A stretch of DNA of 64,000 nucleotides from Lysobacter sp. BMK333-48F3 (GTDB lineage: Bacteria; Pseudomonadota; Gammaproteobacteria; Xanthomonadales; Xanthomonadaceae): assembly GCF_019733395.1 (NCBI RefSeq), contig NZ_JAIHOO010000001.1, positions 1,984,001 to 2,048,000 of the forward strand. Reading direction: 5' to 3'. Below the pieces are notes generated by a model. That model saw only the letters and a list, made by a program, of their open reading frames with translations. It had not been told where the DNA came from and ran no database searches. This document shows, in pieces, positions 1 to 64,000 of this stretch. The position numbers and the translations under genes are program-made. The number at the start of each line of letters is the position of its first letter. Positions within the stretch are counted from its first letter, which is position 1.

Positions 1-24
1 CTCGATCGCCACCCGTTGAGCTGA
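1..24 (+). CDS. C-terminal end of an upstream gene, possibly oleB
   Basis: The first bases can be read as the last codons of a gene entering from the left, ending LDRHPLS and a TGA at 22-24, four bases before the oleC start. In Xanthomonadaceae an alpha/beta-hydrolase gene (oleB) usually precedes oleC, so position and tight spacing fit. Only seven residues are visible and another frame also stops nearby (TGA at 17-19), so this is a weak positional inference. Confidence 0.3.
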   Translation, partial: LDRHPLS

Positions 25-28
25 GCCG

Positions 29-1699
29 ATGGCCGCCGACGTCTCCGCCGCGCAAGGCGAACGCTGCAACATCGCTTCGGCCTTGCCGGCGCTGGCCGCG
101 CAGTCGCCGGAACGCATCGCGATGCGTTGCCCCGGCACGCGCCGCGGCGACGGCCTGGCGGCCTACGACGTCGCCCTGAGCTATGGCGAGCTGGACCGGC
201 GCAGCGACGCGATCGCCGCCGGCCTGGCCGCGCGCGGCATCGTCCGCGGCACCCGCACTGCGGTGATGGTGCGGCCGTCGCCGGAGTTCTTCCTGTTGAT
301 GTTCGCGCTGTTCAAGCTCGGCGCGGTGCCGGTGCTGATCGACCCGGGCATCGACAAGCGCGCGCTGCGCCAGTGCCTGGACGAGGCCGCGCCGGAGGCC
401 TTCATCGGCATTCCGCTGGCGCACATCGCCCGGGTGGTGCTGGGCTGGGCCAAGTCGGCGCGGATCCGCATCACCACCGGCCGCTACGCCTGGCTGGCCG
501 ACGATACCCTGGCGCGGATCGAACGCGCCGGCGCCGGCGTGGCTTCGCAGTTGGCCGATACCCGCGCCGACGAAGTCGCCGCGGTGGTGTTCACCAGCGG
601 CTCGACCGGCGTGCCCAAGGGCGTGGTGTTCCGGCACCGGCATTTCGTCGCCCAGATCGAAATGATGGGCGAGGCTTTCGGCCTGATGCCCGGCGGGGTC
701 GATCTGCCGACCTTCCCGCCGTTCGCCCTGTTCGATCCGGCGTTGGGCCTGACCTCGATCATTCCCGACATGGACCCGACCCGGCCGGCCCAGGCCGACC
801 CGGTCAAGCTGCTCGATGCGATCCAGCGCTTCGGCGTCGACCAGTTGTTCGGCTCGCCGGCGTTGATGGCGGTGCTGGCGCGCCACGGCCAGCCCCTGCC
901 GGGGGTGAAGCGGGTGACCTCGGCCGGCGCGCCGGTGCCGCCGGACACGGTCGCCGCCTTGCGCGAGTTGTTGCCGCGCGATGCCCAGTTCTGGACCCCG
1001 TACGGCGCCACCGAATGCCTGCCGGTGGCGGTGATCGAAGGCCGCGAGCTGCAATCCACCCGCGCCGCCACCGAGCGCGGCGCCGGCACCTGCGTCGGCC
1101 GGCCGGTGCCGCGCAACGAGGTGCGGATCATCCGCATCGACGACGCGCCGATCGCGCAGTGGTCGGACGACTGGGTGCTGCCGGCCGGCACGGTCGGCGA
1201 AATCACCGTCGCCGGGCCGACCGCGACCGACAGCTATTTCCGCCGCGACGCCGCGACCGCGCTGGCCAAGATCCGCGAAGTCCGCGACGGCGCCGAGCGC
1301 ATCGTCCATCGCATGGGCGATGTCGGCTATCTCGACCAAGAAGGGCGGTTGTGGTTCTGCGGGCGCAAGACCCATCGGGTCGAGACCGCGCAGGGCCCGC
1401 TGTACACCGAGCAGGTCGAGCCGGTGTTCAACACCCATCCCAAGGTGCGTCGCACCGCCTTGGTCGGCACCGGCGCGTTCGGCGCGCAGCAGCCATTGCT
1501 GTGGGTGGAACTGCACGATCCGCGCACGCCGGCGGCCCAGCGCGAACGCATCGTCGAGGAGCTGCGCGCGATCGGCGCGCAGTTCGCGCACACCGCCGGG
1601 ATCGAGCGGATCCGTTTCCACCCCGGGTTTCCGGTCGATATCCGTCACAACGCCAAGATCGGCCGCGAGAAGCTCGCAGTGCAGGCGGCGCAGGGCTGA
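29..1699 (+). CDS. oleC: OleC, AMP-dependent beta-lactone synthetase of olefin biosynthesis
   Basis: A 556-residue member of the acyl-CoA synthetase/ligase (ANL) superfamily. The P-loop-like signature FTSGSTGVPKG lies at about residues 188-198, and the adenylate-binding YGATE motif follows near 327. In characterised Xanthomonas and Stenotrophomonas relatives OleC turns 2-alkyl-3-hydroxy fatty acids into beta-lactones, which OleB decarboxylates to long-chain cis-olefins. The OleC identity rests on the downstream oleD-type reductase. The ATG at 29 follows closely on the stop of the preceding gene, suggesting an operon. A general fatty-acyl-CoA ligase is the alternative, but the ole context makes this call strong. 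Confidence 0.88.
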   Translation: MAADVSAAQGERCNIASALPALAAQSPERIAMRCPGTRRGDGLAAYDVALSYGELDRRSDAIAAGLAARGIVRGTRTAVMVRPSPEFFLLMFALFKLGAVPVLIDPGIDKRALRQCLDEAAPEAFIGIPLAHIARVVLGWAKSARIRITTGRYAWLADDTLARIERAGAGVASQLADTRADEVAAVVFTSGSTGVPKGVVFRHRHFVAQIEMMGEAFGLMPGGVDLPTFPPFALFDPALGLTSIIPDMDPTRPAQADPVKLLDAIQRFGVDQLFGSPALMAVLARHGQPLPGVKRVTSAGAPVPPDTVAALRELLPRDAQFWTPYGATECLPVAVIEGRELQSTRAATERGAGTCVGRPVPRNEVRIIRIDDAPIAQWSDDWVLPAGTVGEITVAGPTATDSYFRRDAATALAKIREVRDGAERIVHRMGDVGYLDQEGRLWFCGRKTHRVETAQGPLYTEQVEPVFNTHPKVRRTALVGTGAFGAQQPLLWVELHDPRTPAAQRERIVEELRAIGAQFAHTAGIERIRFHPGFPVDIRHNAKIGREKLAVQAAQG

Positions 1700-1771
1700 G
1701 GGTGGGGCTGCGTCGAAACGACGCAGGGGCGGTGGAGCGAGGCAAGGGCAAAGCAAGAGCAAAGCAAGAGC

Positions 1772-1806
1772 AAATCCCCCCTGGCCCCCCTCAACAAAGG
1801 GGGGAA
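1772..1806 (+). repeat. C6/G6 hairpin repeat, copy 1 (slightly degenerate)
   Basis: The element opens AAATCCCCCC, followed by a second C6 block and a matching G6 block, so it can fold as a hairpin. The loop side is TCAACAAA rather than the TTTTTCAAA of other copies. A CAAGAG/CAAAG-rich tract (1741-1771) runs straight into it. The same element occurs at 5543, 28300, 28380 and 44164. Confidence 0.85.
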
Positions 1807-1900
1807 CCCGGTAGGCGGGGGCGATAGGGCTCGGGCGACACGACAGCGGCTTTTCAGCGACGCGGCAGCGATTTGCAGCCACGCAGCAGCGGTTTTGCTG

Positions 1901-1955
1901 TTGCCCCCTTTGACAAAGGGGGCGAACGGCCGCGCAGCGGACGTGGGGGATTTGC
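1901..1955 (-). repeat. C5/G5 hairpin repeat, inverted copy with internal insertion
   Basis: On the minus strand this reads AAATCCCCC, about 22 bases of unrelated GC-rich sequence, then a CCCCCTTT-GTC-AAAGGGGG hairpin. It is the same family as the copy at 1772, in opposite orientation and carrying an insert. It lies in the 425-bp gap between oleC and oleD. Confidence 0.75.
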
Positions 1956-2022
1956 TGTTGCCGTTGCCGTTGCCGCAGCCGCAGCCGCAACCGCAACCGC
2001 AACCGCAGCCGCAGCCACAGCC
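1955..2022. repeat. Hexanucleotide CCGTTG/CCGCAG/CCGCAA tract
   Basis: A run of about eleven degenerate 6-bp units (TGCCGT, then CCGCAG and CCGCAA variants) fills the space between the hairpin repeat and the oleD leader. It is the complement-type partner of the GGCAAC/CAGCAA tracts at 5503 and 21031. Such tracts are prone to slippage. The rest of the 1700-2124 gap holds no convincing gene, but a TATCAT (2070-2075) with GTGCCA 16 bp upstream is a possible oleD promoter. Confidence 0.8.
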
Positions 2023-2124
2023 GCGCAGCGTCCACGCCGCCGCCGGGTGCCAAGCCCGCGCACGCGGCCTATCATGCGCAAGTCCTTCCGCAGCCGTGCT
2101 GCGCTTTCACGGAACGTTTCGACG

Positions 2125-3132
2125 ATGAAGATCCTGGTCACCGGCGGCGGCGGTTTTCTCGGCCAGGCCCTGTGCCGCGGCCTGGTCGCGCGCGGCCACG
2201 AGGTGGTCAGCTTCAACCGCGGCCGCTACCCGGCGCTGGACGCGCTCGGCGTGACCCAGCTGCAGGGCGACCTGGCCGATCGCGAGGCGGTGATCGCGGC
2301 CGCGCGCGGTTGCCAGGCGGTGTTCCACAACGCCGCCAAGGCCGGCGCCTGGGGCAGCTACCTGAGCTATCACCAGGCCAACGTGGTCGGCACCCAGAAC
2401 GTGATCGACGCCTGCCGCGCGCACGGCATCGACCGGTTGGTCTACACCTCCACGCCCAGCGTGACCCACCGCGCGACCCATCCGGTCGAAGGCGGCACCG
2501 CCGAGACCGTGCCCTACGGCGAGGGCTTCAAGGCGGCGTATGCGACCACCAAGACCATCGCCGAGAAAGCGGTGCTGGCCGCCAACGGCCCCGACCTGGC
2601 CACCGTGGCGTTGCGTCCGCGCCTGATCTGGGGCGTCGGCGACAACCAGCTGCTGCCGCGCCTGGTCGAGCGCGCGCGCCAGGGCCGGCTGCGCTTCGTC
2701 GGCGGCGGCCACAACCGCATGGACACCACCTACATCGACAACGCCGCGCAGGCGCATTTCGACGCCTTCGACCACCTCGCCCCCGGCGCGGCCTGCGCCG
2801 GCAAGGCCTATTTCATCAGCAACGGCGATCCGCGCACGGTGCGCGAGACGGTCAACGGCCTGCTCGGCGCGGTCGGCGCGCCGCAGGTCGACAAGACCCT
2901 GCCGTTCCGCGCCGCCTATGCGATCGGCGCGGTCTGCGAAGCGCTATGGACGGTGCTGCCGCTGAAAGGCGAGCCGCCGATGACCCGGTTCCTGGCCGAG
3001 CAGCTGTCGACCGTGCACTGGTACGACATGGGCCCGGCACGGCGCGATTTCGGCTACGTGCCCCAGGTCGGCTTCGAAGAGGGCCTGGCGCGGGTGCGTG
3101 CGCACCATTTGGCGGCTTCGGGCCGGCCCTGA
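2125..3132 (+). CDS. oleD: OleD, NAD(P)-dependent 2-alkyl-3-ketoacid reductase (SDR family)
   Basis: A 335-residue extended short-chain dehydrogenase. The Rossmann motif GGGGFLG sits at the N-terminus, and the catalytic YxxxK appears as YATTK near residue 140, after a serine-rich YTSTPSV strand. In the Ole pathway OleD reduces the OleA beta-keto acid to the beta-hydroxy acid used by OleC. The frame is open well upstream through the repeat tract, but homology begins at the ATG at 2125 ([11 protein letters not shown]), so I chose that start. No strong Shine-Dalgarno is visible. It is separated from oleC by 425 bp of repeats, so it may be partly uncoupled from that gene. Confidence 0.88.
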
Positions 3133-3154
3133 CGGCCGCTTCGGGCGACCCGGC

Positions 3155-3160
3155 TAGAAT
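3155..3160 (+). promoter_or_regulatory. -10 element placing the ubiJ transcript start at or near its ATG
   Basis: A TAGAAT hexamer (5 of 6 to TATAAT) ends seven bases before the ubiJ ATG at 3167 and no Shine-Dalgarno lies between. This geometry predicts a leaderless or near-leaderless mRNA. No good -35 is visible, so this is suggestive only. Confidence 0.4.
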
Positions 3161-3166
3161 GAGCGC

Positions 3167-3826
3167 ATGACCGACTCCGCCTCGCCCCTGGATGCGCTCA
3201 AGCCCCTGGCCGGGCGCGCCCTCGAAGCCGCGCTGAACCGCGCGCTGGCGCTCGACCCCGATACCCGCGACGGCCTGCGCGCGCTCGACGGCCGCAGCAT
3301 CGCCCTGCACCTGGCCTCGCCGCCGCTGGCGATGCGGATCCTGGTCGCCGGCGACCGGCTCGAAGTCGGCCCGGTACGCAGCAGCGACGAGCCCGATCTG
3401 GCGGTGCGCAGCACCCTCGGCGCGATCCTGTCGCAGCTGCCCAACCTGCTCGGCGCGGCGCGCAACGAGCGCGCGGCGCCGGTCGGCCAGTTGCGCATCG
3501 AGGGCGACGCCGACCTGGCGCGGCGCCTGCAGCGGCTGGCCGAGCGCTTCGATCCGGACTGGCGCCAGCCCTTCGCCGCCGCGTTCGGCGAGGTGCTCGG
3601 GGTGCAGATCGCCGACACCATCGCCGCGGCCTTGCGCCACGCTCGCGGCGCCGCCGGCGCGCTGGCCGGCAACCTCGCCGAGTACGTGACCGAGGAATCG
3701 CGCGACGTGGTGCCGCGCGACGAACTCAACGCCTTCCACGACGACGTCGACGCGGTGCGCGACGACGTCGAGCGCTTGGCCGCGCGCGTGGCGCGCCTGC
3801 GCGAACGCGCCGGGCGGGGCGCATGA
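3167..3826 (+). CDS. ubiJ: UbiJ, ubiquinone biosynthesis accessory protein (SCP2-like)
   Basis: A 219-residue cytoplasmic protein. The N-terminal half (about 10-120) resembles the SCP2 lipid-binding fold; the C-terminal tail (about 185-215) is an Asp/Arg-rich helix likely to form a coiled coil. In E. coli UbiJ organises the soluble Ubi complex with UbiK and binds polyprenyl intermediates. The gene overlaps ubiB by four bases (ATGA), so the two are translationally coupled. That overlap and the conserved ubiJ-ubiB pairing support the name; sequence conservation alone in this family is low. Confidence 0.85.
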
Positions 3827-5493
3827 GGTCGGCCGCCCGCGCCTGGCGGATCGGCCGCGTGCTGCTGCGCTATCGTCTCGATGCGCTGCTCGACGACACC
3901 CCGTTCGAGCGCTGGCTGAAGCTGGCGCGGCCGTTCGTGCCGCGCGCCTCGGCCGAGGTCGCGGCGATGTCGCGCGGCGCGCGCCTGCGCCTGGCGCTGC
4001 AGGAGCTGGGGCCGATCTTCGTCAAGTTCGGCCAGATCCTCTCCACCCGCCGCGACCTGGTGCCGCCGGACATCGCGATCGAGCTGGCCCTGCTGCAGGA
4101 CCGGGTCGCGCCGTTCGACGGCGAGACCGCGCGCAAGATCGTCGAGGCCGCGCTGGAGCGGCGCATCGACGAGGCCTTCGATTCCTTCGAGATCGAGCCG
4201 CTGGCTTCGGCCTCGATCGCCCAGGTCCATGCCGCACGCCTGCACGGCGGGCGCGAGGTGGTGGTCAAGGTGCTGCGCCCCGACATCGAGGGCAAGATCG
4301 CCGGCGACATCGCCCTGCTCAAGGCGCTGGCCGCGCTGGTCGAGCGCGCCCATCCCAAGGCCGACAAGATCCGCCCGCGCGCGGTGGTGGCCGAGATCGA
4401 AAGCACCCTCGCCGCCGAGCTGGACCTGCAGCGCGAGGGCGCCAACGCCAGCGTGCTGCGCCGGTTCTGGGCCGACAGCGACGACATGTACGTGCCCGAG
4501 GTGATCTGGTCGCACACCAGCGAGCGCGCGCTGACCCTGGAGCGGGTGTACGGCATTCCTTCCGACGACATCGCCGCGCTCGACGCCGCCGGCATCGACC
4601 GCCGCGCCCTCGCCGCCAAGGGCGTGCGGGTGTTCTACACCCAGGTGTTCCGCGACAATTTCTTCCACGCCGACGCGCACGCCGGCAACATCTGGGTCGA
4701 CAGCGATCCTTCGCGGCGCAGCAATCCGCGCTTCATCGCCCTGGACTTCGGCATCATGGGCCAGTTGTCGGACGAGGATCAGTACTACCTCGCCGAGAAC
4801 TTCATGGCGATCTTCAACCGCGACTACCGGCGCATCGCCGAGCTGCACGTGCAGGCCGGCTGGATCCCGGCGCACATGCGCATCGACGAGCTCGAGGCGG
4901 CCACGCGCGCGGTGTGCGAGCCGTACTTCACCCGGCCGCTGAGCGAGATCTCGCTGGCCGAGGTGCTGGTCAAGCTGTTCCGCACCGCGCAGCGCTACGA
5001 GCTGACCTTGCAGCCGCAGCTGATCCTGCTGCAGAAGACCTTGCTCAACATCGAAGGCGTCGGCCGCCTGCTCGATCCCAAGCTCGACATCTGGGCGGTG
5101 GCGCGGCCGGTGCTGCAGCGCATCCTGCTGGACCGCTACAGCCCGCAACGGCTGGCCGGCGAGTTCCGCAAGCGCCTGCCCGAGCTGGTGACGCGCGCGC
5201 CGGAGATGCCGCGGCTGCTGCATGCCTGGCTGAGCCAGCAGGTGTTGGGCCAGCACGAGCTGAAGATGCGTTCGCAGGACATCACCGACCTCAACCGCAG
5301 CATCCAGGACGCGGTGCGGCGCACGGTTGCGGCGATCCTCGGCACCGGCCTGCTGATCGTGGCGGCGGTGCTGTACGGGATGGAATCGGGCGGACCGCGC
5401 TTCTGGTCGATCCCGGCGTCGTCGTGGATCGCCGGGCTCGGCGGTCTGTGGGCCTTGCTGGCGGCGTGGCCGCGGCGGCCGCGCAGCGGCTAG
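3823..5493 (+). CDS. ubiB: UbiB, atypical protein kinase-like ATPase of ubiquinone biosynthesis
   Basis: A 556-residue ABC1/ADCK-family protein. Visible motifs are KFGQ at 68-71, the Ala-rich loop [12 protein letters not shown] at about 127-138 that replaces the kinase glycine loop, the VVVK lysine near 149, the catalytic DAHAGN loop and a DFG. Two hydrophobic C-terminal segments (about 505-525 and 533-550) would anchor it in the inner membrane, as known for UbiB. It is thought to help extract or move hydrophobic quinone precursors. It follows ubiJ with an ATGA overlap. Its end is followed by the repeat-filled gap 5494-5732. Confidence 0.95.
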
Positions 5494-5502
5494 GGCGCGG
5501 GG

Positions 5503-5544
5503 CGGCAACGGCAACGGCGACAGCAACAGCAACAGCAACAGCAA
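5503..5544. repeat. Hexanucleotide GGCAAC/CAGCAA tract
   Basis: About seven 6-bp units, first GGCAAC-like then CAGCAA, lead directly into the hairpin repeat at 5543. Confidence 0.85.
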
Positions 5545-5578
5545 ATCCCCCCTGGCCCCCCTTTTTCAAAGGGGGGAA
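5543..5578 (+). repeat. C6T3/A3G6 hairpin repeat, copy 2
   Basis: AAATCCCCCC, TGG, then CCCCCCTTT-TTC-AAAGGGGGG and AAC. The nine-base perfect stem is identical to the copies at 28300 and 44164. It sits just after ubiB and could act as an mRNA 3'-end stabiliser. Confidence 0.9.
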
Positions 5579-5609
5579 CAGCAAGAGCGAGGCGAACGGT
5601 ACTTGTGGG

Positions 5610-5632
5610 GTAGGAGCGGCGCGAGCCGCGAA
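5610..5632 (+). repeat. GTAG-bounded REP-like palindrome
   Basis: GTAGGAGCGGCGCGAGCCGCG: a GTAG head followed by a GCGGC/GCCGC hairpin. It is the same family as the array at 20432 and lies in the ubiB/M16 peptidase convergent gap. Confidence 0.75.
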
Positions 5633-5732
5633 CGCGAGCCCGCACCTGGCGGCGCGAACGGCCGGAGGCAGCGGCTGGCCCGCTGCCCCTCCTCTGCGAA
5701 GGGGCAGCGAAGCAGGGGCTAGCTGCCGCCGC

Positions 5733-8585
5733 TTACTTGCCGCCGCCGGCGCTGCCGGACCCGGCGGCCGGCGCGGCGACCGGTTTCGCGGCCGGCTTGC
5801 CGTCCGCCTTGGCTGCGGCGGCGAAATCGCCCGCCAGATAAACGCTGAGCTGCTCGGGCTTGAGGTGCTTGCGGATCGCCGCGTTGACCCGGTCGACGCT
5901 CAGCGCCTTCAGCGCGGCGTCGAAGTCGGCCGAGAACTGCATGGTGCGGCCGTAGAACAGGTTGCTGGCCAGGCCGGCGGCGATCGCGGCGTCGGAGGCG
6001 CGGGCCTGTTCGCGTTGGGTCAGCAGGCCGGACACCGCGTCGCGCAGTTCCTCGGCCTGGACGCCGTCGCGGACCAGGCGGCCGACTTCCTCGCGCATCG
6101 CCCGTTCGACCCGCTCCAGGTTCTCCGGCGCGGCGATCGCTTCCACCGACCAGTTGCCGGCGTCGTCGCGGCCGTCGCGGCTGGCGTCGGCGTCGATGTC
6201 GCTGCCGACGCCGTAGCTGAGGCCGTCGCGTTGGCGGATGCGGTCGGCCAGGCGCGATTTGATCGCGCCGCCGCCGAGGATGTAGTTGGCCGCGACCAGC
6301 GCCGGGTAGTCGGCGTCGGTGTCCTTGAGCGACAGGTTGGCGCGCGCCAGCAGCACGCCGTTGGGCTTGTCCGGGGTCTCGAAGCGGCGCTGTTCGGCGG
6401 CCACCGCGGTGTAGCCGGTGGCGATCGGCGCGAACGCCACCGGCGCGCGCCAGTCGCCGAACAGGCTCCGCAGCTGTTGCTTGAGCGCGGCCGGGTCGAA
6501 ATCGCCGACCACGCTGATCTGGCCCTCGCTGCTGCCGTAGAAGTCGCGATGGAAGGCGCGCACGTCGGCCAGCTTCAGCGTCTTCAGCGCCGCCAGCGAT
6601 TCGTCCAGGCTCAGCGCGCGCAGCGGGTGGCCGACCGGCCAGGGATCGAAGTGCTTGGCCATGGCCAGGCCGGCGATGCTGCCGGGCTCCTGGCGCGAGG
6701 CCTCCAGGCCGGTGATCGCCTGCAGCCGGTACTGCTCGAACTCGGCGTCCGGGTAGGTCGGCGTACGCAGCACCTGCGCCGCCAGGGCCAGCGCGTCGGC
6801 GAGCTGTTCGCGGCGCGTGCTCAGGTCGATGCGCGCCGACTGCAGGCTGCCGCCGACCCGCGCGGCGGTCTTGAGCGCGTCGAAGCGCTGGTCGATCTGT
6901 TCGCGGCTCAGGCCTTGCGCGCCGCGCATCATCAAGGCGCCGGCGACGCTGCCGGCGACCTCGCGCCCCTTCAGCGCCTCGACACTGCCGAAATTGAACG
7001 ACGCGGTGACGCTGACCGTGCCGCCGCGGGTCTTCTTCGGCAGCAGGGCGAGCTTCAGCGAGCGCCCGTCGCCGGTGTCGACGACCACGGTTTCGGTGCG
7101 CGCCTGGATGTTGGCCGGCGTCGGTTCGAAATGTTCGCCGGCCGCGACCGCGGCCTGGCCGGTGTAGTCCTTCAACAAGGCCGCGGCGTCCGGCGCGGCC
7201 GGAATCTGCACGCGTTGCGCGCTCTGTGTGGGGACGAAGCGGCCGAAGGTGCGGTTGTCGGCGATCAGGTACTGGCGCGCGACCCGGTTGACGTCCTGCG
7301 CGGTGACTTTCTGCAAGGCGTCGCGCTCGTGGAAATACAGGCGCCAGTCGCCGTTGGCGACGGCGTCGGTCAGGCCGATCGCGACCGTGGACACGTTGGT
7401 GGAAGCCATCTCGTAGGCGTTGCGCATGCGCTGCTGCGCGGCTTCGACTTCGGCCGCGCTGACCGGCTGGCGCGCGATCTGTTCGATCTGCTCGAGCAGC
7501 GCCTGGCGGGCCTTGGCTTCGTCGCCGTCCTTGGGCAGCGCCGCGGTCGCGCTGAACAAGCCCGGGTCGCGCATGGTGTCGGCGCCGCCGCCGGCGCTGG
7601 CGGCCAGGCCGGTCTCGACCAGGGCCTTGTGCAGGCGGCCGCCCGGCACGTGGCCGAGCACGTCGCCGAGCACCGACAGCGCGGCGGTGTCGGCGTGGGT
7701 CGCGGCGGGGATGTGGTAAGCGGCCATCAGCAAGCGGATGTCGCCGACCCGGCGCACGGTGACCTCGCGTTCGCCGTCCTGGGCCGGCTCGACGGTATAG
7801 AACGGCCGCATCGGTTCGGCCGGACGCGGAATCGGCCCGAAGCGGCGGGCGATCGTCGCCAGCGCGGCGGCCGGATCGAAACGCCCGGCCAGCACCAGGG
7901 TGGCGTTGTCGGGACGGTACCAGGCGCGGTAGTAGGCCTGCAGGCGCTCGATCGGCACGCCTTCGACGTCGCTGCGCGCGCCGATGGTGCTGTTGCCGTA
8001 GTGGTGCCACAGGTAGGCGGTGGAACGCACCCGTTCGTACAGGGCCGCCGCCGGGCTGTTCTCGCGGCTTTCCATTTCGTTGCGGACCACGGTCATCTCG
8101 CTGTCGAGGTCCTTGCGGGCGATGTCGGAATGGACCATGCGGTCGGCTTCCAGGCCCAGCAGCCAGTCCAGGTTGGCGTCGTTGGCGGGGAAGCTGGCGA
8201 AGTAGTTGGTGCGGTCGAGCCAGGTCTCGGCGTTGAAGCCGATGCCGCGCTTCTTCATCTCGCCGGGGATGTCGCGATGGCTCGGCGTGCCCTTGAACAG
8301 CAGGTGTTCGAGCAGATGCGCCATGCCGGTTTCGCCGTAGTTCTCCTGCAGCGAACCGACCCGATAGATCAGGTTGGTGGTCACCGTCGGCTGGGTCGCG
8401 TCGGGGAACAGCAGCACGCGCAGGCCGTTGCCGAGCCGGTACTCGCAGATGCCCTCGACGCAGGGCCCGGGCTGGACGCCGGCGGGCAGCGGCGCCGGCG
8501 CGGCCGCGGCGGGACCGAAGGCGCAGGCCAGGGCCAGGGCGGCGGCGAGCAGGGCGGGGCGGGGCGAGGGCAAGAACGACGTCAT
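5733..8585 (-). CDS. Exported M16-family zinc metallopeptidase (two-domain, pitrilysin/PqqL type)
   Basis: A 950-residue protein. The N-terminus (MTSFLPSPRPALL, then an Ala-rich stretch to about 30) is a signal peptide, so it should work in the periplasm or outer envelope. The inverted zinc motif HLLEH is at 90-94, with a downstream acidic RNEME segment near 170 supplying the third ligand. The C-terminal half is a second, catalytically inactive M16 repeat. The length fits the 900-960-residue class of Xanthomonadaceae exported M16 peptidases. I chose the ATG at 8585 because AGGAAG lies about 6 bases upstream; the frame is open 36 codons further, without a signal sequence. The tail is Ala/Gly/Ser-rich. 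Confidence 0.92.
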   Translation of the reverse strand: MTSFLPSPRPALLAAALALACAFGPAAAAPAPLPAGVQPGPCVEGICEYRLGNGLRVLLFPDATQPTVTTNLIYRVGSLQENYGETGMAHLLEHLLFKGTPSHRDIPGEMKKRGIGFNAETWLDRTNYFASFPANDANLDWLLGLEADRMVHSDIARKDLDSEMTVVRNEMESRENSPAAALYERVRSTAYLWHHYGNSTIGARSDVEGVPIERLQAYYRAWYRPDNATLVLAGRFDPAAALATIARRFGPIPRPAEPMRPFYTVEPAQDGEREVTVRRVGDIRLLMAAYHIPAATHADTAALSVLGDVLGHVPGGRLHKALVETGLAASAGGGADTMRDPGLFSATAALPKDGDEAKARQALLEQIEQIARQPVSAAEVEAAQQRMRNAYEMASTNVSTVAIGLTDAVANGDWRLYFHERDALQKVTAQDVNRVARQYLIADNRTFGRFVPTQSAQRVQIPAAPDAAALLKDYTGQAAVAAGEHFEPTPANIQARTETVVVDTGDGRSLKLALLPKKTRGGTVSVTASFNFGSVEALKGREVAGSVAGALMMRGAQGLSREQIDQRFDALKTAARVGGSLQSARIDLSTRREQLADALALAAQVLRTPTYPDAEFEQYRLQAITGLEASRQEPGSIAGLAMAKHFDPWPVGHPLRALSLDESLAALKTLKLADVRAFHRDFYGSSEGQISVVGDFDPAALKQQLRSLFGDWRAPVAFAPIATGYTAVAAEQRRFETPDKPNGVLLARANLSLKDTDADYPALVAANYILGGGAIKSRLADRIRQRDGLSYGVGSDIDADASRDGRDDAGNWSVEAIAAPENLERVERAMREEVGRLVRDGVQAEELRDAVSGLLTQREQARASDAAIAAGLASNLFYGRTMQFSADFDAALKALSVDRVNAAIRKHLKPEQLSVYLAGDFAAAAKADGKPAAKPVAAPAAGSGSAGGGK

Positions 8586-8676
8586 GGATGCTTCCTGTGA
8601 ACGGCGCCGGGCTGGGAGCGCCCGGCGCAATAGACGAAAATGGCCGCCGGACACTTCAGCTGCGATGCCCGGCCGC

Positions 8677-9426
8677 ATGAACGATGCAATCAACTGTAAA
8701 CCTCAGGCTCCCGTCGACGCCGGTGGCACATTGCCGGTGCTGTACATCGACGAGGTCCTGGCGGTTATCGACAAGCCGGCGGGGCTGATGGTTCACGACA
8801 GCGCGCTGGCGCGCGGCGAGACCGACTTCGTCGCCGACCGGCTGCGCGAGCAGTTCGGCCGGCCGATCTTCCTGGTCCACCGCCTCGACCGCGCCACCAG
8901 CGGCTGCCTGTTGCTGGCGTTCGAGCGCGAGGCGGCCTCGGCGCTGGGCAAGGTGCTGATGTCGCGCGAGGTCGAAAAGGACTATCTGGCGGTGTGCCGC
9001 GGCTGGCCGGGCGAGGAGGCGTTCGAGGTCGACCACGACCTCGACGGCGGCCCCGGCAAGCCGCTCAAGAAGCCGGCCCAGACCCGCTTCCAGGTGCTGG
9101 CGCGGACCGAGCTCGCGCTGCCTTCGGCGGGGTTTGCGACCTCGCGCTACGCCCTGTTGCGGGCGCAGCCGCTGACCGGGCGCTTCCGCCAGATCCGCCG
9201 CCACCTCAAGCACCTCTCGCATCACCTGATCGGCGACACCAGCCACGGCGACGGCCGCCACAACCGCCAGTTCCGCATGCTCGGCATCCATCGCATGCTG
9301 CTGCACGCGCAGCGGCTGGCGTTCGCCCATCCGCTGGACGGGCGCCGAATCGTGGCGTCGGCGCCGGTCGACGCCGAGTTCGCCAAGGCGCTGGCGCTGT
9401 TCGGCCTGGACGCGCCGCCGGAGTGA
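8677..9426 (+). CDS. truC: TruC, tRNA pseudouridine(65) synthase
   Basis: A 249-residue RsuA/RluA-family pseudouridine synthase. The catalytic aspartate is in HRLDRATSG, and the TGRFRQIRRHLKHLSHHLIGD segment matches TruC strongly. Such enzymes isomerise U65 in certain tRNAs. The ATG at 8677 gives MNDAINCK; an in-frame ATG at 8665 would add four residues and neither has a clear Shine-Dalgarno. The frame is open far upstream but that part lies antisense to the M16 peptidase. It converges with the next gene, leaving only 16 bp. Confidence 0.88.
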   Translation: MNDAINCKPQAPVDAGGTLPVLYIDEVLAVIDKPAGLMVHDSALARGETDFVADRLREQFGRPIFLVHRLDRATSGCLLLAFEREAASALGKVLMSREVEKDYLAVCRGWPGEEAFEVDHDLDGGPGKPLKKPAQTRFQVLARTELALPSAGFATSRYALLRAQPLTGRFRQIRRHLKHLSHHLIGDTSHGDGRHNRQFRMLGIHRMLLHAQRLAFAHPLDGRRIVASAPVDAEFAKALALFGLDAPPE

Positions 9427-9442
9427 GCGCGGCGACGCGCGC

Positions 9443-10060
9443 TCAGTCGCCCTTGGCCGGCTTCGGCGGGGCCGGAGGCGCCGGCGGGGCGGGCGGCGCG
9501 TCGGGCACCGTCACCAGGATCGGTTCGTTGCCGTGGTCGTGGCCGGCGTGGTCGCCCGACGCGTCGATCATCGACTGCATGTCGCGCTGCAGGTCGCGTT
9601 GCAGGTCCTCGAACAGGCGCTTAAGCAAAGGCTGCATTTCCTGCATCGTCCGGCCCATCGCCAGCGGCATCTTTTCCAGGATGCTCTTGCCGGCCGGGGT
9701 GCGGTAGAAATCGATCATCGCCTGCACTTCGGAGGCTTCGAACACCTCGCCGTAGACCTTGCGGTAGATCGGCGCGACCTGCTTCCACTCCAGCAGTTTT
9801 TCGACCGAGGCCATCTGCTTTTCGGTGATCTTGGCCAGGCTGGCGCGCTGCTCGGCGGTGAGCCGGTCGCCGGCGGCGGCCTGGGCCATCATTTCGGCCG
9901 AGCCGCGCATCTGCTGCAGGATCTCGCGCTTCATGCGCTCGTAGTTCATCGACTCCATGAGCTGGTCGATCTGGGCGTCGCTCGGCCGCGCGGCCTGGGC
10001 CGGGGCGAGACAGAACGCGGCGCACAGGGCCGCGGCGAGCAGGGAACGGGACAGGCGCAT
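9443..10060 (-). CDS. Exported DUF2059-domain protein
   Basis: A 205-residue protein. Residues 1-23 form a Sec signal peptide ending AQAA. The middle (about 60-150) carries the DUF2059 pattern, including YRKVYGEVFEASEVQAMIDFYRTPAGKSILEKMP. The C-terminus is an Asp/His-rich GDHAGHDHGNE stretch followed by a PPAPPAPPAPP run, which could bind metal or act as a spacer. Function is unknown. An imperfect GGAGGA-like site precedes the ATG. Confidence 0.85.
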   Translation of the reverse strand: MRLSRSLLAAALCAAFCLAPAQAARPSDAQIDQLMESMNYERMKREILQQMRGSAEMMAQAAAGDRLTAEQRASLAKITEKQMASVEKLLEWKQVAPIYRKVYGEVFEASEVQAMIDFYRTPAGKSILEKMPLAMGRTMQEMQPLLKRLFEDLQRDLQRDMQSMIDASGDHAGHDHGNEPILVTVPDAPPAPPAPPAPPKPAKGD

Positions 10061-10215
10061 CGGGCTTCCTCCATGAAAGAAGCCGGCATGGTCGGCGCCG
10101 CGCCGGACCGCGTCAATGCGCGGAGCATCGCTGCGGGCGGAGCGAGCCGGGCAGGGCGGGGCCGGACCGCGGCTTCGGGGCGGCGCGGCCGGGGCCGACC
10201 GAACGGGGTGGAACG

Positions 10216-10287
10216 GTCAGGTCAGGGCGACCGAGTCAGGCCGATCGAGTCAGGCCGACCGAGTCAGACCCGATCAGTCAGACGAGT
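10216..10287. repeat. Short tandem repeat, about 14-bp unit CGACCGAGTCAGGC
   Basis: Three to four head-to-tail copies of a GACCGAGTCAGGC-like unit, with CGATCGAGTCAGGC variants, lie in the gap between two minus-strand genes. They contain no stop-free product of note. Confidence 0.75.
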
Positions 10288-10301
10288 CGGGCCAGGCCCG
10301 A

Positions 10302-10907
10302 TCAAGGCCGGCTGCCGTCCTTGTAGATCACCTTCGGCCGCAGCGCGGAATTGTGCGCGGCGTTGAGCAGGTCGAGCAGGAAGGCCTGGCCGATCACCCG
10401 GCCCGGCTTCTGCGCCGGCCCGCTGCCGTAGCCGTAGGCGCCGCCGCGATTGCCGACGTCGTAGCCCTGCTGGCTCAGTTGCTGCATCACCCGCCGGCCT
10501 TCGGGGGTTTGCGCCAGCCGGGTCAGGGCCTGCAATTCGGACGGGCTGAGTTCGCCGTCGCGGCCGTCGTAGGGCAGGCTGGCGTAACCCTCGTCGCCGG
10601 GTTCCAGGTAGGCCGGCGCGGCGCCGTACCCGGCGGGCAGGGCGCCGGCATGGGCGGCGCTCTGCAGTTGCCGCGCAAGCGCGTTCTGCTGGCCCATGTA
10701 CTGTTCGAGCACGCGCTGGTCGGTGGCGTTGGCGCGGCGCCCGACCATGGCCTCGGCCACCGCCTGGGCCGACTGGCGCATCTGTTGCTGGGCCTGCGGC
10801 GAGGCCATCGCGTCGACGTTGGCGGGGTCGTACTGGGCCCAGGCCGGGGCGGCGAGCGCGACGGCCAGGGCCGGCGCGAGCAGCGAAAACAGCAGGGGGC
10901 GCTTCAT
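10302..10907 (-). CDS. Small exported protein of unknown function
   Basis: A 201-residue protein with a signal peptide (MKRPLLFSLLAPALAVALAAPAWAQ). The mature part is Gln/Ala-rich, with a VGRRANATDQRVLEQYMGQQNALARQL helix and a C-terminal segment ending NSALRPKVIYKDGSRP. I do not recognise the family. I chose the ATG at 10907 because GGAGG lies eight bases upstream; an in-frame ATG at 10922 has no ribosome site. The upstream 241-bp side toward the DUF2059 gene contains only the 14-bp tandem repeats. Confidence 0.75.
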   Translation of the reverse strand: MKRPLLFSLLAPALAVALAAPAWAQYDPANVDAMASPQAQQQMRQSAQAVAEAMVGRRANATDQRVLEQYMGQQNALARQLQSAAHAGALPAGYGAAPAYLEPGDEGYASLPYDGRDGELSPSELQALTRLAQTPEGRRVMQQLSQQGYDVGNRGGAYGYGSGPAQKPGRVIGQAFLLDLLNAAHNSALRPKVIYKDGSRP

Positions 10908-11040
10908 GCGGATGTCCTCCATCGACCGGTCCGGGCATGGTCCGCCTCCGTTCCGGCCCCGTCAACGACAGCGGTCGCAGTCGCCGCGGTACCGGCCGGC
11001 AACGTCAAGGCGCCGTCATCGGCGCGGTCGCGCGCCGGTC

Positions 11041-11046
11041 TACAAT
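11041..11046 (+). promoter_or_regulatory. Candidate -10 of arfB
   Basis: TACAAT (5 of 6 to consensus) lies 17 bases before the arfB ATG, with a GGAGGAA ribosome site between. That places the transcript start close to the ribosome site, giving a very short leader. No convincing -35 is seen. Confidence 0.35.
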
Positions 11047-11063
11047 CGCCGGCGGAGGAACGC

Positions 11064-11477
11064 ATGACGGCTCAGTCCATCACCATCCCCGAACAGGAGC
11101 TGGTCGAACGCTTCGTGCGCTCGACCGGCCCGGGCGGGCAAAACGTCAACAAGGTCGCCACCGCGGTGGAGCTGCGCTTCGATGTCGCGCAGTCGCCCAC
11201 GCTGCCGGAGGCGGTGCGCGCGCGCCTGTTGGCCAAGCGCGACCGGCGCATGACCGGCGAAGGCGTGCTGGTGATCAGCGCCCAGCGTTTCCGCACCCAG
11301 GAACGCAACCGCGAGGACGCGCGCGAGCGCCTGGCGGCGTTCGTCGACAGCGGCCTGCGCGCGCCCAAGCCGCGCATCGCCACCAAGCCCAGCCGCGCCG
11401 CCAAGGAGCGCCGGCTCGGGGCCAAACGCGAGCGCGGCGCCACCAAGCGCGAGCGTTCGCAACGCAGTTGGGATTGA
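11064..11477 (+). CDS. arfB: ArfB, alternative ribosome-rescue peptidyl-tRNA hydrolase
   Basis: A 137-residue protein with the release-factor GGQ motif in RSTGPGGQNVNKVAT (about 21-35) and a long basic C-terminal tail (KPSRAAKERRLGAKRERGATKRERSQRSWD region). In ArfB/YaeJ this tail enters the empty mRNA channel of stalled ribosomes. It releases nascent chains from non-stop complexes without a stop codon. GGAGGAA stands five bases before the ATG. It is followed at 17 bp by the acyltransferase gene, which may be co-transcribed. Confidence 0.93.
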   Translation: MTAQSITIPEQELVERFVRSTGPGGQNVNKVATAVELRFDVAQSPTLPEAVRARLLAKRDRRMTGEGVLVISAQRFRTQERNREDARERLAAFVDSGLRAPKPRIATKPSRAAKERRLGAKRERGATKRERSQRSWD

Positions 11478-11494
11478 AGGAGAGCCGCGCGCGC

Positions 11495-12112
11495 ATGTCC
11501 GCCGACCGAACCGCCACGGACGACATCGTCCCGCCGCTGCCGCCGAACGTGCCGCGGGTTCCGCCCAACCGGCTGACCCGCTGGATCGGCCGCAGCATCC
11601 TGCGCCTGGGCGGCTGGCGCATGATCGGCCAGTTCCCCGACGTGCCGCGCGCGGTGCTGATCGGCGCTCCGCATTCGTCCAACTGGGACGGCGTGTGGGG
11701 CTTCGCGGCCAAGGCCGCGCTGGGCCTGGACGTGAAGATCATCGCCAAGGAATCCCTGTTCCGGGTCCCGGGGCTGGGCTGGCTGTTGCGCCGGCTGGGG
11801 GTGATTCCGATCAACCGCAGCGCCGCGCACGGGGTCATCGACCAGGCCACGGCGATGATCCGCGGCGCCGAGAAGTTCTGGCTCGGCATCGCCCCGGAGG
11901 GCACGCGCAAGGCGGTCGAGCGCTGGAAGGCCGGGTTCTGGAAGATCGCCAAGGCCGCCGACGTGCCGGTGATTCCGGCCTATTTCCACTATCCGGACAA
12001 GGTCATCGGGATCGGCCAGGAGTTCCACCTGGGCGAGGACATGGAGGCGGACATGCGCCGCATCCGCGACTGGTACAAGCCCTGGCAGGGCAAGCACCAC
12101 GGCACCACCTGA
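11495..12112 (+). CDS. PlsC-like lysophospholipid acyltransferase family protein
   Basis: A 205-residue cytoplasmic or membrane-peripheral enzyme. It has an HSSNWDG motif (HX4D-type acyltransferase centre, about 55-61) and an APEGTR block (about 131-136), as in 1-acylglycerol-3-phosphate acyltransferases. The short form without an obvious N-terminal membrane helix matches a widespread 'glycerol acyltransferase' subfamily of undefined substrate. An AAGGAG overlaps the arfB stop upstream of the ATG at 11495. Confidence 0.82.
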   Translation: MSADRTATDDIVPPLPPNVPRVPPNRLTRWIGRSILRLGGWRMIGQFPDVPRAVLIGAPHSSNWDGVWGFAAKAALGLDVKIIAKESLFRVPGLGWLLRRLGVIPINRSAAHGVIDQATAMIRGAEKFWLGIAPEGTRKAVERWKAGFWKIAKAADVPVIPAYFHYPDKVIGIGQEFHLGEDMEADMRRIRDWYKPWQGKHHGTT

Positions 12113-12136
12113 GCGCGCGGCGCGGCGATCCGCGCT

Positions 12137-12823
12137 TCAGCGGCGCCGGCGCGCGGGCGGCCTGGCGTCGGCCGGATCGGCCGGCGGCAGTTGCTGGCGC
12201 AGGTCGTGCAGGGTCGAGGCGATGTGCGCGGTCAGCAGTTCCGCCACCCGCGTCGCGTCGCGCGTCAGCCAGGCCTCGAGGATGGCGCGGTGTTCGCTCG
12301 CCGCGCGCGCTTCGCGGCCTTCCGGTTCCAGGTGCTTGCGCACATAACGCTCGGCCAACACCTGCAGGCGCTCGACCAACTGCGCGGTGATCGCGCGCCC
12401 GCCCGGCCGCACCAGGCTCAGGTGGAACTGGCGGTTGTAGACCACCGCGCTGCGCACGTCCGCATCGGAAGCCGATTCCAACGCGGCCAGCGCGGCGCGC
12501 GCGGCCTCGTGTTCGTGCTCGCCGGCGTCGCGACAGGCGTCCGCGGCCGCATCGGGTTCGATCTTCAGCCGCAGCGCGAAAACTTCCTCGGCCTCGATCG
12601 CGGTCAGCGCCGGGACGAAGAAACCGCGGTTGGGGTGCGAGCGCAACAGGCCCTGTTCCTCCAGCCGGCCCAGCGCCTCGCGCAGCGGGATCTTGCTGAT
12701 GCCGAGTTCCTCGGCCAGCAATTCCTGGCGAATCGGCGCCAGCGGCGGAATCTGGGTGGAAAGAATCCGTTCGCGCACCACTTCGAAGGCTTGGTCGGAC
12801 AGCGAACGCGGGACGATGCTCAT
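12137..12823 (-). CDS. GntR-family transcriptional regulator, FCD (FadR) subfamily
   Basis: A 228-residue regulator. Residues 1-70 form the winged helix-turn-helix (LAEELGISKIPLREALGRLEEQGLL). Residues about 80-215 form the all-helical FCD effector domain; a conserved Asp and the histidines in NRQFHLSL and SEHRAILEA fit its metal-binding site. Ligands in this subfamily are usually small organic acids. It has no obvious target operon: the acyltransferase converges on it, and upstream is a long gap holding a perfect palindrome (13009-13024) that may be its operator. Confidence 0.9.
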   Translation of the reverse strand: MSIVPRSLSDQAFEVVRERILSTQIPPLAPIRQELLAEELGISKIPLREALGRLEEQGLLRSHPNRGFFVPALTAIEAEEVFALRLKIEPDAAADACRDAGEHEHEAARAALAALESASDADVRSAVVYNRQFHLSLVRPGGRAITAQLVERLQVLAERYVRKHLEPEGREARAASEHRAILEAWLTRDATRVAELLTAHIASTLHDLRQQLPPADPADARPPARRRR

Positions 12824-13415
12824 CGCCGCAGTCTAACCAAGCGCCCGACGCGCCGGCACGCCCGCGCCGGCGCGCGCCGCCGGCCTGGCGCGGGCGCATT
12901 CCGGGCCGGCCGGTACGGTGCGCGCTCGGCCCGACGGCGGCGGATTGCCGTTCGTCGGCGCGGCCACGGCGGCTCGACCGCGGTCACGGAAATCCTCGCC
13001 ATCTGCTCATACCGTATACGGTATACCGATTAGCACGCGTTCGTGACGGCTTCATGGCCGTGGCGGCCACGCCTTCGGTCGACCGGGTCAGGGGGCCCGG
13101 CCTTGCCGCAATCCGCTGCGCCGGCGCCATCGCGCCGGAGCCGGCGCGCGGCCGGCCGGAACCCGTTCGTCCACCGCGCCCCGCCTGCCTCCAGCGCCCT
13201 GCCCATTCCCGGCGGCCCCGCCCGCCGGGCCGGGCGCCGTCGCGCCCGCGTTGCCGTCGGACCGTTCCCCCGCAGCGGGCGCGCGTCGCCCGTCGATCCC
13301 TACGACGCAGGAGAGATGCCCACCACCGATCGCCGTTCTCGCCATGCCCCCGGCGGTGTCCTCGGCTGCGCGTTCGCGCAGCGGCGCCGCCGCCCATCCT
13401 GAGAGGAGATATGCG
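12824..13415. other. 592-bp gap between the gntR and collagenase genes
   Basis: No gene is supported here. The left part is GC-rich with only chance frames. The one distinct signal is the 16-bp palindrome at 13009-13024. The last bases (13401-13410) hold the GAGAGGAGA ribosome site of the collagenase. Confidence 0.6.
13009..13024. promoter_or_regulatory. Perfect 16-bp palindrome, probable GntR/FCD operator
   Basis: ATACCGTATACGGTAT is identical to its own reverse complement. Many FCD-type GntR regulators bind palindromes centred on GTATAC. It lies 186 bp upstream of the gntR start and about 390 bp upstream of the collagenase start, so it could control either. Which promoter it overlaps is not clear. 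Confidence 0.6.
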
Positions 13416-16022
13416 ATGTCTTACGCACCCAAGCCGCGACCGACCCATGCCCTGTTGATCGGGCTGGCGGTCGCCGCCGTCAGCCTGTTGAGTTTCGCCC
13501 TGCCGTGGCAGGCCGCACCGGCGCCCTCGTCGCCGCAACTGGCAGGCGCGCCGGTCTCGACGCTGGCCTCGGCGCGCGCGCCGGCGCTGCGCTCGCCCGG
13601 CCGCAAGAGCCCGAGCACCGAACGCCAGATCTACGGCGAGCACCGCCAGCCGCTGGCGCTGGACCCGGCCCGGCGCGCGCCGCAGCAACCGCAGCTGCTG
13701 CAGCCCGACGACGGCGCCTACGACCTGGCCGATCACGGCCGCGATCTGTTGCAGCGGCCGTCGCTGCAGGCCAGCGCGAAACGGCTGGCCAAGGCCGCCT
13801 GCGACCCGAACGGCTTCGCCGCGCTCAGCGGCAACGCCCTGGTCGCCGCGGTCAAGGCCGCCGACAGCGATTGCATCAACGCCCTGTTCGGCCTCAGCGG
13901 CAGCGTCGCCTACGGCACTTTCCGCGAAGCGCAGATGATCACGATCGCCAACGCGCTGACCGCGTCGGCGCAGCGCTACGACGGCACCAACGCCGACAGC
14001 ACCCTGCAACTGGTGCTGTTCCTGCGCGCCGGCTACTACGTGCAGTACTACGACAGTTCGGTCGGCAGCTACGGCGCGGCCCTGCAGGCCGCGATCCGTC
14101 CGGCCCTGGACGCCTTCGCCGGCAACGCCCAGTTCGGCCGGGTCGACGACGTGCACGGCGAAACTCTGGCCGAGTACGTGACCCTGATCGACAGCGCGAT
14201 CGAGAACGCGCGCTATCTGTACGTGGTCAAGCGCCTGCTCGCCGCCTACGACAGCAGCTACAACGCGCACTACTGGATGAAGGTGGCGGTCAACAACGCC
14301 TACAACGTGACCTTCCGCGGCCACCAGGACCCGGCGTTCCGCGCCGCGGTGCAGGCCGACTCGTCCATCGTCGAATCGCTGTACGGCTTCGCCGACCGCC
14401 ACTTCGCCCGGCTGAGCCAGCCCGAGGCCTATCTGGTCGCCAACGCCGGCCGCGAGCTGGGCCGCTTCCTGCAGTACGACGGCAGCCTCAAGACCCTGGT
14501 GCGGGCCCGGGTCAAGGCGCTGCTCGACCGCAGCGCGGTGACCGGCCCGACCGCACGGCTGTGGGTCGGGGTCGGCGAAATGGCCGATTACTACGACCGC
14601 GGCAACTGCAGCTACTTCGGCCTGTGCGACTTCAAGGCCCGGGTCGAGGCCGCCGCGCTGCCGCTGCGCCACACCTGCAGCAGCACCCTGCGCATCCGCG
14701 CCCAGGCGATGAGCGCGACCGAGTTCGGCGAAACCTGCAGCATCGTCGCCGGCCAGGAGAACTACTTCCACCAGGCCCTGGGCACCAACCGCACGCCGGT
14801 CGCCAACGACCAGAACGCGGCCCTGGAAATGGTGGTGTTCGACAGCAGCGACGACTACGGCATCTACGCCGGGGCGATCTTCGGCATCGACACCAACAAC
14901 GGCGGCATGTACCTGGAGGGCAACCCCGCCCAGGCCGGCAACCAGGCCCGCTTCATCGCCCACGAAGCCGACTGGGTGCTGCCGCGCTTCGAGATCTGGA
15001 ACCTGACCCACGAATACGTCCACTACCTCGACGGCCGCTTCGACATGCACGGCGATTTCAACGCCGCGATGTCGCAGAAGACCGTGTGGTGGGTCGAAGG
15101 CCTGGCCGAGTACATGTCGTTCTCGTACCGCAACCTGGCCAACACCGCGGCGCAGCAGGAGGCCGCACGCGCGACCTATGCCTTGAGCCGGGTCTACGGC
15201 AACGACTACAACAGCGGCCAGAACCTGGTCTATCGCTGGGGCTATCTGGCGGTGCGTTTCATGTTCGAAAAGCGCCGCGAGCAGGTGAACGCGATCCTCG
15301 GCTACTTCCGTCCCGGCAACTACACCGGCTACGCCGGTTACATGGGCAGCATCGGCAGCGGCAACGACGCCGCCTTCCGCGCCTGGCTGCCTTGCGTCGC
15401 CGAGCCTGACGGGGCCGGCTGCGGCGGCACCCCGAACCAGGCGCCGACCGCCTCGTTCACCGCGCTCGCCAGCGGGCTGGGCGTGCGCTTCAGCGACGGC
15501 TCCGCCGATCCGGACGGGCGCGTGGTCGCCTGGCAATGGAGCTTCGGCGACGGCAGCGGCTCGACCGAGCAGCATCCGAGCAAGACCTACGCCGCCGCCG
15601 GCAGCTACACCGTTACCCTGACCGTCACCGACGATCGCGGCGCCACCGCCAAGGCGGTGCGCACGGTCGCGGTCGCCGAGCCGGGCCTGCCCGAATGCGC
15701 CGGCGCCGACACCCGCCAGCTCGACCGCAACTGCGCGCGCAGCAACGTCGCCGCGACGGCCGGCAACTACGCGTACTTCTATCTGTACGTTCCGGCGGGC
15801 ACGCCGCAACTGCGCATCGAGGTGGCCGGCGGCAGCGGCAACGCCGATCTGTACGTCAACACCAACGGCAGCTGGGCGACGCGCAGCGCGCACAACTATC
15901 GCTCGACCCAGGCCGGCAACGCCGAAACCCTGACGGTGCCCAATCCGCCGGCCGGCTATGTGTATGTGAGCCTGTACGCCGCGAGCGGCTTCAGCGGCGC
16001 GCGCATCGGCGTGCGCTATTGA
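13416..16022 (+). CDS. Secreted M9-family collagenase with PKD and PPC domains
   Basis: An 868-residue extracellular protease. An N-terminal hydrophobic segment (about 12-32) acts as the signal peptide. The collagenase N-terminal helical domain spans roughly 90-400. The zinc motif HEYVH is at about 532-536, with the downstream glutamate in EGLAEYMS near 561. A PKD domain (about 673-755, with DPDGRVVAWQWSFGDGS) is followed by a bacterial pre-peptidase C-terminal domain (about 770-868). The order is that of Vibrio/Lysobacter collagenases. GAGAGGAGA precedes the ATG at 13416. A strong terminator follows, so it is monocistronic. It probably supports predatory or saprophytic feeding. Confidence 0.93.
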   Translation: MSYAPKPRPTHALLIGLAVAAVSLLSFALPWQAAPAPSSPQLAGAPVSTLASARAPALRSPGRKSPSTERQIYGEHRQPLALDPARRAPQQPQLLQPDDGAYDLADHGRDLLQRPSLQASAKRLAKAACDPNGFAALSGNALVAAVKAADSDCINALFGLSGSVAYGTFREAQMITIANALTASAQRYDGTNADSTLQLVLFLRAGYYVQYYDSSVGSYGAALQAAIRPALDAFAGNAQFGRVDDVHGETLAEYVTLIDSAIENARYLYVVKRLLAAYDSSYNAHYWMKVAVNNAYNVTFRGHQDPAFRAAVQADSSIVESLYGFADRHFARLSQPEAYLVANAGRELGRFLQYDGSLKTLVRARVKALLDRSAVTGPTARLWVGVGEMADYYDRGNCSYFGLCDFKARVEAAALPLRHTCSSTLRIRAQAMSATEFGETCSIVAGQENYFHQALGTNRTPVANDQNAALEMVVFDSSDDYGIYAGAIFGIDTNNGGMYLEGNPAQAGNQARFIAHEADWVLPRFEIWNLTHEYVHYLDGRFDMHGDFNAAMSQKTVWWVEGLAEYMSFSYRNLANTAAQQEAARATYALSRVYGNDYNSGQNLVYRWGYLAVRFMFEKRREQVNAILGYFRPGNYTGYAGYMGSIGSGNDAAFRAWLPCVAEPDGAGCGGTPNQAPTASFTALASGLGVRFSDGSADPDGRVVAWQWSFGDGSGSTEQHPSKTYAAAGSYTVTLTVTDDRGATAKAVRTVAVAEPGLPECAGADTRQLDRNCARSNVAATAGNYAYFYLYVPAGTPQLRIEVAGGSGNADLYVNTNGSWATRSAHNYRSTQAGNAETLTVPNPPAGYVYVSLYAASGFSGARIGVRY

Positions 16023-16056
16023 TCGTCGCGACGGCGATCGTCGCTTGAACCATGAG

Positions 16057-16086
16057 GCGGCGGGAGCGCGAGCTCCCGCCGCTTTT
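16057..16086 (+). terminator. Intrinsic terminator of the collagenase gene
   Basis: Stem GCGGCGGGAGC / GCTCCCGCCGC (11 perfect pairs), loop GCGA, then TTTTCGTTT. It starts 34 bases after the stop. Confidence 0.88.
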
Positions 16087-16090
16087 CGTT

Positions 16091-17059
16091 TCAGCGATCG
16101 GATTGCCCGGTGGCGTAGTAATCCGCGCGCTCGAACAGCGCCGGCTGGATCAGTTCGGTGAAGGCGCGCGCCTGCGGCGACAGGTACTTGCCCTTGCGCA
16201 CCACCACGCCGTAGCTGCGCGAAGGGAAGTACTCGGCCAGCGAACGCACGCACAGCCGCGCGCGGTCGGCCTCGGTCAGGCAGATCGCGGTGACGATGCT
16301 GATCCCCAGTCCCATCGCCACGTACTGCTTGATCACTTCCCAGCCGCCGACTTCCAGCGCGACCGTGTACGGCACCCGGTTCTGCTGGAACACCAGGTCG
16401 ACCATGCGGTAGGTGGTCAGGCGCTGCGGCGGCAGGATCAGGCCGTAGGGGCTGAGGTCCTGCAGGCTGACCCGGTCGAGTTGGGCCAGCGGATGCTTGC
16501 GCGGCGCGATCAGCATCGGTTCGAAGCGATACACCGGCGCGTAGCTGAGGTCGCCGGGCACATCGAGCATCGAGCCCACCGCCAGGTCGACCCCATCCGA
16601 GCGCAGCAGGTCCAGGCCGCCGGCGCCGGTGACGTTGTGCAGGGTCAGGCGCACCTCCGGATGGGAGGCGCGGAAGGCTTCGACGATCTTGGGCAGCAGG
16701 TAGAGGATGGTCGAACTGCCGGCGGCGACGTTGAGCTCGCCGGCGTCGAGGCCGCGGATCCGCTCGCGGAAGGTGCCGTCCAGGGCGTCCAGGCCTTCGA
16801 CCAGGGGCCGGGCCAGTTCGTACAGCTCCTCGCCCTCGCGGGTCAGCGCCACCCGGCGCCCGCTGCGCTCGAGCAGGCGCACGCCCATCTCGCGTTCCAG
16901 CGCCTGCAACTGCAGGGTCACGGCCGGCTGGCTCAGATAAAGCGCCTCAGCCGCACGTGAGACCGACCCCAGACGCGCCGTTTGGCAGAACGCGCGCAGC
17001 GGCTTGAGCCGATCGCTTTTGTAAGCGAATCGCGGACTTAGGGTTCGGGGCGGTGTCAT
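16091..17059 (-). CDS. LysR-family regulator (CysB-like), divergent from aceB
   Basis: A 322-residue regulator. The N-terminal HTH (LGSVSRAAEALYLSQPAVTLQLQALEREMGV) is followed by a periplasmic-binding-like effector domain (about 100-310). I chose the ATG at 17059 (MTPPRTLSPRF); the frame is open 66 codons further into the aceB leader without homology. It is transcribed away from aceB, and the 133-bp intergenic region has nested inverted repeats. A CysB-like regulator beside aceB is common in Xanthomonadaceae. Control of the glyoxylate shunt is a reasonable inference. Confidence 0.88.
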   Translation of the reverse strand: MTPPRTLSPRFAYKSDRLKPLRAFCQTARLGSVSRAAEALYLSQPAVTLQLQALEREMGVRLLERSGRRVALTREGEELYELARPLVEGLDALDGTFRERIRGLDAGELNVAAGSSTILYLLPKIVEAFRASHPEVRLTLHNVTGAGGLDLLRSDGVDLAVGSMLDVPGDLSYAPVYRFEPMLIAPRKHPLAQLDRVSLQDLSPYGLILPPQRLTTYRMVDLVFQQNRVPYTVALEVGGWEVIKQYVAMGLGISIVTAICLTEADRARLCVRSLAEYFPSRSYGVVVRKGKYLSPQARAFTELIQPALFERADYYATGQSDR

Positions 17060-17061
17060 GT

Positions 17062-17114
17062 GACAGTCAAGTATAATTTCTTCAAATGATATGCATTGAA
17101 AAAACTTGATTGTC
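17062..17114. promoter_or_regulatory. Nested inverted repeats in the lysR/aceB divergent region
   Basis: Outer arms GACAGTCAAGT (17062-17072) and ACTTGATTGTC (17104-17114) match at 10 of 11 positions. Inside lies a smaller near-palindrome TTCAA...TTGAA (17081-17100). The whole segment is strikingly AT-rich for this genome. This is the expected layout for LysR binding sites between divergent genes; it starts two bases from the lysR ATG. Confidence 0.6.
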
Positions 17115-17192
17115 AAATACAACACGCCGGCGCATGGTCGGGGGCGTCGGGTCGGCTCGTCGGGAGCGGCCCTCTCCCCCAGGAGTCGCACC

Positions 17193-18827
17193 ATGTCGGC
17201 AGTGATCGCGCAGTGGCAGGACCCCCATCCCCAGCAACGGTCGCCGGGCGACGGCATCGAACTGACCGCCGTCGTGGCCGGTCAGGAGTCGCTGCTGACC
17301 CCGGCCGCCCTGGAGTTCCTCGCCGGCCTGCACCGTAGCTTCGAGCCGGCGCGCCAGGCCCGCCTGGCCGCGCGCCGCGAGCGCCAGGCCTATTACGACG
17401 CCGGCGGCCTGCCGGACTTCCGCGCCGACACCGCGCAGATCCGCAACGGCCAGTGGCGGGTCGCGCCGCTGCCGGCCGCGCTGCTCGACCGCCGGGTCGA
17501 GATCACCGGCCCGGTCGACCCGAAGATGGTCATCAACGCGCTGAACTCCGGGGCCAAGGTCTACATGGCCGACTTCGAGGACAGCACCTCGCCGACCTGG
17601 GCCAACCTGCTGACCGGCCAGCGCGCGCTGCGCAAGGCGGTCGCCGGCACCCTGGACTGGATGGCGCCCGACGGCGCCAAGCACTACACCCTCAAGCCGT
17701 TCGAAGAGCAGGCGGTGCTGATGGTGCGCCCGCGCGGCTGGCACCTGGACGAGAAGCATGTGCGCATCGACGGCGCGGCCATGTCCGGCAGCCTGTTCGA
17801 CCTGGGCCTGTTCGCCTTCCACAACGCCAAGGCGCTGGCGGCGCTGGACCGCGGCCCCTACTTCTACCTGCCCAAGCTGCAGTCGATGGAAGAGGCGCAG
17901 CTGTGGAACGAGGTGCTCGACCGGGTCGAGGCCGAGCTCGGCCTGGCGCCGGGCCAGATCAAGGTCACCGTACTGATCGAGACCTTGCCGGCGGTGTTCG
18001 AGATGGACGAGATCCTGCACGCGCTGCGCACCCGCATCGCCGGCCTCAACTGCGGCCGCTGGGATTACGTGTTCTCCTACCTCAAGACCTTCCGCGCGCA
18101 CCGCGACAAGGTCCTGCCCGAGCGCGGCCAGGTCACCATGACCCAGCCGTTCCTGCGCGCCTATTCCGAACTGCTGATCCAGACCTGCCACAAGCGCGGC
18201 GCGCACGCGATGGGCGGGATGGCGGCGCAGATTCCGATCAGCGGCGACGAGGCCGGCAACGAGGCCGCGCTGGCCAAGGTCCGCGCCGACAAGCTGCGCG
18301 AGGTCACCGCCGGCCACGACGGCACCTGGGTCGCGCATCCGGCGCTGATCCCGCTGGCGATGCGGATCTTCGACGAGCGCATGCCGACCCCGCACCAGCA
18401 GCACGTGCTGCGCGAGGACGTGCTGATCATCCGCGACGACCTGATCAAGCCCTGTCTGGGCACGGTCACCCGCGCCGGTTTCGAAGGCAACGTCGAGGTC
18501 TGCGTGCGCTACCTGGCGGCCTGGCTGGAAGGCAACGGCTGCGTGCCGATCCATTGGCTGATGGAAGACGCCGCCACCGCCGAGATCGCCCGCACCCAGC
18601 TGTGGCAGTGGCTGCACGCCGGCGGGCTGTTCCTCGACGACGGCACCCCGATCGATTTCGCCCTGCTCGAACGCGCCCTGATCGGCCTGCCGAGCAAGCT
18701 CGCCGAGCGCATGAAGCTGCCGGGCGGCTCCAAGCTCGACGAAGCCATCGCGATGCTCGACCGCCTGACCCACGCCGACACCCTGGAAGAGTTCCTGACC
18801 CTGCCGGCCTACGAACGCATCGACTGA
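17193..18827 (+). CDS. aceB: AceB, malate synthase A
   Basis: A 544-residue cytosolic enzyme that condenses glyoxylate with acetyl-CoA to give malate. Conserved blocks include NALNSGAKVYMADFEDSTSPTW, VRPRGWHLDEKH with the active-site arginine, the metal-binding IETLPAVFEMDEI, and WLMEDAATAEI with the general-base aspartate. The length and blocks are typical of isoform A. AGGAG lies seven bases before the ATG at 17193. Together with aceA downstream it makes up the glyoxylate shunt. Confidence 0.96.
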   Translation: MSAVIAQWQDPHPQQRSPGDGIELTAVVAGQESLLTPAALEFLAGLHRSFEPARQARLAARRERQAYYDAGGLPDFRADTAQIRNGQWRVAPLPAALLDRRVEITGPVDPKMVINALNSGAKVYMADFEDSTSPTWANLLTGQRALRKAVAGTLDWMAPDGAKHYTLKPFEEQAVLMVRPRGWHLDEKHVRIDGAAMSGSLFDLGLFAFHNAKALAALDRGPYFYLPKLQSMEEAQLWNEVLDRVEAELGLAPGQIKVTVLIETLPAVFEMDEILHALRTRIAGLNCGRWDYVFSYLKTFRAHRDKVLPERGQVTMTQPFLRAYSELLIQTCHKRGAHAMGGMAAQIPISGDEAGNEAALAKVRADKLREVTAGHDGTWVAHPALIPLAMRIFDERMPTPHQQHVLREDVLIIRDDLIKPCLGTVTRAGFEGNVEVCVRYLAAWLEGNGCVPIHWLMEDAATAEIARTQLWQWLHAGGLFLDDGTPIDFALLERALIGLPSKLAERMKLPGGSKLDEAIAMLDRLTHADTLEEFLTLPAYERID

Positions 18828-18841
18828 TCCCCGCTTCAGGG

Positions 18842-18939
18842 GTAGGAGCGGCGCGAGCTGCGACCGCGATACCGCAAGCGCATCGCGAGTCCGAGGTCGC
18901 GGCTTGTGCCCGAAGGCGATCCCTGTAGGACGCCGCTCC
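18842..18939. repeat. Inverted pair of GTAG REP-like elements between aceB and aceA
   Basis: A forward short copy (GTAGGAGCGGCGCGAGCTGCGACC, 18842-18865 region) faces an inverted long-variant copy (18895-18939) whose insert contains GGGATCGCCTTCGGGCAC. The pair can form one large stem. An intercistronic REP pair could cause the downstream gene to be expressed at a different level by altering mRNA decay. Confidence 0.8.
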
Positions 18940-18996
18940 CGCCCAGTTTCCCATCACGCCCCCACGTCACCAGACCCAACGTAAGGAATCGAAGTC

Positions 18997-20298
18997 ATGA
19001 GCCACACGCTGCCGACCGCCGACCAACTCCGCCACGATTGGGCGACCAATCCGCGCTGGGCCGGCATCACCCGCCCGTACTCGGCCGAGGACGTGGTGCG
19101 CCTGCGCGGCACCGTGCCGGTCGAACACTCCATCGCCAAGCTCGGCGCCGCCAAGCTGTGGAACTACCTGCAGACCGAGGACTTCATCAACGCCCTCGGC
19201 GCGCTGACCGGCAACCAGGCCATGCAGCAGGTCAAGGCCGGACTCAAGGCGATCTATCTGTCGGGCTGGCAGGTCGCCGCCGACGCCAACATCGCCGGCG
19301 AGATGTACCCCGACCAGTCGCTGTACCCGGCCAACTCGGTGCCGCAGGTGGTGCGCCGGATCAACAACACCCTGCTGCGCGCCGACCAGATCCAGTGCTC
19401 GGAAGGCAGCGGCGAAGTCGACTTCCTGCAGCCGATCGTGGCCGACGCCGAAGCCGGCTTCGGCGGCGTGCTCAACGCCTTCGAGCTGATGAAGGGCATG
19501 ATCGAGGCCGGCGCTTCGGGCGTGCACTTCGAAGACCAGCTGGCCTCGGTCAAGAAGTGCGGCCACATGGGCGGCAAGGTGCTGGTGCCGACCCGCGAAG
19601 CGGTCGAGAAGCTGGTCGCCGCGCGCTTGGCCTCCGACGTGATGGGCGTGCCGACCCTGATCGTCGCCCGCACCGACGCCGAAGCCGCCGACCTGCTGAC
19701 CGCCGACATCGACTCCAACGACCAGCCCTTCACCACCGGCGAGCGTACCGTCGAAGGCTTCTACAAGACCCGCAACGGCCTGGATCAGGCGATCAGCCGC
19801 GGCCTGGCCTACGCGCCCTACGCCGACCTGGTGTGGTGCGAGACCGGCAAGCCGGACCTGGAATTCGCGCGCCAGTTCGCCGAGGCCATCCACGCCAAGT
19901 TCCCGGGCAAGCTGCTGGCCTACAACTGCTCGCCGAGCTTCAACTGGAAGAAGAACCTGGACGACGCCACCATCGCCAAGTTCCAGAAGGAAATCGCCTC
20001 CTACGGCTACAAGTTCCAGTTCATCACCCTGGCCGGCTTCCATTCGCTGAACTACTCGATGTTCAACCTGGCGCACGGCTATGCGCGCCGGCAGATGAGC
20101 GCCTTCGTCGAATTGCAGGAGGCCGAGTTCGCCGCCGCCGACAAGGGCTTCACCGCGGTCAAGCATCAGCGCGAGGTCGGCACCGGCTACTTCGACGCGG
20201 TGACCCAGACCATCCAGGGCGGGCAGTCCTCGACGGTGGCGCTGAAGGGCTCGACCGAGGAAGAGCAGTTCCACGACGGCGCCAAAGTCGCGGCCTGA
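18997..20298 (+). CDS. aceA: AceA, isocitrate lyase
   Basis: A 433-residue enzyme cleaving isocitrate to glyoxylate and succinate. The active-site signature KKCGHMGGK is at about 187-195, and the [13 protein letters not shown] block supplies further substrate contacts. The length matches bacterial ICL-1 enzymes. AAGGA precedes the ATG by 11 bases. It lies 169 bp after aceB on the same strand, separated by a REP pair, and is followed by a strong terminator. Confidence 0.97.
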
Positions 20299-20346
20299 GG
20301 CCGCAGGCCGGACCGATCGCGGCGGCGTTGCGGCGCCGCCGCCCCC

Positions 20347-20375
20347 GAGGGCCCCACGCGGGGCCCTCGTCTTTT
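20347..20375 (+). terminator. Intrinsic terminator of aceA
   Basis: Stem GAGGGCCCC / GGGGCCCTC with loop ACGC, then GTCTTTT. It lies 48 bases after the aceA stop. Confidence 0.88.
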
Positions 20376-20431
20376 GCGCCGCGCGGCATCATCGTTCCCG
20401 CTCCCTCTCGCCGCGTCTTCTCCTGGATCCT

Positions 20432-20708
20432 GTAGGAGCGGCGTCCCACAGGGATTTCCTTCGGTCATGAGCCGCGACCACGGAACGCGCAGAAGATCCA
20501 AGGCCGACGCCATAGATCGAAACCCAAAACCATCGCCCCGATCTCGCCACGTCTTTGTCCTGCGCCCTTGTAGGAGCGGCGTGAGCCGCGACCAAGGGAC
20601 GCGCAGAAAATCCAAGGCCGACGCTAGCGATCGAAACTTGAAACCGTCGCCGCGATCTCGCCGCGCCTTCGTCCTGCGCCCCCTGTAGGAGCGGCGCAAG
20701 CCGCGACC
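20432..20708 (+). repeat. Tandem array of about 115-bp GTAG REP-containing units
   Basis: GTAG heads occur at 20432, 20570 and 20685. Each is followed by GGAGCGGCG...AGCCGCGACC. Units one and two share a spacer containing ACGCGCAGAA, ATCCAAGGCCGACGC, ATCGAAAC and CGTCCTGCGCCC-like blocks. The first unit carries an extra insert of about 25 bp (TCCCACAGGGATTTCC...) inside the palindrome. Only the palindrome start of the third is present. Confidence 0.85.
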
Positions 20709-20760
20709 GCGTTCTTACGGTCTCGCGCCGTTTGTGGTTCGAAGGTTTCTAAGGCTTCGA

Positions 20761-20797
20761 AGCTCTAAAGCTCCAAAGCTCCAAAGCTCCAAAGCAA
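20761..20797. repeat. 9-bp microrepeat AGCTCCAAA
   Basis: Four imperfect head-to-tail copies (AGCTCTAAA, then AGCTCCAAA three times). Confidence 0.8.
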
Positions 20798-20823
20798 AGC
20801 TTCCGTCCGCAAGCGGCCGGGTC

Positions 20824-20853
20824 ACTTTCTTTGTCCAAGGCGACAAAGAAAGT
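20824..20853. repeat. 12-bp perfect inverted repeat ACTTTCTTTGTC
   Basis: Arms ACTTTCTTTGTC and GACAAAGAAAGT flank CAAGGC. Similar CTTTCTTTG hairpins with a trailing AACCAAAGAAAA are, as I recall, dispersed in many proteobacterial genomes and give rise to spurious predicted proteins. Here it is not part of a gene. Confidence 0.75.
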
Positions 20854-21028
20854 AACCAAAGAAAACGCCATGGCTGTTTCGAATCAAAAGCCACTATGGG
20901 ACGTGGTTTGCGCAGGGCTGCTCCGCACAGGCCATCCCTGGCCTGGCTGCGCACGGGCCGCATCCGTGCGGCCCGCCCTTCGGGGCTTCAGGGCGTTCTC
21001 GCGAGGTCGAAGCTCCGCCAAGCTCTTT

Positions 21029-21062
<34 letters not shown>

Positions 21063-21513
21063 TGAGCGCCATCTTGGCGTCATCCTTGGGCACAGGCCGA
21101 GATCGGTCGGCCCGGTCGCGGGTAGCCGGCAGCGGGGCGGGGGCCCGGTTCGCCGCGGCCGTCGCGGTCCCGCTACGACTAATTAACTAGGGCGCCCGCG
21201 AGCCGGCCCGGTGCGGACCCGCGCGTCGTCGGGCGTCCTGAACGGGCGACCGTCCTTGCCGTCGGGCTTGGCCGGAGGCCGGTCCAATGAATAGGCCGGC
21301 ACATGTCCGCCGACGGTGCGCGGCGGCTCGCCGGGTTGCGTCGCTGCAACATGCGTCCGCCGTGGGCGCCGTGCCATCATGGCGCCGCGGCGATCGGGCC
21401 TGCGCCCTCGGCAGAGCGCTGGCCGATCCGGCCGGTGCACGGCGTTAGCCGTTCAGACCAGGTGCTATCCTGCCGCTGTGGCCCCACAGGACGCGGGGTG
21501 TGGGGAGATCGGG

Positions 21514-22563
21514 ATGAATCGCGACGTGACGGTGCCGACGATGGCCCGTGAGACCGACAATACGATGACGACCGCGGCGCCGACGGACGCGGCGACGGCC
21601 GTCCTCACGCCCGGCGAATTCGAATTGTTCGCCGAGATCGGCCGCCCGCGCCGGGTCGAGGCCGGCCAGGTCGTGTTCCGCCGCGGCGAGCTCGGCACCA
21701 CCATGTTCGTGATCGCCCGCGGCGCGGTCCTGCTGGACTTCGGCGACGACCTGGTGACCAAGCGCCTGGGCGTGCGCGAGTTCTTCGGCGAGCTCGGCCT
21801 GCTGATCGGCGACCACGCCCGCAGCGCCGACGCCATCGCCGCCACCGACGGCCTGCTGGTCGAACTGCGCCACGAGGAGTTCCAGCGCCTGGTCGATCGC
21901 GACCCGGCCCTGGTCTCGCATTTCCTGCGCCGCGCGATCATGCGCGTGGTGCTCAACGAGCAAAGCCTGATCCGGCGCCTGCGCCGGCGCAACCAGGACC
22001 TGGAGGCCGCGCTCGACAGCCTGTACGCGACCACCCACCAGCTCAACCAGACCGAAGAACTGGTCCGCACCGACGACCTGACCGGGCTGTACAACCGCCG
22101 CGGCCTGACCCTGCATCTGCAGGAAAGCCGCGCCCTGGGCATGCCGGAGACCATGGGCCTGATCCTGGTCGACTGCGACCGCTTCAAGCAGGTCAACGAC
22201 GACCACGGCCACCTGGCCGGCGATCGGGTCCTGCAGAGCGTGGCCAATATCCTGCGCTCGGTGGCCGGGCCGGAGGACATCGCCTGCCGCCTCGGCGGCG
22301 ACGAGTTCTGCCTGCTGGTGGCCGCCTCGACCCGCCAGGACGTCATGCGCTTCGCCGAGTTCATCGTCGCGACCGTGCACGGCCTGCTGGATATCCCGCA
22401 GTCGCCGCCGACGATCTGCCCGGTCAGCGTCGGCGCCTGCCTGGTCAGCGCCAAGTACGATTGGAACGATTGGTATGCGCACGCCGATGGCGCGCTGTAT
22501 CAGGCCAAGCGCCTGGGCGGCAATCGGGTGCATTGGCAGGATGCCGAACTGACGCCGGCCTGA
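21514..22563 (+). CDS. Cyclic-nucleotide-binding (CRP-like) domain fused to a GGDEF diguanylate cyclase domain
   Basis: A 349-residue cytosolic protein. Residues about 30-150 form a CRP/cNMP-binding beta-roll (EAGQVVFRRGELGTTMFVIARGAVLL, then FFGELGLLIGDHARSADAIA). A helical linker (150-185) leads to the GGDEF domain with an intact RLGGDEF active-site loop, so it probably makes c-di-GMP. The upstream DLTGLYNRRGL and DCDRFKQVNDDHGHLAGD blocks are canonical. GGGGAGA stands before the ATG at 21514. It is followed after 25 bp by the cyclase-like gene, suggesting a two-gene operon in which a nucleotide signal could gate c-di-GMP synthesis. Confidence 0.9.
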   Translation: MNRDVTVPTMARETDNTMTTAAPTDAATAVLTPGEFELFAEIGRPRRVEAGQVVFRRGELGTTMFVIARGAVLLDFGDDLVTKRLGVREFFGELGLLIGDHARSADAIAATDGLLVELRHEEFQRLVDRDPALVSHFLRRAIMRVVLNEQSLIRRLRRRNQDLEAALDSLYATTHQLNQTEELVRTDDLTGLYNRRGLTLHLQESRALGMPETMGLILVDCDRFKQVNDDHGHLAGDRVLQSVANILRSVAGPEDIACRLGGDEFCLLVAASTRQDVMRFAEFIVATVHGLLDIPQSPPTICPVSVGACLVSAKYDWNDWYAHADGALYQAKRLGGNRVHWQDAELTPA

Positions 22564-22588
22564 GCCATCGTCGACAAGGATGCCGTTG

Positions 22589-25138
22589 ATGAACGACGCC
22601 CACCGCCCGAACCCCGACGGGCCGCAGCTGCGGACCCTGTTGCTGACCGACCTGTGCGATTCGACCACCCTGGTCGAACGGCTCGGCGACGGCCCGGCGG
22701 CGGGTCTGTTCCGCGAGCACGATCGCCTGGTGCTGCAGCTGCAGCAGCGTTGGCGCGGGCGCTTGATCGACCGCTCCGACGGCCTGTTGCTGCTGTTCGA
22801 GCGCCCGATCGACGGCCTCGGCTTCGCCCTGGACTACGCCCGCGGCCTGCGCGAGCTCGGCGCCAGCCGCAAGGTCGAGCTCAAGGCCCGCGCCGGCCTG
22901 CACGTCGGCGAGGTGCTGACCTGGCGCAACAGCGACGAGGCGGTGCGGGTCGGGGCCAAGCCGGTCGAAGTCGAGGGACTGGCCAAGCCGATGGCGGGGC
23001 GGTTGATGGCGACCGCGCGGCCGGGGCAGATCCTGCTCTCGGCGGTGGCCGAGCCGCTGGCCCATCGCGCCGCGCGCGAGCTGGGCGAGCGCGGCCAGCA
23101 ACTGCTGTGGAAATCGCACGGCCGCTGGCGCTTCAAGGGCGTGCCCGAGCCGCAGGAAATCTACGAGGTCGGCGAGCCCGGGATCGCCCCGCTGCGCGCG
23201 CCGCCGAACGGGCCCAAGGCCTGGCGCGACATCCCGCTGTGGCGGCGCCCGGCGGCGCTGGCGGCGGAGCTCGCGGTGCTGGCGGTGATCGGCACCGGCA
23301 TCTGGTTCGCGACCCGGCCGCAGCCGGCGATCGCCTTCAACCAGCGCGACTGGGTGGTGGTCGGCGACCTGCGCAACCTGACCGGCCAGAGCGTGCTCGA
23401 CGATTCGCTGGAGCAGGCGTTCCGGATCAGCCTGGAGCAGTCGCGCTACGTCAACGTGCTGTCCGACCTCAAGGCGCGCGACACCCTCGACCGCATGCAC
23501 CGCAAGCCGGACACCGTGCTCGACCGCTCGATCGCCTCGGAGATCGCGCTGCGCGACGGCGCGCGCGCGGTGATCCTGCCGACCGTGGCCGAAGTCGGCG
23601 GACGGGTGCGGGTCAGCGCCGAGGTCATCGATCCGCACACCCAGACCACGGTCTACGCCGAATCCGCCGACGGGGTCGGCGCGGCCTCGGCCCTGGCCTC
23701 GATCGACGAGGTCACCACCGCCCTGCGCGGCAAGCTCGGCGAGGCGCTGAAGAACATCGAGAAGGATTCCGAGCCGCTGCCCAAGGTCGCCACCGGCAAC
23801 CTCGACGCGCTGCGCGCCTACGCCCTGGGCGCCAAGGCGTACGCGCATCGCCAGTTCGACGACGCTCTGCAGTACTTCCAGCGCGCGGTCCAGATCGACC
23901 CCAATTTCGCCCTCGCCCACATGGGCGTGATGCGGGTATACGTCAGCAACGCCGACACCGACGCGGCGCGGCCGTACCTGGAGAAGGCCCAGCAGCTGCG
24001 CGACCACCTGACCCCGCGCGAGGCGATGTACCTGGACGCCTGGGCCGCGGAATTCGGCCCGAAGCCCTCGCGCAACGCGCCGCAGAAGTGGCGGATGCTG
24101 GCCGAGTTCTATCCCGACTACTTCGCCGGCCGCTACCAGTACGCCTGGTCCGAGTTCCTGGCCAACGATTTCAAGGACGCGCTTGCGGCGACCACCGCGG
24201 CCACCGCGCCGCAGGAGCCGCTGCGCAACGTCGCCTTCGAACTGGCCGGCCGCGTGCACCTGTCGCAGGAACGCTACGCCAAGGCGATCGAATCGTTCAA
24301 GCAGGCCGAGGCCAGCGGCCATTACCCGCCCAACCGCCGCCATGCCGCCGCGTTGGCGGCGATGCGCCGCTTCGACGAGGCCAACCGGATCCTCGACGGG
24401 CTCACCGCCGACGGCGATATCGGCTCGGCCAACCTGACCGTGCAGTTCGAGCGCATCTCCGTCGCCCTCGATCAGAACGACCTGGCCCGCGCGCGCGAGC
24501 TGTCGCGCAAGGCGGCCGAGGCGGCGCGCGACGCCGGCCCGCTGGTGCGGCATCCGATCCGCTTCACCGACTTGCTGGTGCGCAGCGTGTCCGGCCAGAA
24601 CCGGCCCAGCGCCAGCGAGATCGAACAGTTCGCCCAGGGCGTGCTCAACGATGCGGCCAAGCCCGGCAGCGCCGACCAGGACGATTTCTCGGTGATCGCG
24701 CTGGCGGCGGTGCGGCTGGCGCAGCGCCAGGGCGAGCGCGCCGTGGCCGAACGCCTGTTGCCGCGGGTGGCCGGGCTGGTCGACGCCAGCGGCAACGTCC
24801 AGTCGCAGAAGCTGCTGCGGGTCGCCTACGCCGAACAGGCGCGCCTGGGCGGCGATCCGCAGCGCGCGGTGCGCGAGTTGCGCGCCCTGCTCGACGACAG
24901 GGAGCCGTTCCAGGCCCGGGTCGCCTTGCGCGATGCCTTGCTCGCGGCCGGCCGCAGCGACGAGGCCGCGCGCGAGAACCAGTGGATCGCCGAGCACCGC
25001 GGCCGCGCCTACGCCGAACCGTTCGGCGGCCAGGTCTTCGTGGCGATGAACGTCGCCGACGCCGCGCGCGCGCAACGCGAATCGGCGCGCACCGTGGCGG
25101 TGATCAAGGTGACCGCGCCGATGGCTGCGGCCGGTTGA
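22589..25138 (+). CDS. Class III cyclase-like membrane protein with TPRs ('peptide modification system cyclase' type)
   Basis: An 849-residue protein. Residues about 15-160 resemble a class III nucleotidyl cyclase: LLLTDLCDSTTLVERLGD with the first metal Asp (about 21), SDGLLLLF with the second Asp (about 64), GLHVGEVL, and AGRLMATARPGQILLS with the transition-state Arg (about 138). By eye the substrate-specifying Lys and the Asn before that Arg are not conserved, and a few residues are inserted, so activity is doubtful. A single transmembrane helix (about 223-243) follows, then a TolB-like segment and TPR repeats (about 400-820). As I recall, this architecture sits beside NHLP-like peptides in Xanthomonadales. 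I chose the ATG at 22589 because AAGGA ends nine bases upstream and abuts the ATG at 22580. Confidence 0.85.
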   Translation: MNDAHRPNPDGPQLRTLLLTDLCDSTTLVERLGDGPAAGLFREHDRLVLQLQQRWRGRLIDRSDGLLLLFERPIDGLGFALDYARGLRELGASRKVELKARAGLHVGEVLTWRNSDEAVRVGAKPVEVEGLAKPMAGRLMATARPGQILLSAVAEPLAHRAARELGERGQQLLWKSHGRWRFKGVPEPQEIYEVGEPGIAPLRAPPNGPKAWRDIPLWRRPAALAAELAVLAVIGTGIWFATRPQPAIAFNQRDWVVVGDLRNLTGQSVLDDSLEQAFRISLEQSRYVNVLSDLKARDTLDRMHRKPDTVLDRSIASEIALRDGARAVILPTVAEVGGRVRVSAEVIDPHTQTTVYAESADGVGAASALASIDEVTTALRGKLGEALKNIEKDSEPLPKVATGNLDALRAYALGAKAYAHRQFDDALQYFQRAVQIDPNFALAHMGVMRVYVSNADTDAARPYLEKAQQLRDHLTPREAMYLDAWAAEFGPKPSRNAPQKWRMLAEFYPDYFAGRYQYAWSEFLANDFKDALAATTAATAPQEPLRNVAFELAGRVHLSQERYAKAIESFKQAEASGHYPPNRRHAAALAAMRRFDEANRILDGLTADGDIGSANLTVQFERISVALDQNDLARARELSRKAAEAARDAGPLVRHPIRFTDLLVRSVSGQNRPSASEIEQFAQGVLNDAAKPGSADQDDFSVIALAAVRLAQRQGERAVAERLLPRVAGLVDASGNVQSQKLLRVAYAEQARLGGDPQRAVRELRALLDDREPFQARVALRDALLAAGRSDEAARENQWIAEHRGRAYAEPFGGQVFVAMNVADAARAQRESARTVAVIKVTAPMAAAG

Positions 25139-25277
25139 AACCGGAACGACGGCTTTCGCCGCCGGCGCGGGCCGGGGCCCGGCTTCGCGGCGTGCGCTAC
25201 GGCGTAGCGGAACAGGGCGGTTCCGTCGCGGCGGCGGGCTCCCCGGCCCGGCGCCGCGCGGAATCGCCGGACGCGGC

Positions 25278-25640
25278 TTAGCTCAGTACGCTGCCGCCGC
25301 CCGAGCCGACGGCGCCGCCGGCGGTGGCCTGGACCTGGCCGAACTCGAGCACGAACACCACGGTGTGGGTACCGGCCGAGGTGAAGTAGTCGCGCAGCAC
25401 GTCGCGCGAGGCCTGCAGTTCTTCCTTGCTCGCCAGCATGCTGACGTTGAGGCAGCTGCCGCCGGCCAGCGCGGCTTCGCTTTGCAGCGGCGCCAGGCCG
25501 AGGCTTTGCAGCGCACCCTCGGGATTGCTGGCGAAGCTTTGCCGAAACTGGTCGTCCGAGCTCAGCAGATCGAGCAACTTGTCGGCGACTTCGGGCGCCA
25601 ACGGCGGATGCCCGGGCTGGCCGTTGTTTTCGATAGACAT
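25278..25640 (-). CDS. NHLP-like putative RiPP precursor peptide
   Basis: A 120-residue peptide. The segment APEVADKLLDLLSSDDQFR (residues 15-33) and the following FASNPEGALQSLGL resemble the nitrile-hydratase-like leader (NHLP) fold used by RiPP precursors. The only cysteine is at 63 (GGSCLNVSML). A helix (71-88) and a hydrophobic strand (THTVVFVLEF) lead to a Gly/Ser tail, TAGGAVGSGGGSVLS, as likely core. No signal peptide is seen. The start at 25640 has GGGAAA just upstream. It is encoded opposite to both flanking genes, with its own promoter and an inverted repeat upstream. I recall it as the 'putative modified peptide' family of Xanthomonadales; no product structure is known to me. Confidence 0.82.
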   Translation of the reverse strand: MSIENNGQPGHPPLAPEVADKLLDLLSSDDQFRQSFASNPEGALQSLGLAPLQSEAALAGGSCLNVSMLASKEELQASRDVLRDYFTSAGTHTVVFVLEFGQVQATAGGAVGSGGGSVLS

Positions 25641-25686
25641 CTGTTTCCCCTTGTGAAGACCCGGCTTGGGCCTGTCTGCGGCGGAA

Positions 25687-25714
25687 TTTATCTCTGATGT
25701 GGAGCGGCGAACAA
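25687..25714 (-). promoter_or_regulatory. Candidate promoter of the precursor peptide gene
   Basis: On the minus strand TTGTTC (complement of 25709-25714) and GATAAA (complement of 25687-25692) are 16 bp apart, giving a 5' leader of about 40 bases. The match is moderate (3 and 4 of 6). This AT-rich pocket contrasts with its surroundings. Confidence 0.4.
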
Positions 25715-25728
25715 CCTTTACGCTCCAC
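25699..25728. promoter_or_regulatory. 8-bp inverted repeat around the precursor promoter
   Basis: Arms GTGGAGCG (25699-25706) and CGCTCCAC (25721-25728) enclose the putative -35 element. It lies in the divergent gap between the precursor and the dehydrogenase, so a regulator bound here could affect both. Confidence 0.5.
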
Positions 25729-25889
25729 TGAGCAGTCACGCGAAAGCGCTGGAGGGTCGGCCAATCGCGTTCCGATGAACGCGTTCAGCTAGCTGCCTGC
25801 GGCATCGCCCGGCATCATGGCGCCTGCCGGCGCGATACGCGCGCCGCGGACGCCGCCTCGCGGCGCTCCTTCTACGACTCGGGGCGTTC

Positions 25890-27068
25890 ATGCGCATTCG
25901 CCGTTGCAGCGTGCTGTTCCTGGAGCCGCGCGAAGACGTGGCTTTCGATCTGTCGTCGCTGCTGTCCGGCGGCGCCGGACTGGCGCGGCGACGGCGCTGG
26001 CTGGCGCTGGCCGCGCATCTGGACGGCGAGACCGAGATCGACGCGGCGCAGCGCGAACTGCTCGGCCGGATCGGCCCGGGCGAATGGGTCGACGCGGCGG
26101 CCTTCGACGCCGACGCCGCGACCCTGGCGCGACTGCTGGAGGCCGGCCTGGTGCTGAGCGACGGCGACGAGCCGGCGCGCGCGGCCTGGCGCGAACGCGA
26201 CGAACGCCTGCGTGCGGCGTACTGGTGGCCGGCCGCGGCGATGATGCACCGGCTGGCGCGCTGGCAGGGCCTGGACAGCGTCGGCGCGATGGAGGCCAAC
26301 GAACTGCACACCGCGCCGGATCTGCGGCGCAAGCTCGGCGCGCCGCCGCCGCACGCGCCGTCGCGCGCCGATGCCGGGCCCAGGCTGGCCTTGCCGCGCG
26401 CCGGCGATACCGATTTCGACCGCCTGCTCGCCCAGCGCGCGACCTGCCGCAACTTCGACCCCGCGCGGACGCTGAGCCGCGAGCTGTTCGCGCATATGCT
26501 GCAGCGCGTGTTCGCCGCGCAATCGATGGTCGCGGTCGCCGACGACACGGTGTTCCTCAAGAAGCACTCGCCCTCCGGCGGCGGCCTGCATCCGACCGAG
26601 GCCTATCTGATCGTGCAGCGCGTCGACGGCATCGCGCCGGGGCTGTACCACTACCACCCGGTCGATCACGCGCTGGAACCCTTGCCGGCGCCGGACGGCG
26701 AGCTGCACCAGTTCGCCCTGCGCGCCCTGGCCGGACAGCATTGGTTCGCCGATGCCGCGGCGATGGCGGTGCTGACCCCGCGCTACGCGCGCAGCTTCTG
26801 GAAGTACCGGTACCACGCCAAGGCCTACCGCGCCCTGCTGCTGGACAGCGGTCACCTGTCGCAGACCCTGTACCTCAGCGCGACCGAACTCGGCCTGGGC
26901 GCCTTCGTCACTGCGGCGATCAACGAGGTCGACATCGAGCAGGCCTTCGGCCTGGATCCGCTGGTCGAAGGGCCGCTGGCGATCTGCGGCTTCGGCTGGC
27001 GCGGCGAGCGCATGCGCAACACCGAGTTCGATCCCAGCGGCGCGATCTGGCCGCGGCCGGCGCGGTAG
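25890..27068 (+). CDS. SagB-like FMN-dependent dehydrogenase, putative peptide maturation enzyme
   Basis: A 392-residue protein. Residues 1-165 form a variable N-terminal domain with a winged-helix-like feel. The nitroreductase/SagB domain (about 170-390) carries ATCRNF (FMN phosphate contact), SPSGGGLHPTEAYL (227-240), YHYHPVDHALEPL and LDSGHLSQTLYLSATELGLG. In azole-forming RiPP pathways SagB/McbC-type enzymes oxidise azolines to azoles. Here no YcaO cyclodehydratase is nearby, so another oxidation (for example dehydrogenation of the peptide backbone or a side chain) is possible. It is divergent from the precursor gene with 249 bp between them. Confidence 0.85.
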   Translation: MRIRRCSVLFLEPREDVAFDLSSLLSGGAGLARRRRWLALAAHLDGETEIDAAQRELLGRIGPGEWVDAAAFDADAATLARLLEAGLVLSDGDEPARAAWRERDERLRAAYWWPAAAMMHRLARWQGLDSVGAMEANELHTAPDLRRKLGAPPPHAPSRADAGPRLALPRAGDTDFDRLLAQRATCRNFDPARTLSRELFAHMLQRVFAAQSMVAVADDTVFLKKHSPSGGGLHPTEAYLIVQRVDGIAPGLYHYHPVDHALEPLPAPDGELHQFALRALAGQHWFADAAAMAVLTPRYARSFWKYRYHAKAYRALLLDSGHLSQTLYLSATELGLGAFVTAAINEVDIEQAFGLDPLVEGPLAICGFGWRGERMRNTEFDPSGAIWPRPAR

Positions 27069-27171
27069 CGGTCGCGCGCAGGCGTCGCGCGCGGGTCGGC
27101 CAAGCGCGGCCAGGACGACGCCATGGCCGCGGTGGCATGCTGGGCCTCCCGTTACGACAGGTGCGACGCGC

Positions 27172-28254
27172 ATGTGGCCCGACCGCCGTATCCAGGACTT
27201 GTTCGGCATCGAACTGCCGATCGTGCAGGCGCCGATGGCCGGGTCGAACCTGGCCGAGCTGGCGATCGGCGCCGCCCGGGCAGGGGCGCTCGGTTCGCTG
27301 CCGTGCGCGACGCTGAGCGTCGAGCAGGCGCTGGCGCAATGCCGGCAGGTGCGCGAGGCGACCGCTGCGCCGCTGAACCTCAATTTCTTCTGCCATCGCC
27401 CGCCCGCAGCGGACCCGGCGCGCGAGGCGGCCTGGCGCGAACGCCTGGCCGGCTATTACCGCGAATACGGCCTGGCCCCGTCGCTGCCGACGACGCCGTC
27501 GAGCCGGGCGCCGTTCGACCCGGCGTATTGCGAGCTGGTCGAGCAGGTGCGGCCGCAGGTGGTCAGCTTCCACTTCGGCCTGCCGGCGCCGCCGCTGCTC
27601 GAACGCGTGCGCGCGACCGGCGCGCGCATCGTGTCCTCGGCGACCACGGTGGCCGAGGCGTGCTGGCTGGAAGCGCACGGCTGCGATGCGATCATCGCCC
27701 AGGGCGCCGAGGCCGGCGGCCATCGCGGCGTATTCCTGTACGACGGCCCGCTTAAAGACGGTGTGTCGACCCAGGTCGGCCTGTTCGCGTTGTTGCCGCA
27801 GGTGGTCGATGCGGTGCGGGTGCCGGTGATCGCCGCCGGCGGCATCGGCGATGCGCGCGGCATCGCCGCCGCATTCGCGCTCGGCGCGGCGGCGGTGCAA
27901 CTGGGCACCGCCTATCTGTTCTGCCCGGAGGCGAAGCTCTCGCCCTTGCACCGGCAGGCCCTGCGCGAGGCGCGCGACGACGGCACCGCGCTGACCAATC
28001 TGTTCACCGGCCGGCCGGCGCGCGGCATCGTCAACCGCTTGATGCGCGAACTCGGCCCGGTGTCCGCGCTGGCGCCGGAATTCCCGCTCGCCGGCGGCGC
28101 GCTGGCGCCGTTGCGCGCGCCGGCCGAAGCCGCCGGCGAGGCCGGCTTCATGCCGCTGTGGTCGGGGCAGGCGGCGCGGCTGGGACGCGAGTTGCCGGCG
28201 TACGAGTTGACGCGCGCTCTGGCGCAGGAAGCATTGGCGTTGTTGCGGCGCTGA
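27172..28254 (+). CDS. Nitronate monooxygenase / 2-nitropropane dioxygenase-type flavoenzyme
   Basis: A 360-residue FMN-dependent TIM barrel. IVQAPMAGSN near residue 17-26, the class I signature AQGAEAGGHRG (about 177-187, with the catalytic His) and VIAAGGIGDARGIAAAFALGAAAVQLGTAYL (phosphate binding) are all present. The family oxidises alkyl nitronates such as propionate-3-nitronate. It lies on the same strand 103 bp after the SagB-like gene, so it may belong to the peptide locus or just be a detoxification gene next to it. Confidence 0.88.
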   Translation: MWPDRRIQDLFGIELPIVQAPMAGSNLAELAIGAARAGALGSLPCATLSVEQALAQCRQVREATAAPLNLNFFCHRPPAADPAREAAWRERLAGYYREYGLAPSLPTTPSSRAPFDPAYCELVEQVRPQVVSFHFGLPAPPLLERVRATGARIVSSATTVAEACWLEAHGCDAIIAQGAEAGGHRGVFLYDGPLKDGVSTQVGLFALLPQVVDAVRVPVIAAGGIGDARGIAAAFALGAAAVQLGTAYLFCPEAKLSPLHRQALREARDDGTALTNLFTGRPARGIVNRLMRELGPVSALAPEFPLAGGALAPLRAPAEAAGEAGFMPLWSGQAARLGRELPAYELTRALAQEALALLRR

Positions 28255-28299
28255 GGGGGCGGCGATAGCGCCGGAGCGGTAGAGCGGCAGGGCAAAAGC

Positions 28300-28334
28300 A
28301 AATCCCCCCTACCCCCCTTTTTCAAAGGGGGGAA
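28300..28334 (+). repeat. C6T3/A3G6 hairpin repeat, copy 3
   Basis: AAATCCCCCC, TA, then CCCCCCTTT-TTC-AAAGGGGGG and AAC. It pairs with the inverted copy 46 bp downstream. Confidence 0.9.
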
Positions 28335-28379
28335 CAGCCGTGGCGGCTTCATAAGGGAACAGCCCTTGCGCTCTTGCCT

Positions 28380-28414
28380 TTCCCCCCTTTGAAAAAGGGG
28401 GGTAGGGGGGATTT
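28380..28414 (-). repeat. C6T3/A3G6 hairpin repeat, inverted copy 4
   Basis: An exact inverted partner of the copy at 28300. The two could form one long stem enclosing TTCATAAGGG... sequence. It lies between convergent genes, where it may serve as a bidirectional mRNA end. Confidence 0.9.
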
Positions 28415-28457
28415 GCTTTTCGGCTTCCCCGCGCCGCAACCCGCGAGCGGCGAACCC

Positions 28458-31364
28458 TCAGGCTTTCGGCAGTTCCGGCAGGCCCAGGTCGCGGATCACC
28501 GCCTCGAGGTGGCCGATGGTGCTGATGTTCGCGTTGACCTTCACCGCCATGCCGCCGCCGCCGTGGATGAAGGTTTCCGGACGGTAGACCGTGGTGTCGC
28601 TGCCGAACTTGCCGACGTCGCCGTCGATGTCGTCCAGGGCGAAATGCAGCTGGCTGCGCAACTTGTCGAGCTGGCCGTCGTCCATGCTGTTGACCCAGTC
28701 GACGAACTTCTTCTGGTCGGCCGGATTGTCCAGCTTGTAGCCCTTGTCGGTGGCGTAGCGGGTGAGCAGCGTCACCGGGCTCCAGCCTTCGCCGCTCTGG
28801 TCGACCAAGGCTTTGGAGGTGGCTGCGTCGAAGCCGGCATGGCTGAGGAACTTGGCCGAGGTTTCGTTCATGTGCGCATTGGAGTGATCGACCCGGTCCT
28901 TCATGGTCAGGCCGATCGTGCCGATCGCGACCAGGGCGATGCCGACCGGGCCCAGCCAGCTGCCGGCGCCGAGCGAAGCGGCCAGGCTGGTGCCCGACAG
29001 CGCGGCCATGGTGCCGCCGACGCCGCTGACCGCGTACAAGCCGGCGCGGACGTTGTCTCCTGCGGAGTAGCTGGTCGCCGCCGCCCAGTAATCGAGTCCG
29101 GCGCTGAGGTGGCCGAACACGCGGTCGGCGCGGGTCATGCGGCCCGGGTCGATGCTGCTGCCGTCGTTGGCGCGGTTGCCGGCGCCGAAGCGGCCCAGGG
29201 CCGAGTTCTCGGCGACCATGCCCAGGCCGACCGCGAGCTCGGTGCCCTTCTGGCCCAGCGAGGCGGCGTCGACGATGGCCTTGATGTCGTTGCGGTTGGC
29301 CAGGGTGAACTGGCCGTCGTTGGCCTTGCCCTGCGAGTTGAGGTAGCCGATGGTGGCGAAGCCGACGCCGACCATGCGCAGCACCTGGCCGACCGGCTGG
29401 TTCTTCTCGAAGGTCGGGCGATGGCCTTCGGCGGTGAAATGCCGGTCGACGTTGTCCATCGCATCGGCGTGGGTCTTGAGCTTGTCGACGATCTGCTGGG
29501 TGCCGTCGCCGGCCGCCGGCAGGCTCTTCTTCAACTCGTCGACCAGCTTGACGTAGCTCTGGTACTTGCTGCTGTCGACGTCCATGCCGAGCGCCTTGAC
29601 CAGGGTCGGGTTCTTCAGCCGCTCGATCGCCTGCTCGGCCTGCTGGATGCTGGCCGGGTTGCGCGGGTCGTAGTTCTGCGCCGCCGCCAGCACGTCGTTG
29701 CGGATGTAGGCGTTGGCCAGTTCCTTGGTCAGCTTCAGGCCCTGTTCGCCGAGCTTGGCGTCGTAGGCGTTCTTCTGCATCAGCCGCTTGCCGGCCTCGC
29801 TGTCGATGTACTCCGGATGCTTCTTCAGCGCCAGGCTGATCGCGTAGGAGGACTTGGAGTCGCCGAGGATGCCTTCGATGGCCTTGTCGGCGGCGGCCTT
29901 CTGATCCGGCGGCAGGTTGCTCAGGCTTTCGATCTGATCGAGCAGGGTCTGGCCGCCCTTGGCGACCTTTTCTTCCATCGCCTGGATGTTCTTTTCCCAG
30001 TTCGGATCTTTCTTCAGCTGGTCGGCGGTGTAGTCCTGGATCGCCTTGTTGAGCTGGTCCGGCGTCATCGAGCCGCCGTGGTTGCTGATCAGCCAGGTCA
30101 GCTCGTCGGTGGCCTTGGCCAGTTTGTCGACGTCGCCGTTGAGGCTGCCGGCATAGGTCTTGACGCCTTCGATCGCGGTGGCGGTGATGCGCTCGCCGCC
30201 GCCGGCCTTGGCGATCGCGACCAGCAGGTCCGGGCGCGCGCCTTCGGTCACGGCGAGGTGGATCTGGCTGGCGTCGACCGGCAGGTCGGCCATGCGCTGG
30301 ACCACCGCAAGACCGTCGGCCGTATTGCCGACGCGTCCGGCGATGTTCACCAGCGCGGTGGTGCCTTCGATGCCCAGGCGAATGCTGTAGCCGTCCTTCT
30401 CGGCGCGCTGGAAGAAATCGCTCAGCGCATCGGTGCCGCGTCCGGCCAGTTCGTTGGCGATGCGCGGATCGGCCTTCTCGACCAGGGCCTGCAACTGCAG
30501 CAGGCTTTCCTTCGGCGGCGCGCTCGGGCCGCTGCGCGAGTTCTCCCACGGTTCGCCCTGCAGCGGCTTGGTGAACGACGGTGCGATCTTTTCGTCCATC
30601 AGCTTGTCGAAGCCCGGGCTGGACAACAGTCGCGTCTGCGCCTCCGGCGACAGCTTGGGCAGGTCGCGGCTCAGCGACTCGACCGCGCCCTTGGCGTCGC
30701 CCATGGCGTTGGCGGTCGACAGCGCGGTGTCGACTTCGTGCTGGACGCCGAAGTCCTTGACCGCTGCCTCGGCCGCGGCCTTGCCGGCCGGGTCGTTCTC
30801 GTAGCGCTTGATCACCGCCGCACCGTACTGCTCGATCGCCTTGCTGTCGAAGATGTCGCCGGTCGGCCGCGAACGGGCGGCGAACTCGGCCTTGATCTCG
30901 GCGCCGATCGCGTCGCGCAGTTCGGTGCGCGCGGTGTTGGCCTGGCCGGCGTAACCGCTGCGCAGCGGCTGGTAGTCCGGGTCGTTGTGGTTGCGCTGGT
31001 AGCCGCTCTCGAACGCGGTCAGGTTGTCTTCGGCGGTCAGGTACTTGCTCATCGCCTGATCGCTCTTGCCCTGCTCGGGCGTGGCGTTCGGCGCCGCCTT
31101 GGGTTCGGCGTGCTGCTTGATCGTCGGCACGATCAGGTTCTGCCCCGGCTTCACGCCGTCCGCGCCGAGCTGGTTGCGGTCGGCGATGTCCTGCGCGGTG
31201 ACCGGCGCTTCCGGCGTGCTGTACTTCTGTGCGATCGACTCCAGGCTCTCGCCGTTCTCGACGGTGTGGAACTGCTCCTGCGGCTGCGGCGGCGGCACCG
31301 TTTGCGCCGGCTGCTGGAAGTACTGCGGGTAGTAGGACACGCCATCGAGAGTCGGGAAGCCCAT
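28458..31364 (-). CDS. Large LysM-domain protein of unknown function, possible secreted effector or translocator
   Basis: A 968-residue protein without a classical signal peptide. A LysM-like domain covers about 30-82 (FHTVENGESLESIAQKYS...KPGQNLIVP). A long hydrophilic helical region (90-700) is rich in Lys, Ala and Asp. A hydrophobic, Gly-rich stretch (about 772-820, ending GPVGIALVAIGTIGLTM) could insert in a membrane. The C-terminus (830-968) contains FLSHAGFDAATSKALVDQSGEGWSPVTLL and an acidic DDIDGDVGK motif. The layout recalls Xanthomonas type III translocator-like proteins (HrpF/NolX), but I cannot demonstrate this. It stands alone, divergent from the TPR gene. Confidence 0.8.
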   Translation of the reverse strand: MGFPTLDGVSYYPQYFQQPAQTVPPPQPQEQFHTVENGESLESIAQKYSTPEAPVTAQDIADRNQLGADGVKPGQNLIVPTIKQHAEPKAAPNATPEQGKSDQAMSKYLTAEDNLTAFESGYQRNHNDPDYQPLRSGYAGQANTARTELRDAIGAEIKAEFAARSRPTGDIFDSKAIEQYGAAVIKRYENDPAGKAAAEAAVKDFGVQHEVDTALSTANAMGDAKGAVESLSRDLPKLSPEAQTRLLSSPGFDKLMDEKIAPSFTKPLQGEPWENSRSGPSAPPKESLLQLQALVEKADPRIANELAGRGTDALSDFFQRAEKDGYSIRLGIEGTTALVNIAGRVGNTADGLAVVQRMADLPVDASQIHLAVTEGARPDLLVAIAKAGGGERITATAIEGVKTYAGSLNGDVDKLAKATDELTWLISNHGGSMTPDQLNKAIQDYTADQLKKDPNWEKNIQAMEEKVAKGGQTLLDQIESLSNLPPDQKAAADKAIEGILGDSKSSYAISLALKKHPEYIDSEAGKRLMQKNAYDAKLGEQGLKLTKELANAYIRNDVLAAAQNYDPRNPASIQQAEQAIERLKNPTLVKALGMDVDSSKYQSYVKLVDELKKSLPAAGDGTQQIVDKLKTHADAMDNVDRHFTAEGHRPTFEKNQPVGQVLRMVGVGFATIGYLNSQGKANDGQFTLANRNDIKAIVDAASLGQKGTELAVGLGMVAENSALGRFGAGNRANDGSSIDPGRMTRADRVFGHLSAGLDYWAAATSYSAGDNVRAGLYAVSGVGGTMAALSGTSLAASLGAGSWLGPVGIALVAIGTIGLTMKDRVDHSNAHMNETSAKFLSHAGFDAATSKALVDQSGEGWSPVTLLTRYATDKGYKLDNPADQKKFVDWVNSMDDGQLDKLRSQLHFALDDIDGDVGKFGSDTTVYRPETFIHGGGGMAVKVNANISTIGHLEAVIRDLGLPELPKA

Positions 31365-32160
31365 GGGGCGATCGCCTGGGTGAGGGGAGGTCGGCGGATT
31401 AGAACAACTCGCGACGACCTCGCCTAGCTAGGGCGATCACGGATGTGTTTTGTCATCGAAACGACATGTTTTCGAGATGTTTTCGCGATCCGCGATATGT
31501 ACGCAATGCGTGCGTTCGCGACTCTGATCACGGATGTCGCGAGCGGTGAATGGTTTATCCCCATCGTCGCTGCGAAGCGTCGCGCTTGCGCTCGAACCCG
31601 CAAGCGTGGCGCGCTCCGTGCGCGACGGGCCATGCGACCGCAGCGCGAGCAGCGCCGACGCTGCGACCGGCCCGTCGCTGCGCACGGGCGAGTCTGCATC
31701 GGCATGCGTCGGCATCGGGCGACGCGACCGCGTAGCCAACGACGCGCGCCGATGCCCGCCGATGCCGCCGCGCCGGTCACATCCGCCGCGGTCATCGCGT
31801 CTGCTGTTCGACCTGCGTCCTCGATCAGGAGTCGGGCCGCGATGCTGCGAGGGTAGCGGGCTTGCGCGCCCGCCGCGGCGCGGCGGAGCCGGCTACCGGC
31901 GCTCCCGGACGGGCTGCTAAGCTGGGCCCGACCCCGACAAGGACGAGGTGCTCCGCCCGGATGGCGAGAATTCGCCCTGGGCCTTGATCAGCATGAGGCA
32001 GGTGGCAGATGAGCAACCCTGGGGTCGCGGCCCGGCACGAAGTGCGCAGCCATGGACGTCGCGTCCTGGCCGGCGAGCGGCCGCCTGTGCCGGGCCGCCA
32101 CCGATTGCTGCGGCTCCGGCCGACGCCGGCATGCCGATGGATGAGGCCTAGGACGGCCCG
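31365..32160. other. 796-bp gap between the divergent LysM and TPR genes
   Basis: No gene is supported. The first 200 bp (31430-31560) are noticeably AT-richer and likely hold promoters. They contain a direct repeat GATCACGGATGT (about 31434 and 31524). The remainder is GC-rich with only chance frames. Confidence 0.55.
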
Positions 32161-34416
32161 ATGAGCGGATTCGTCGATGCGCCCGGCCGCTGTCCGGCGT
32201 TGCGTGCTCGCGCCGCACCGCTGCGGCGGAGCGCCTGCATCGCGCTGGCGCTGTGGGCGCTGTGCGCGACCGCCCAGGCCGCCGCCGACTGCGGCGCGCC
32301 GCGCGCCATGCGCACCCTGCCGCAGCCGACCCTGTGCCTGCAGCGGGCCGGGATCGCGCCCACCGCCGCCGACGGCGGCGCCGCGGCCCTGTTCGCGCAT
32401 GCCAAGTCGCAGTTGGACGCCGGCCGTTTCGAGCAGGCCGAACGCGCGCTGGATTGCGCCGAGGCGGTGATCGGCGCTCCCGGCGACGCGGGCCTGCGTT
32501 ACGAACTGGTGCGGCGGCGCGGCATTCTCGATTTCCGTCGCGAGGCGATCGTGCAGGCGCTGGCGCGCTTCGAGTGCGCCGCGACCCTGTCGGCGCAGCT
32601 CGGCGACCGCGCCGCGACCGCGCGCGACCTCAGCAACGTCGGCGCCGCCCTGCGCCGGCTCGGCGATTTCCGCGGCGCCCTGCGCAGCCTGACCGCGAGC
32701 CTGGAGATCCAGCGCGCGCGCGGCGAAATCTCCGGCGCGGTGCTCAACAACCTCGCCGACGTGTACCGCGAGCTCGGCGAAACCGCGCCGGCGATGCGCT
32801 ACTACCGCGACGCGCTGGCCGCCTACCGGGCCAAGGCCGAGCCGGTCGAGGCCGCGCACGTGCTGGAAACCATGGCCGAGGTCGCGCTGGACAGCGGCGA
32901 CGCGCGCCAGGCCGCCGCCTGGCTGCAGGAGGCGCTGACCGAGTACCGGGCCGACGGCAACCGGGTGTACGAGTTGCGCGTGCACGACGGGCTGACCCGG
33001 GTCGCCCTGTCGCAGGGCGACATCGCCCAGGCGCAGCGCTGGAGCGCCGCCGCATTGGCCCTGGCCGATGCCTGGAAGCTGCCGTTGCCGCCCGCGCTGC
33101 AACTGCAGATCGCGCGCACCGCGCAGTTGTCCGGGCGCACCGCGGTCGCTGCGGCGCGGTTGCGCGAGGCGCTGGCGGCCGTGCCCGAGGGCGATCCGAT
33201 GCGGGTGGCCCTGCTCGAGGCGCTGGCCGCGGCGCAGGAAAGCGCCGGCGACGCCAGCGCCGCCAACGCCACCTTGCGCGAGGCTCATGCCAAGGCGATC
33301 GCCCTGGCGCGCGCCCAGCACGACCGGCAACTGGATTGGCTGCGGGTGCGTTTCGAATCGGCCGAACAGCAACGCACCATCGCCGCGCTGGAGAGCGAGA
33401 ACCGGCTGCGCAGCGCCCAGTTCCGCCAGCGCACGCTGATGCTGTGGTTCGCCGGCGCCGCCGGGCTGGCGGCGGTGCTGGGCGTGTGGCTGCTGCTGCA
33501 GCGGCGACGCCAGCGCGAACGGCTGCGCGAGGAAGCGCGGCGCATCCGCCACGAGGAAGAGTTGGCGCGCTACCGGCGCGAGGCCGACGCCTTGGCCGAA
33601 GACCGCAGCCTGCTGCAGGCCTTGCTCGACAGTCGCGACGACGCGCTGTGCCTGCTCGATGCCGAGGGCTTGCTGTTGGCGGTCAATCGCGCCGGCCGGC
33701 TGCGCCTCGGCGCCGGCGACGAGGCCAACCTGATCGGGCAGCCGCTGTCGGCCTTCGTCGACGAAGCCGGCGGCGCGGCCCTGGCCTCGGCGCTGGAACG
33801 CATGGAAGACAGTGCGGCGCAGCGCCTGGCCCTGGCTACGCGCCAGGGACTGCCGCTGACCGCGGCCTTGGAACCCTGGGCCGGCGGCGACGGCCTGGTG
33901 GTGCTGGCGCTGCAGCCCGCCGGCACGGGCGCGGCGCCGCCGCAGGCCGTCGCGCTCGCCGCCGTCAACGACGCGGTCCACGACGCGGTCCACGACCCGT
34001 CGTCGGGCGCGGTGAGCATGTCGGATACGGCGGATACGGCGCAGGCCGCGATCGCGGCGCCCGCCGACGGCAGCGCCGATGCGGCGGTGCGCGACGGCTT
34101 CCGTCGCAGCCTGGTCGAGCTGATGCTGGCCACGCTCGAGGCCTGGGAGCGCGCCACCGGCACCGGCCGGCTGGAACTGGCCGAGAAGAGCCGGATCTGG
34201 CGGGTCAACATCGACGACGGCCGCCTGCGCGCGCGGGCGCTGGAACGCTATCTGGCGGTGTCCAAGCTGCCGCGCAACCCGCGCTGGCGCGACGTGCTGC
34301 GCTCGGCCTACTACGTGCTGAGCCGTTGCGACGGGCTGCCGGCCGACAGCCGCGCCGCCTTGCAGCAACGCGTCGACGCGGTGTTGGCCTACACCCGCCG
34401 CGACGCGATGGTGTGA
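32161..34416 (+). CDS. TPR-containing membrane sensor-like protein with PAS-like segment
   Basis: A 751-residue protein. A basic N-terminus and hydrophobic stretch (about 23-42) form a signal peptide ending AQAA. Periplasmic TPR repeats cover about 70-400. One transmembrane helix (about 426-447, LWFAGAAGLAAVLGVWLLLQ) precedes a charged coiled coil (448-490) and a PAS-like domain (about 495-600). The C-terminal block (635-751, FRRSLVELMLATLEAWERATGTGR...NPRWRDVLRSAYYVL) resembles a conserved ending of Xanthomonadaceae TPR regulators. No kinase or HTH is visible. It is probably a sensor whose output partner is unknown. Confidence 0.82.
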   Translation: MSGFVDAPGRCPALRARAAPLRRSACIALALWALCATAQAAADCGAPRAMRTLPQPTLCLQRAGIAPTAADGGAAALFAHAKSQLDAGRFEQAERALDCAEAVIGAPGDAGLRYELVRRRGILDFRREAIVQALARFECAATLSAQLGDRAATARDLSNVGAALRRLGDFRGALRSLTASLEIQRARGEISGAVLNNLADVYRELGETAPAMRYYRDALAAYRAKAEPVEAAHVLETMAEVALDSGDARQAAAWLQEALTEYRADGNRVYELRVHDGLTRVALSQGDIAQAQRWSAAALALADAWKLPLPPALQLQIARTAQLSGRTAVAAARLREALAAVPEGDPMRVALLEALAAAQESAGDASAANATLREAHAKAIALARAQHDRQLDWLRVRFESAEQQRTIAALESENRLRSAQFRQRTLMLWFAGAAGLAAVLGVWLLLQRRRQRERLREEARRIRHEEELARYRREADALAEDRSLLQALLDSRDDALCLLDAEGLLLAVNRAGRLRLGAGDEANLIGQPLSAFVDEAGGAALASALERMEDSAAQRLALATRQGLPLTAALEPWAGGDGLVVLALQPAGTGAAPPQAVALAAVNDAVHDAVHDPSSGAVSMSDTADTAQAAIAAPADGSADAAVRDGFRRSLVELMLATLEAWERATGTGRLELAEKSRIWRVNIDDGRLRARALERYLAVSKLPRNPRWRDVLRSAYYVLSRCDGLPADSRAALQQRVDAVLAYTRRDAMV

Positions 34417-34438
34417 GCGGCGTCCCTGCCGCATCGGT

Positions 34439-34825
34439 TCACCTGGCCGGCGGCGGCGGACACACCGCGCAAACGCCGGTGGCGCCGTCGTCCAGGCGGT
34501 ACTCGGTGTGGTGGCCCTTGCCGGCGTAGCTGTCGGGCGCGAACACGAAGGGCACGGCGTCCTTCAGCGGCGCGACGATCTTGCAGTAGGCGGCGAGGGT
34601 GGCGCTGGCGGTGAGCCAGTCGTCCTTTTCGACGATGCCGCACTTGGCGGCCACTTCGCGCAGCTCGCCGCCGTCGAACTCGAACTTGCCGACGATCTCG
34701 GCCTCGCGCTTGCTGTCCAGGCACCAATCCGGCGGCACGGTCTCGTGCGCCTGGGCGCTGGGAACCACGACGAAGGCGGCGGCGACGGCGAGCAAACAGG
34801 GTGATAAGGCACGGACGCGAAACAT
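34439..34825 (-). CDS. Small exported protein of unknown function
   Basis: A 128-residue protein with a signal peptide (MFRVRALSPCLLAVAAAFVVVPSAQA). The mature part has four cysteines (WCLDS, AKCGIV, YCKIV, and CAVCPPPPAR region), suggesting disulfides or a metal site. I chose the ATG at 34825 because AGGAAG is five bases upstream; the in-frame GTG at 34831 abuts it. It ends 22 bp from the convergent TPR gene. I do not recognise the family. Confidence 0.72.
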   Translation of the reverse strand: MFRVRALSPCLLAVAAAFVVVPSAQAHETVPPDWCLDSKREAEIVGKFEFDGGELREVAAKCGIVEKDDWLTASATLAAYCKIVAPLKDAVPFVFAPDSYAGKGHHTEYRLDDGATGVCAVCPPPPAR

Positions 34826-34987
34826 GAGCACTTCCTGGTGGCTGGGAGGCCGCTCCAGGGTAGGCGGCGGCGGCGCGCGCAGGCCAGCGAAGCCGCGGGT
34901 ACAAAACGGGAATAAATTCGGCTAAGGCCTTGTTTCGACGGATAAGTCGATGTTCTTCGGTGGCTCGGCGCGCGCCGCGTACCGGCC

Positions 34988-36376
34988 TTAGCCTTGCCCA
35001 TCGATCGCTCGCGCCAGCACCTCGAACACCCGACGGTCGCCGGATTGGGCGACGTTGAAGCGCAGGAAATCGCCGGCGCTGTGCGATTGGCTGAAGGCGT
35101 TGCCCGGCGCCAGGATCACCCCGTCCTTCAGGCACGAGCGGGCGATCGCGGCGGCGTCGCTGCCCTCGGGCAGCCGGCACCAGGCGAACATGCCGGCCTG
35201 CGGCCTCAGCCAGGGCCGGATGCCCAGCGCCTCGAGCCGGCTCAGGGTCGTGTCCATGGCTTCGGCCAGGCGCAACCGCACCGACTCCATGTGCCGACGG
35301 TAGCCGGCGTCGGTCAGCGCGGTCAGCACCGCTTCGGCGGCGAGGCGCCCGCCGCCGAAGCTGGTGGCGATCTTCAGGTCGGCCAGGCCTTCGACCCAGC
35401 CGGCCGGCGCGGCGACGTAGCCGCAGCGCAGCGCCGCCGAGACGGTCTTGGAAAAGCTGCCGATGTGGACCACGCGCGCCAGGCCGTCGAACGCGGCCAG
35501 CCGCGGCGCCGGCGCGGTTTCGAAGTCGGCGAAGATGTCGTCTTCGACGATCGCCAGTCCCGCCGCCTCGGCGATTTTCAACAGCCGGTGCGCGACCACC
35601 GGCGACAGCGCCGCGCCGGTCGGGTTATGGATCCCGGAATTGGTGATGTACAGCCGCGGCGCGTGCGCCTGCACCGCCGCCTCGAAACGCTCCAGGTCCG
35701 GCCCGGCGGGGGTGTAGGGCACCCCGACCACGTGAGCGCGATGCGCCTTGAGCAGGGCATGGAAGTTGAAGTAGCACGGGTCGTCGACCAGCACGGTGTC
35801 GCCGGGTTCGAGCAGGTAGCGGCAGATCAGGTCGATCGCCTGGGTGCCCGACTCGGTCAGCAGGATCTGCTCGGGCGCGGCCTCGACCCCGGTCGCCGCC
35901 AGGCGCCGCGACAGGAACCGGCGCAGCGCCGGATGGCCCAGCGGAGTAGCGTACTCGGCCAGTTCCAGGGTGTCGGCGCGCGCCAGCGCGCGCAGTGCGC
36001 GGCGTATCCCGGCCTCGTACATCCACGAAGCCGGCAGCCAGCCGCAACCGGGCTTGAGCGCGCCGGCGCCGGTTTCCAGCGCCTGCCGCGACACCCACAG
36101 CGGGTCGACCTCGCGATCCAGGCGCGGGCCGATTTCGGTCAGCGCCAGCGGCGCGGCCGGGCCGGCGACGTAGAACCCCGAGCCGGGGCGGGACGCGATC
36201 GCGCCCTCGGCCGCCAGGCGCTCGTAGGCCTCGACCACGGTCGACACCGACAACCGCAATGCCCGCGCCTGGGCCCGCACCGACGGCAGCCGCGTGCCCG
36301 GCAGATACGTCCGCGAAGCGATCTTCGAGCGCACCTCCGCCATCACCGCGGCGATGCGCGTGCCGTTGCGTTCCAT
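34988..36376 (-). CDS. MocR/PdxR-family regulator: GntR HTH fused to a PLP aminotransferase-like domain
   Basis: A 462-residue chimera. The winged HTH is at about 5-75 (RTYLPGTRLPSVRAQARALRLSVSTVVEAYERLAAEGAI). The fold-type I aminotransferase domain (about 95-455) has the PLP-binding lysine in HIGSFSKTVSAALRCGY and an NSGIHNPTG substrate-site block. MocR proteins use PLP or its amino-acid adducts as effector. It is divergent from an EamA transporter with a 28-bp operator-like repeat between them, so it very likely controls that exporter. Confidence 0.93.
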   Translation of the reverse strand: MERNGTRIAAVMAEVRSKIASRTYLPGTRLPSVRAQARALRLSVSTVVEAYERLAAEGAIASRPGSGFYVAGPAAPLALTEIGPRLDREVDPLWVSRQALETGAGALKPGCGWLPASWMYEAGIRRALRALARADTLELAEYATPLGHPALRRFLSRRLAATGVEAAPEQILLTESGTQAIDLICRYLLEPGDTVLVDDPCYFNFHALLKAHRAHVVGVPYTPAGPDLERFEAAVQAHAPRLYITNSGIHNPTGAALSPVVAHRLLKIAEAAGLAIVEDDIFADFETAPAPRLAAFDGLARVVHIGSFSKTVSAALRCGYVAAPAGWVEGLADLKIATSFGGGRLAAEAVLTALTDAGYRRHMESVRLRLAEAMDTTLSRLEALGIRPWLRPQAGMFAWCRLPEGSDAAAIARSCLKDGVILAPGNAFSQSHSAGDFLRFNVAQSGDRRVFEVLARAIDGQG

Positions 36377-36389
36377 CCGGTCTCCTTGG

Positions 36390-36417
36390 ACTGTACTGGC
36401 TCGATTGGCAGAACAGT
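36390..36417. promoter_or_regulatory. MocR operator candidate in the divergent region
   Basis: Imperfect inverted repeat ACTGTACTGGC / GGCAGAACAGT (9 of 11 paired) with a TCGATT spacer. It lies 14 bp from the regulator start and upstream of the transporter. A second GATTGTATTGGGATTGT direct repeat follows at about 36424. Confidence 0.6.
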
Positions 36418-36499
36418 TACTTCAGATTGTATTGGGATTGTGCCTGTCCCGAACCGCCGCCGGGTGATCTGCTGGACGCCAACGACACAGGAGTCTTCG

Positions 36500-37363
36500 G
36501 TGAAAACGAGCACCCGCGGCTGGATCAACGGCTTCATCGGCGTGGCCATCTTTGCCGGTTCGCTGCCGGCGACCCGGGTGGCCGTGGCCGAGTTCGATCC
36601 GACCTTCCTGACCTGCGCCCGGGCCAGCATCGCCGCCGCGCTGGGGCTGGTGCTGTTGATCGTGCTGCGGCAGCCGCGGCCCAAGCTCGCCGACCTGCCG
36701 TCGCTGGCGGTGACCGCCCTGGGCTGCGTGGTCGGTTTCCCCTTGCTGACCGCCCTGGCCCTGCAGCACGTCACCGCAGCGCACTCGATCGTATTCGTCG
36801 GCCTGCTGCCGCTGTGTACGGCCTTGTTCGCCGTGCTGCGCGGCGGCGAACGGCCGCGGCCGGCGTTCTGGTTGTTCTCGCTGCTCGGCAGCGCCTTCGT
36901 GGTCGGCTACGCCGCCTGGGGCGGGATCGAAACCTCGCTGCGCGGCGACCTGCTGATGCTGGCGGCGATCGTGCTGTGCGGCCTGGGCTACGCCGAAGGC
37001 GCACGCTTGTCGCGCACGCTCGGCGGCTGGCAGGTGATCAGCTGGGCGCTGGTGTTGTCGTTGCCGCTGATGCTGGCGATCACCGTGTGGACCACGCCAG
37101 CCTCGCTGCGCGACGTCGGCGTGCCGGCTTGGCTGGGCCTGGCCTACGTCTCGCTTTTCAGCATGCTGATCGGCTTCGTGTTCTGGTACCGCGGCCTGAC
37201 CCAGGGCGGCATCGCCGCGGTCGGGCAACTGCAGTTGCTGCAGCCGTTCATGGGCCTGGGCCTGGCCGCCTTGCTGCTGCACGAGACGGTGAGCTGGACC
37301 ATGCTGGCGGTGACCCTGGGCGCGGTGATCTGCGTCGGCGGAGCGAAGAAGTTCGCGCAGTGA
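36500..37363 (+). CDS. EamA/DMT-superfamily transporter (YoaV/RhaT type)
   Basis: A 287-residue inner-membrane protein with ten predicted helices in two EamA repeats (about 8-135 and 148-283). The GTG start at 36500 is set by ACAGGAG ending six bases upstream; the frame is open far upstream without homology. DMT proteins export small metabolites such as amino acids or purines. Divergence from the MocR regulator suggests its substrate is related to an amino acid or vitamin B6 compound. Confidence 0.9.
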   Translation: MKTSTRGWINGFIGVAIFAGSLPATRVAVAEFDPTFLTCARASIAAALGLVLLIVLRQPRPKLADLPSLAVTALGCVVGFPLLTALALQHVTAAHSIVFVGLLPLCTALFAVLRGGERPRPAFWLFSLLGSAFVVGYAAWGGIETSLRGDLLMLAAIVLCGLGYAEGARLSRTLGGWQVISWALVLSLPLMLAITVWTTPASLRDVGVPAWLGLAYVSLFSMLIGFVFWYRGLTQGGIAAVGQLQLLQPFMGLGLAALLLHETVSWTMLAVTLGAVICVGGAKKFAQ

Positions 37364-37493
37364 CGCGGCCCTGTCCGGCCGGTGCGAAGGCCGGACAAAG
37401 CCCGATCCAGCATCGAACCTCCGAACGGCGCAAGGCTGGAAAGCGCGCCGGCGCGGCATCGGCGCGCTGAACAAGAAAGCGGCGGCGGGTGCG

Positions 37494-38042
37494 TCAGACG
37501 CCGGCGGCCATCTGCGCAAGCACGAACCCGGCCCGCTCCTGCACCGACGTCTTGGGCAGGATGCAGGTTCGGTACCCGGCTTCGACGTACGCCGCCACGG
37601 TCGCCGGGTAAGACCGGCTCGCGCGTTCGAAGCTGGCATGGCGCTCGCTGTCGTGGACGTAGATCTGCGGCCAAGGCTCGGCGACGAATACAGTGCCGGC
37701 GTAGCGATGCCGCGCCGCCGCCGTCCGCTGTTCGGGCGCGATCGGCAGATCCATCAGGTCGAGCCAGGCCAGGCATTCCGGAATGCCGCGGTCGAAAAAC
37801 ACCGGCGGCTTCAGCGACTGCGCCGCCTGGTGCGCCTGGATGTTTCGCGCCAACAGTTCGCGCATGAAGGCCGCCCGGTCGGTCGACGGCAGCAGATGGC
37901 CGTTGCAGGCCTTCTGCTCTTGCACGAGGGCGCGCGCCACTTCGGGAACGGTGGCGTATCCCAGCTCGGCCAATGCCGCGAGCAGAGTCGACTTGCCGGC
38001 CCCGGAAGCGCCGGTGATCACGTAGAACGGCGGCGAGTCCAC
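37494..38042 (-). CDS. AAA-family ATPase / kinase-like protein
   Basis: A 182-residue P-loop protein. The Walker A sequence GASGAGKST is at about 11-19, followed by VFFDRGIPECLAWLDLMDLP, which supplies a Walker B-like DRG. It resembles the small AAA_28 or NadR-kinase-like group, often phosphotransferases of unknown substrate. It is monocistronic, with the EamA gene converging on it. Confidence 0.82.
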   Translation of the reverse strand: MDSPPFYVITGASGAGKSTLLAALAELGYATVPEVARALVQEQKACNGHLLPSTDRAAFMRELLARNIQAHQAAQSLKPPVFFDRGIPECLAWLDLMDLPIAPEQRTAAARHRYAGTVFVAEPWPQIYVHDSERHASFERASRSYPATVAAYVEAGYRTCILPKTSVQERAGFVLAQMAAGV

Positions 38043-38305
38043 GATGCGGCGTTTCCTGAGCCTGATGCCTGAGCGATGCGCGATGCGATTGGGCAGGATG
38101 TAAACCGTCGAGTATCCGTGCGGCGTCCGGGCCTACAGCGGCAAGCCGCGAACCGCGGCGGCAGGCGGTACCCGGCCGCCGCGGCCAGGATTCTGGGCGA
38201 TGACGCCGAGTCTGGCGAGCGGTATCGACTGGGTTTTCGAACACTAGCGTTCAAACACGCGCGACCGTAGGCGAAGGCTGGCGCCGCGGCGGTCGAATCG
38301 GCTGC

Positions 38306-39835
38306 CTAGGCCGCCTGCGAAGCCGTGCCGCCGCGTTCGCCGCGCCGGTAGCCGATCGCCTCAGTCAGGTGCGCGGTGGCGATGGCTTCGCTGCCGGCCA
38401 GGTCGGCGATGGTGCGGGCCACGCGCAGGATCCGGTGCAGCGAGCGCGCCGACAGTTGCAGGCCTTCGACCGCGCGTTCGAGCAGGGCCTGGTCGCGCGG
38501 GGTGAGGCGGCAATGGGTTTCGGTCTGGGCCTGGTCGAGGCGGGCATTGGGCTGGCCGGCGCGCGCGTGCTGGCGTTCGCGCGCGGCGATCACGCGCTCG
38601 CGCACGCAGGCGCTGGACTCGCCTTCGGGCTGGTCCGGGCGCAGTTGCGAAGGCGGCAGGCGCGGCACCTCCAGGTGCAGGTCGATGCGGTCGAGCAACG
38701 GCCCGGAGATGCGCGCGCGGTAGCGGCGGATCGCTTCTTCGGCGCAGCGGCAGCGGCCGCTGCTGTCGCCGGCCCAGCCGCAGGGGCAGGGGTTCATCGC
38801 CGCGACCAGTTGGAATCGGGCCGGAAACTCGGCGCTGCGCGCCGCGCGCGAGACCGTCACCGTGCCCGACTCCAACGGCTCGCGCAGCACTTCCAGCGCG
38901 CGCCGTTCCCATTCCGGCAACTCGTCGAGGAACAGCACGCCGTGGTGGGCCAGCGACACTTCGCCGGGACGCGGGTCGGCGCCGCCGCCGATCAGCGCGA
39001 CCGCGCTGGCGGTGTGGTGCGGGGCGCGGAACGGACGTTCGCGCCAGCGCGCCGGATCCAGTCCGCGGCCGTTGGCGTGGCCGGCGACCGAGGCCACCGC
39101 GGCGGTTTCCAGCGCTTCGTCTTCGCTGGCCTCGGGCAACAGACCGGGCAGGCGCGAAGCGAGCAGGGTCTTGCCGCAGCCGGGCGGACCGATCAACAGC
39201 AAGTGATGCGCGCCGGCGGCGGCGATCTCCAAGGCGCGACGCGCCTGCGCCTGGCCGCGCACATCGCGCAGGTCCGGACCGGGCGCGCGCAGCAGGGGCA
39301 GGGCTTGCGCCAACGGCAGGCTGTGCCGGCCCGCGAGGTGGCCGCAGACTTCGAGCAAGGTGCGGCCGGTGCGCGCCTCGACCCGGCTGGCCAGCGCGGC
39401 TTCGGCGCCGTTGCCGGCCGGCACGATCAGCCGGCGTCCCGCTGCGGCGGCGGCCAACGCGGCCGGCAGCACGCCGTCGATCGCGCGCAGTTCGCCGGTC
39501 AGGCCGAGTTCGCCGAGGAACTCGCATTCGGCCAGCGCATCCAGCGGAATCTGCCCGCTGGCGGCGAGGATGCCGAGCGCGATGGCCAGATCGTAGCGTC
39601 CGCCGTCCTTGGGCAGGTCGGCCGGCGCCATGTTGACGGTGATGCGCCGTTGCGGGAATTCGAAGCGCGCGCACTGGATCGCCGCGCGCACCCGGTCCTT
39701 GGCTTCGCGCACCGCGGCTTCGGGCAGGCCGACGATCGACATCGACGGCAATCCGCCGCCCAGGTGCACCTCGACCCGCACCGCGGGCGCGCGCACGCCG
39801 CTGCGGGCGCGGCTGTGAACCAGGGCCAGGTTCAT
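38306..39835 (-). CDS. comM: ComM/YifB, Mg-chelatase-like AAA+ helicase
   Basis: A 509-residue protein. It has an N-terminal Lon-like S16 fold (about 1-170) and a central MgChl AAA+ domain with Walker A GPPGCGKT (about 218) and Walker B FLDELPE. The MNPCPCGWAGDSSGRCRC block with paired cysteines and a C-terminal Mg-chelatase domain complete it. ComM promotes branch migration during natural transformation. The ATG at 39835 has no good ribosome site but matches the family start (MNLALVHSRARSG). Confidence 0.94.
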   Translation of the reverse strand: MNLALVHSRARSGVRAPAVRVEVHLGGGLPSMSIVGLPEAAVREAKDRVRAAIQCARFEFPQRRITVNMAPADLPKDGGRYDLAIALGILAASGQIPLDALAECEFLGELGLTGELRAIDGVLPAALAAAAAGRRLIVPAGNGAEAALASRVEARTGRTLLEVCGHLAGRHSLPLAQALPLLRAPGPDLRDVRGQAQARRALEIAAAGAHHLLLIGPPGCGKTLLASRLPGLLPEASEDEALETAAVASVAGHANGRGLDPARWRERPFRAPHHTASAVALIGGGADPRPGEVSLAHHGVLFLDELPEWERRALEVLREPLESGTVTVSRAARSAEFPARFQLVAAMNPCPCGWAGDSSGRCRCAEEAIRRYRARISGPLLDRIDLHLEVPRLPPSQLRPDQPEGESSACVRERVIAARERQHARAGQPNARLDQAQTETHCRLTPRDQALLERAVEGLQLSARSLHRILRVARTIADLAGSEAIATAHLTEAIGYRRGERGGTASQAA

Positions 39836-40034
39836 CGATGGCTCCTGGCGGTTTGCGGCGGATATCGAATGGGCATGGCGCGATTCCGAGAACGTAGGGC
39901 GGCAGTCTGATCCTCATGGCGGTTCGCCGCTGTCGGCGAGGACGCTGCAGTGCGGTCGGAAAATGCCGTATCGCGGTGTGCGGCTTGGCGCGAGCGGCGT
40001 TCGCCGCTTCGATGATTAGCGTTGGTGTTGTCGG

Positions 40035-40073
40035 TTCTGCGCGTTCCGTGGCCGCGGCTGACGCCGCTCCTGC
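40035..40073 (-). repeat. GTAG-family REP-like element, degenerate
   Basis: On the minus strand it reads GCAGGAGCGGCGTCAGCCGCGGCC followed by ACGGAACGCGCAGAA. It shares both palindrome and spacer with the array at 20432, but GTAG is changed to GCAG. Confidence 0.7.
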
Positions 40074-40101
40074 CAACAGCGACGGATGCTGATCTGCGTG
40101 G

Positions 40102-40485
40102 TTACAGGGTGCGGCAGAACGACGCATCGCCGTGGACCCGACCGCCGCGGGCGGGGCGATGGCAACCGTGGCCGCCGCGGCTGACCACGGTGCCGATCCG
40201 GCCTTGGCTCTGGCTGGGCGGGGCGGAGACGCTGCCGTCGGGGTGGTAGCTGGCGCCTTGGTAATACGGGCCCAGGTAACGGCCTTCGCGATCGTAAGGC
40301 GTGCAGCGGCCGGGCCAGATGCGTTCGCACAGGGCGCGGTCGGGATAGAGGTCGGCCTGGGCGTCGATGCGGGTCCAGTCGTGGCCGCTGGTGGCCCAGG
40401 CCAGACCGAAGCTGATCGCGACGATGGCGAGAGTGAGCAGCCAGCCGACCGGATCGGTGCGGCCTGGGGCGGCGGTAGCGGTCAT
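40102..40485 (-). CDS. Small membrane-anchored or exported protein of unknown function
   Basis: A 127-residue protein. A hydrophobic helix (about 13-33, VGWLLTLAIVAISFGLAWATS) acts as signal anchor. The rest is a short, Gly/Tyr-rich periplasmic part with two cysteines around ERIWPGRC, followed by SVSAPPSQSQGRIGTVVSRGGHG. AGGAAGG precedes the ATG at 40485. The frame is open much further upstream, but that part runs through the ubiK gene. I do not recognise a family. Confidence 0.6.
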   Translation of the reverse strand: MTATAAPGRTDPVGWLLTLAIVAISFGLAWATSGHDWTRIDAQADLYPDRALCERIWPGRCTPYDREGRYLGPYYQGASYHPDGSVSAPPSQSQGRIGTVVSRGGHGCHRPARGGRVHGDASFCRTL

Positions 40486-40640
40486 GCCTTCCTGGCGGGA
40501 CGGATGCGAAGCAGTCGGCGGCCGCGAGGCTCGCGCTGCGATGGACGTTGGGATGCTTGGAGCGGGGCGCCGGCGTCGCCGGCGCCCCGCATGCGGGCAG
40601 GACTGCGGATCGGTCGCGGCGAGCGCGAGGCGGCCCGCGG

Positions 40641-40907
40641 TCAGTGCTGCGGCGTGGATGCGTTGTCGAGCTGGGCTTCGAGTTCGGCGACGGTGCGCTG
40701 CAGTTCTTCGAGTTTCTCGCGGGTGCGCAGCAGCACCGCGCGCTGGACTTCGAATTCCTCGCGGGTGACCAGGTCGAGCTTGGACAGGCCGGTCTGCAGC
40801 ACCGACTTGAAGTTCTGTTGCAGTTCCTCGCGGCTTTCGCGCAAGCCTGGCGGAACCAGGGAGCTGAGGCGGCGGGCGAGGTCGTCGATGGCGTTCAGAT
40901 CGATCAT
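40641..40907 (-). CDS. ubiK: UbiK, ubiquinone biosynthesis accessory factor (BMFP family)
   Basis: An 88-residue protein. The N-terminal amphipathic helix (IDLNAIDDLARRLSSLVPPGLRESREELQQNFKSVLQ) and the C-terminal coiled coil (REEFEVQRAVLLRTREKLEELQRTVAELEAQL) are typical of UbiK/YqiC. UbiK binds UbiJ and membrane lipids and stimulates aerobic ubiquinone synthesis. It is 37 kb from ubiJ-ubiB in this window. It is divergent from the P-II gene. Confidence 0.92.
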   Translation of the reverse strand: MIDLNAIDDLARRLSSLVPPGLRESREELQQNFKSVLQTGLSKLDLVTREEFEVQRAVLLRTREKLEELQRTVAELEAQLDNASTPQH

Positions 40908-41599
<692 letters not shown>

Positions 41600-41921
41600 C
41601 TGCGCTGCTGCGGCATCGTTCCTGCATGCCGTTGCGCTGGGAGCGGGCGGCGCCGATCGGTCGGTCCGTGCGCAAGCGTTCCGGCGAATCGTCAGTTCCT
41701 TGATCGCTTTGTTTCGAAGCCGGGCGCGCGTGGACGCGTTCGCCGCGGCGCCTGCCTGAGCGCAATGGTTTCGCAGGCTGCGAGGAGCTCCGCGGCCGGG
41801 GTTGCGCGGTCGCGGCTGGTGACCGGAGGAAATCCCCGTGGGGCGCCGCTCCTGCTCCTTGGGCGCGGCGATGCGCGTCGTAGCCCCGCGTTTGGATGCG
41901 ATGCGGCGGTCGGCGGCGCGC
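41600..41921. other. 322-bp gap between P-II gene and lysR
   Basis: No gene. It contains the inverted long-variant GTAG REP copy at 41809-41855. The rest is featureless to me. Confidence 0.55.
41809..41855 (-). repeat. Long-variant GTAG REP-like element, inverted copy
   Basis: On the minus strand: GCAGGAGCGGCG, a CCCCACGGGGATTTCC insert, CTCCGGTCACC, then AGCCGCGACC. It matches 20432-20479 across both palindrome arms and the insert. Confidence 0.8.
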
Positions 41922-42845
41922 TCAGTCTTCGCGCTCGTGTTCGAGGAAGGCCTGCAGCGCCGGCGCGCGCGGGCGGTTGAGCAGTTCCAGCCGGTACAGG
42001 GGGCGGCTCAGCGTCTGCTCCGCGGCGTCGATGCCGTCGCCCTCGGCGCCGAAGCCTATCGTGCGTACCCGGCGCATCGTCGCCAGGTCGGCGACCACGG
42101 TTTCCGGGAGCAAGGCGATGCCGGCGCCGGCGGCGACCGCGCGCGCGATCGCTTCGTTGCTGCCGATCTCGATCACCCGCGCCGGGGCGATGGCGTGCGC
42201 GGCGAACAGCGACTCGGCGACCTGGCGCGTGCCCGAGCCGGGTTCGCGCAACAGCCAGGTCTGGCGGGCCAGTTCCTGCAGCGACGGCCGGCGGCGGGCG
42301 CCGAGCGCGCTGCCGGAGGCGGCGATCAGGCGCAGCGGCTCGCTGCGCCACAGGGTCGACTCGATGCGCGGATCCTCGACCCGGCCTTCGACGAAGCCCA
42401 GGTCGACCGCGCAGTCGATCACCGCGCGGCTGACTTCCTCGGTGTTGCCGACCATCAGCTCGAACGCCAGCCCGGGGTGGCGGCGCACGAACGGCCCGAT
42501 CCGTTGCGGCAGCCAATAGCCGGCGATCGTGGTGCTGGCGCCGATGCGCAGCCGGCCCTGGCGCAGTTCGACCCGGTCGCGCACGTCTTCGATCGCGATC
42601 CGCTCCAGGGCGAAGATCGCCCGCGCATGCTCGAACACCGCCCGACCGTGCTCGGTCAGGCGCACTCCGCGCACCGCTTTGGCGTCGCCGCCGCTGCGTT
42701 CGATCAGCGGCAGGTCGAGCTGGTGCTCCAGCTCGCGCACCGCCTTGGACACCGCCGACTGGCTGACGAACAAGACTTCGGCGGCGCGCGAGAAGCCTTG
42801 CTGCTCGACCACGGTCAGGAATACGCGCAGCAGGTGCAGGTTCAT
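41922..42845 (-). CDS. LysR-family regulator (YeiE/CbbR-like), divergent from YeiH-type transporter
   Basis: A 307-residue regulator. The N-terminal HTH is FSRAAEVLFVSQSAVSKAVRELEHQL. The effector domain (about 90-300) includes LRIGASTTIAGYWLP. It is divergent from a YeiH/UPF0324 transporter, the standard yeiE-yeiH pairing, with a 97-bp intergenic region that contains an ATAC...GTAT dyad. Confidence 0.9.
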   Translation of the reverse strand: MNLHLLRVFLTVVEQQGFSRAAEVLFVSQSAVSKAVRELEHQLDLPLIERSGGDAKAVRGVRLTEHGRAVFEHARAIFALERIAIEDVRDRVELRQGRLRIGASTTIAGYWLPQRIGPFVRRHPGLAFELMVGNTEEVSRAVIDCAVDLGFVEGRVEDPRIESTLWRSEPLRLIAASGSALGARRRPSLQELARQTWLLREPGSGTRQVAESLFAAHAIAPARVIEIGSNEAIARAVAAGAGIALLPETVVADLATMRRVRTIGFGAEGDGIDAAEQTLSRPLYRLELLNRPRAPALQAFLEHERED

Positions 42846-42865
42846 TGCATGAGTCTAGCTCATGG

Positions 42866-42884
42866 ATACTTGAATTATATGTAT
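42866..42884. promoter_or_regulatory. LysR-type dyad in the lysR/yeiH-like gap
   Basis: ATAC-N11-GTAT, fitting the LysR T-N11-A rule, in an AT-rich pocket roughly midway between the two starts. Confidence 0.5.
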
Positions 42885-42942
42885 TGGACTCCCTGAATGG
42901 GCAGGCCTACCGTGGCGGCACTTTCCGCCGGAGCCTGCCGCC

Positions 42943-44004
42943 GTGTCCGCCTTGAACCCGACCTCGTCCGCCCCCGCCGCGCCCCTTGGGGTCCACCGGC
43001 AGCGCGGGTTCTGGCCGGGCCTGGCGTTGACCGCGGCGATCGCCGCCGCGGCGATGGGCCTGGCCAGCCTGCCGGCCCTGCAGGGGCTGGGCCTGAGCGC
43101 GCTGACCCTGGCCATCGTGCTCGGCATCGCCGCCGGCAACACCTTCTTCCCGGCGCTGGCCCCGGCCACCGGCAGCGGCGTGGACTTCTGCAAGGCGCGG
43201 CTGTTGCGGCTGGGCATCGTCCTGTACGGCTTCCGGGTCACCTTCCAGGAAATCGCCGGGGTCGGCTGGGCCGGGTTGGCGATCGACGCGGTGGTGGTGG
43301 CGAGCGTGTTCGGTCTGGCGACCTGGCTGGGCACGCGCTGGCTCAAGCTCGACCGCGAGACTTCGATGTTGATCGGCGCCGGCAGCGCGATCTGCGGCGC
43401 GGCGGCGGTGATGGCGACCGAGCCGGTGGTGCGCGCGCAGGCGCACAAGGTGTCGGTCGCAGTGGCGACGGTGGTGGTGTTCGGCACCGTCGGCATGTTC
43501 GTGTACCCGTGGCTGTATCCGTACCTGGGCCTGAGCGAGCACGCCTACGGCGTCTACGCCGGTTCGACCATCCACGAAGTCGCCCAGGTGGTGGTGGCGG
43601 GGCGCGCGGTCGGCGAGACCGCGGCCTCGGCGGCGGTGATCGAGAAGATGCTGCGGGTGATGCTGCTGGCGCCGTTCCTGTTGCTGCTGTCCTCGCGCAT
43701 CGGCATGGCGGACGGCGGCTCGCGCGCCTCGAAAATCGTGATCCCGTGGTTCGCGCTCGGCTTCGTCGCGGTCAGCGGCTTGAACTCGCTGCATCTGCTG
43801 CCGACCACGGTCAAGGCGGCGATCGTGCAGCTCGACACCGTGCTGCTGGCGATGGCGATGGCGGCGCTGGGCCTGCGCACCCATGTCGGTGCGATCAAGC
43901 AAGCCGGCGCCAAGCCGATGCTGCTGGCGGCGATCCTGTTCGGCGTGCTGACCTTGGGCGGGTATGCGCTCAATGTCGGCGCGGCGAAGCTGTTCGGCGG
44001 CTGA
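42943..44004 (+). CDS. YeiH/UPF0324-family inner-membrane transporter (putative sulfate exporter)
   Basis: A 353-residue protein with about ten transmembrane helices. The family block GAGSAICGAAAVMATEPVV and the GSTIHEVAQVVVAG motif are clear. Homologues are implicated in sulfate or sulfite/taurine-derived export. The start is a GTG at 42943 with GGAG nine bases upstream. It is followed by the 396-bp repeat-containing gap. Confidence 0.9.
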   Translation: MSALNPTSSAPAAPLGVHRQRGFWPGLALTAAIAAAAMGLASLPALQGLGLSALTLAIVLGIAAGNTFFPALAPATGSGVDFCKARLLRLGIVLYGFRVTFQEIAGVGWAGLAIDAVVVASVFGLATWLGTRWLKLDRETSMLIGAGSAICGAAAVMATEPVVRAQAHKVSVAVATVVVFGTVGMFVYPWLYPYLGLSEHAYGVYAGSTIHEVAQVVVAGRAVGETAASAAVIEKMLRVMLLAPFLLLLSSRIGMADGGSRASKIVIPWFALGFVAVSGLNSLHLLPTTVKAAIVQLDTVLLAMAMAALGLRTHVGAIKQAGAKPMLLAAILFGVLTLGGYALNVGAAKLFGG

Positions 44005-44163
44005 TCGCCCGCTGTGGGACGCGCGCTCCTCTGAAGCGCGCGCGCTTGCGATCGGTTCCCTTGCGGTTGGCTCCGTTTGCCCAAGGGGGCTGGCGCCTGC
44101 GTCGTTCGGTATCGGCGTGAAGCGACTGCGCGGGGCTTTGTCTGCTGGGCGTGGGGCAGAAGC

Positions 44164-44199
44164 AAATCCCCCCTGGCCCCCCTTTTTCAAAGGGGGGAA
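44164..44199 (+). repeat. C6T3/A3G6 hairpin repeat, copy 5
   Basis: AAATCCCCCC, TGG, CCCCCCTTT-TTC-AAAGGGGGG and AAT. It is the same core as 5543. Confidence 0.9.
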
Positions 44200-44324
44200 T
44201 TTCCCAGGCGGGTATCGGGGGCTGGATGGTGTCGGGCTTCGGGCGCGAGCGTGGGCGCGGTGGAGCGGAGCGGCCCGGCGAAAGTGGGCGGCCCGGCAAC
44301 GGATCGGACAAGACCAAGCCGGAT

Positions 44325-44358
44325 AAAACAAAGCCCCGCGTGTGCGGGGCTTTGTTTT
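44325..44358. terminator. Bidirectional terminator between the yeiH-like gene and speE
   Basis: Perfect 15-bp stem AAAACAAAGCCCCGC / GCGGGGCTTTGTTTT with a GTGT loop. The T-rich tail on each strand suits both convergent genes; it lies 42 bp from the speE stop. Confidence 0.93.
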
Positions 44359-44400
44359 GCGGCTCGCCGCAGCGGTGGCGCTGCGGCGCAGGGCGAGGGC

Positions 44401-45252
44401 TTATTCGCCCAGCGCTTCGGCGACGAAGGCCGGGGTCGACAGCGCGCCCTGGTGGATGCCGGCGTTGTAGTACTTGGTGGCGAAGCCCTTGGCCTGCGCG
44501 TCGGCCTGGCGGAACTCGAAGCCTCCGCTCTTGCGCGCCAGGGTGCAGCTCCACCAGCCGGTCGGGTAGCACGGCTGCGGGAACGGCAGGGTCTTGAAGG
44601 TCTGGAAGCCGGCCTTGCCCATCTCGGTGCGCATTTCCTGGATCAGCTTGAGCAGCATCAGCGGCGATTCGGACTGCTGGACCAGGATGCCGTCCTCGCG
44701 CAGGGCGCGGAAGCAGCTGTCGTAGAACGCCTTGTTGAACAGGCCTTCGGCCGGGCCGACCGGGTCGGTGGAGTCGACCACGATGAGGTCGACGCTGTTG
44801 GCCGGGCGGTTGGCCATGTAGGCAATGCCGTCGTCGAACAGCAACTGCGCGCGCGGGTCGTCGTTGCGGTCGCACAGTTCCGGGAACCACTTCTCGGCCA
44901 TGCGCGTGACCTGCTCGTCGATGTCGCACTGCACCGCCTCTTCGACGCCGTCGTGCTTGAGCACTTCGCGCAGGGTGCCGCAGTCGCCGCCGCCGATGAT
45001 GACCACGTTCTTCGGCGCGCGATGGGTGAACAGCGCCGGGTGCGACATCATCTCGTGATAGAGGAAGTTGTCGCGGGTGGTCAGCATGACCGCACCGTCG
45101 ATCAGCATCAGGTTGCCCCAGTCGGTCGTCTCGTAGATCTCGATCTTCTGGAACGGCGACTGCACCTCGTCGAGCTTGCGGGTGATCCGATAGCCGATCG
45201 ACGAGCCGGTCGGGTCGAAGTTTTCGTAGTGCCAGGAGGTGTTGCTGCTCAT
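44401..45252 (-). CDS. speE: SpeE, spermidine synthase
   Basis: A 283-residue polyamine aminopropyltransferase. The N-terminal beta-strand domain is followed by GGGDCGTLREVLKH (nucleotide binding), QCDIDEQV, and DSTDPVGPAEGLFNKAFYD with the catalytic Asp. It transfers an aminopropyl group from decarboxylated S-adenosylmethionine to putrescine. I chose MSSNTSWHYENF at 45252; the frame is open 36 codons upstream. A possible -10 (TACAAT) on this strand is at 45337-45342. It is divergent from speA, another polyamine gene. Confidence 0.94.
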   Translation of the reverse strand: MSSNTSWHYENFDPTGSSIGYRITRKLDEVQSPFQKIEIYETTDWGNLMLIDGAVMLTTRDNFLYHEMMSHPALFTHRAPKNVVIIGGGDCGTLREVLKHDGVEEAVQCDIDEQVTRMAEKWFPELCDRNDDPRAQLLFDDGIAYMANRPANSVDLIVVDSTDPVGPAEGLFNKAFYDSCFRALREDGILVQQSESPLMLLKLIQEMRTEMGKAGFQTFKTLPFPQPCYPTGWWSCTLARKSGGFEFRQADAQAKGFATKYYNAGIHQGALSTPAFVAEALGE

Positions 45253-45574
45253 GCCGATGGATTCCGGGTGGCGGGACGCGCTTCCAGGGTAAGCCGCGCC
45301 GATGACGGTGGCGCGGCGGGAAGGCGAGGGGGCGATATTGTAAGGGAGTGCGGCCGCCACGCCCTAAGCCGCTCGTTCAGGGAGCCGGGCCGCGCGCGGG
45401 AACGCCGGCCGGGCGGCGCGCCGCGGGCCGGGCGAGCGGGCCGCGCGAGTCGGGAAAGCACGCCTGGCGCCGTTGTCCCGGCGATTGTCCGTGCGATCGG
45501 CCCGCTCCGGGCGGGACCGGGGGGCGCGACGACGCTAGAATGCCCGTTCCTCCCCGTACGCTGGTAGCACGCCG
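45253..45574. other. 322-bp divergent gap speE/speA
   Basis: No gene. Candidate -10 elements are TACAAT on the minus strand (45337-45342) for speE and TAGAAT on the plus strand (45536-45541) for speA. Neither has a strong -35. No operator was recognised. Confidence 0.5.
45536..45541 (+). promoter_or_regulatory. -10 element of speA
   Basis: TAGAAT (5 of 6) 34 bases before the speA ATG, giving a short leader. It matches the TAGAAT before ubiJ. Confidence 0.4.
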
Positions 45575-47464
45575 ATGTCCGACTGGTCGCTCGATCAGGC
45601 CCGCAAGACCTATTCGATTCCGCATTGGTCCGAGGGTTATTTCGACATCGACGGCGCCGGCCGCATCGTGGTCAAGCCGCGCGGCGAGCGCGGCCCGACC
45701 GTGGTCCTGCCCGAGGTGGTCGACGCGGCGCGCGCCGCCGGCGCCAAGCTGCCGGTGCTGGTGCGCTTTCCCGACATCCTAGGCGACCGCCTGGGCAAGC
45801 TGCAGGCCGCGTTCGCCCAGGCCATGCGCGATTGGGACTACGCCGGCGGCTACACCGCGGTCTACCCGATCAAGGTCAACCAGCACCAGGGCGTGGCCGG
45901 CACCCTGGCCTCGCACGCCGGCGAAGGCTTCGGCCTGGAAGCGGGCAGCAAGCCCGAGCTGATGGCGGTGCTGGCGCTGAGCCGGCCGGGCGGGCTGATC
46001 GTCTGCAACGGCTACAAGGACCGCGAGTACATTCGCCTGGCCCTGATCGGGCGCAAGCTGGGCATGGAGACCTATATCGTGGTCGAAAAGCCGTCCGAGC
46101 TGGCGCTGGTGTTCGAGGAAGCCAAGGCCCTGGGGGTGAAGCCCGGCCTGGGCGTGCGCATGCGCCTGGCCTCGCTCGGCGCCGGCAAGTGGCAGAACAG
46201 CGGCGGCGACAAGGCCAAGTTCGGCCTCAGCCCGCGCCAGGTGCTGGACCTGTGGAAGCAGTTGCGCGACAACGGCCTGCAGGACTGCCTGGGCCTGCTG
46301 CATTTCCACATGGGCTCGCAGATCTCCAACGTGCGCGACATCGCCAACGGCATGCGCGAGGCGACCCGCTATTTCGTCGAACTGTCCAAGCTCGGCGCCA
46401 AGGTGCGCTACATGGACGTCGGCGGCGGTCTGGGCATCGATTACGAAGGCACCCGCTCGCGCAGCTATTGCTCGATCAACTACGGCGTCAACCAGTACGC
46501 CTCCAATATCGTCCAGCCGCTGGCCGAAGCCTGCCAGGAATACGGCCTGGCGCCGCCGCGCCTGGTCACCGAGTGCGGCCGGGCGATGACCGCGCACCAC
46601 GCGGTGCTGGTCGCCAACGTCTCGGAGATCGAGGAAGCGCCCGAAGGCCGGGTGCCGCCGGCGCACGACGACGAGCCGGCGGTGATCCGCCACCTGCGCG
46701 AGATCCACGACGAACTCGACCAGCGCCCGGCGGTGGAGCTGTTCCACGAAGCCCAGCACCACCACGGCGAAGGCCTGTCGCTGTACGCGTTGGGCCAGAT
46801 CGACCTGACCCATCGCGCGCGCATCGACGATCTGTTCTACGCCATCGCCCATGCGGTGCGGGCGCGCCTGGACGGCGGCGAGAAGAGCCACCGCGACCTG
46901 CTCGACGAACTCAACGAGCGCCTGGTCGACAAGTACTTCGTCAATTTCAGCGTGTTCGAGTCGATGCCGGACGTATGGGCGATCGACCAGGTGTTCCCGA
47001 TCGCGCCGATCGAACGCCTAGGCGAGGCGCCGGACCGGCGCGGCGTGATCGCCGACCTGACCTGCGACTCCGACGGCAAGATCGACACCTACGTCGAGAG
47101 CGAAGGCCTGGACAGCTCGCTGCCGCTGCACGCGCTCAAGCCGGGCGAAAGCTACCGGCTCGGCTTCTTCCTGGTCGGCGCCTACCAGGAGATCCTCGGC
47201 GACATCCACAACCTGTTCGGCGACACCGACGCGGTGGAAGTGCGCGTCGACGGCGACGGCTACCGGCTGGCGCAGCAGCGCCGCGGCGACACCACCGACG
47301 TCATGCTCGATTACGTCGGCTACAAGCTCGCCGACCTGCGCGCCGCCTACCGGGCCAAGGTCGCGGCGGCGAACCTGCCGGCCGAGGAAGCGCAGCGCCT
47401 GGACCAGGCGCTGGAAGCGGGCCTGACCGGCTACACCTATCTCGACGACGCGCCGTTGGCCTGA
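45575..47464 (+). CDS. speA: SpeA, biosynthetic arginine decarboxylase
   Basis: A 629-residue PLP enzyme of the alanine-racemase fold III group. The PLP lysine is in YPIKVNQHQ (about 98-106), HFHMGSQ binds PLP phosphate, DVGGGLGIDYEGT follows, and the C-terminal barrel has TCDSDGKIDTY. It turns arginine into agmatine, the first step to putrescine in Xanthomonadaceae. The YciI-like gene follows nine bases after the stop and is probably co-transcribed. Confidence 0.96.
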   Translation: MSDWSLDQARKTYSIPHWSEGYFDIDGAGRIVVKPRGERGPTVVLPEVVDAARAAGAKLPVLVRFPDILGDRLGKLQAAFAQAMRDWDYAGGYTAVYPIKVNQHQGVAGTLASHAGEGFGLEAGSKPELMAVLALSRPGGLIVCNGYKDREYIRLALIGRKLGMETYIVVEKPSELALVFEEAKALGVKPGLGVRMRLASLGAGKWQNSGGDKAKFGLSPRQVLDLWKQLRDNGLQDCLGLLHFHMGSQISNVRDIANGMREATRYFVELSKLGAKVRYMDVGGGLGIDYEGTRSRSYCSINYGVNQYASNIVQPLAEACQEYGLAPPRLVTECGRAMTAHHAVLVANVSEIEEAPEGRVPPAHDDEPAVIRHLREIHDELDQRPAVELFHEAQHHHGEGLSLYALGQIDLTHRARIDDLFYAIAHAVRARLDGGEKSHRDLLDELNERLVDKYFVNFSVFESMPDVWAIDQVFPIAPIERLGEAPDRRGVIADLTCDSDGKIDTYVESEGLDSSLPLHALKPGESYRLGFFLVGAYQEILGDIHNLFGDTDAVEVRVDGDGYRLAQQRRGDTTDVMLDYVGYKLADLRAAYRAKVAAANLPAEEAQRLDQALEAGLTGYTYLDDAPLA

Positions 47465-47473
47465 GGACGAACG

Positions 47474-47728
47474 ATGAACCGCTACCTGGTCATGGCCATG
47501 CGCCTGCCGCAGTTCGACACCGGGCAGATCGGCCCGCATCGCGACTTCCTCGACGATCTGCGCCGGCAGGGCCGGCTGGAACTGGCCGGCGGCTTTTCCG
47601 ACAAGAGCGGCGGCGCCTATGTGCTGCGCGCCAGCGACATCGACGAGGCGCGGGTGCTGGCCTTCACCGACCCGCTGCATCTGACCGGCTCCTCGAGGGT
47701 CGACGTGTTCGAGTGGCAGGCGGCCTGA
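47474..47728 (+). CDS. YciI-like protein
   Basis: An 84-residue protein of the YciI/ferredoxin-like superfamily. FLDDLRRQGRLELAGGFSDKSGGAYVLRASDIDEARVLAFTDPL is the characteristic core, with the His-Asp pair in PHRDFL. GAGGA sits before the ATG. Family members may be small enzymes or binding proteins; function unknown. It follows speA by nine bases. Confidence 0.85.
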   Translation: MNRYLVMAMRLPQFDTGQIGPHRDFLDDLRRQGRLELAGGFSDKSGGAYVLRASDIDEARVLAFTDPLHLTGSSRVDVFEWQAA

Positions 47729-47926
47729 GCGCGGGCGGACCGGTTTCACCGAATCGACGCAGAGACGTTCACGTATCCGTACGACTGCGGTCCGCGGACC
47801 CGGGCGCGACGGCGCCGTCCATGAAAAGATCGGCGGGCCGCGGCGGACGCGGGCCGGTCCGATAGCGCAGCCGATGCTCCATTCAGTTTTTTGCAACGTA
47901 AACGCCCGCAGGGGCAGAAGGTCGAA

Positions 47927-48778
47927 ATGAAAGCAGGGGTGATCGGTCTGGGAGCGATGGGTGCGCCGATGGCGCGGCACGTCCACGGCAAGGGCGTGCT
48001 GACCGCGGTCGGCAATCGGACGCAGGCCAAGGCCGACGCCTTGGCGGCCGAACTGGAGGTGCGCGCGGCGCGCTCGGCGGCCAACTTCGCCGATTGCGAC
48101 GTGGTGGTGCTGTGCGTGTCGCTCGATGCCGACGTGCTGGAGAACGTCAGCGCGCTGGCCGAGGTGCTCAAGCCCGGCGCGATCGTGGTCGACCACTCGA
48201 CCGTGTCGGTGGAGACCGCGCGCCGCGCGGCGTCGCTGCTGGCGGTGCACGACATCGGCTTCCTCGACGCGCCGGTGTCCGGCGGCGCCGAGGGCGCGCG
48301 CAACGGCAAGCTGTCGATCATGGTCGGCGGCGATCCGGCCAAGCTCGAGCGGGTCAGCGAGGTGATCGGCGCCTATGCCGCGCGCATCACCCATATGGGC
48401 GAGACCGGCGCCGGCCAGGCGACCAAGGCGGTCAACCAGGTGCTGGTGGCCGGAATCAACGAAGCGGTGTGCGAAGGCCTGGCGCTGGGCGAGAAGCTGG
48501 GCCTGGACGCGCAGCGGCTGCTGCCGACCCTGATGGCCGGCGCGGCCGGCAACTGGTTCCTGGAAAAGCGCGGCGAGACCATGCTGCGCAGCGAGTTCGC
48601 GCCGGGCTTCAAGTGCCTGCACATGCTCAAGGACCTGCGCATCGTCCACGGCATGGCCCGCGACAGCGGCGTGCGCACCAACACCATCGAGCAGGCGCTG
48701 GCCGATTACGCCGAGCTGATCGAGCGCGGCTACGGCGAGGCCGATACCTCGGCGCTGATCGCCCTCAAGCGCGGCTGA
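47927..48778 (+). CDS. NAD(P)-dependent beta-hydroxyacid dehydrogenase (GarR/HIBADH type)
   Basis: A 283-residue enzyme. The Rossmann motif GLGAMGAPMA starts at residue 8. FLDAPVSGGAEGARNGKLSIMVGG is the substrate motif, and the catalytic lysine is in GAGQATKAVNQ (about 167). Tartronate semialdehyde or 3-hydroxyisobutyrate are typical substrates. AGAAGG precedes the ATG at 47927; the frame is open a further 12 codons. The DNA between it and YciI (198 bp) has no gene. Confidence 0.9.
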   Translation: MKAGVIGLGAMGAPMARHVHGKGVLTAVGNRTQAKADALAAELEVRAARSAANFADCDVVVLCVSLDADVLENVSALAEVLKPGAIVVDHSTVSVETARRAASLLAVHDIGFLDAPVSGGAEGARNGKLSIMVGGDPAKLERVSEVIGAYAARITHMGETGAGQATKAVNQVLVAGINEAVCEGLALGEKLGLDAQRLLPTLMAGAAGNWFLEKRGETMLRSEFAPGFKCLHMLKDLRIVHGMARDSGVRTNTIEQALADYAELIERGYGEADTSALIALKRG

Positions 48779-48829
48779 GCCGCGCTGGCGCGTGAGTGCG
48801 GCGCGGACGGGCGCCGCGTCGCGCGGGGT

Positions 48830-49243
48830 TCAACGCGCCGGTGCGCCGAACCGGCGCAGGCCGAGGCGCTCGCCGAGCACCGCGCCGGCGAAGGCCGCGA
48901 TCACGGTCGCCACGATCGCGATCGCGTTGTAGCGCAACGCGCCGAACACGGTGCGCATCGGCGGCGGGCTGTCGGGCAGGGCCATCGACACCACCGCGAA
49001 CAGAGTCAGCGACCACATCGCGACCATCAGCAACAGGGCGATCCAGCGGAAATTCGCGTGGCGGGCGATCGCTCCGCCGACCCCCATCGCCACCAGGGCG
49101 GCGAGGATGTCCAGCAACGGGATCGCGCCGGCGCCGGTTTCGATCATCTGGCGGGCATCCAGGCCGGACAGCTTGGTGACCATCGCGAACAGCAACAACA
49201 GGCCTGCCGCACCGAGGCAGCCGTTCAATACGCGCTTGTTCAT
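48830..49243 (-). CDS. Small four-helix inner-membrane protein of unknown function
   Basis: A 137-residue protein. Hydrophobic segments occur at about 5-25, 42-60, 68-88 and 105-128. GGGGAAG precedes the ATG at 49243 (MNKRVLNG); the frame is open 15 codons further without a ribosome site. Family not recognised. It converges with the hydroxyacid dehydrogenase gene. Confidence 0.7.
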   Translation of the reverse strand: MNKRVLNGCLGAAGLLLLFAMVTKLSGLDARQMIETGAGAIPLLDILAALVAMGVGGAIARHANFRWIALLLMVAMWSLTLFAVVSMALPDSPPPMRTVFGALRYNAIAIVATVIAAFAGAVLGERLGLRRFGAPAR

Positions 49244-49570
49244 TACTTCCCCAACGACGACTAGCCGGCGCAGTCTAATGGGCCACATGTGACGTTCAAG
49301 GTGACCGGCGTCGCGCTGTGACCGGGCGCACTGCCGGAAGGCGTCGCTGCGCCGACGTGCGGCGTCACCTTCGCAGTGCGATTTGCGTGGCGCGGCCCGC
49401 CGGCGCCGGCGTCTTGCCGCGGGCTCGCGCTCGATCGGCGCCGCCAGCGAGCGCGGACTTCGAACCTGCGGCCTGCGGTCGTGGGCTCGGCCGCAACGCC
49501 GAAGGCCGGAAACGAAAAGGCCGGGCGCTGGGCCCGGCCTGTGCGGCGTCCGCGTGGCCGCGGCGTTTGC
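49244..49570. other. 327-bp gap between two minus-strand genes
   Basis: No gene. It contains the SPOR-gene terminator at 49515-49540 and presumably the promoter of the small membrane protein. Nothing else was seen. Confidence 0.55.
49515..49540 (-). terminator. Intrinsic terminator of the argS-SPOR operon
   Basis: On the minus strand: AGGCCGGGC, loop CCAGC, GCCCGGCCT, then TTTCGTTT. It lies 31 bp after the SPOR gene stop. Confidence 0.85.
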
Positions 49571-50533
49571 TTACTGGACCTTGATGGCCATCCCCGGCAG
49601 GCCGCCGTCGGCGAGCTTGCGTTTGGCTTCGGCCAGGTCGCCGGCGGTGCCGTAGGGGCCCATGCGCACGCGGTACACGGTCTTGCCGCCGATCTGCGCC
49701 GACTCGACCCGCGCGCCGAGACCGAGCATGGCGATCTTGGCCTTCATCTCTTCGGCCTGGCCGGACGCCTGGAAGGCGCCGGCCTGGAGCAGATAGCGGG
49801 TCTTGTCGTCGATCGCGGCGAGCGCGGCGTCCGGCTTGGCCGACGCGCCCTGGCTGGCCGACACCGCCGGCGGCTTCGGCGCCGTTGCGGTGGGCGTGGC
49901 CGTGGCGACCTGGGCGGCGGCGGGCCGCGCCGGCGGCGGGGCGATGGTGTCGACCGGCTTGGGCAGGCTCGCCGTCGCCGGCGCGTTCTGGGCCGGTTGG
50001 GCGGTGGTCGGCGTCGCGGACGCGACCGACGCCGGCAGCGGACGCGACGGCGTGGTCGCCGTCGCCGGCGCGGCCTGTCCGTTCGCCGCGATCTGGGTCG
50101 TCGCGGCCTGGTTGGCGCGGCGCTGGTTGGCGCGGCGTTGTTCCTCGGCGGCCTCGGTCGCGGCCAGCTCGGCGTCGCTCATCTCGACTTCCTTGCCCGG
50201 CAGCAGGGTGTAGAAGTCGTAGTCGGTGGCGTCCTTGGCGTCGGCGTTCTTCGCCTCGCCCTTGGCGGGCTGGGCGCGCTCGCCGGCCGGCCGAGACGGC
50301 GCGTCGCCTTCCGGCGCGACCGATTCCTCGTCGGCGGACACCGCCGCCGGCTGCGCGTCGGGGTTGGGCTGGGGACGGAAGAAACCGTCGCCTTCGGACT
50401 TGAGGAACTTCGGCGCGACCAGGATCAACACCACGCCCAGCAGCAGCCCGAGCACTCCCCAGGCCCAACCGGGCAGGCTCTCGTTGCTCTGGTGGTTGCG
50501 CTTGGCCTGGGACTTTCCGCGTCGTGCTGCCAC
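49571..50533 (-). CDS. SPOR-domain, FtsN-like cell-division protein
   Basis: A 320-residue bitopic membrane protein. A short basic cytosolic tail (1-22) and one transmembrane helix (about 24-43) precede a long Ala/Pro/Thr linker (50-240). A C-terminal SPOR domain follows (about 245-320, YLLQAGAFQASGQAEEMKAKIAMLGL). SPOR domains bind denuded peptidoglycan at the septum, as in FtsN. The gene directly follows argS with no gap, an arrangement common in gammaproteobacteria. The low-complexity linker explains the poorly conserved middle. Confidence 0.88.
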   Translation of the reverse strand: MAARRGKSQAKRNHQSNESLPGWAWGVLGLLLGVVLILVAPKFLKSEGDGFFRPQPNPDAQPAAVSADEESVAPEGDAPSRPAGERAQPAKGEAKNADAKDATDYDFYTLLPGKEVEMSDAELAATEAAEEQRRANQRRANQAATTQIAANGQAAPATATTPSRPLPASVASATPTTAQPAQNAPATASLPKPVDTIAPPPARPAAAQVATATPTATAPKPPAVSASQGASAKPDAALAAIDDKTRYLLQAGAFQASGQAEEMKAKIAMLGLGARVESAQIGGKTVYRVRMGPYGTAGDLAEAKRKLADGGLPGMAIKVQ

Positions 50534-52222
50534 TTACATCACCTCCGGGGCCTGGACCCCCAATAGCTCGAGACCGTTCGCCAGGATCTGCTTGGTCGCC
50601 ATCGCCAGGACCAGGCGCGCATGGCGTTGGCGGGCATCGTCGACCAGGAACTGGTGATCGTTGTAATACGTCTGGAAGGTCTGCGCCAATTCCAGCAGAT
50701 AAGCGGCGATCTGGTGCGGTTCCAGGTCGCGTCCGGCGGCGGCGACCACGTCGCGATAGCGCAGCAGGGTGACCACCAACTCGTGCGCGGCGGCGTCGTT
50801 CAGGTCCAGCGGCTGGGCCAGGCCGTCGGCCTGGTCGTAGCTGAGGCCGCGCTCGCCCAGCTGGCGCATCAGGCCGCACATGCGCGCATGCGAGACCTGC
50901 ACGTAGTAGACCGGGTTGTCGAGCGATTGCGAGCGCGCCAGGTCGATGTCGAAGGTCAGCTGCGAATCGGGCTTGCGCGCGACCAGGAACCAGCGCACCG
51001 CATCGCGGCCGGCTTCGTCGATCAGGTCGCGCAGGGTCAGGTAGCTGCCGGCGCGCTTGGACAGTTTCACTTCCTCGCCGCCGCGCATCACCGTGACCAT
51101 CTGGTGCAGCACGTACTCCGGCCAGCCCTGCGGGATGCCCTGGTCCAGCGCCTGCAGGCCCGCACGCACGCGGGCCAGGCTGCCGTGGTGGTCCGAACCC
51201 AGCTCGGTGATCGCGCGCTGGTAACCGCGCTGCCACTTGCTCAGGTGGTAGGCGACGTCCGGGACGAAGTAGGTGTAGGTGCCGTCGGACTTGCGCATCA
51301 CCCGGTCTTTGTCGTCGCCGAAGTCGGTGCTGCGCAGCCACAGCGCGCCGCCTTCCTCGTAGGTGTGGCCGTGCGCGACCAACTCGCGCACGGTTTCCTC
51401 GACCTTGTCCTGCTCGTACAGCGAGCTTTCCAGGAAGTAGACGTCGAAGCCGACTCCGAACGCGGCCAGGTCCTCGTTCTGCTCGCGGCGCAGGTAGGCC
51501 ACGGCGAACTGGCGGATCGCGTCGAGGTCGTCGATGTCGCCCTTGCCGGTGACGGCGTGGTTCTCGAACTCGACCGTGGCGCGATCGAGGTAGGCGCGGG
51601 CGACGTCGGCGATGTAGTCGCCGTTGTAGGCCGATTCCGGCCAGGCTTCGTCGCCGGGCTTGAAGCCGCGCGCGCGCAGTTGGGTCGAGACCGCCAGATT
51701 GTTGATCTGCACGCCGGCGTCGTTGTAGTAGTACTCGCGCGCCACGCTCCAGCCGTTGGCGTCGAGCACTCGGGCGATGCAGTCGCCGATCACGCCGGCG
51801 CGGCCGTGGCCGACGTGCAGCGGGCCGGTCGGGTTGGCGGAGACGAACTCGACCCCGGCGCGGCGGCCGCCGCCGCTGGCGTTGCGGCCGTAGCCGGCGC
51901 CGTCGGCGAACACCTCGCCGAGCTGGCGGCGCCAGGCGGATTCGTCGATGTGGAAGTTGATGAAGCCCGGCCCGGCGATCTCGACCCGGGCGATGTCGGC
52001 GCTGGCGGGCAGCGCGTCGACCAGCTTCTGCGCGATCTCGCGCGGGTTGGCCCGCGCCGGCTTGGCCAGCAGCATCGCGGCGTTGGTGGAGAAGTCGCCC
52101 TGGGCGCGGGTCTTGGGACGCTCGATGACGAAATCGGGCGCAGGCAGATCGGCCGGCAGGGTGCCGGCGGAGCGCAGGGCGTCGATGGCCTGCGCGACGA
52201 GCGCTTGAAGGGTGGCTTTCAC
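50534..52222 (-). CDS. argS: ArgS, arginyl-tRNA synthetase
   Basis: A 562-residue class I synthetase. It carries the HIGH-type motif [12 protein letters not shown] (about 126-137), an atypical [15 protein letters not shown], and the C-terminal DALR anticodon-binding domain ending [10 protein letters not shown] chose the GTG at 52222 (VKATLQALV) because homology with Xanthomonas ArgS starts there and the total length agrees; an ATG at 52261 would add 13 unconserved residues. Neither has a good ribosome site. It is followed by the SPOR gene without a gap. Confidence 0.95.
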
Positions 52223-52458
52223 GGGATTGGGCGCGTTCGCGGGCGTTACGGAACCGCGCATTTTACTAGCATCCGCCGGCGCCCGGGCGGCAGCGGCGGA
52301 AACAGAAACGCGCGCAGGGAAGTGAGGGGCGAGTGAAGGCCCAGGCCTGCCGTCGGCGGCCGTCCGGGCGCTTCCTCCCTGGCCGCACCCCGCACTCCCG
52401 CCGCCCCGCCGACTTGCCGCTCGGCGCCCTCCCCACTCCTGCGTGCCCGCTTCTCGCC

Positions 52459-53133
52459 CTACATCCAGCCGCGCTCGGCCATCGACACCGGCCGGCCGTC
52501 GCCGACCACGAAGTGATCCAGCAGGCGCACATCGACCAGGGACAGGGCGTGGCGCAGCCGCAGGGTGACCTGGCGGTCGGCCTGGCTGGGCTCGGCGTTG
52601 CCGCTGGGGTGGTTGTGGCCGACGATGACCGCCGCGGCATTGCGTTGCAGGGCGCGCCTGGCGACCTCGCGCGGATGCACTTCCGCGCCATCGACGGTGC
52701 CGTGGAACAGTTCCTCGAAGCCGATCACCCGATGCCGTGCGTCCAGGAACATCGCCGCGAACACCTCGTGCTGCAGGCCGCGCAGGCGTTGGGCGAAGTA
52801 CAGCCCGGCCGAGCCCGGGTCGGACAGCGCGGCGCCGCGCTCGAGTTCGGCGCGCAGGCTGCGCGCGGCCAGTTCCAGCGCCGCCTTGAGCGCGCAGGCC
52901 CGGGCGGCGCCGATCCCGCGCATGCGCATCAGCTGGGCCGGCGGTTGTTCGAGCAGTTCGCGCAGCGGACCGTGCGCGCCGAGCAGGGCGCGGGCGGTGC
53001 CGACCGCGTCCTGGCCGCGCAGGCCGGAGCCGAGGAAGATCGCCAGCAGCTCCGCGTCGGACAAGGCGCCGGCGCCGCGGGCGAGGAGCTTTTCGCGCGG
53101 CCGTTCCGCGCTGGGCCATTCGTGGATTCTCAT
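52459..53133 (-). CDS. radC: RadC, JAMM-fold DNA repair-associated protein
   Basis: A 224-residue protein. An N-terminal helix-hairpin-helix (about 60-90, [23 protein letters not shown]) precedes a JAB1/MPN domain with the motif [14 protein letters not shown] (about 172-185). Its biochemical role is unclear. I chose the ATG at 53133 (MRIHEWPS). It is divergent from coaC. Confidence 0.92.
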
Positions 53134-53309
53134 GCCTGCAGGGTCGGCGGCGCCGGCCGCGGCGGCCATCGGGCGGATTCGGCGCATCGGGTAAGCTAGG
53201 TGCCCGGGCCGGGGTAGGGATACGCCGACGCGGCCGCCGTCTCGGCCGCATCACGCCCTCTCGCCCAGTGTCCGCTGTCCGCACCACATCGAATGAGCCC
53301 CTGCCGAAC

Positions 53310-53873
53310 ATGGCGCCAGATTCCCAACCGACGCTGCGCGATCAGCGCATTTTGCTCTGCGTCTGCGGCGGCATCGCCGCCTACAAGGCCGCCGAGCTGG
53401 TGCGGCGCCTGCAGGACGCCGGCGCCCAGGTGCGCGTGGCGATGACCGAGAACGCGACCCGCTTCGTCGGCGCCGCGACCTTCCAAGCTCTGTCCGGCCA
53501 CCCGGTGCGCAGCTCGCTGTGGGACGAGGCCGCCGAACTGGCGATGGGCCATATCGAACTGGCGCGCTGGGCGCAAACGATCCTGATCGCGCCGGCCACC
53601 GCCGACATGATCGCCAAGCTCGCCCATGGCTTCGCCGACGACCTGATCAGCACCCTGTGCCTGGCCTCCGAGGCGCCAGTGGCGATCGCCCCGGCGATGA
53701 ACCATCGCATGTGGGGCCATCCGGCCACCCAGGCCAACGTCGCCACCCTGCGCAGCCGCGGGGTGAGTTTCTTCGGCCCGGGCGAGGGCCGCATGGCCGA
53801 GCCCGAGTCCGGGCCGGGCCGGCTGTTGGAGCCGCACGAACTGGTCGCCGCGCTGGCCGGAGCCCGCGCATGA
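53310..53873 (+). CDS. coaC: CoaC, phosphopantothenoylcysteine decarboxylase as a separate protein
   Basis: A 187-residue flavoprotein. The start [15 protein letters not shown], the catalytic His in [24 protein letters not shown] and the PAMNHRMW clamp are all present. The usual ACGxxGPGR with its active-site Cys (Cys158 of E. coli Dfp) is replaced by [10 protein letters not shown], by eye. An in-frame GTG at 53268 is an alternative start. The stop overlaps the ATG of coaB (ATGA), whereas CoaB and CoaC are normally fused in gammaproteobacteria. A real split and a sequencing frameshift are both possible. Confidence 0.85.
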
Positions 53874-54541
53874 GCGGCGCCGGACCCGACGGGCGCGATC
53901 TGGCCGGGCGCCGGCTGCTGATCAGCGCCGGCCCGACCTACGAGGACATCGATCCGGTCCGCTTCATCGGCAACCGCAGCAGCGGCAAGATGGGCTTCGC
54001 CATCGCCCAGGCCGCGGCGCAACGCGGCGCCGAGGTGACCCTGATCGCCGGCCCGGTATCGCTGCCGACCCCGGCCGGGGTGCGGCGGATCGACGTGCGC
54101 TCGGCGCGGCAGATGCGCGAGGCGGTGATCGGTGCGCTGCCGGCCGACGCCTACATCGGGGCGGCCGCGGTGGCCGACTACGCGCCGGCCGAGATCGCTC
54201 CGGGCAAGATCAAGAAAAAGGACGAGCAGCTGACCCTGGCGCTGGTGCGCACGCCGGACATCCTGGCCGAGGTCGCGGCGCATGCGCAGCGGCCGACCCT
54301 GGTGGTCGGCTTCGCCGCCGAGACCCACGACGTCGAGTTCTACGCCCGCGGCAAGCTGGAGAAGAAGCGCGTCGACCTGATCGCCGCCAACCGTGTCGGC
54401 GTCGCCGGCAGCGGCTTCGAAAGCGACGACAACGCCTTGACCGTGTACTGGACCGGCGGCGAACGCGCGCTGGGTCCGGCGCCCAAGACCGAGCTGGCCG
54501 ACCGCCTGCTCGACCTGATCCTGGAACGCTGGCCGGCCTGA
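53870..54541 (+). CDS. coaB: CoaB, phosphopantothenate-cysteine ligase as a separate protein
   Basis: A 223-residue CTP-dependent ligase. GPTYEDIDPVRFIGNRSSGKMGFAIA, AAAVADYAP, PGKIKKKDE with the dimer/active-site lysines, and VVGFAAETHDVEFYARGKLEKKRVDLIAAN are clear. The N-terminus [21 protein letters not shown] would be the linker of a fused protein. It is coupled to coaC by an ATGA overlap and followed by dut in the same direction. Confidence 0.9.
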   Translation: MSGAGPDGRDLAGRRLLISAGPTYEDIDPVRFIGNRSSGKMGFAIAQAAAQRGAEVTLIAGPVSLPTPAGVRRIDVRSARQMREAVIGALPADAYIGAAAVADYAPAEIAPGKIKKKDEQLTLALVRTPDILAEVAAHAQRPTLVVGFAAETHDVEFYARGKLEKKRVDLIAANRVGVAGSGFESDDNALTVYWTGGERALGPAPKTELADRLLDLILERWPA

Positions 54542-54646
54542 GCGCCGCGCCGGCGCGCCTGTCCCGCCGCGGCCGCGCGCGGCCCTCGTTCCGGCCGCGC
54601 CCGGCGCGCCGGCCGACTCCTCCTTCTCTCCAGCGGATCGCTCGCG

Positions 54647-55105
54647 ATGCACCACACCCTCGAAATCAAGATCCTCGACCCCCGCCACGGCAACGAATGG
54701 CCGCTGCCGAGCTACGCCACCGCGGCCAGCGCCGGCCTGGACCTGCGCGCCGCGCTGGACCAGGCGCTGGTCCTGAACCCTGGCGACACCGCCCTGGTGC
54801 CCTCGGGCCTGGCGATCCACCTCGGCGACCCGGGCCTGTGCGCGGTGATCCTGCCGCGCTCCGGGCTGGGCCATAAGCACGGCATCGTGCTCGGCAACGG
54901 CACCGGCCTGATCGACGCCGACTACCAGGGGCCGCTGCTGATCAGCGTGTGGAATCGGGGCCGCGAGGCTTTTACGATGCAGCCGGGGGACCGGATCGCC
55001 CAATTGGTGGTGCTGCCGATCGTGCGCGCCAGCCTGCAGGTGGTGGACGAGTTCGAAACCAGCGACCGCGGCGCCGGCGGCTTCGGCCATACCGGGGTGC
55101 GCTGA
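54647..55105 (+). CDS. dut: Dut, deoxyuridine 5'-triphosphate nucleotidohydrolase
   Basis: A 152-residue trimeric dUTPase. The five motifs are visible: [36 protein letters not shown] and the C-terminal [10 protein letters not shown]. The coaBC-dut order is conserved in gammaproteobacteria. The ATG at 54647 has only a weak ribosome site. The 105 bp before it are GC-rich with imperfect dyads. Confidence 0.97.
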
Positions 55106-55270
55106 GCCGGGTCCGGCGTCGGCGCGGCGCTGGCACGCAACCTGCTAGGAATGTGCGGGGCGCGCGATCCGCGAGCGCGGCGCGAGGCGTAGTCGACGGA
55201 ATCCGTCGCCGTCTCCGGTGCACACTGAACGGGTCGTGCGCGTAGCACAGACAGGGGAAAGGATCTTGGA

Positions 55271-57586
55271 ATGGTCGATCTGAAGATGGAAAAGCCGCAG
55301 ATCAACGCCGCGCAGCTCAAGCCGGCGCTGGTGCCGTTGGCCGCGCTCAGCCTGGTGCTGGCGCTGTGGTTCGGCTGGAGCGGCGTGCAGCAGCACGTCG
55401 ATACCCAGCGCCGCGCCGACGTGAGCCAGTTGCGCGACCAGGCGGTGACCGAGGCGCACAACGCGCTCGGCGTCGAACACAAGCGCCTGCGCGAACGCCT
55501 GGCCGCCGCGGAGATGCAGGCCGCCTTGCAGGCCGGCGATTTTGCCGCCGCCTCGGCCCAGCTGACCCGCGGCTGGGACGGTGCCAGCAACGGCCAGGTG
55601 CTGGCCCAGGATCTGGCCTCCGACTACGCCCAGTTGCCCAAGGGCAGCTACGGCCGGCTCGCGGCGATGGAAGCGGCGATGGTCGCCGACAAGCCGATGG
55701 CGTCGATCGTGCGCGACGGCGGCAAATCGGTGCTGGCGCTGGCGGCGCCGGCCCGGGTCGGCGAACAACTGATCGGCGTGGCGTATCTGCAGCTGCCCTT
55801 GCAGCGCATCAGCGCCGCGCTGGAGAGCGCGCCGATCGACGGCAGCAGCTATCTGGCCCTGCGCCAGGGCGGCTTCAGCGCGATCGAGCGCGGCGACACC
55901 GGGCTCGGCAACGGCGCCGAAGCGCTGGCGGCGAAGATTCCCGGCAGCGACCTGCGCGTGGCCGCGGCGGTCCCGGACGTGGCCGGCGGCCCGTTCGGCC
56001 TGGGCGCGATTCCCTGCTTCGTCGCCGCGGTGATCCTGGCCGTGCTCGGGTTCGTGCTCGCGCGCCTGCGTCAACGCTTCAATGCGCCGCCGCCGGTGGT
56101 GGACGAAGGCCCGGTTCAGACGCTGGCTGAGACCATGTCGGCCTCTCCCCAGCCGACGGATGCCTCCGACGTGACCCAATCCCCGCAAGCCGCCGCTACC
56201 GGCCCCTTGGCCGTCGACCCGGGCATCTTCCGCGCCTACGACATCCGCGGCGTGGTCGGACGCAGCCTCGATCAGGGCGTCGCCGAGCAGATCGGCCACG
56301 CCATCGGCACGGTGATGCAGGAACAGGGGCACAGCGAGATCGTGGTCGGCCGCGACGGCCGCCTGTCGGGCCCGTCGATGATCGAAGGCCTGATCGCCGG
56401 CCTGCGCAAGGCCGGGCGCAACGTCGTCGACGTCGGCATGGCACCGACGCCGGTCGTCTATTTCGGCGCCTACCACCTGCGCGCCGGTTCCTGCGTTTCG
56501 GTCACCGGCAGCCACAATCCGCCGGACTACAACGGCTTCAAGATCGTGGTCGGCGGCGAAACCCTGTCCGGCGACGCCATCACCGATCTGTACCGCCGCA
56601 TCGTCGGCCGCCGCCTGTACACCGCGTCCGAGCCGGGCCAACTGACTCATCGCGATATTTCCGAGGACTACGTCCAGCGCATCGCCTCGGACATCCAGAT
56701 CGACCGTCCGCTCAAAGTCGTGATCGATGCCGGCAACGGCGTCGCCGGCGACATCGGCCCGCGGGTGCTGGCGGCGATCGGCGCCGAAGTGACCCCGCTG
56801 TACTGCGAGATCGACGGCGAATTCCCCAATCACCACCCCGACCCGAGCGAGCCGCACAACCTGGTCGACCTGATCAAGATGGTCGGCCGGCTCAACGCCG
56901 ACCTGGGCGTCGCCTTCGACGGCGACGGCGACCGCCTCGGCGTGATCACCCGCGACGGCCAGAACGTGTTCCCGGATCGCCTGCTGATGCTGTTCGCGGC
57001 CGACGTGCTGGAGCGCAACCCGGGCGCGATGATCATCTACGACGTCAAGTGCACGGGCCGCCTGCCGGGCCATATCCTGCGCCACGGCGGCAGCCCGCTG
57101 ATGTGGAAGACCGGGCATTCGCTGATCAAGGCCAAGATGCGCGAGACCGACGCCGAACTGGCCGGCGAGATGAGCGGCCACTTCTTCTTCAAGGAGCGCT
57201 GGTACGGCTTCGACGACGGCATCTACTCGGCCGCGCGGCTGCTCGAAATCCTCGCCGCCCAGCCGCAGAGCCCGAGCGAGACCCTCAACGCCCTGCCCAA
57301 CGGCGTCTCGACCCCGGAGATCAAGGTCGACGCGCCGAACGGCGACCCGCACAGCTTCGTCGAGCGCTTCCGCAACGAGGCCAGCTTCGAAGGCGCGCGG
57401 CTGTCGACCATCGACGGTCTGCGGGTCGACTTCAGCGACGGCTGGGGCCTGGTGCGCGCGTCCAACACCACGCCGGTCCTGGTGATGCGCTTCGACGCCG
57501 ACAGCGCCGATGCGCTGAAGCGGATCCAGGATGCGTTCCGCGAGCAGTTGCTGGCGCTCAAGCCGGACCTGGTGCTGCCGTTCTAA
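55271..57586 (+). CDS. algC: AlgC-type phosphomannomutase/phosphoglucomutase with a membrane-anchored N-terminal extension
   Basis: A 771-residue protein. Residues about 18-36 and 246-266 are transmembrane helices enclosing a mainly periplasmic coiled-coil-like region (40-240). The alpha-D-phosphohexomutase core spans about 315-771, with the phosphoserine loop TGSHNPP (412-418) and metal loop DGDGDR (550-555). Plain AlgC has about 460 residues, so the first 310 are an added module, as seen in Xanthomonadaceae. It feeds GDP-mannose and UDP-glucose synthesis for polysaccharides. AAAGGA is near the ATG. A strong terminator follows. Confidence 0.93.
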   Translation: MVDLKMEKPQINAAQLKPALVPLAALSLVLALWFGWSGVQQHVDTQRRADVSQLRDQAVTEAHNALGVEHKRLRERLAAAEMQAALQAGDFAAASAQLTRGWDGASNGQVLAQDLASDYAQLPKGSYGRLAAMEAAMVADKPMASIVRDGGKSVLALAAPARVGEQLIGVAYLQLPLQRISAALESAPIDGSSYLALRQGGFSAIERGDTGLGNGAEALAAKIPGSDLRVAAAVPDVAGGPFGLGAIPCFVAAVILAVLGFVLARLRQRFNAPPPVVDEGPVQTLAETMSASPQPTDASDVTQSPQAAATGPLAVDPGIFRAYDIRGVVGRSLDQGVAEQIGHAIGTVMQEQGHSEIVVGRDGRLSGPSMIEGLIAGLRKAGRNVVDVGMAPTPVVYFGAYHLRAGSCVSVTGSHNPPDYNGFKIVVGGETLSGDAITDLYRRIVGRRLYTASEPGQLTHRDISEDYVQRIASDIQIDRPLKVVIDAGNGVAGDIGPRVLAAIGAEVTPLYCEIDGEFPNHHPDPSEPHNLVDLIKMVGRLNADLGVAFDGDGDRLGVITRDGQNVFPDRLLMLFAADVLERNPGAMIIYDVKCTGRLPGHILRHGGSPLMWKTGHSLIKAKMRETDAELAGEMSGHFFFKERWYGFDDGIYSAARLLEILAAQPQSPSETLNALPNGVSTPEIKVDAPNGDPHSFVERFRNEASFEGARLSTIDGLRVDFSDGWGLVRASNTTPVLVMRFDADSADALKRIQDAFREQLLALKPDLVLPF

Positions 57587-57610
57587 GCGGCGCCACCGCC
57601 CGGCGGACAA

Positions 57611-57647
57611 ACGAAAAACGCCGCGGCCCTGCCGCGGCGTTTTTCGT
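57611..57647 (+). terminator. Intrinsic terminator of algC, bidirectional in form
   Basis: Perfect 17-bp stem ACGAAAAACGCCGCGGC / GCCGCGGCGTTTTTCGT with a CCT loop. It lies 24 bp after the algC stop, between convergent genes. Confidence 0.93.
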
Positions 57648-57694
57648 TTCGGGGCCGGCGTCGGCGAGCGATCGCGGCCGCCGGCGTGGGCGGC

Positions 57695-58345
57695 TCAGCC
57701 CTGGCCTGGACGCTTGCGCATCGACTGGTAGCGCTGCAGGGCGGTGGCCAGGTCCTCGTCGGCCAGGCTGCGCTCGACCAGTTGCTGCTTGAGCAGGTCC
57801 TGCTGGCGCAGCAGTTCGTCGTGCTGGTGGCGGATGTTGTCGGCCAGCGACTTGTCGACCGGCTTGCTGCCCAGTTCGGCCTCGCCGGCCTTGCGCAGCA
57901 GGCTCAGCAGGGTCTGGCGACGGCCCTCGATGCCGAGCTGGGAGGCCTTGACGGTCTCGTCGAGCAGGATGATCCGCTCCTGGAAAGAATTGCGCAGCTC
58001 TTCCTCGGTCGAATACGACTCGGCCATGGCGTGGTCGCGGCGCTTCTTCGCCTCTTCCGCCAGGGCCGCGCTGCGCGCCGCGCGCGCGGCCTGGTCGGCG
58101 GCGAGGCGCTCTTCCGGGGTCAGGGCGCGCCCGACCTGGCTCAGCGGCAGACCGCTGCGCGAGCTGATCTCGGTGCGCGCGCTGTCGACCGCGGTGGCCG
58201 GCAAGGCGTCGCCGCAGACCTTGCGGCCGCCTTCGTTCCAGCAGTACAGCTTCTTCTTCGGAGCCGCTTGCTGGGCGCCGACGGCGAACGGCAAGGCCAG
58301 CGCCAGCAGCACGGCAGTCGCGGTCAGGGATGGGATTCGGTTCAT
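57695..58345 (-). CDS. Exported DUF4124-like protein with coiled coil
   Basis: A 216-residue protein. The signal peptide is MNRIPSLTATAVLLALALPFAVGAQQ. A short Cys-containing domain (KLYCWNEGGRKVCGDALP) resembles DUF4124. A long charged helix (about 70-210) is a probable coiled coil. Function unknown. I chose the ATG at 58345; an upstream open stretch lacks homology. It is separate from pyrE by 126 bp. Confidence 0.78.
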   Translation of the reverse strand: MNRIPSLTATAVLLALALPFAVGAQQAAPKKKLYCWNEGGRKVCGDALPATAVDSARTEISSRSGLPLSQVGRALTPEERLAADQAARAARSAALAEEAKKRRDHAMAESYSTEEELRNSFQERIILLDETVKASQLGIEGRRQTLLSLLRKAGEAELGSKPVDKSLADNIRHQHDELLRQQDLLKQQLVERSLADEDLATALQRYQSMRKRPGQG

Positions 58346-58471
58346 AGCGCCCTCGTACCGTCGGGACCCGCGGTCATTCGAGCAAAGCCAAGCAAGAGTC
58401 GGGCCATGCGGGCCGCAGGCGACCGCGGCTTGCGTCACGATTTCGGTGCGCGACGCCGCCGCGGACCGGAC

Positions 58472-59134
58472 TCAGGCCGCGTCGCCGCGGCCGTAGGCGG
58501 CACGGTAGGCCAGCAGGCGTTCGCGTTGCGTGGAGAACTCCGCGCTTTCGCCGGTGAAGGCCAGCAGATCGTCGAGGCTGGCGATCGCGACCACCGGCAG
58601 AGCGTGTTCGATTGCGACAGTTTCTGCCGCCGAGCGTCGGGATTGGGCCGGGTCCACGGCTTCCTGGCGGTCCAGGGCGATCACTATCCCGGCGACTTCG
58701 CCGCCGGCCGCGCCGATCAGGCCCAGCGCTTCGCGGATCGCGGTGCCGGCGGTGATCACGTCGTCGACGATCAGCACCCGGCGGCCGGCCAGGGGCGCGC
58801 CGATCAGGGTGCCGCCCTCGCCGTGGGCCTTGGCTTCCTTGCGGTTGAACGCCAGCGGCAGGTCGCGGCCGCGGCGCGCGTACTCGCAGCCCAGCGCGGT
58901 CGCCAGCGGAATGCCCTTGTAGGCCGGGCCGAACAGCAGGTCGAACTGCAGGCCGGCGTCCTCCACCGCGTCGGCATAGCAGGCGGCCAGGCCGGACAGC
59001 GCCGCGCCCGAGTCGAACCGGCCGGCGTTGAAGAAGTACGGGCTGACCCGGCCGGATTTCAGGGTGAATTCGCCGAAGCGCAGGGCCTGGGCCTGGAGCG
59101 CGAGTTGCAGGAAGCGGGAGCGGTGGTCGGTCAT
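58472..59134 (-). CDS. pyrE: PyrE, orotate phosphoribosyltransferase
   Basis: A 220-residue type I phosphoribosyltransferase. The PRPP-binding VLIVDDVITAGTA (about 117-129) and FNRKEAKAHGEGG catalytic loop are typical. It makes OMP from orotate in pyrimidine synthesis. The start overlaps the GNAT gene stop (ATGA at 59131-59134), so the two are translationally coupled. Confidence 0.95.
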   Translation of the reverse strand: MTDHRSRFLQLALQAQALRFGEFTLKSGRVSPYFFNAGRFDSGAALSGLAACYADAVEDAGLQFDLLFGPAYKGIPLATALGCEYARRGRDLPLAFNRKEAKAHGEGGTLIGAPLAGRRVLIVDDVITAGTAIREALGLIGAAGGEVAGIVIALDRQEAVDPAQSRRSAAETVAIEHALPVVAIASLDDLLAFTGESAEFSTQRERLLAYRAAYGRGDAA

Positions 59135-59718
59135 GGGGCGTCGGAGGCGGAGTCGGGGGAGGAGGGGGCGGCTTCGGGCTGCAGGCGCAGCAGCATCAGG
59201 TGCTGCGGGCCGGCGTCGCCGCCGAGGTAGAGCTCGCCGGTGTCGGCGAAGCCGGCCTTGCGGTAGGCGGCGATGGCGGCGGCATTGCGGAGGTTGACGG
59301 TCAGGGCCAGCAGGCGCCGCTGCGGATGGCGCCGGCGCAGGTCGTCGCAACAGGCGGCGATGGCGGCGCGGCCGTAGCCGCGGCCTTGCGCGTCGCGGTC
59401 GATGAGGTAGGAGCGCAGGCCGACGCTGGGCTCGGCGAAGACCCGGCCGGCGATCGCGGCCGCGGCGAAATCCAGCCGGTAGAAGCCGACCACCCGTTCG
59501 CCGGCGAGGATCGCCATCGCTTCGCTGGCCGGGTCGGCCAGGGCCTGGTCGAGGTTGGCGCCGGTGTCGCCGACGAAGGGCGATTGCTCCGCCGCGACCC
59601 GCAGCGCGCGCACCGCCGGCGCCAGCGCGGCGTCGACCGCCGCCACGCGCACGGGCGCATCGGCGGTCGCCGGCGGCGGGGCGGTCGGGAAGGCCGTGGG
59701 CGAGGACATGGCCGGCAT
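59131..59718 (-). CDS. GNAT-family N-acetyltransferase
   Basis: A 195-residue enzyme. An Ala/Pro-rich N-terminus is followed by the GNAT core (about 25-180). The acetyl-CoA motif A is RDAQGRGYGRAAIAA, and NLRNAAAIAAYRKAGF is motif B. The substrate is unknown. ATGs at 59718 and 59709 are both possible. It is divergent from xth, with 50 bp between. Confidence 0.85.
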   Translation of the reverse strand: MPAMSSPTAFPTAPPPATADAPVRVAAVDAALAPAVRALRVAAEQSPFVGDTGANLDQALADPASEAMAILAGERVVGFYRLDFAAAAIAGRVFAEPSVGLRSYLIDRDAQGRGYGRAAIAACCDDLRRRHPQRRLLALTVNLRNAAAIAAYRKAGFADTGELYLGGDAGPQHLMLLRLQPEAAPSSPDSASDAP

Positions 59719-59768
59719 GATACCCGTGCCCGTTGTTATGATCCCCGCACCCCTGACGTGGAGCGCGC

Positions 59769-60542
59769 ATGCGCATCATCAGCTTCAACGCCAACGGTCT
59801 GCGCTCGGCCGCGACCAAGGGCTTCTTCGATTGGTTCAAGACCCAGGACGCCGACGTGCTCTGCGTTCAGGAAACCAAGGCCCAGGAACACCAACTCGCC
59901 GGCCCGCAATTCCTCCCCGACGGCTACCGCGCCTTCTTCCGCGACGCGATCACCAAGAAGGGCTACAGCGGCGTGGCGATCTACTCCAGGCGCGAGCCGG
60001 ACGAGGTCCGCACCGCACTGGGCTGGGCCCCGTTCGACGACGAGGGCCGCTACATCGAGGCGCGCTACGGCAACCTCAGCGTGGTCTCGTTCTACATTCC
60101 GTCCGGTTCCTCCGGCGAGCTGCGCCAGGGCTTCAAGTTCGAGGTCATGGAATGGCTGAAGCCCATTCTCGACCAGTGGCTGGCCAGCGGCCGCGACTAC
60201 GTGCTGTGCGGCGACTGGAACATCGTGCGCAGCCGCCTGGACATCAAGAACTGGACCAGCAACCAGAAGAACTCCGGCTGCCTGCCGCCCGAGCGCGACT
60301 GGCTCAACGGCGTGTGCGCCGACGACAGCGGCTGGGTCGATGCCTACCGCACGCTCAAGGCCGAAGGCCAGGACTACACCTGGTGGAGCAACCGCGGCGC
60401 GGCGCGCGCCAACGACGTGGGTTGGCGGATCGACTACCAGTTCGCCACCCCCAGCCTGCGCGAGCGGCTGCGCGGTTGCTCGATCCTGAAGGAGCCGCGC
60501 TTCTCCGACCACGCCCCGTTCGTCGTCGACTATGACGTCTGA
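59769..60542 (+). CDS. xth: Exodeoxyribonuclease III (AP endonuclease)
   Basis: A 257-residue protein of the exonuclease-endonuclease-phosphatase fold. CVQETKAQ (catalytic Glu), CGDWNIVRS (Asp/Asn), GWRIDYQFAT and SDHAPFVVDYDV (catalytic His) are present. It repairs abasic sites and removes 3' blocks. A TATGAT (59737-59742) is a possible -10. The last 11 bases overlap ampG, so the two genes form an operon. Confidence 0.94.
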   Translation: MRIISFNANGLRSAATKGFFDWFKTQDADVLCVQETKAQEHQLAGPQFLPDGYRAFFRDAITKKGYSGVAIYSRREPDEVRTALGWAPFDDEGRYIEARYGNLSVVSFYIPSGSSGELRQGFKFEVMEWLKPILDQWLASGRDYVLCGDWNIVRSRLDIKNWTSNQKNSGCLPPERDWLNGVCADDSGWVDAYRTLKAEGQDYTWWSNRGAARANDVGWRIDYQFATPSLRERLRGCSILKEPRFSDHAPFVVDYDV

Positions 60543-61941
60543 GGCCGGCGCCGCGGGCGCGCGCGCGCCGGCGCCGGCGCCGGCGCGCAAGGGTTGGCGC
60601 CTGGTGCTGGCCAACCTGCGCGAGCCCAAGGTGCTGGTGATGCTGTTGCTCGGGTTCAGCTCGGGCATCCCGATCTACCTGGTCGGCAACACCCTCGGCT
60701 TCTGGATGCGCGAGAACGGCATCGAGTTGTCGACGATCGGCTTCCTGTCCTGGGTCGGCCTGGCCTATTCGCTGAAATTCCTCTGGGCGCCGCTGGTCGA
60801 CAAGCTCGACGCGCCGCTGCTCGGGCGCTGGCTGGGCCGGCGCCGCGGTTGGATGCTGCTGAGCCAGGCGGTCGCCGCCGCAGCATTGATCGGCATGGCC
60901 CTGGTCGAGCCGCGCCAGGGCCAGCTGCTGCTCGGCGGGGTGGCGCTGAACCAGTTGCTGGTGTTCGGCGCGCTGGCGCTGGTGGTCGCATTCGCCTCGG
61001 CGACCCAGGACATCGTCATCGATGCCTGGCGCATCGAGAGCGCCTCCAGCCCCGAGCAGCAGGGCCTGCTGACCTCGACCTCGACCCTGGGCTACCGCGG
61101 CGCGTTGCTGGTCACCGACTCGCTGATCCTGATCCTGGCCGCGCAGGCCGGCTGGTCGCTGTCCTACGGCGCGATGGCGGTGCTGATGGGCGTCGGCGTG
61201 CTGGCGACCCTGGCCGCGCGCGAGCCGGCCGCTTCGCTGCAGGCCGCGGCCACGCCGCACCCGGCGCTGTTCTCGGTCCAGGGCCTGTTCGACGCGGTGG
61301 TCGGCCCGTTCGTGGCCTTCTTCCGCCAGCACGGCCAGTGGGCCCTGCTGATGCTGCTGACCATCAGCCTGTACCGCCTGCCGGATTTCCTGTTCGGGCC
61401 GATGGCCAATCCGTTCTACGCCGACCTGGGCGTGGCCAAGGAAACCGTCGGCGCGGTGCGTGGCTCGTTCGGCCTGGTCGCGACCATCGCCGGCGTCGCC
61501 GTGGCCGGCCTGACCGCGGTGCGCTTCGGCTTCGTCCCAACCCTGCTGGCCGGCGCGGTGCTCGGCCCGGGCTCGAACCTGGCCTTCGCCTACCTGGCCG
61601 TGCACGGCAACGACCCCGGCGTGTTCACCGCGGCGATGGTGATCGACAACTTCTGCAACGGCTACGCCGGGGTGGCCCTGGTCGGCTACATGTCGAGCCT
61701 GACCAACGTCGGCTACACCGCCACCCAATACGCCCTGCTGAGCTCGTTCTATGCCTTGCTCGGCAAGCTGCTCAAGGGACTGTCCGGGGTGGCGGTGGAG
61801 CATCTGGCGCTGGACCGCAGCCTGCTCGAGGCCTATTCGCTGTTCTTCGTCGGCACCGCGCTGATCGGCCTGCCGGCCCTGGTGCTGTGCGCCGTGCTGG
61901 CGTTGCGCCGGCCGCCCGCCGCCGTCGCGCAAGGCGGCTGA
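60532..61941 (+). CDS. ampG: AmpG-type muropeptide permease (MFS)
   Basis: A 469-residue inner-membrane protein with 12-14 predicted helices. The N-terminal block LREPKVLVMLLLGFSSGIPIYLVGNTLGFWMRENGI and the RRRGWMLLSQ loop match AmpG. It imports anhydromuropeptides for peptidoglycan recycling. The Ala/Pro-rich first 20 residues are a poorly conserved tail. It overlaps xth by 11 bp. Confidence 0.92.
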   Translation: MTSEAGAAGARAPAPAPARKGWRLVLANLREPKVLVMLLLGFSSGIPIYLVGNTLGFWMRENGIELSTIGFLSWVGLAYSLKFLWAPLVDKLDAPLLGRWLGRRRGWMLLSQAVAAAALIGMALVEPRQGQLLLGGVALNQLLVFGALALVVAFASATQDIVIDAWRIESASSPEQQGLLTSTSTLGYRGALLVTDSLILILAAQAGWSLSYGAMAVLMGVGVLATLAAREPAASLQAAATPHPALFSVQGLFDAVVGPFVAFFRQHGQWALLMLLTISLYRLPDFLFGPMANPFYADLGVAKETVGAVRGSFGLVATIAGVAVAGLTAVRFGFVPTLLAGAVLGPGSNLAFAYLAVHGNDPGVFTAAMVIDNFCNGYAGVALVGYMSSLTNVGYTATQYALLSSFYALLGKLLKGLSGVAVEHLALDRSLLEAYSLFFVGTALIGLPALVLCAVLALRRPPAAVAQGG

Positions 61942-62080
61942 ACGGCTCGCCCGCCGCCTTGCCGAAGCGGCGGCGAGGCGGTGCCGGAACGGCGCCCCGA
62001 CGGCGACAGTCGAGTACCTGAACACGAATCCGCCAACTTTGTGTTGCGGTCACCAGTGTGCGGTGGCACCTTTCCCGGCA

Positions 62081-62410
62081 GTGACCGACATCATTCTCCA
62101 CAATCTCGATAGCGTGCTGGCCGACCGTGTCCGCCGGGTCGCGGAAGCGCGCGGCTGGAGCTTGCCGCGGACCGCGCTGTACCTGATCGAGAGCGGTCTG
62201 TTCGCGGTCGAGGCCGAGATGGTCGGCCGTTTCAACGACCACGACTCGGTCGCGCTGCAGGAAGCGATCGCGGCGCTGGAGGGCATTCCCAGCGACCCGG
62301 GCTTCTCCAAGATCGGCCGCGCCGATCCGGTCGCGCCCAAGACCCTCGGCCCGGACCTGAGCGGGCTGGAACTGCTGGACGAGTTCCGCCTCGACCGCGA
62401 TCCGGCCTGA
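62081..62410 (+). CDS. Small conserved-looking protein, possibly ribbon-helix-helix type
   Basis: A 109-residue protein from a GTG at 62081 (VTDIILHNLDSVLADRVRRVAEARGWSLPRTALYLIESGL). That first part resembles FitA/Arc-like ribbon-helix-helix DNA-binding segments. The C-terminal half is acidic and Pro-rich. An in-frame ATG 14 codons upstream (62039) is an alternative; neither has a strong ribosome site. No toxin partner is nearby. I do not recognise a named family. Confidence 0.6.
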   Translation: MTDIILHNLDSVLADRVRRVAEARGWSLPRTALYLIESGLFAVEAEMVGRFNDHDSVALQEAIAALEGIPSDPGFSKIGRADPVAPKTLGPDLSGLELLDEFRLDRDPA

Positions 62411-62471
62411 GCCCGCGCCGGTCCGCGGCGCCAGGCCGCGAACCCACAGTCCCACTCAGTCAGACGGCTGA

Positions 62472-63647
62472 TCAGGCCGCCGGATGCACGCAGCCGAGCA
62501 CGCGCAGGCCGCGCGCGCCGGTCACGCTGGGCAGGTTGCCGGGCAGCCCGGCCAGGGTCTGCCGCGCCAGCCAGGCGAAGCCCATCGCCTCGACGAAATC
62601 CGGGTCCAGGCCGTAGGCCGCAGTCGATTCCACCGTCGTTCCGGGCAGGTGCGCCGCGATCCGCGCCAGCAGGGCGCCGTTGCGCACCCCGCCGCCGCAG
62701 GCCAGCACCCGCCGGGTCGCCGGCTGGTGCGCGAGCAGCGCTTGCGCGACGGTGACCGCGCTGAGCTCGAGCAGGGTCGCCTGCACGTCCTGCGGCGCCT
62801 CGTCGCCGCGCAGCTGCGCCTGCAGCCAGGGCAGGTGGAACTGCTCGCGGCCGGTGCTCTTGGGCGGCGGCTCGGCGAACCAGGGCTCGCCGCACAAGCG
62901 CGCGAGCAGCCCGGCATCGACCGTGCCGGAGGCGGCGAAGCGCCCGTCGGCATCGTAGGGCGTGCCTAGGTGGCGCAGCGCCCAGGCGTCGAGCAGGCAG
63001 TTGGCCGGCCCGGTGTCGAAGCCGCGCACCTCGCCGCGCGCCGGCAGCAGGGTGAAATTGGCGATGCCGCCCAGGTTCAGCGCGGCCCGGTCTTCGCCCG
63101 GGTCGTGCAGCAGGGCGGCGTGAAAGGCCGGCATCAGCGGCGCGCCATGGCCGCCGGCGGCGACATCGCGGCGGCGGAAGTCGGCCACCGTGGTCATGCC
63201 GCTGCGCTCGGCGATCACCGCGCCGTCGCCGATCTGCCAGGTGAAGGGATGGCGGCCGTCGTAGCCGGCGCCGGCCGGGCGATGGCGCACGGTCTGGCCG
63301 TGCGACCCCAGCGCGGCGACCGCGTCCGCGGCCACGCCGGCTTCGCCGATCAGCGCCGTCGCCGCGTCGGCGAAGGCCTGCGCGACCTGCACGTCGAGCG
63401 TGCCCAGCTCTTCCAGCGAGCGAGCATCGCCGCCCTGGCCGAGTTCGACCAGGCGTTCGCGCAGGCCCGCCTCCCAGGCATAGGTACGGCCCAGCACCAG
63501 CTCGCAACGGGTCGGCGTGCCGGCCGCGAAACGCACCAGCGCCGCGTCGATCCCGTCGGCGCTGGTGCCGGAGATCAGTCCAAGATAAAGGCCTGAAGGC
63601 GGTAGGCCTGCGCCGGCGTCGGACCGGGTCGAAGAGTTCTCAGCCAC
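62472..63647 (-). CDS. anmK: AnmK, anhydro-N-acetylmuramic acid kinase
   Basis: A 391-residue sugar kinase-like ATPase. [19 protein letters not shown] (phosphate 1), [23 protein letters not shown] and the [21 protein letters not shown] adenosine site match the family. It phosphorylates anhMurNAc during peptidoglycan recycling, and the transporter gene ampG lies nearby. The annotated start is a GTG at 63647, with GGGAG seven bases upstream. The first 18 residues are not typical of AnmK and arise from a duplicated stretch (63590-63720), so a start nearer LYLGLISG is possible. Confidence 0.93.
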
Positions 63648-63720
63648 GGCGAAACTCCCGAAGGCCTGAAGGCGGTGAAGCCGCGCCGGTGTCGGACCGG
63701 GTCGAAAGATCTTCTGTCAC
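63590..63720 (-). repeat. Imperfect 73-bp tandem duplication of the anmK start region
   Basis: The DNA around the anmK start (63590-63647) is repeated 73 bp upstream (63663-63720). Both copies read STRSD-GA-PPSGL in the same frame. They differ by scattered substitutions. Confidence 0.85.
63640..63720 (-). CDS. 26-codon leader reading frame overlapping the anmK start
   Basis: A GTG at 63720, preceded by GGAGAGG, opens a short frame whose [15 protein letters not shown] segment copies the anmK N-terminus ([15 protein letters not shown]). It ends REFRRG and a TGA at 63640-63642, just past the anmK GTG. It is a broken duplicate of the anmK start. Whether it is translated, or couples translation to anmK, is unknown. 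Confidence 0.4.
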
Positions 63721-63770
63721 AGCGCGCCTCTCCGGATTGCCCTCATCCAGCCTAGCAACTCGCGCAAAGC

Positions 63771-63793
63771 AAAAGAGCCTCCGAAGAGGCTCT
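63771..63793 (-). terminator. Intrinsic terminator of the last minus-strand gene
   Basis: On the minus strand: AGAGCCTC, loop TTCG, GAGGCTCT, then TTT. The UUCG tetraloop and U-run are classical. It lies 24 bp after the stop at 63817. Confidence 0.88.
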
Positions 63794-63816
63794 CGCTGCG
63801 CGCGCGCCGCGGCCGC

Positions 63817-64000
63817 TCAGGCGCGCGTGGTCTTCTTCTTCGCCGCCGCCACCGTCTTGGCCGGCGCGGCCGCCGGCGCCGGGCCGGCATCGGCGTAGAT
63901 GATGTTCTCGACCTGGCGGATCCGCGCCAGGGCGACGCTGGTCTGGGTGCGGAACTGGGCCAGCGCCATGCCGCTCAGCGGCTCCGGCGGCGGCATGGTG
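63817..64000 (-). CDS. C-terminal fragment, probably an M23 peptidase
   Basis: About 60 C-terminal residues are visible, entering from the right edge: PPEPLSGMALAQFRTQTSVALARIRQVENIIYADAG, then an Ala/Lys-rich tail ending KKKTTRA. The EPLSG...LAQFR pattern resembles the end of OapA/MepM-like M23 metallopeptidases. In related genomes an M23 gene commonly lies next to anmK. The catalytic domain is outside the window, so the identity is inferred from position and this tail. Confidence 0.5.
   Translation of the reverse strand, partial: TMPPPEPLSGMALAQFRTQTSVALARIRQVENIIYADAGPAPAAAPAKTVAAAKKKTTRA

Follow-up and report, generated by a model that had tools for sequence, protein, structure and literature searches.

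The locus studied here raises the question of what a cyclic-nucleotide signalling pair, a small precursor peptide and a dehydrogenase have to do with one another. It lies in a 64,000-nucleotide stretch of the genome of Lysobacter sp. BMK333-48F3, which was analysed as a whole (the window), and occupies positions 21514–28254. According to the original prediction, five genes at this position form a single system that links nucleotide signalling to peptide maturation. Profile scores confirmed the five genes and their domains. The first gene (21514–22563, plus strand) encodes a protein with a cNMP-binding domain (PF00027, 60.7 bits) and a GGDEF domain (PF00990, 128.6 bits), and the second (22580–25138, plus strand) a transmembrane guanylate-cyclase-like protein, the counterpart of XC_0250 (TIGR04510, 1156.5 bits, cut-off 400). 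They are followed on the minus strand (25278–25640) by the gene for a 120-residue NHLP-type precursor peptide, a candidate signal (TIGR04509, 87.7 bits, cut-off 34), which is convergent with the cyclase gene and divergent from the gene for a SagB-like dehydrogenase of nitroreductase fold (25890–27068, plus strand; TIGR04511, 579.3 bits, cut-off 240; PF00881), a candidate peptide-modifying enzyme. The fifth gene (27172–28254, plus strand) encodes a nitronate monooxygenase (PF03060, 260 bits). The window proteins exceed the curated cut-offs of all three NCBI families and are members of the trio to which the name "putative peptide modification system cyclase" belongs, a trio described in the database by name alone. 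No paper with the accessions or names of TIGR04509, TIGR04510 or TIGR04511 was found in a search of the openly licensed PMC literature.

The three families form one unit, as had been predicted. Among 200 genomes of the order, profile searches found each of them over cut-off in the identical 43 genomes, as adjacent genes, and found no genome with just one or two of the three, so that relatives in which the genes fail to co-occur were not encountered. In G025 the parts of the module were split over two short contigs. In three genera the cyclase family was present in 20 of 20, 18 of 20 and 80 of 81 genomes, which makes the unit nearly universal there (118/121). Of 80 named loci, 77 had all four genes and the remaining three were on records of 9.7, 3.1 and 3.8 kb; the stretches of G611 and G645 were left out of the locus set, though both genomes matched. 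Among 369 genomes of the class, five had TIGR04511 over cut-off, and each of these belongs to the order. To call the unit's dehydrogenase restricted to the order would nevertheless be wrong, since eight actinobacterial proteins in the protein database were 66–73% identical to it, a hint that the enzyme may work in another context. In a plasmid collection, 218 records matched the dehydrogenase query, none covering 80% of it and all with less than 60% identity.

The cNMP-GGDEF gene is tied to the module. Its profile matched in 39 of 44 stretches, and it was directly upstream of the cyclase gene in G059, G012, G002 and G033, which belong to other families and whose stretches lack isocitrate lyase. 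The prediction of one system thus held for the three families and the cNMP-GGDEF gene but not for the nitronate monooxygenase, which was found in none of the 43 other stretches and is ruled out as a member. The aceB, aceA and LysR genes recurred upstream in 33, 35 and 30 of the clustered loci, respectively. They too were rejected as members: the module occurred without isocitrate lyase in other families, and G106 and G111 have aceB-aceA-GGDEF but no module, so that these genes are neighbours. Eight non-carrier genomes were examined, of which G106, G111, G583 and G591 retained a full-length relative of the GGDEF protein (61–72% identity) and G032, G054, G126 and G607 had GGDEF-domain matches only. 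The GGDEF gene does not belong to the module exclusively, given that four of the eight keep it without the rest. No cyclase or dehydrogenase was detected at E 1e-5 in four non-carrier stretches, save one match in G583 (E 1e-9); this was the N-terminal end of an over-long open frame of G190 that overlapped the GGDEF coding region, and was taken as an artefact.

The closest solved chain to the cNMP-GGDEF protein was 5h5o_A, named "Diguanylate cyclase" (E 3.8e-44), which we take to be the XC_0249 domain. The nucleotide half of the locus is not uncharacterised, given that XC_0250, a guanylate cyclase, and XC_0249, a cGMP-activated diguanylate cyclase, have been studied in Xanthomonas campestris, where cGMP synthesis, cGMP binding, stimulation of c-di-GMP synthesis and a biofilm phenotype were demonstrated (PMC3770947, searched text). 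The X. campestris pair has the same gene order and domain make-up as that of the window. With residues mapped by a constant offset from the published numbering, D41, D71, L73, A150, L157 and A161 of XC_0250 correspond to D37, D67, L69, A146, L153 and A157 of the window protein, kept in 141, 143, 116, 143, 120 and 139 of 143 sequences, respectively. The residues named for cGMP contact in XC_0249, F73, E90, H98, N145 and E146 (PMC3770947), map to F76, E93, H101, N148 and E149, kept in 139, 140, 139, 114 and 139 of 140 sequences. At the level of sequence, all six activity residues and all five contact residues are thus present in the window proteins, and the cNMP-GGDEF protein is the counterpart of XC_0249 and probably the conserved output end of the system. 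The cyclase domain expressed alone restored biofilm formation in an XC_0250 mutant, and the TPR domain of XC_0250 was described as uncharacterised (PMC3770947); such rescue is what a regulatory TPR half would lead one to expect. XC_0251, XC_0252 and the word "peptide" are absent from the searched text of PMC3770947, and a search of openly licensed PMC papers yielded none that links the cGMP pathway to the peptide or to the dehydrogenase, which is no proof of absence. What is added to the XC_0250/XC_0249 pathway here is the peptide, the dehydrogenase and the polymorphism.

The cyclase protein consists of parts that differ in conservation. A cytoplasmic class III cyclase domain (residues 14–200; 22619–23179, plus strand), recognised by the residues matched to XC_0250 and by identity, forms its conserved half. 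It is followed by a transmembrane helix predicted from hydropathy (residues 225–243; 23252–23308, plus strand), with arginines on the cyclase side. Of 138 sequences, 133 have one hydrophobic segment after the catalytic domain and the other 5 have two. Beyond the membrane, the AlphaFold2 model of residues 255–852 (mean pLDDT 93.9) contains a predicted periplasmic alpha/beta domain of intermediate conservation (residues 255–400; 23342–23779, plus strand) with a weak Pfam match to TolB-N/FlgO-like domains, which it presumably resembles. The segment at residues 215–400 had a median identity of 89% in the window's genus (g1) and 68% in one Xanthomonas group (g9). The remainder, predicted from TPR matches and the model, is a hypervariable periplasmic TPR superhelix (residues 405–830; 23792–25069, plus strand), the candidate sensor, and conservation was lowest at residues about 601–750 in all three genera. 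When the TPR model was compared with the PDB by Foldseek, general TPR proteins were returned, and no close whole-length relative was among the matches listed. The RRNPP peptide receptors, such as NprR and Rap, which are characterised by a TPR domain that binds peptides, are among the closest known systems. Contrary to the database name, the TIGR04510 cyclase is more likely a receptor than a modification enzyme.

Identities were compared across 138 of 144 loci, leaving out, here and in the co-variation analysis, G014, G024, G073, G091 and two G025 contigs, which lacked the GGDEF, cyclase or dehydrogenase part. The median identities of the GGDEF protein, catalytic domain, TPR half and dehydrogenase were 93, 96, 49 and 70% in the window's genus, 94, 95, 30 and 55% in g9, and 73, 70, 29 and 47% in g3, respectively. 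Sliding DNA identity and per-segment identities delimited a variable cassette (23780–27068) made up of the TPR end of the cyclase gene, the peptide gene and the dehydrogenase gene, with an approximate left edge that varies among genera. For instance, X. arboricola juglandis and NL_P126 shared 89–98% DNA identity across the GGDEF gene and the catalytic domain, 35–69% over about 3.6 kb ending with the dehydrogenase gene, and again 91–97% in the 2 kb beyond it. G190–G195 gave the same sharp-edged picture. In X. arboricola the variable part spans 3.6 kb as a single block with sharp bounds, and the five strains so named have three alleles of it. NL_P126 had a TPR half with 81% identity to its X. 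codiaei counterpart and 30–31% to those of the four remaining strains named X. arboricola. In Lysobacter, Xanthomonas and their relatives, peptide, candidate modifying enzyme and outer half of the cyclase vary together and appear to be swapped between strains as one block while the signalling half stays fixed, a pattern to be expected if related bacteria used a private peptide language. In addition, three Stenotrophomonas loci contained, adjoining the dehydrogenase gene, an intact extra membrane-TPR protein without a cyclase domain, whose TPR part was 67–71% identical to the active TPR of G661, G624 and G634.

The trees of the two halves disagree. In trees of 36 loci that we selected, the 18 g9 loci formed one clade for the GGDEF protein and catalytic domain (support 99.8), and this clade was rejected for the TPR half (p-AU 6e-17). 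Using the best-scoring peptide of each genome, the partial Spearman correlation between peptide and TPR half given the catalytic domain was 0.78 in g1, 0.66 in g3, 0.70 in g9 and 0.60 overall, values reached in 0 of 300 shuffles in each set; sequence pairs are not independent, which the shuffles offset only partly. Between peptide and catalytic domain given the TPR half, it was 0.15, 0.07, 0.12 and 0.18, respectively. When the dehydrogenase was also controlled for, the peptide–TPR correlation nearly vanished in g9 (0.09–0.20) and that between peptide and dehydrogenase remained (0.28–0.59), whereas g1 and g3 showed the reverse (peptide–TPR, 0.37–0.81). No co-variation of peptide and dehydrogenase was detected in g1 (partial correlation 0.10, reached in 35 of 300 shuffles). 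Because the peptide gene, the TPR-coding end and the dehydrogenase gene are adjacent, joint transfer could yield co-variation without binding, and linkage alone could be behind part of the peptide–TPR signal.

The peptide gene has a strong Shine-Dalgarno sequence, AAGGGGAAACAG, before its ATG. With TIGR04509 over cut-off, the peptide has a leader of the NHLP clan; against NF038399 (Os1348 family) it scored 24.2 bits, under the cut-off of 40. The peptides read were 78 to 131 residues long. The Gly/Ser-rich tail of the original prediction is a feature of the allele group to which the window belongs, which comprises 5 of the genus's 20 genomes, and not of the family as a whole. A short C-terminal tail after a conserved leader gives the sequences the look of a processed precursor. 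No signal peptide was evident in them by eye, and the block contains no secretion signal or transporter gene. Elsewhere, the window's genome has two C39-peptidase genes. The model of the peptide (pLDDT 70.5) gave no significant Foldseek match; the first ranks were Os1348, SonA, nitrile hydratase and a proteusin precursor, all with E >1. An inverted repeat between the peptide and dehydrogenase genes was considered as a conserved operator and rejected, as it was not kept in the g1 and g9 loci shown.

The dehydrogenase scored 122.2 bits against the SagB-family model TIGR03605 and matched the sequences of the McbC, CyaGox and BmdC structures. W304, K305, Y306, H309, K311, H322 and Q325 were invariant in 143 of 143 sequences, and K305-Y306 is presumably the Lys-Tyr pair whose role is known from azoline dehydrogenases. 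The enzyme shares this pair with the SagB-type dehydrogenases of TOMM/azole RiPP systems. Different from the window, however, those systems need a YcaO cyclodehydratase. The original prediction noted no YcaO near the locus, and the result is stronger than that: PF02624 had no match in the whole genome. YcaO was absent from 41 of 43 carriers and present in 35 of 157 non-carriers; in the two carriers that have it, it was on contigs other than the module's. Moreover, the peptide tails are not rich in Cys/Ser/Thr clusters, unlike TOMM/azole precursors. Classical azole chemistry is thus unlikely, given 41 of 43 carriers without YcaO, and was set aside.

Our preferred reading, which we hold to be probable, is that the locus is a polymorphic peptide-signalling system built on a receptor guanylate cyclase, with an oxidised peptide sensed by the TPR half. 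The SagB-like dehydrogenase would oxidise the precursor peptide, which would then leave the cytoplasm and meet its sensor, the TPR superhelix of the membrane cyclase, in the periplasm. Recognition would set cGMP synthesis by the cytoplasmic domain, cGMP would activate the adjoining cNMP-GGDEF protein, and the resulting c-di-GMP would alter biofilm and related behaviour. Receptor half, peptide and modifying enzyme would pass between lineages as a cassette and so divide the strains into groups that differ in both peptide and receptor. The direction is likely from peptide to nucleotide signal, the peptide being the input of the cyclase, rather than from a nucleotide signal that controls a natural product.

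Co-variation and block exchange would fit equally well if the peptide, modified or not, bound to or formed part of its own TPR half, either within the producing cell or through contact, in contact-dependent kin recognition or in receptor assembly. The lack of an export gene in the block and of an evident signal peptide, by eye, agrees with such a role, as do peptides of 78 to 131 residues, which are large for a signal. However, the single membrane helix places the TPR half outside the cytoplasm, so that a peptide with no obvious export signal would need an export step even here, and the short tail after a conserved leader resembles a processed precursor; we regard this self-identity role as unlikely.

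Bacteriocin loci are also expected to show block polymorphism. The NHLP-type leader and SagB-like enzyme being RiPP parts, the peptide might be a modified antimicrobial or other product, sensed or regulated by the cyclase and diversified by competition between strains. Nevertheless, the neighbourhood clusters have no recurrent gene for immunity or transport, the near-universal presence of the unit in three genera is not patchy, and the output studied in X. campestris is c-di-GMP and biofilm (PMC3770947, searched text), which makes antagonism improbable. Diversification of the TPR half by an outside driver such as a phage, host or competitor molecule, with the peptide and dehydrogenase genes hitchhiking, would suit the adjacency of these genes and the lower variability of the g1 dehydrogenase relative to the TPR half (70% vs. 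49%). Nucleotide-cyclase systems, moreover, occur in phage defence. Against this, identity of 91–97% resumes just past the dehydrogenase gene, which places the dehydrogenase inside the block and the next gene outside, and the block is kept with all its genes in 43 of 43 carriers. PADLOC gave only weak Pycsar matches, to TIR-effector and PycC-named models (17.9–33.8 bits), for the cNMP part of the GGDEF protein; the cyclase matched no PycC model, and a Pycsar anti-phage system is not supported. An outside driver is thus very improbable.

Returning to peptide signalling, a bolder version, plausible to us though slightly short of probable, is that a receptor guanylate cyclase gated by a ribosomal oxidised peptide constitutes a Gram-negative pherotype system. 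Allele-specific peptides, dehydrogenase and TPR sensor would be exchanged across species and would set group-specific cGMP, c-di-GMP and biofilm responses, and in some strains a foreign group's receptor without a cyclase domain would act as a decoy. Judged from the genes alone, the variable block beside a conserved signalling half is a pattern of the comQXPA or agr type. In comQXPA of Bacillus, to which we liken the plan, a single variable block takes in the modifying enzyme, the peptide and the extracytoplasmic half of the receptor (PMC6334282, in the part consulted). The components differ: the isoprenyl transferase ComQ stands in place of the SagB-like dehydrogenase, ComX in place of the NHLP precursor, and a histidine kinase in place of the guanylate cyclase with its TPR half. 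The four window proteins match other families, with no match to a histidine kinase or isoprenyl transferase, and none is a homologue of ComQ, ComX, ComP or ComA. If the peptide-gated reading is true, the peptide-gated guanylate cyclases of animals would be a parallel in plan.

What signal controls the cGMP-to-c-di-GMP pathway of Xanthomonas, and what the TPR domain does in it, were questions left open by the 2013 study. For this pathway a candidate signal (the peptide), sensor (the TPR half) and tailoring enzyme (the dehydrogenase) can now be named. To our knowledge, peptide-based strain-specific signalling systems are little known in Gram-negative bacteria. If true, our reading would place such a system in nearly all genomes of three genera, and would give a first function to a family of SagB-like dehydrogenases that works without YcaO.

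The locus consists of a cNMP-GGDEF gene (21514-22563, plus strand), a cyclase-TPR gene (22580-25138, plus strand), a gene for a peptide of 120 residues (25278-25640, minus strand) and a SagB-like dehydrogenase gene (25890-27068, plus strand), of which the last three exceeded the TIGR04510, TIGR04509 and TIGR04511 cut-offs, respectively. Among the matches listed, the closest database proteins were from Lysobacter firmicutimachus (92-94%). As the original prediction held, the three families form one unit: each was found over cut-off in 43 of 200 genomes of the order, and the three sets of genomes were identical. In the window and 43 stretches from 42 further carrier genomes, the usual order was (LysR, aceB, aceA), cNMP-GGDEF, cyclase, peptide (opposite strand) and dehydrogenase. 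The predicted tie of the cNMP-GGDEF gene to this unit was borne out by phmmer matches in 39 of the 44 stretches. This gene also directly preceded the cyclase gene in other families, in stretches without isocitrate lyase (genomes G059, G012, G002, and G033); it occurs outside the module too and is hence non-exclusive. The nitronate monooxygenase gene (27172-28254, plus strand), previously counted as part of the system, was found in none of the other 43 stretches and is dropped from it.

The arrangement of the locus varied. In some loci (G175, G195, G136, G033, and G067), the dehydrogenase gene was on the other strand and the peptide tails were short and hydrophobic. Peptide copy number differed between genomes; in G091 (locus L103), the order was five near-identical peptide genes in tandem, the dehydrogenase gene and then the cyclase gene. 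The locus was also carried by a contig titled Bacillus subtilis subsp. subtilis SK7B5 (L312; JAHREJ010000008.1, 108,265 bp), a title that is probably wrong, as the contig matches one of G651 of the Stenotrophomonas group in length. In the window, the glyoxylate shunt genes aceB-aceA and a LysR gene (17106-20298) adjoin the module, likewise in most Lysobacteraceae loci, and two genomes without the module keep aceB-aceA-GGDEF together. On the other side, a near-perfect large inverted repeat at 28297-28420 (AAATCCCCCCTACCCCCC... / ...GGGGGGTAGGGGGGATTT), flanked by two convergent genes, resembles a dispersed repeat or a terminator. The minus strand of 28458-31364 encodes a protein of 968 amino acid residues in which LysM, at the N-terminus, is the only named domain.

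For X. campestris, PMC3770947 describes XC_0250, composed of a class III cyclase domain and an uncharacterised TPR domain, as making cGMP, and XC_0249 as a cNMP and GGDEF protein whose binding of cGMP leads to more c-di-GMP; mutants of either were reduced in biofilm and virulence. All six cyclase residues tested in that study were present in the window cyclase at a constant offset of 4, and all five cGMP-contact residues were present in the window GGDEF protein at a constant offset of 3. The solved chain closest to the latter was 5h5o (E 3.8e-44). Based on architecture, adjacency, residues and family, the window pair would be the counterparts of XC_0250 and XC_0249. XC_0251, XC_0252, and "peptide" did not occur in the text of PMC3770947 as searched.

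The locus almost certainly contains a polymorphic cassette. We compared 144 loci, which were the window, the 43 stretches of the order sample and 100 loci from Lysobacter, a Xanthomonas group and Stenotrophomonas; 138 of them had GGDEF, cyclase and dehydrogenase all present and gave the identity medians. For GGDEF, the catalytic domain, cyclase residues 215-400, TPR and dehydrogenase, the median pairwise identities were 94, 95, 68, 30, and 55% in the Xanthomonas group, 93, 96, 89, 49, and 70% in Lysobacter and 73, 70, 50, 29, and 47% in Stenotrophomonas, respectively. Thus, the conserved catalytic half and the divergent TPR half of the cyclase protein are under different evolutionary rules. 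In 93 pairs, TPR identity was <50% despite identities of at least 93% for GGDEF and at least 95% for the catalytic domain. G190 and G195, which belong to one genus, shared 97% identity in both GGDEF and the catalytic domain, 25% in TPR and 31% in dehydrogenase; for G195 and G136, which come from different genera, the corresponding values were 64, 81, 44, and 55%.

The edges were mapped by sliding DNA identity between X. arboricola pv. juglandis CFBP2528 and NL_P126. Identity was 89-98% from the GGDEF start to ~590 bp inside the cyclase gene (with one window of 83% at the GGDEF start), 35-69% across the next 3.6 kb, ending with the dehydrogenase gene, and 91-97% for 2 kb past it. The comparison with pv. 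populi gave a similar profile. Between G190 and G195, identity returned to 78-87% directly past the dehydrogenase gene; between G190 and G101 or G141, low identity extended ~1.7 kb past it, where gene content differs.

Five strains named X. arboricola carried three alleles: that of populi, that of guizotiae, juglandis and CFBP7645, and that of NL_P126. The TPR half of NL_P126 was 81% identical to that of X. codiaei vs. 30-31% to those of the other four strains, while its upstream DNA was 92-94% identical to theirs and 88% to that of X. codiaei. As the five strains represent separate GTDB species clusters, the polymorphism is one between very closely related lineages and not that of a population sample. 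In trees of 36 chosen loci, the 18 from the Xanthomonas group formed one clade (support 99.8) for GGDEF plus catalytic domain and were scattered for TPR, where their monophyly was rejected (p-AU 6e-17).

Within the Xanthomonas group, the Spearman correlation of TPR with dehydrogenase identity was 0.89, that of catalytic domain with TPR 0.07 and that of catalytic domain with dehydrogenase 0.02. Given the catalytic domain, the partial TPR-dehydrogenase correlations were 0.26, 0.34, 0.89, and 0.64 for Lysobacter, Stenotrophomonas, the Xanthomonas group and all loci, respectively (reached by 1, 0, 0, and 0 of 500 shuffles), and those of peptide-TPR were 0.78, 0.66, 0.70, and 0.60 (0 of 300 shuffles each). 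The peptide-catalytic correlations given TPR were only 0.15, 0.07, 0.12, and 0.18. Gene adjacency is a confounder here, because genes that move jointly co-vary. The peptide-dehydrogenase correlations given the catalytic domain were 0.10 (35 of 300 shuffles), 0.27, 0.77, and 0.44. With dehydrogenase also controlled, peptide-TPR correlations were 0.65-0.81 in Lysobacter, depending on the peptide region, and 0.37-0.61 in Stenotrophomonas; they dropped to 0.09-0.20 in the Xanthomonas group, in which TPR and dehydrogenase are close to collinear. Since peptide and dehydrogenase are equally close in Lysobacter and do not co-vary there, the sequence comparisons speak for, without proving, an extra peptide-receptor tie beyond linkage in this genus.

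Extra receptors were also found. After the dehydrogenase gene of G096, G610, and G667 (L102, L214, and L215) lies an intact frame of 641 residues with a membrane helix and TPR and without cyclase domain. These cyclase-less TPRs were 67-71% identical to the active TPRs of G661, G624, and G634, and the active TPRs of their own genomes belong to another group. The cyclase-peptide-dehydrogenase set was complete twice in G110, and a second full cyclase was present in G599 and G609. Such extra receptors and sets are what allele exchange or capture would leave behind; the cyclase-less proteins of a foreign allele group could serve as decoy receptors.

The lack of YcaO noted near the locus extends to the whole genome. 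YcaO was found in 2 of 43 carriers (G068 and G199, both times on a contig other than that of the module) vs. 35 of 157 non-carriers. The substrate chemistry of the dehydrogenase would have to be distinct from the azoline oxidation usually described. The enzyme looks active, as W304, K305, Y306, H309, K311, H322, and Q325 are invariant in 143 of 143 sequences; we favor a reading in which it would dehydrogenate residues within the peptide's C-terminal part. Eight actinobacterial proteins from Streptomyces, Kitasatospora and Kribbella in the protein database (P0017, P0018, P0019, P0022, P0023, P0026, P0038, and P0039) were 66-73% identical to the Lysobacter dehydrogenase, nearer than many proteobacterial ones. 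They reflect either inter-phylum transfer, in which the enzyme travels, or contamination; the three genus names were absent among the best 120 cyclase matches, of which only some were named.

Some form of peptide sensing by the TPR half is probable. Candidates for the export route of the peptide are two genes for C39 peptidases at other sites of the genome. On balance we favor the explanation in which the peptide is a diffusible, group-specific signal. No member of the comQXP family is found among the module parts; provided that the peptide is the ligand, the module would nevertheless work like comQXP.
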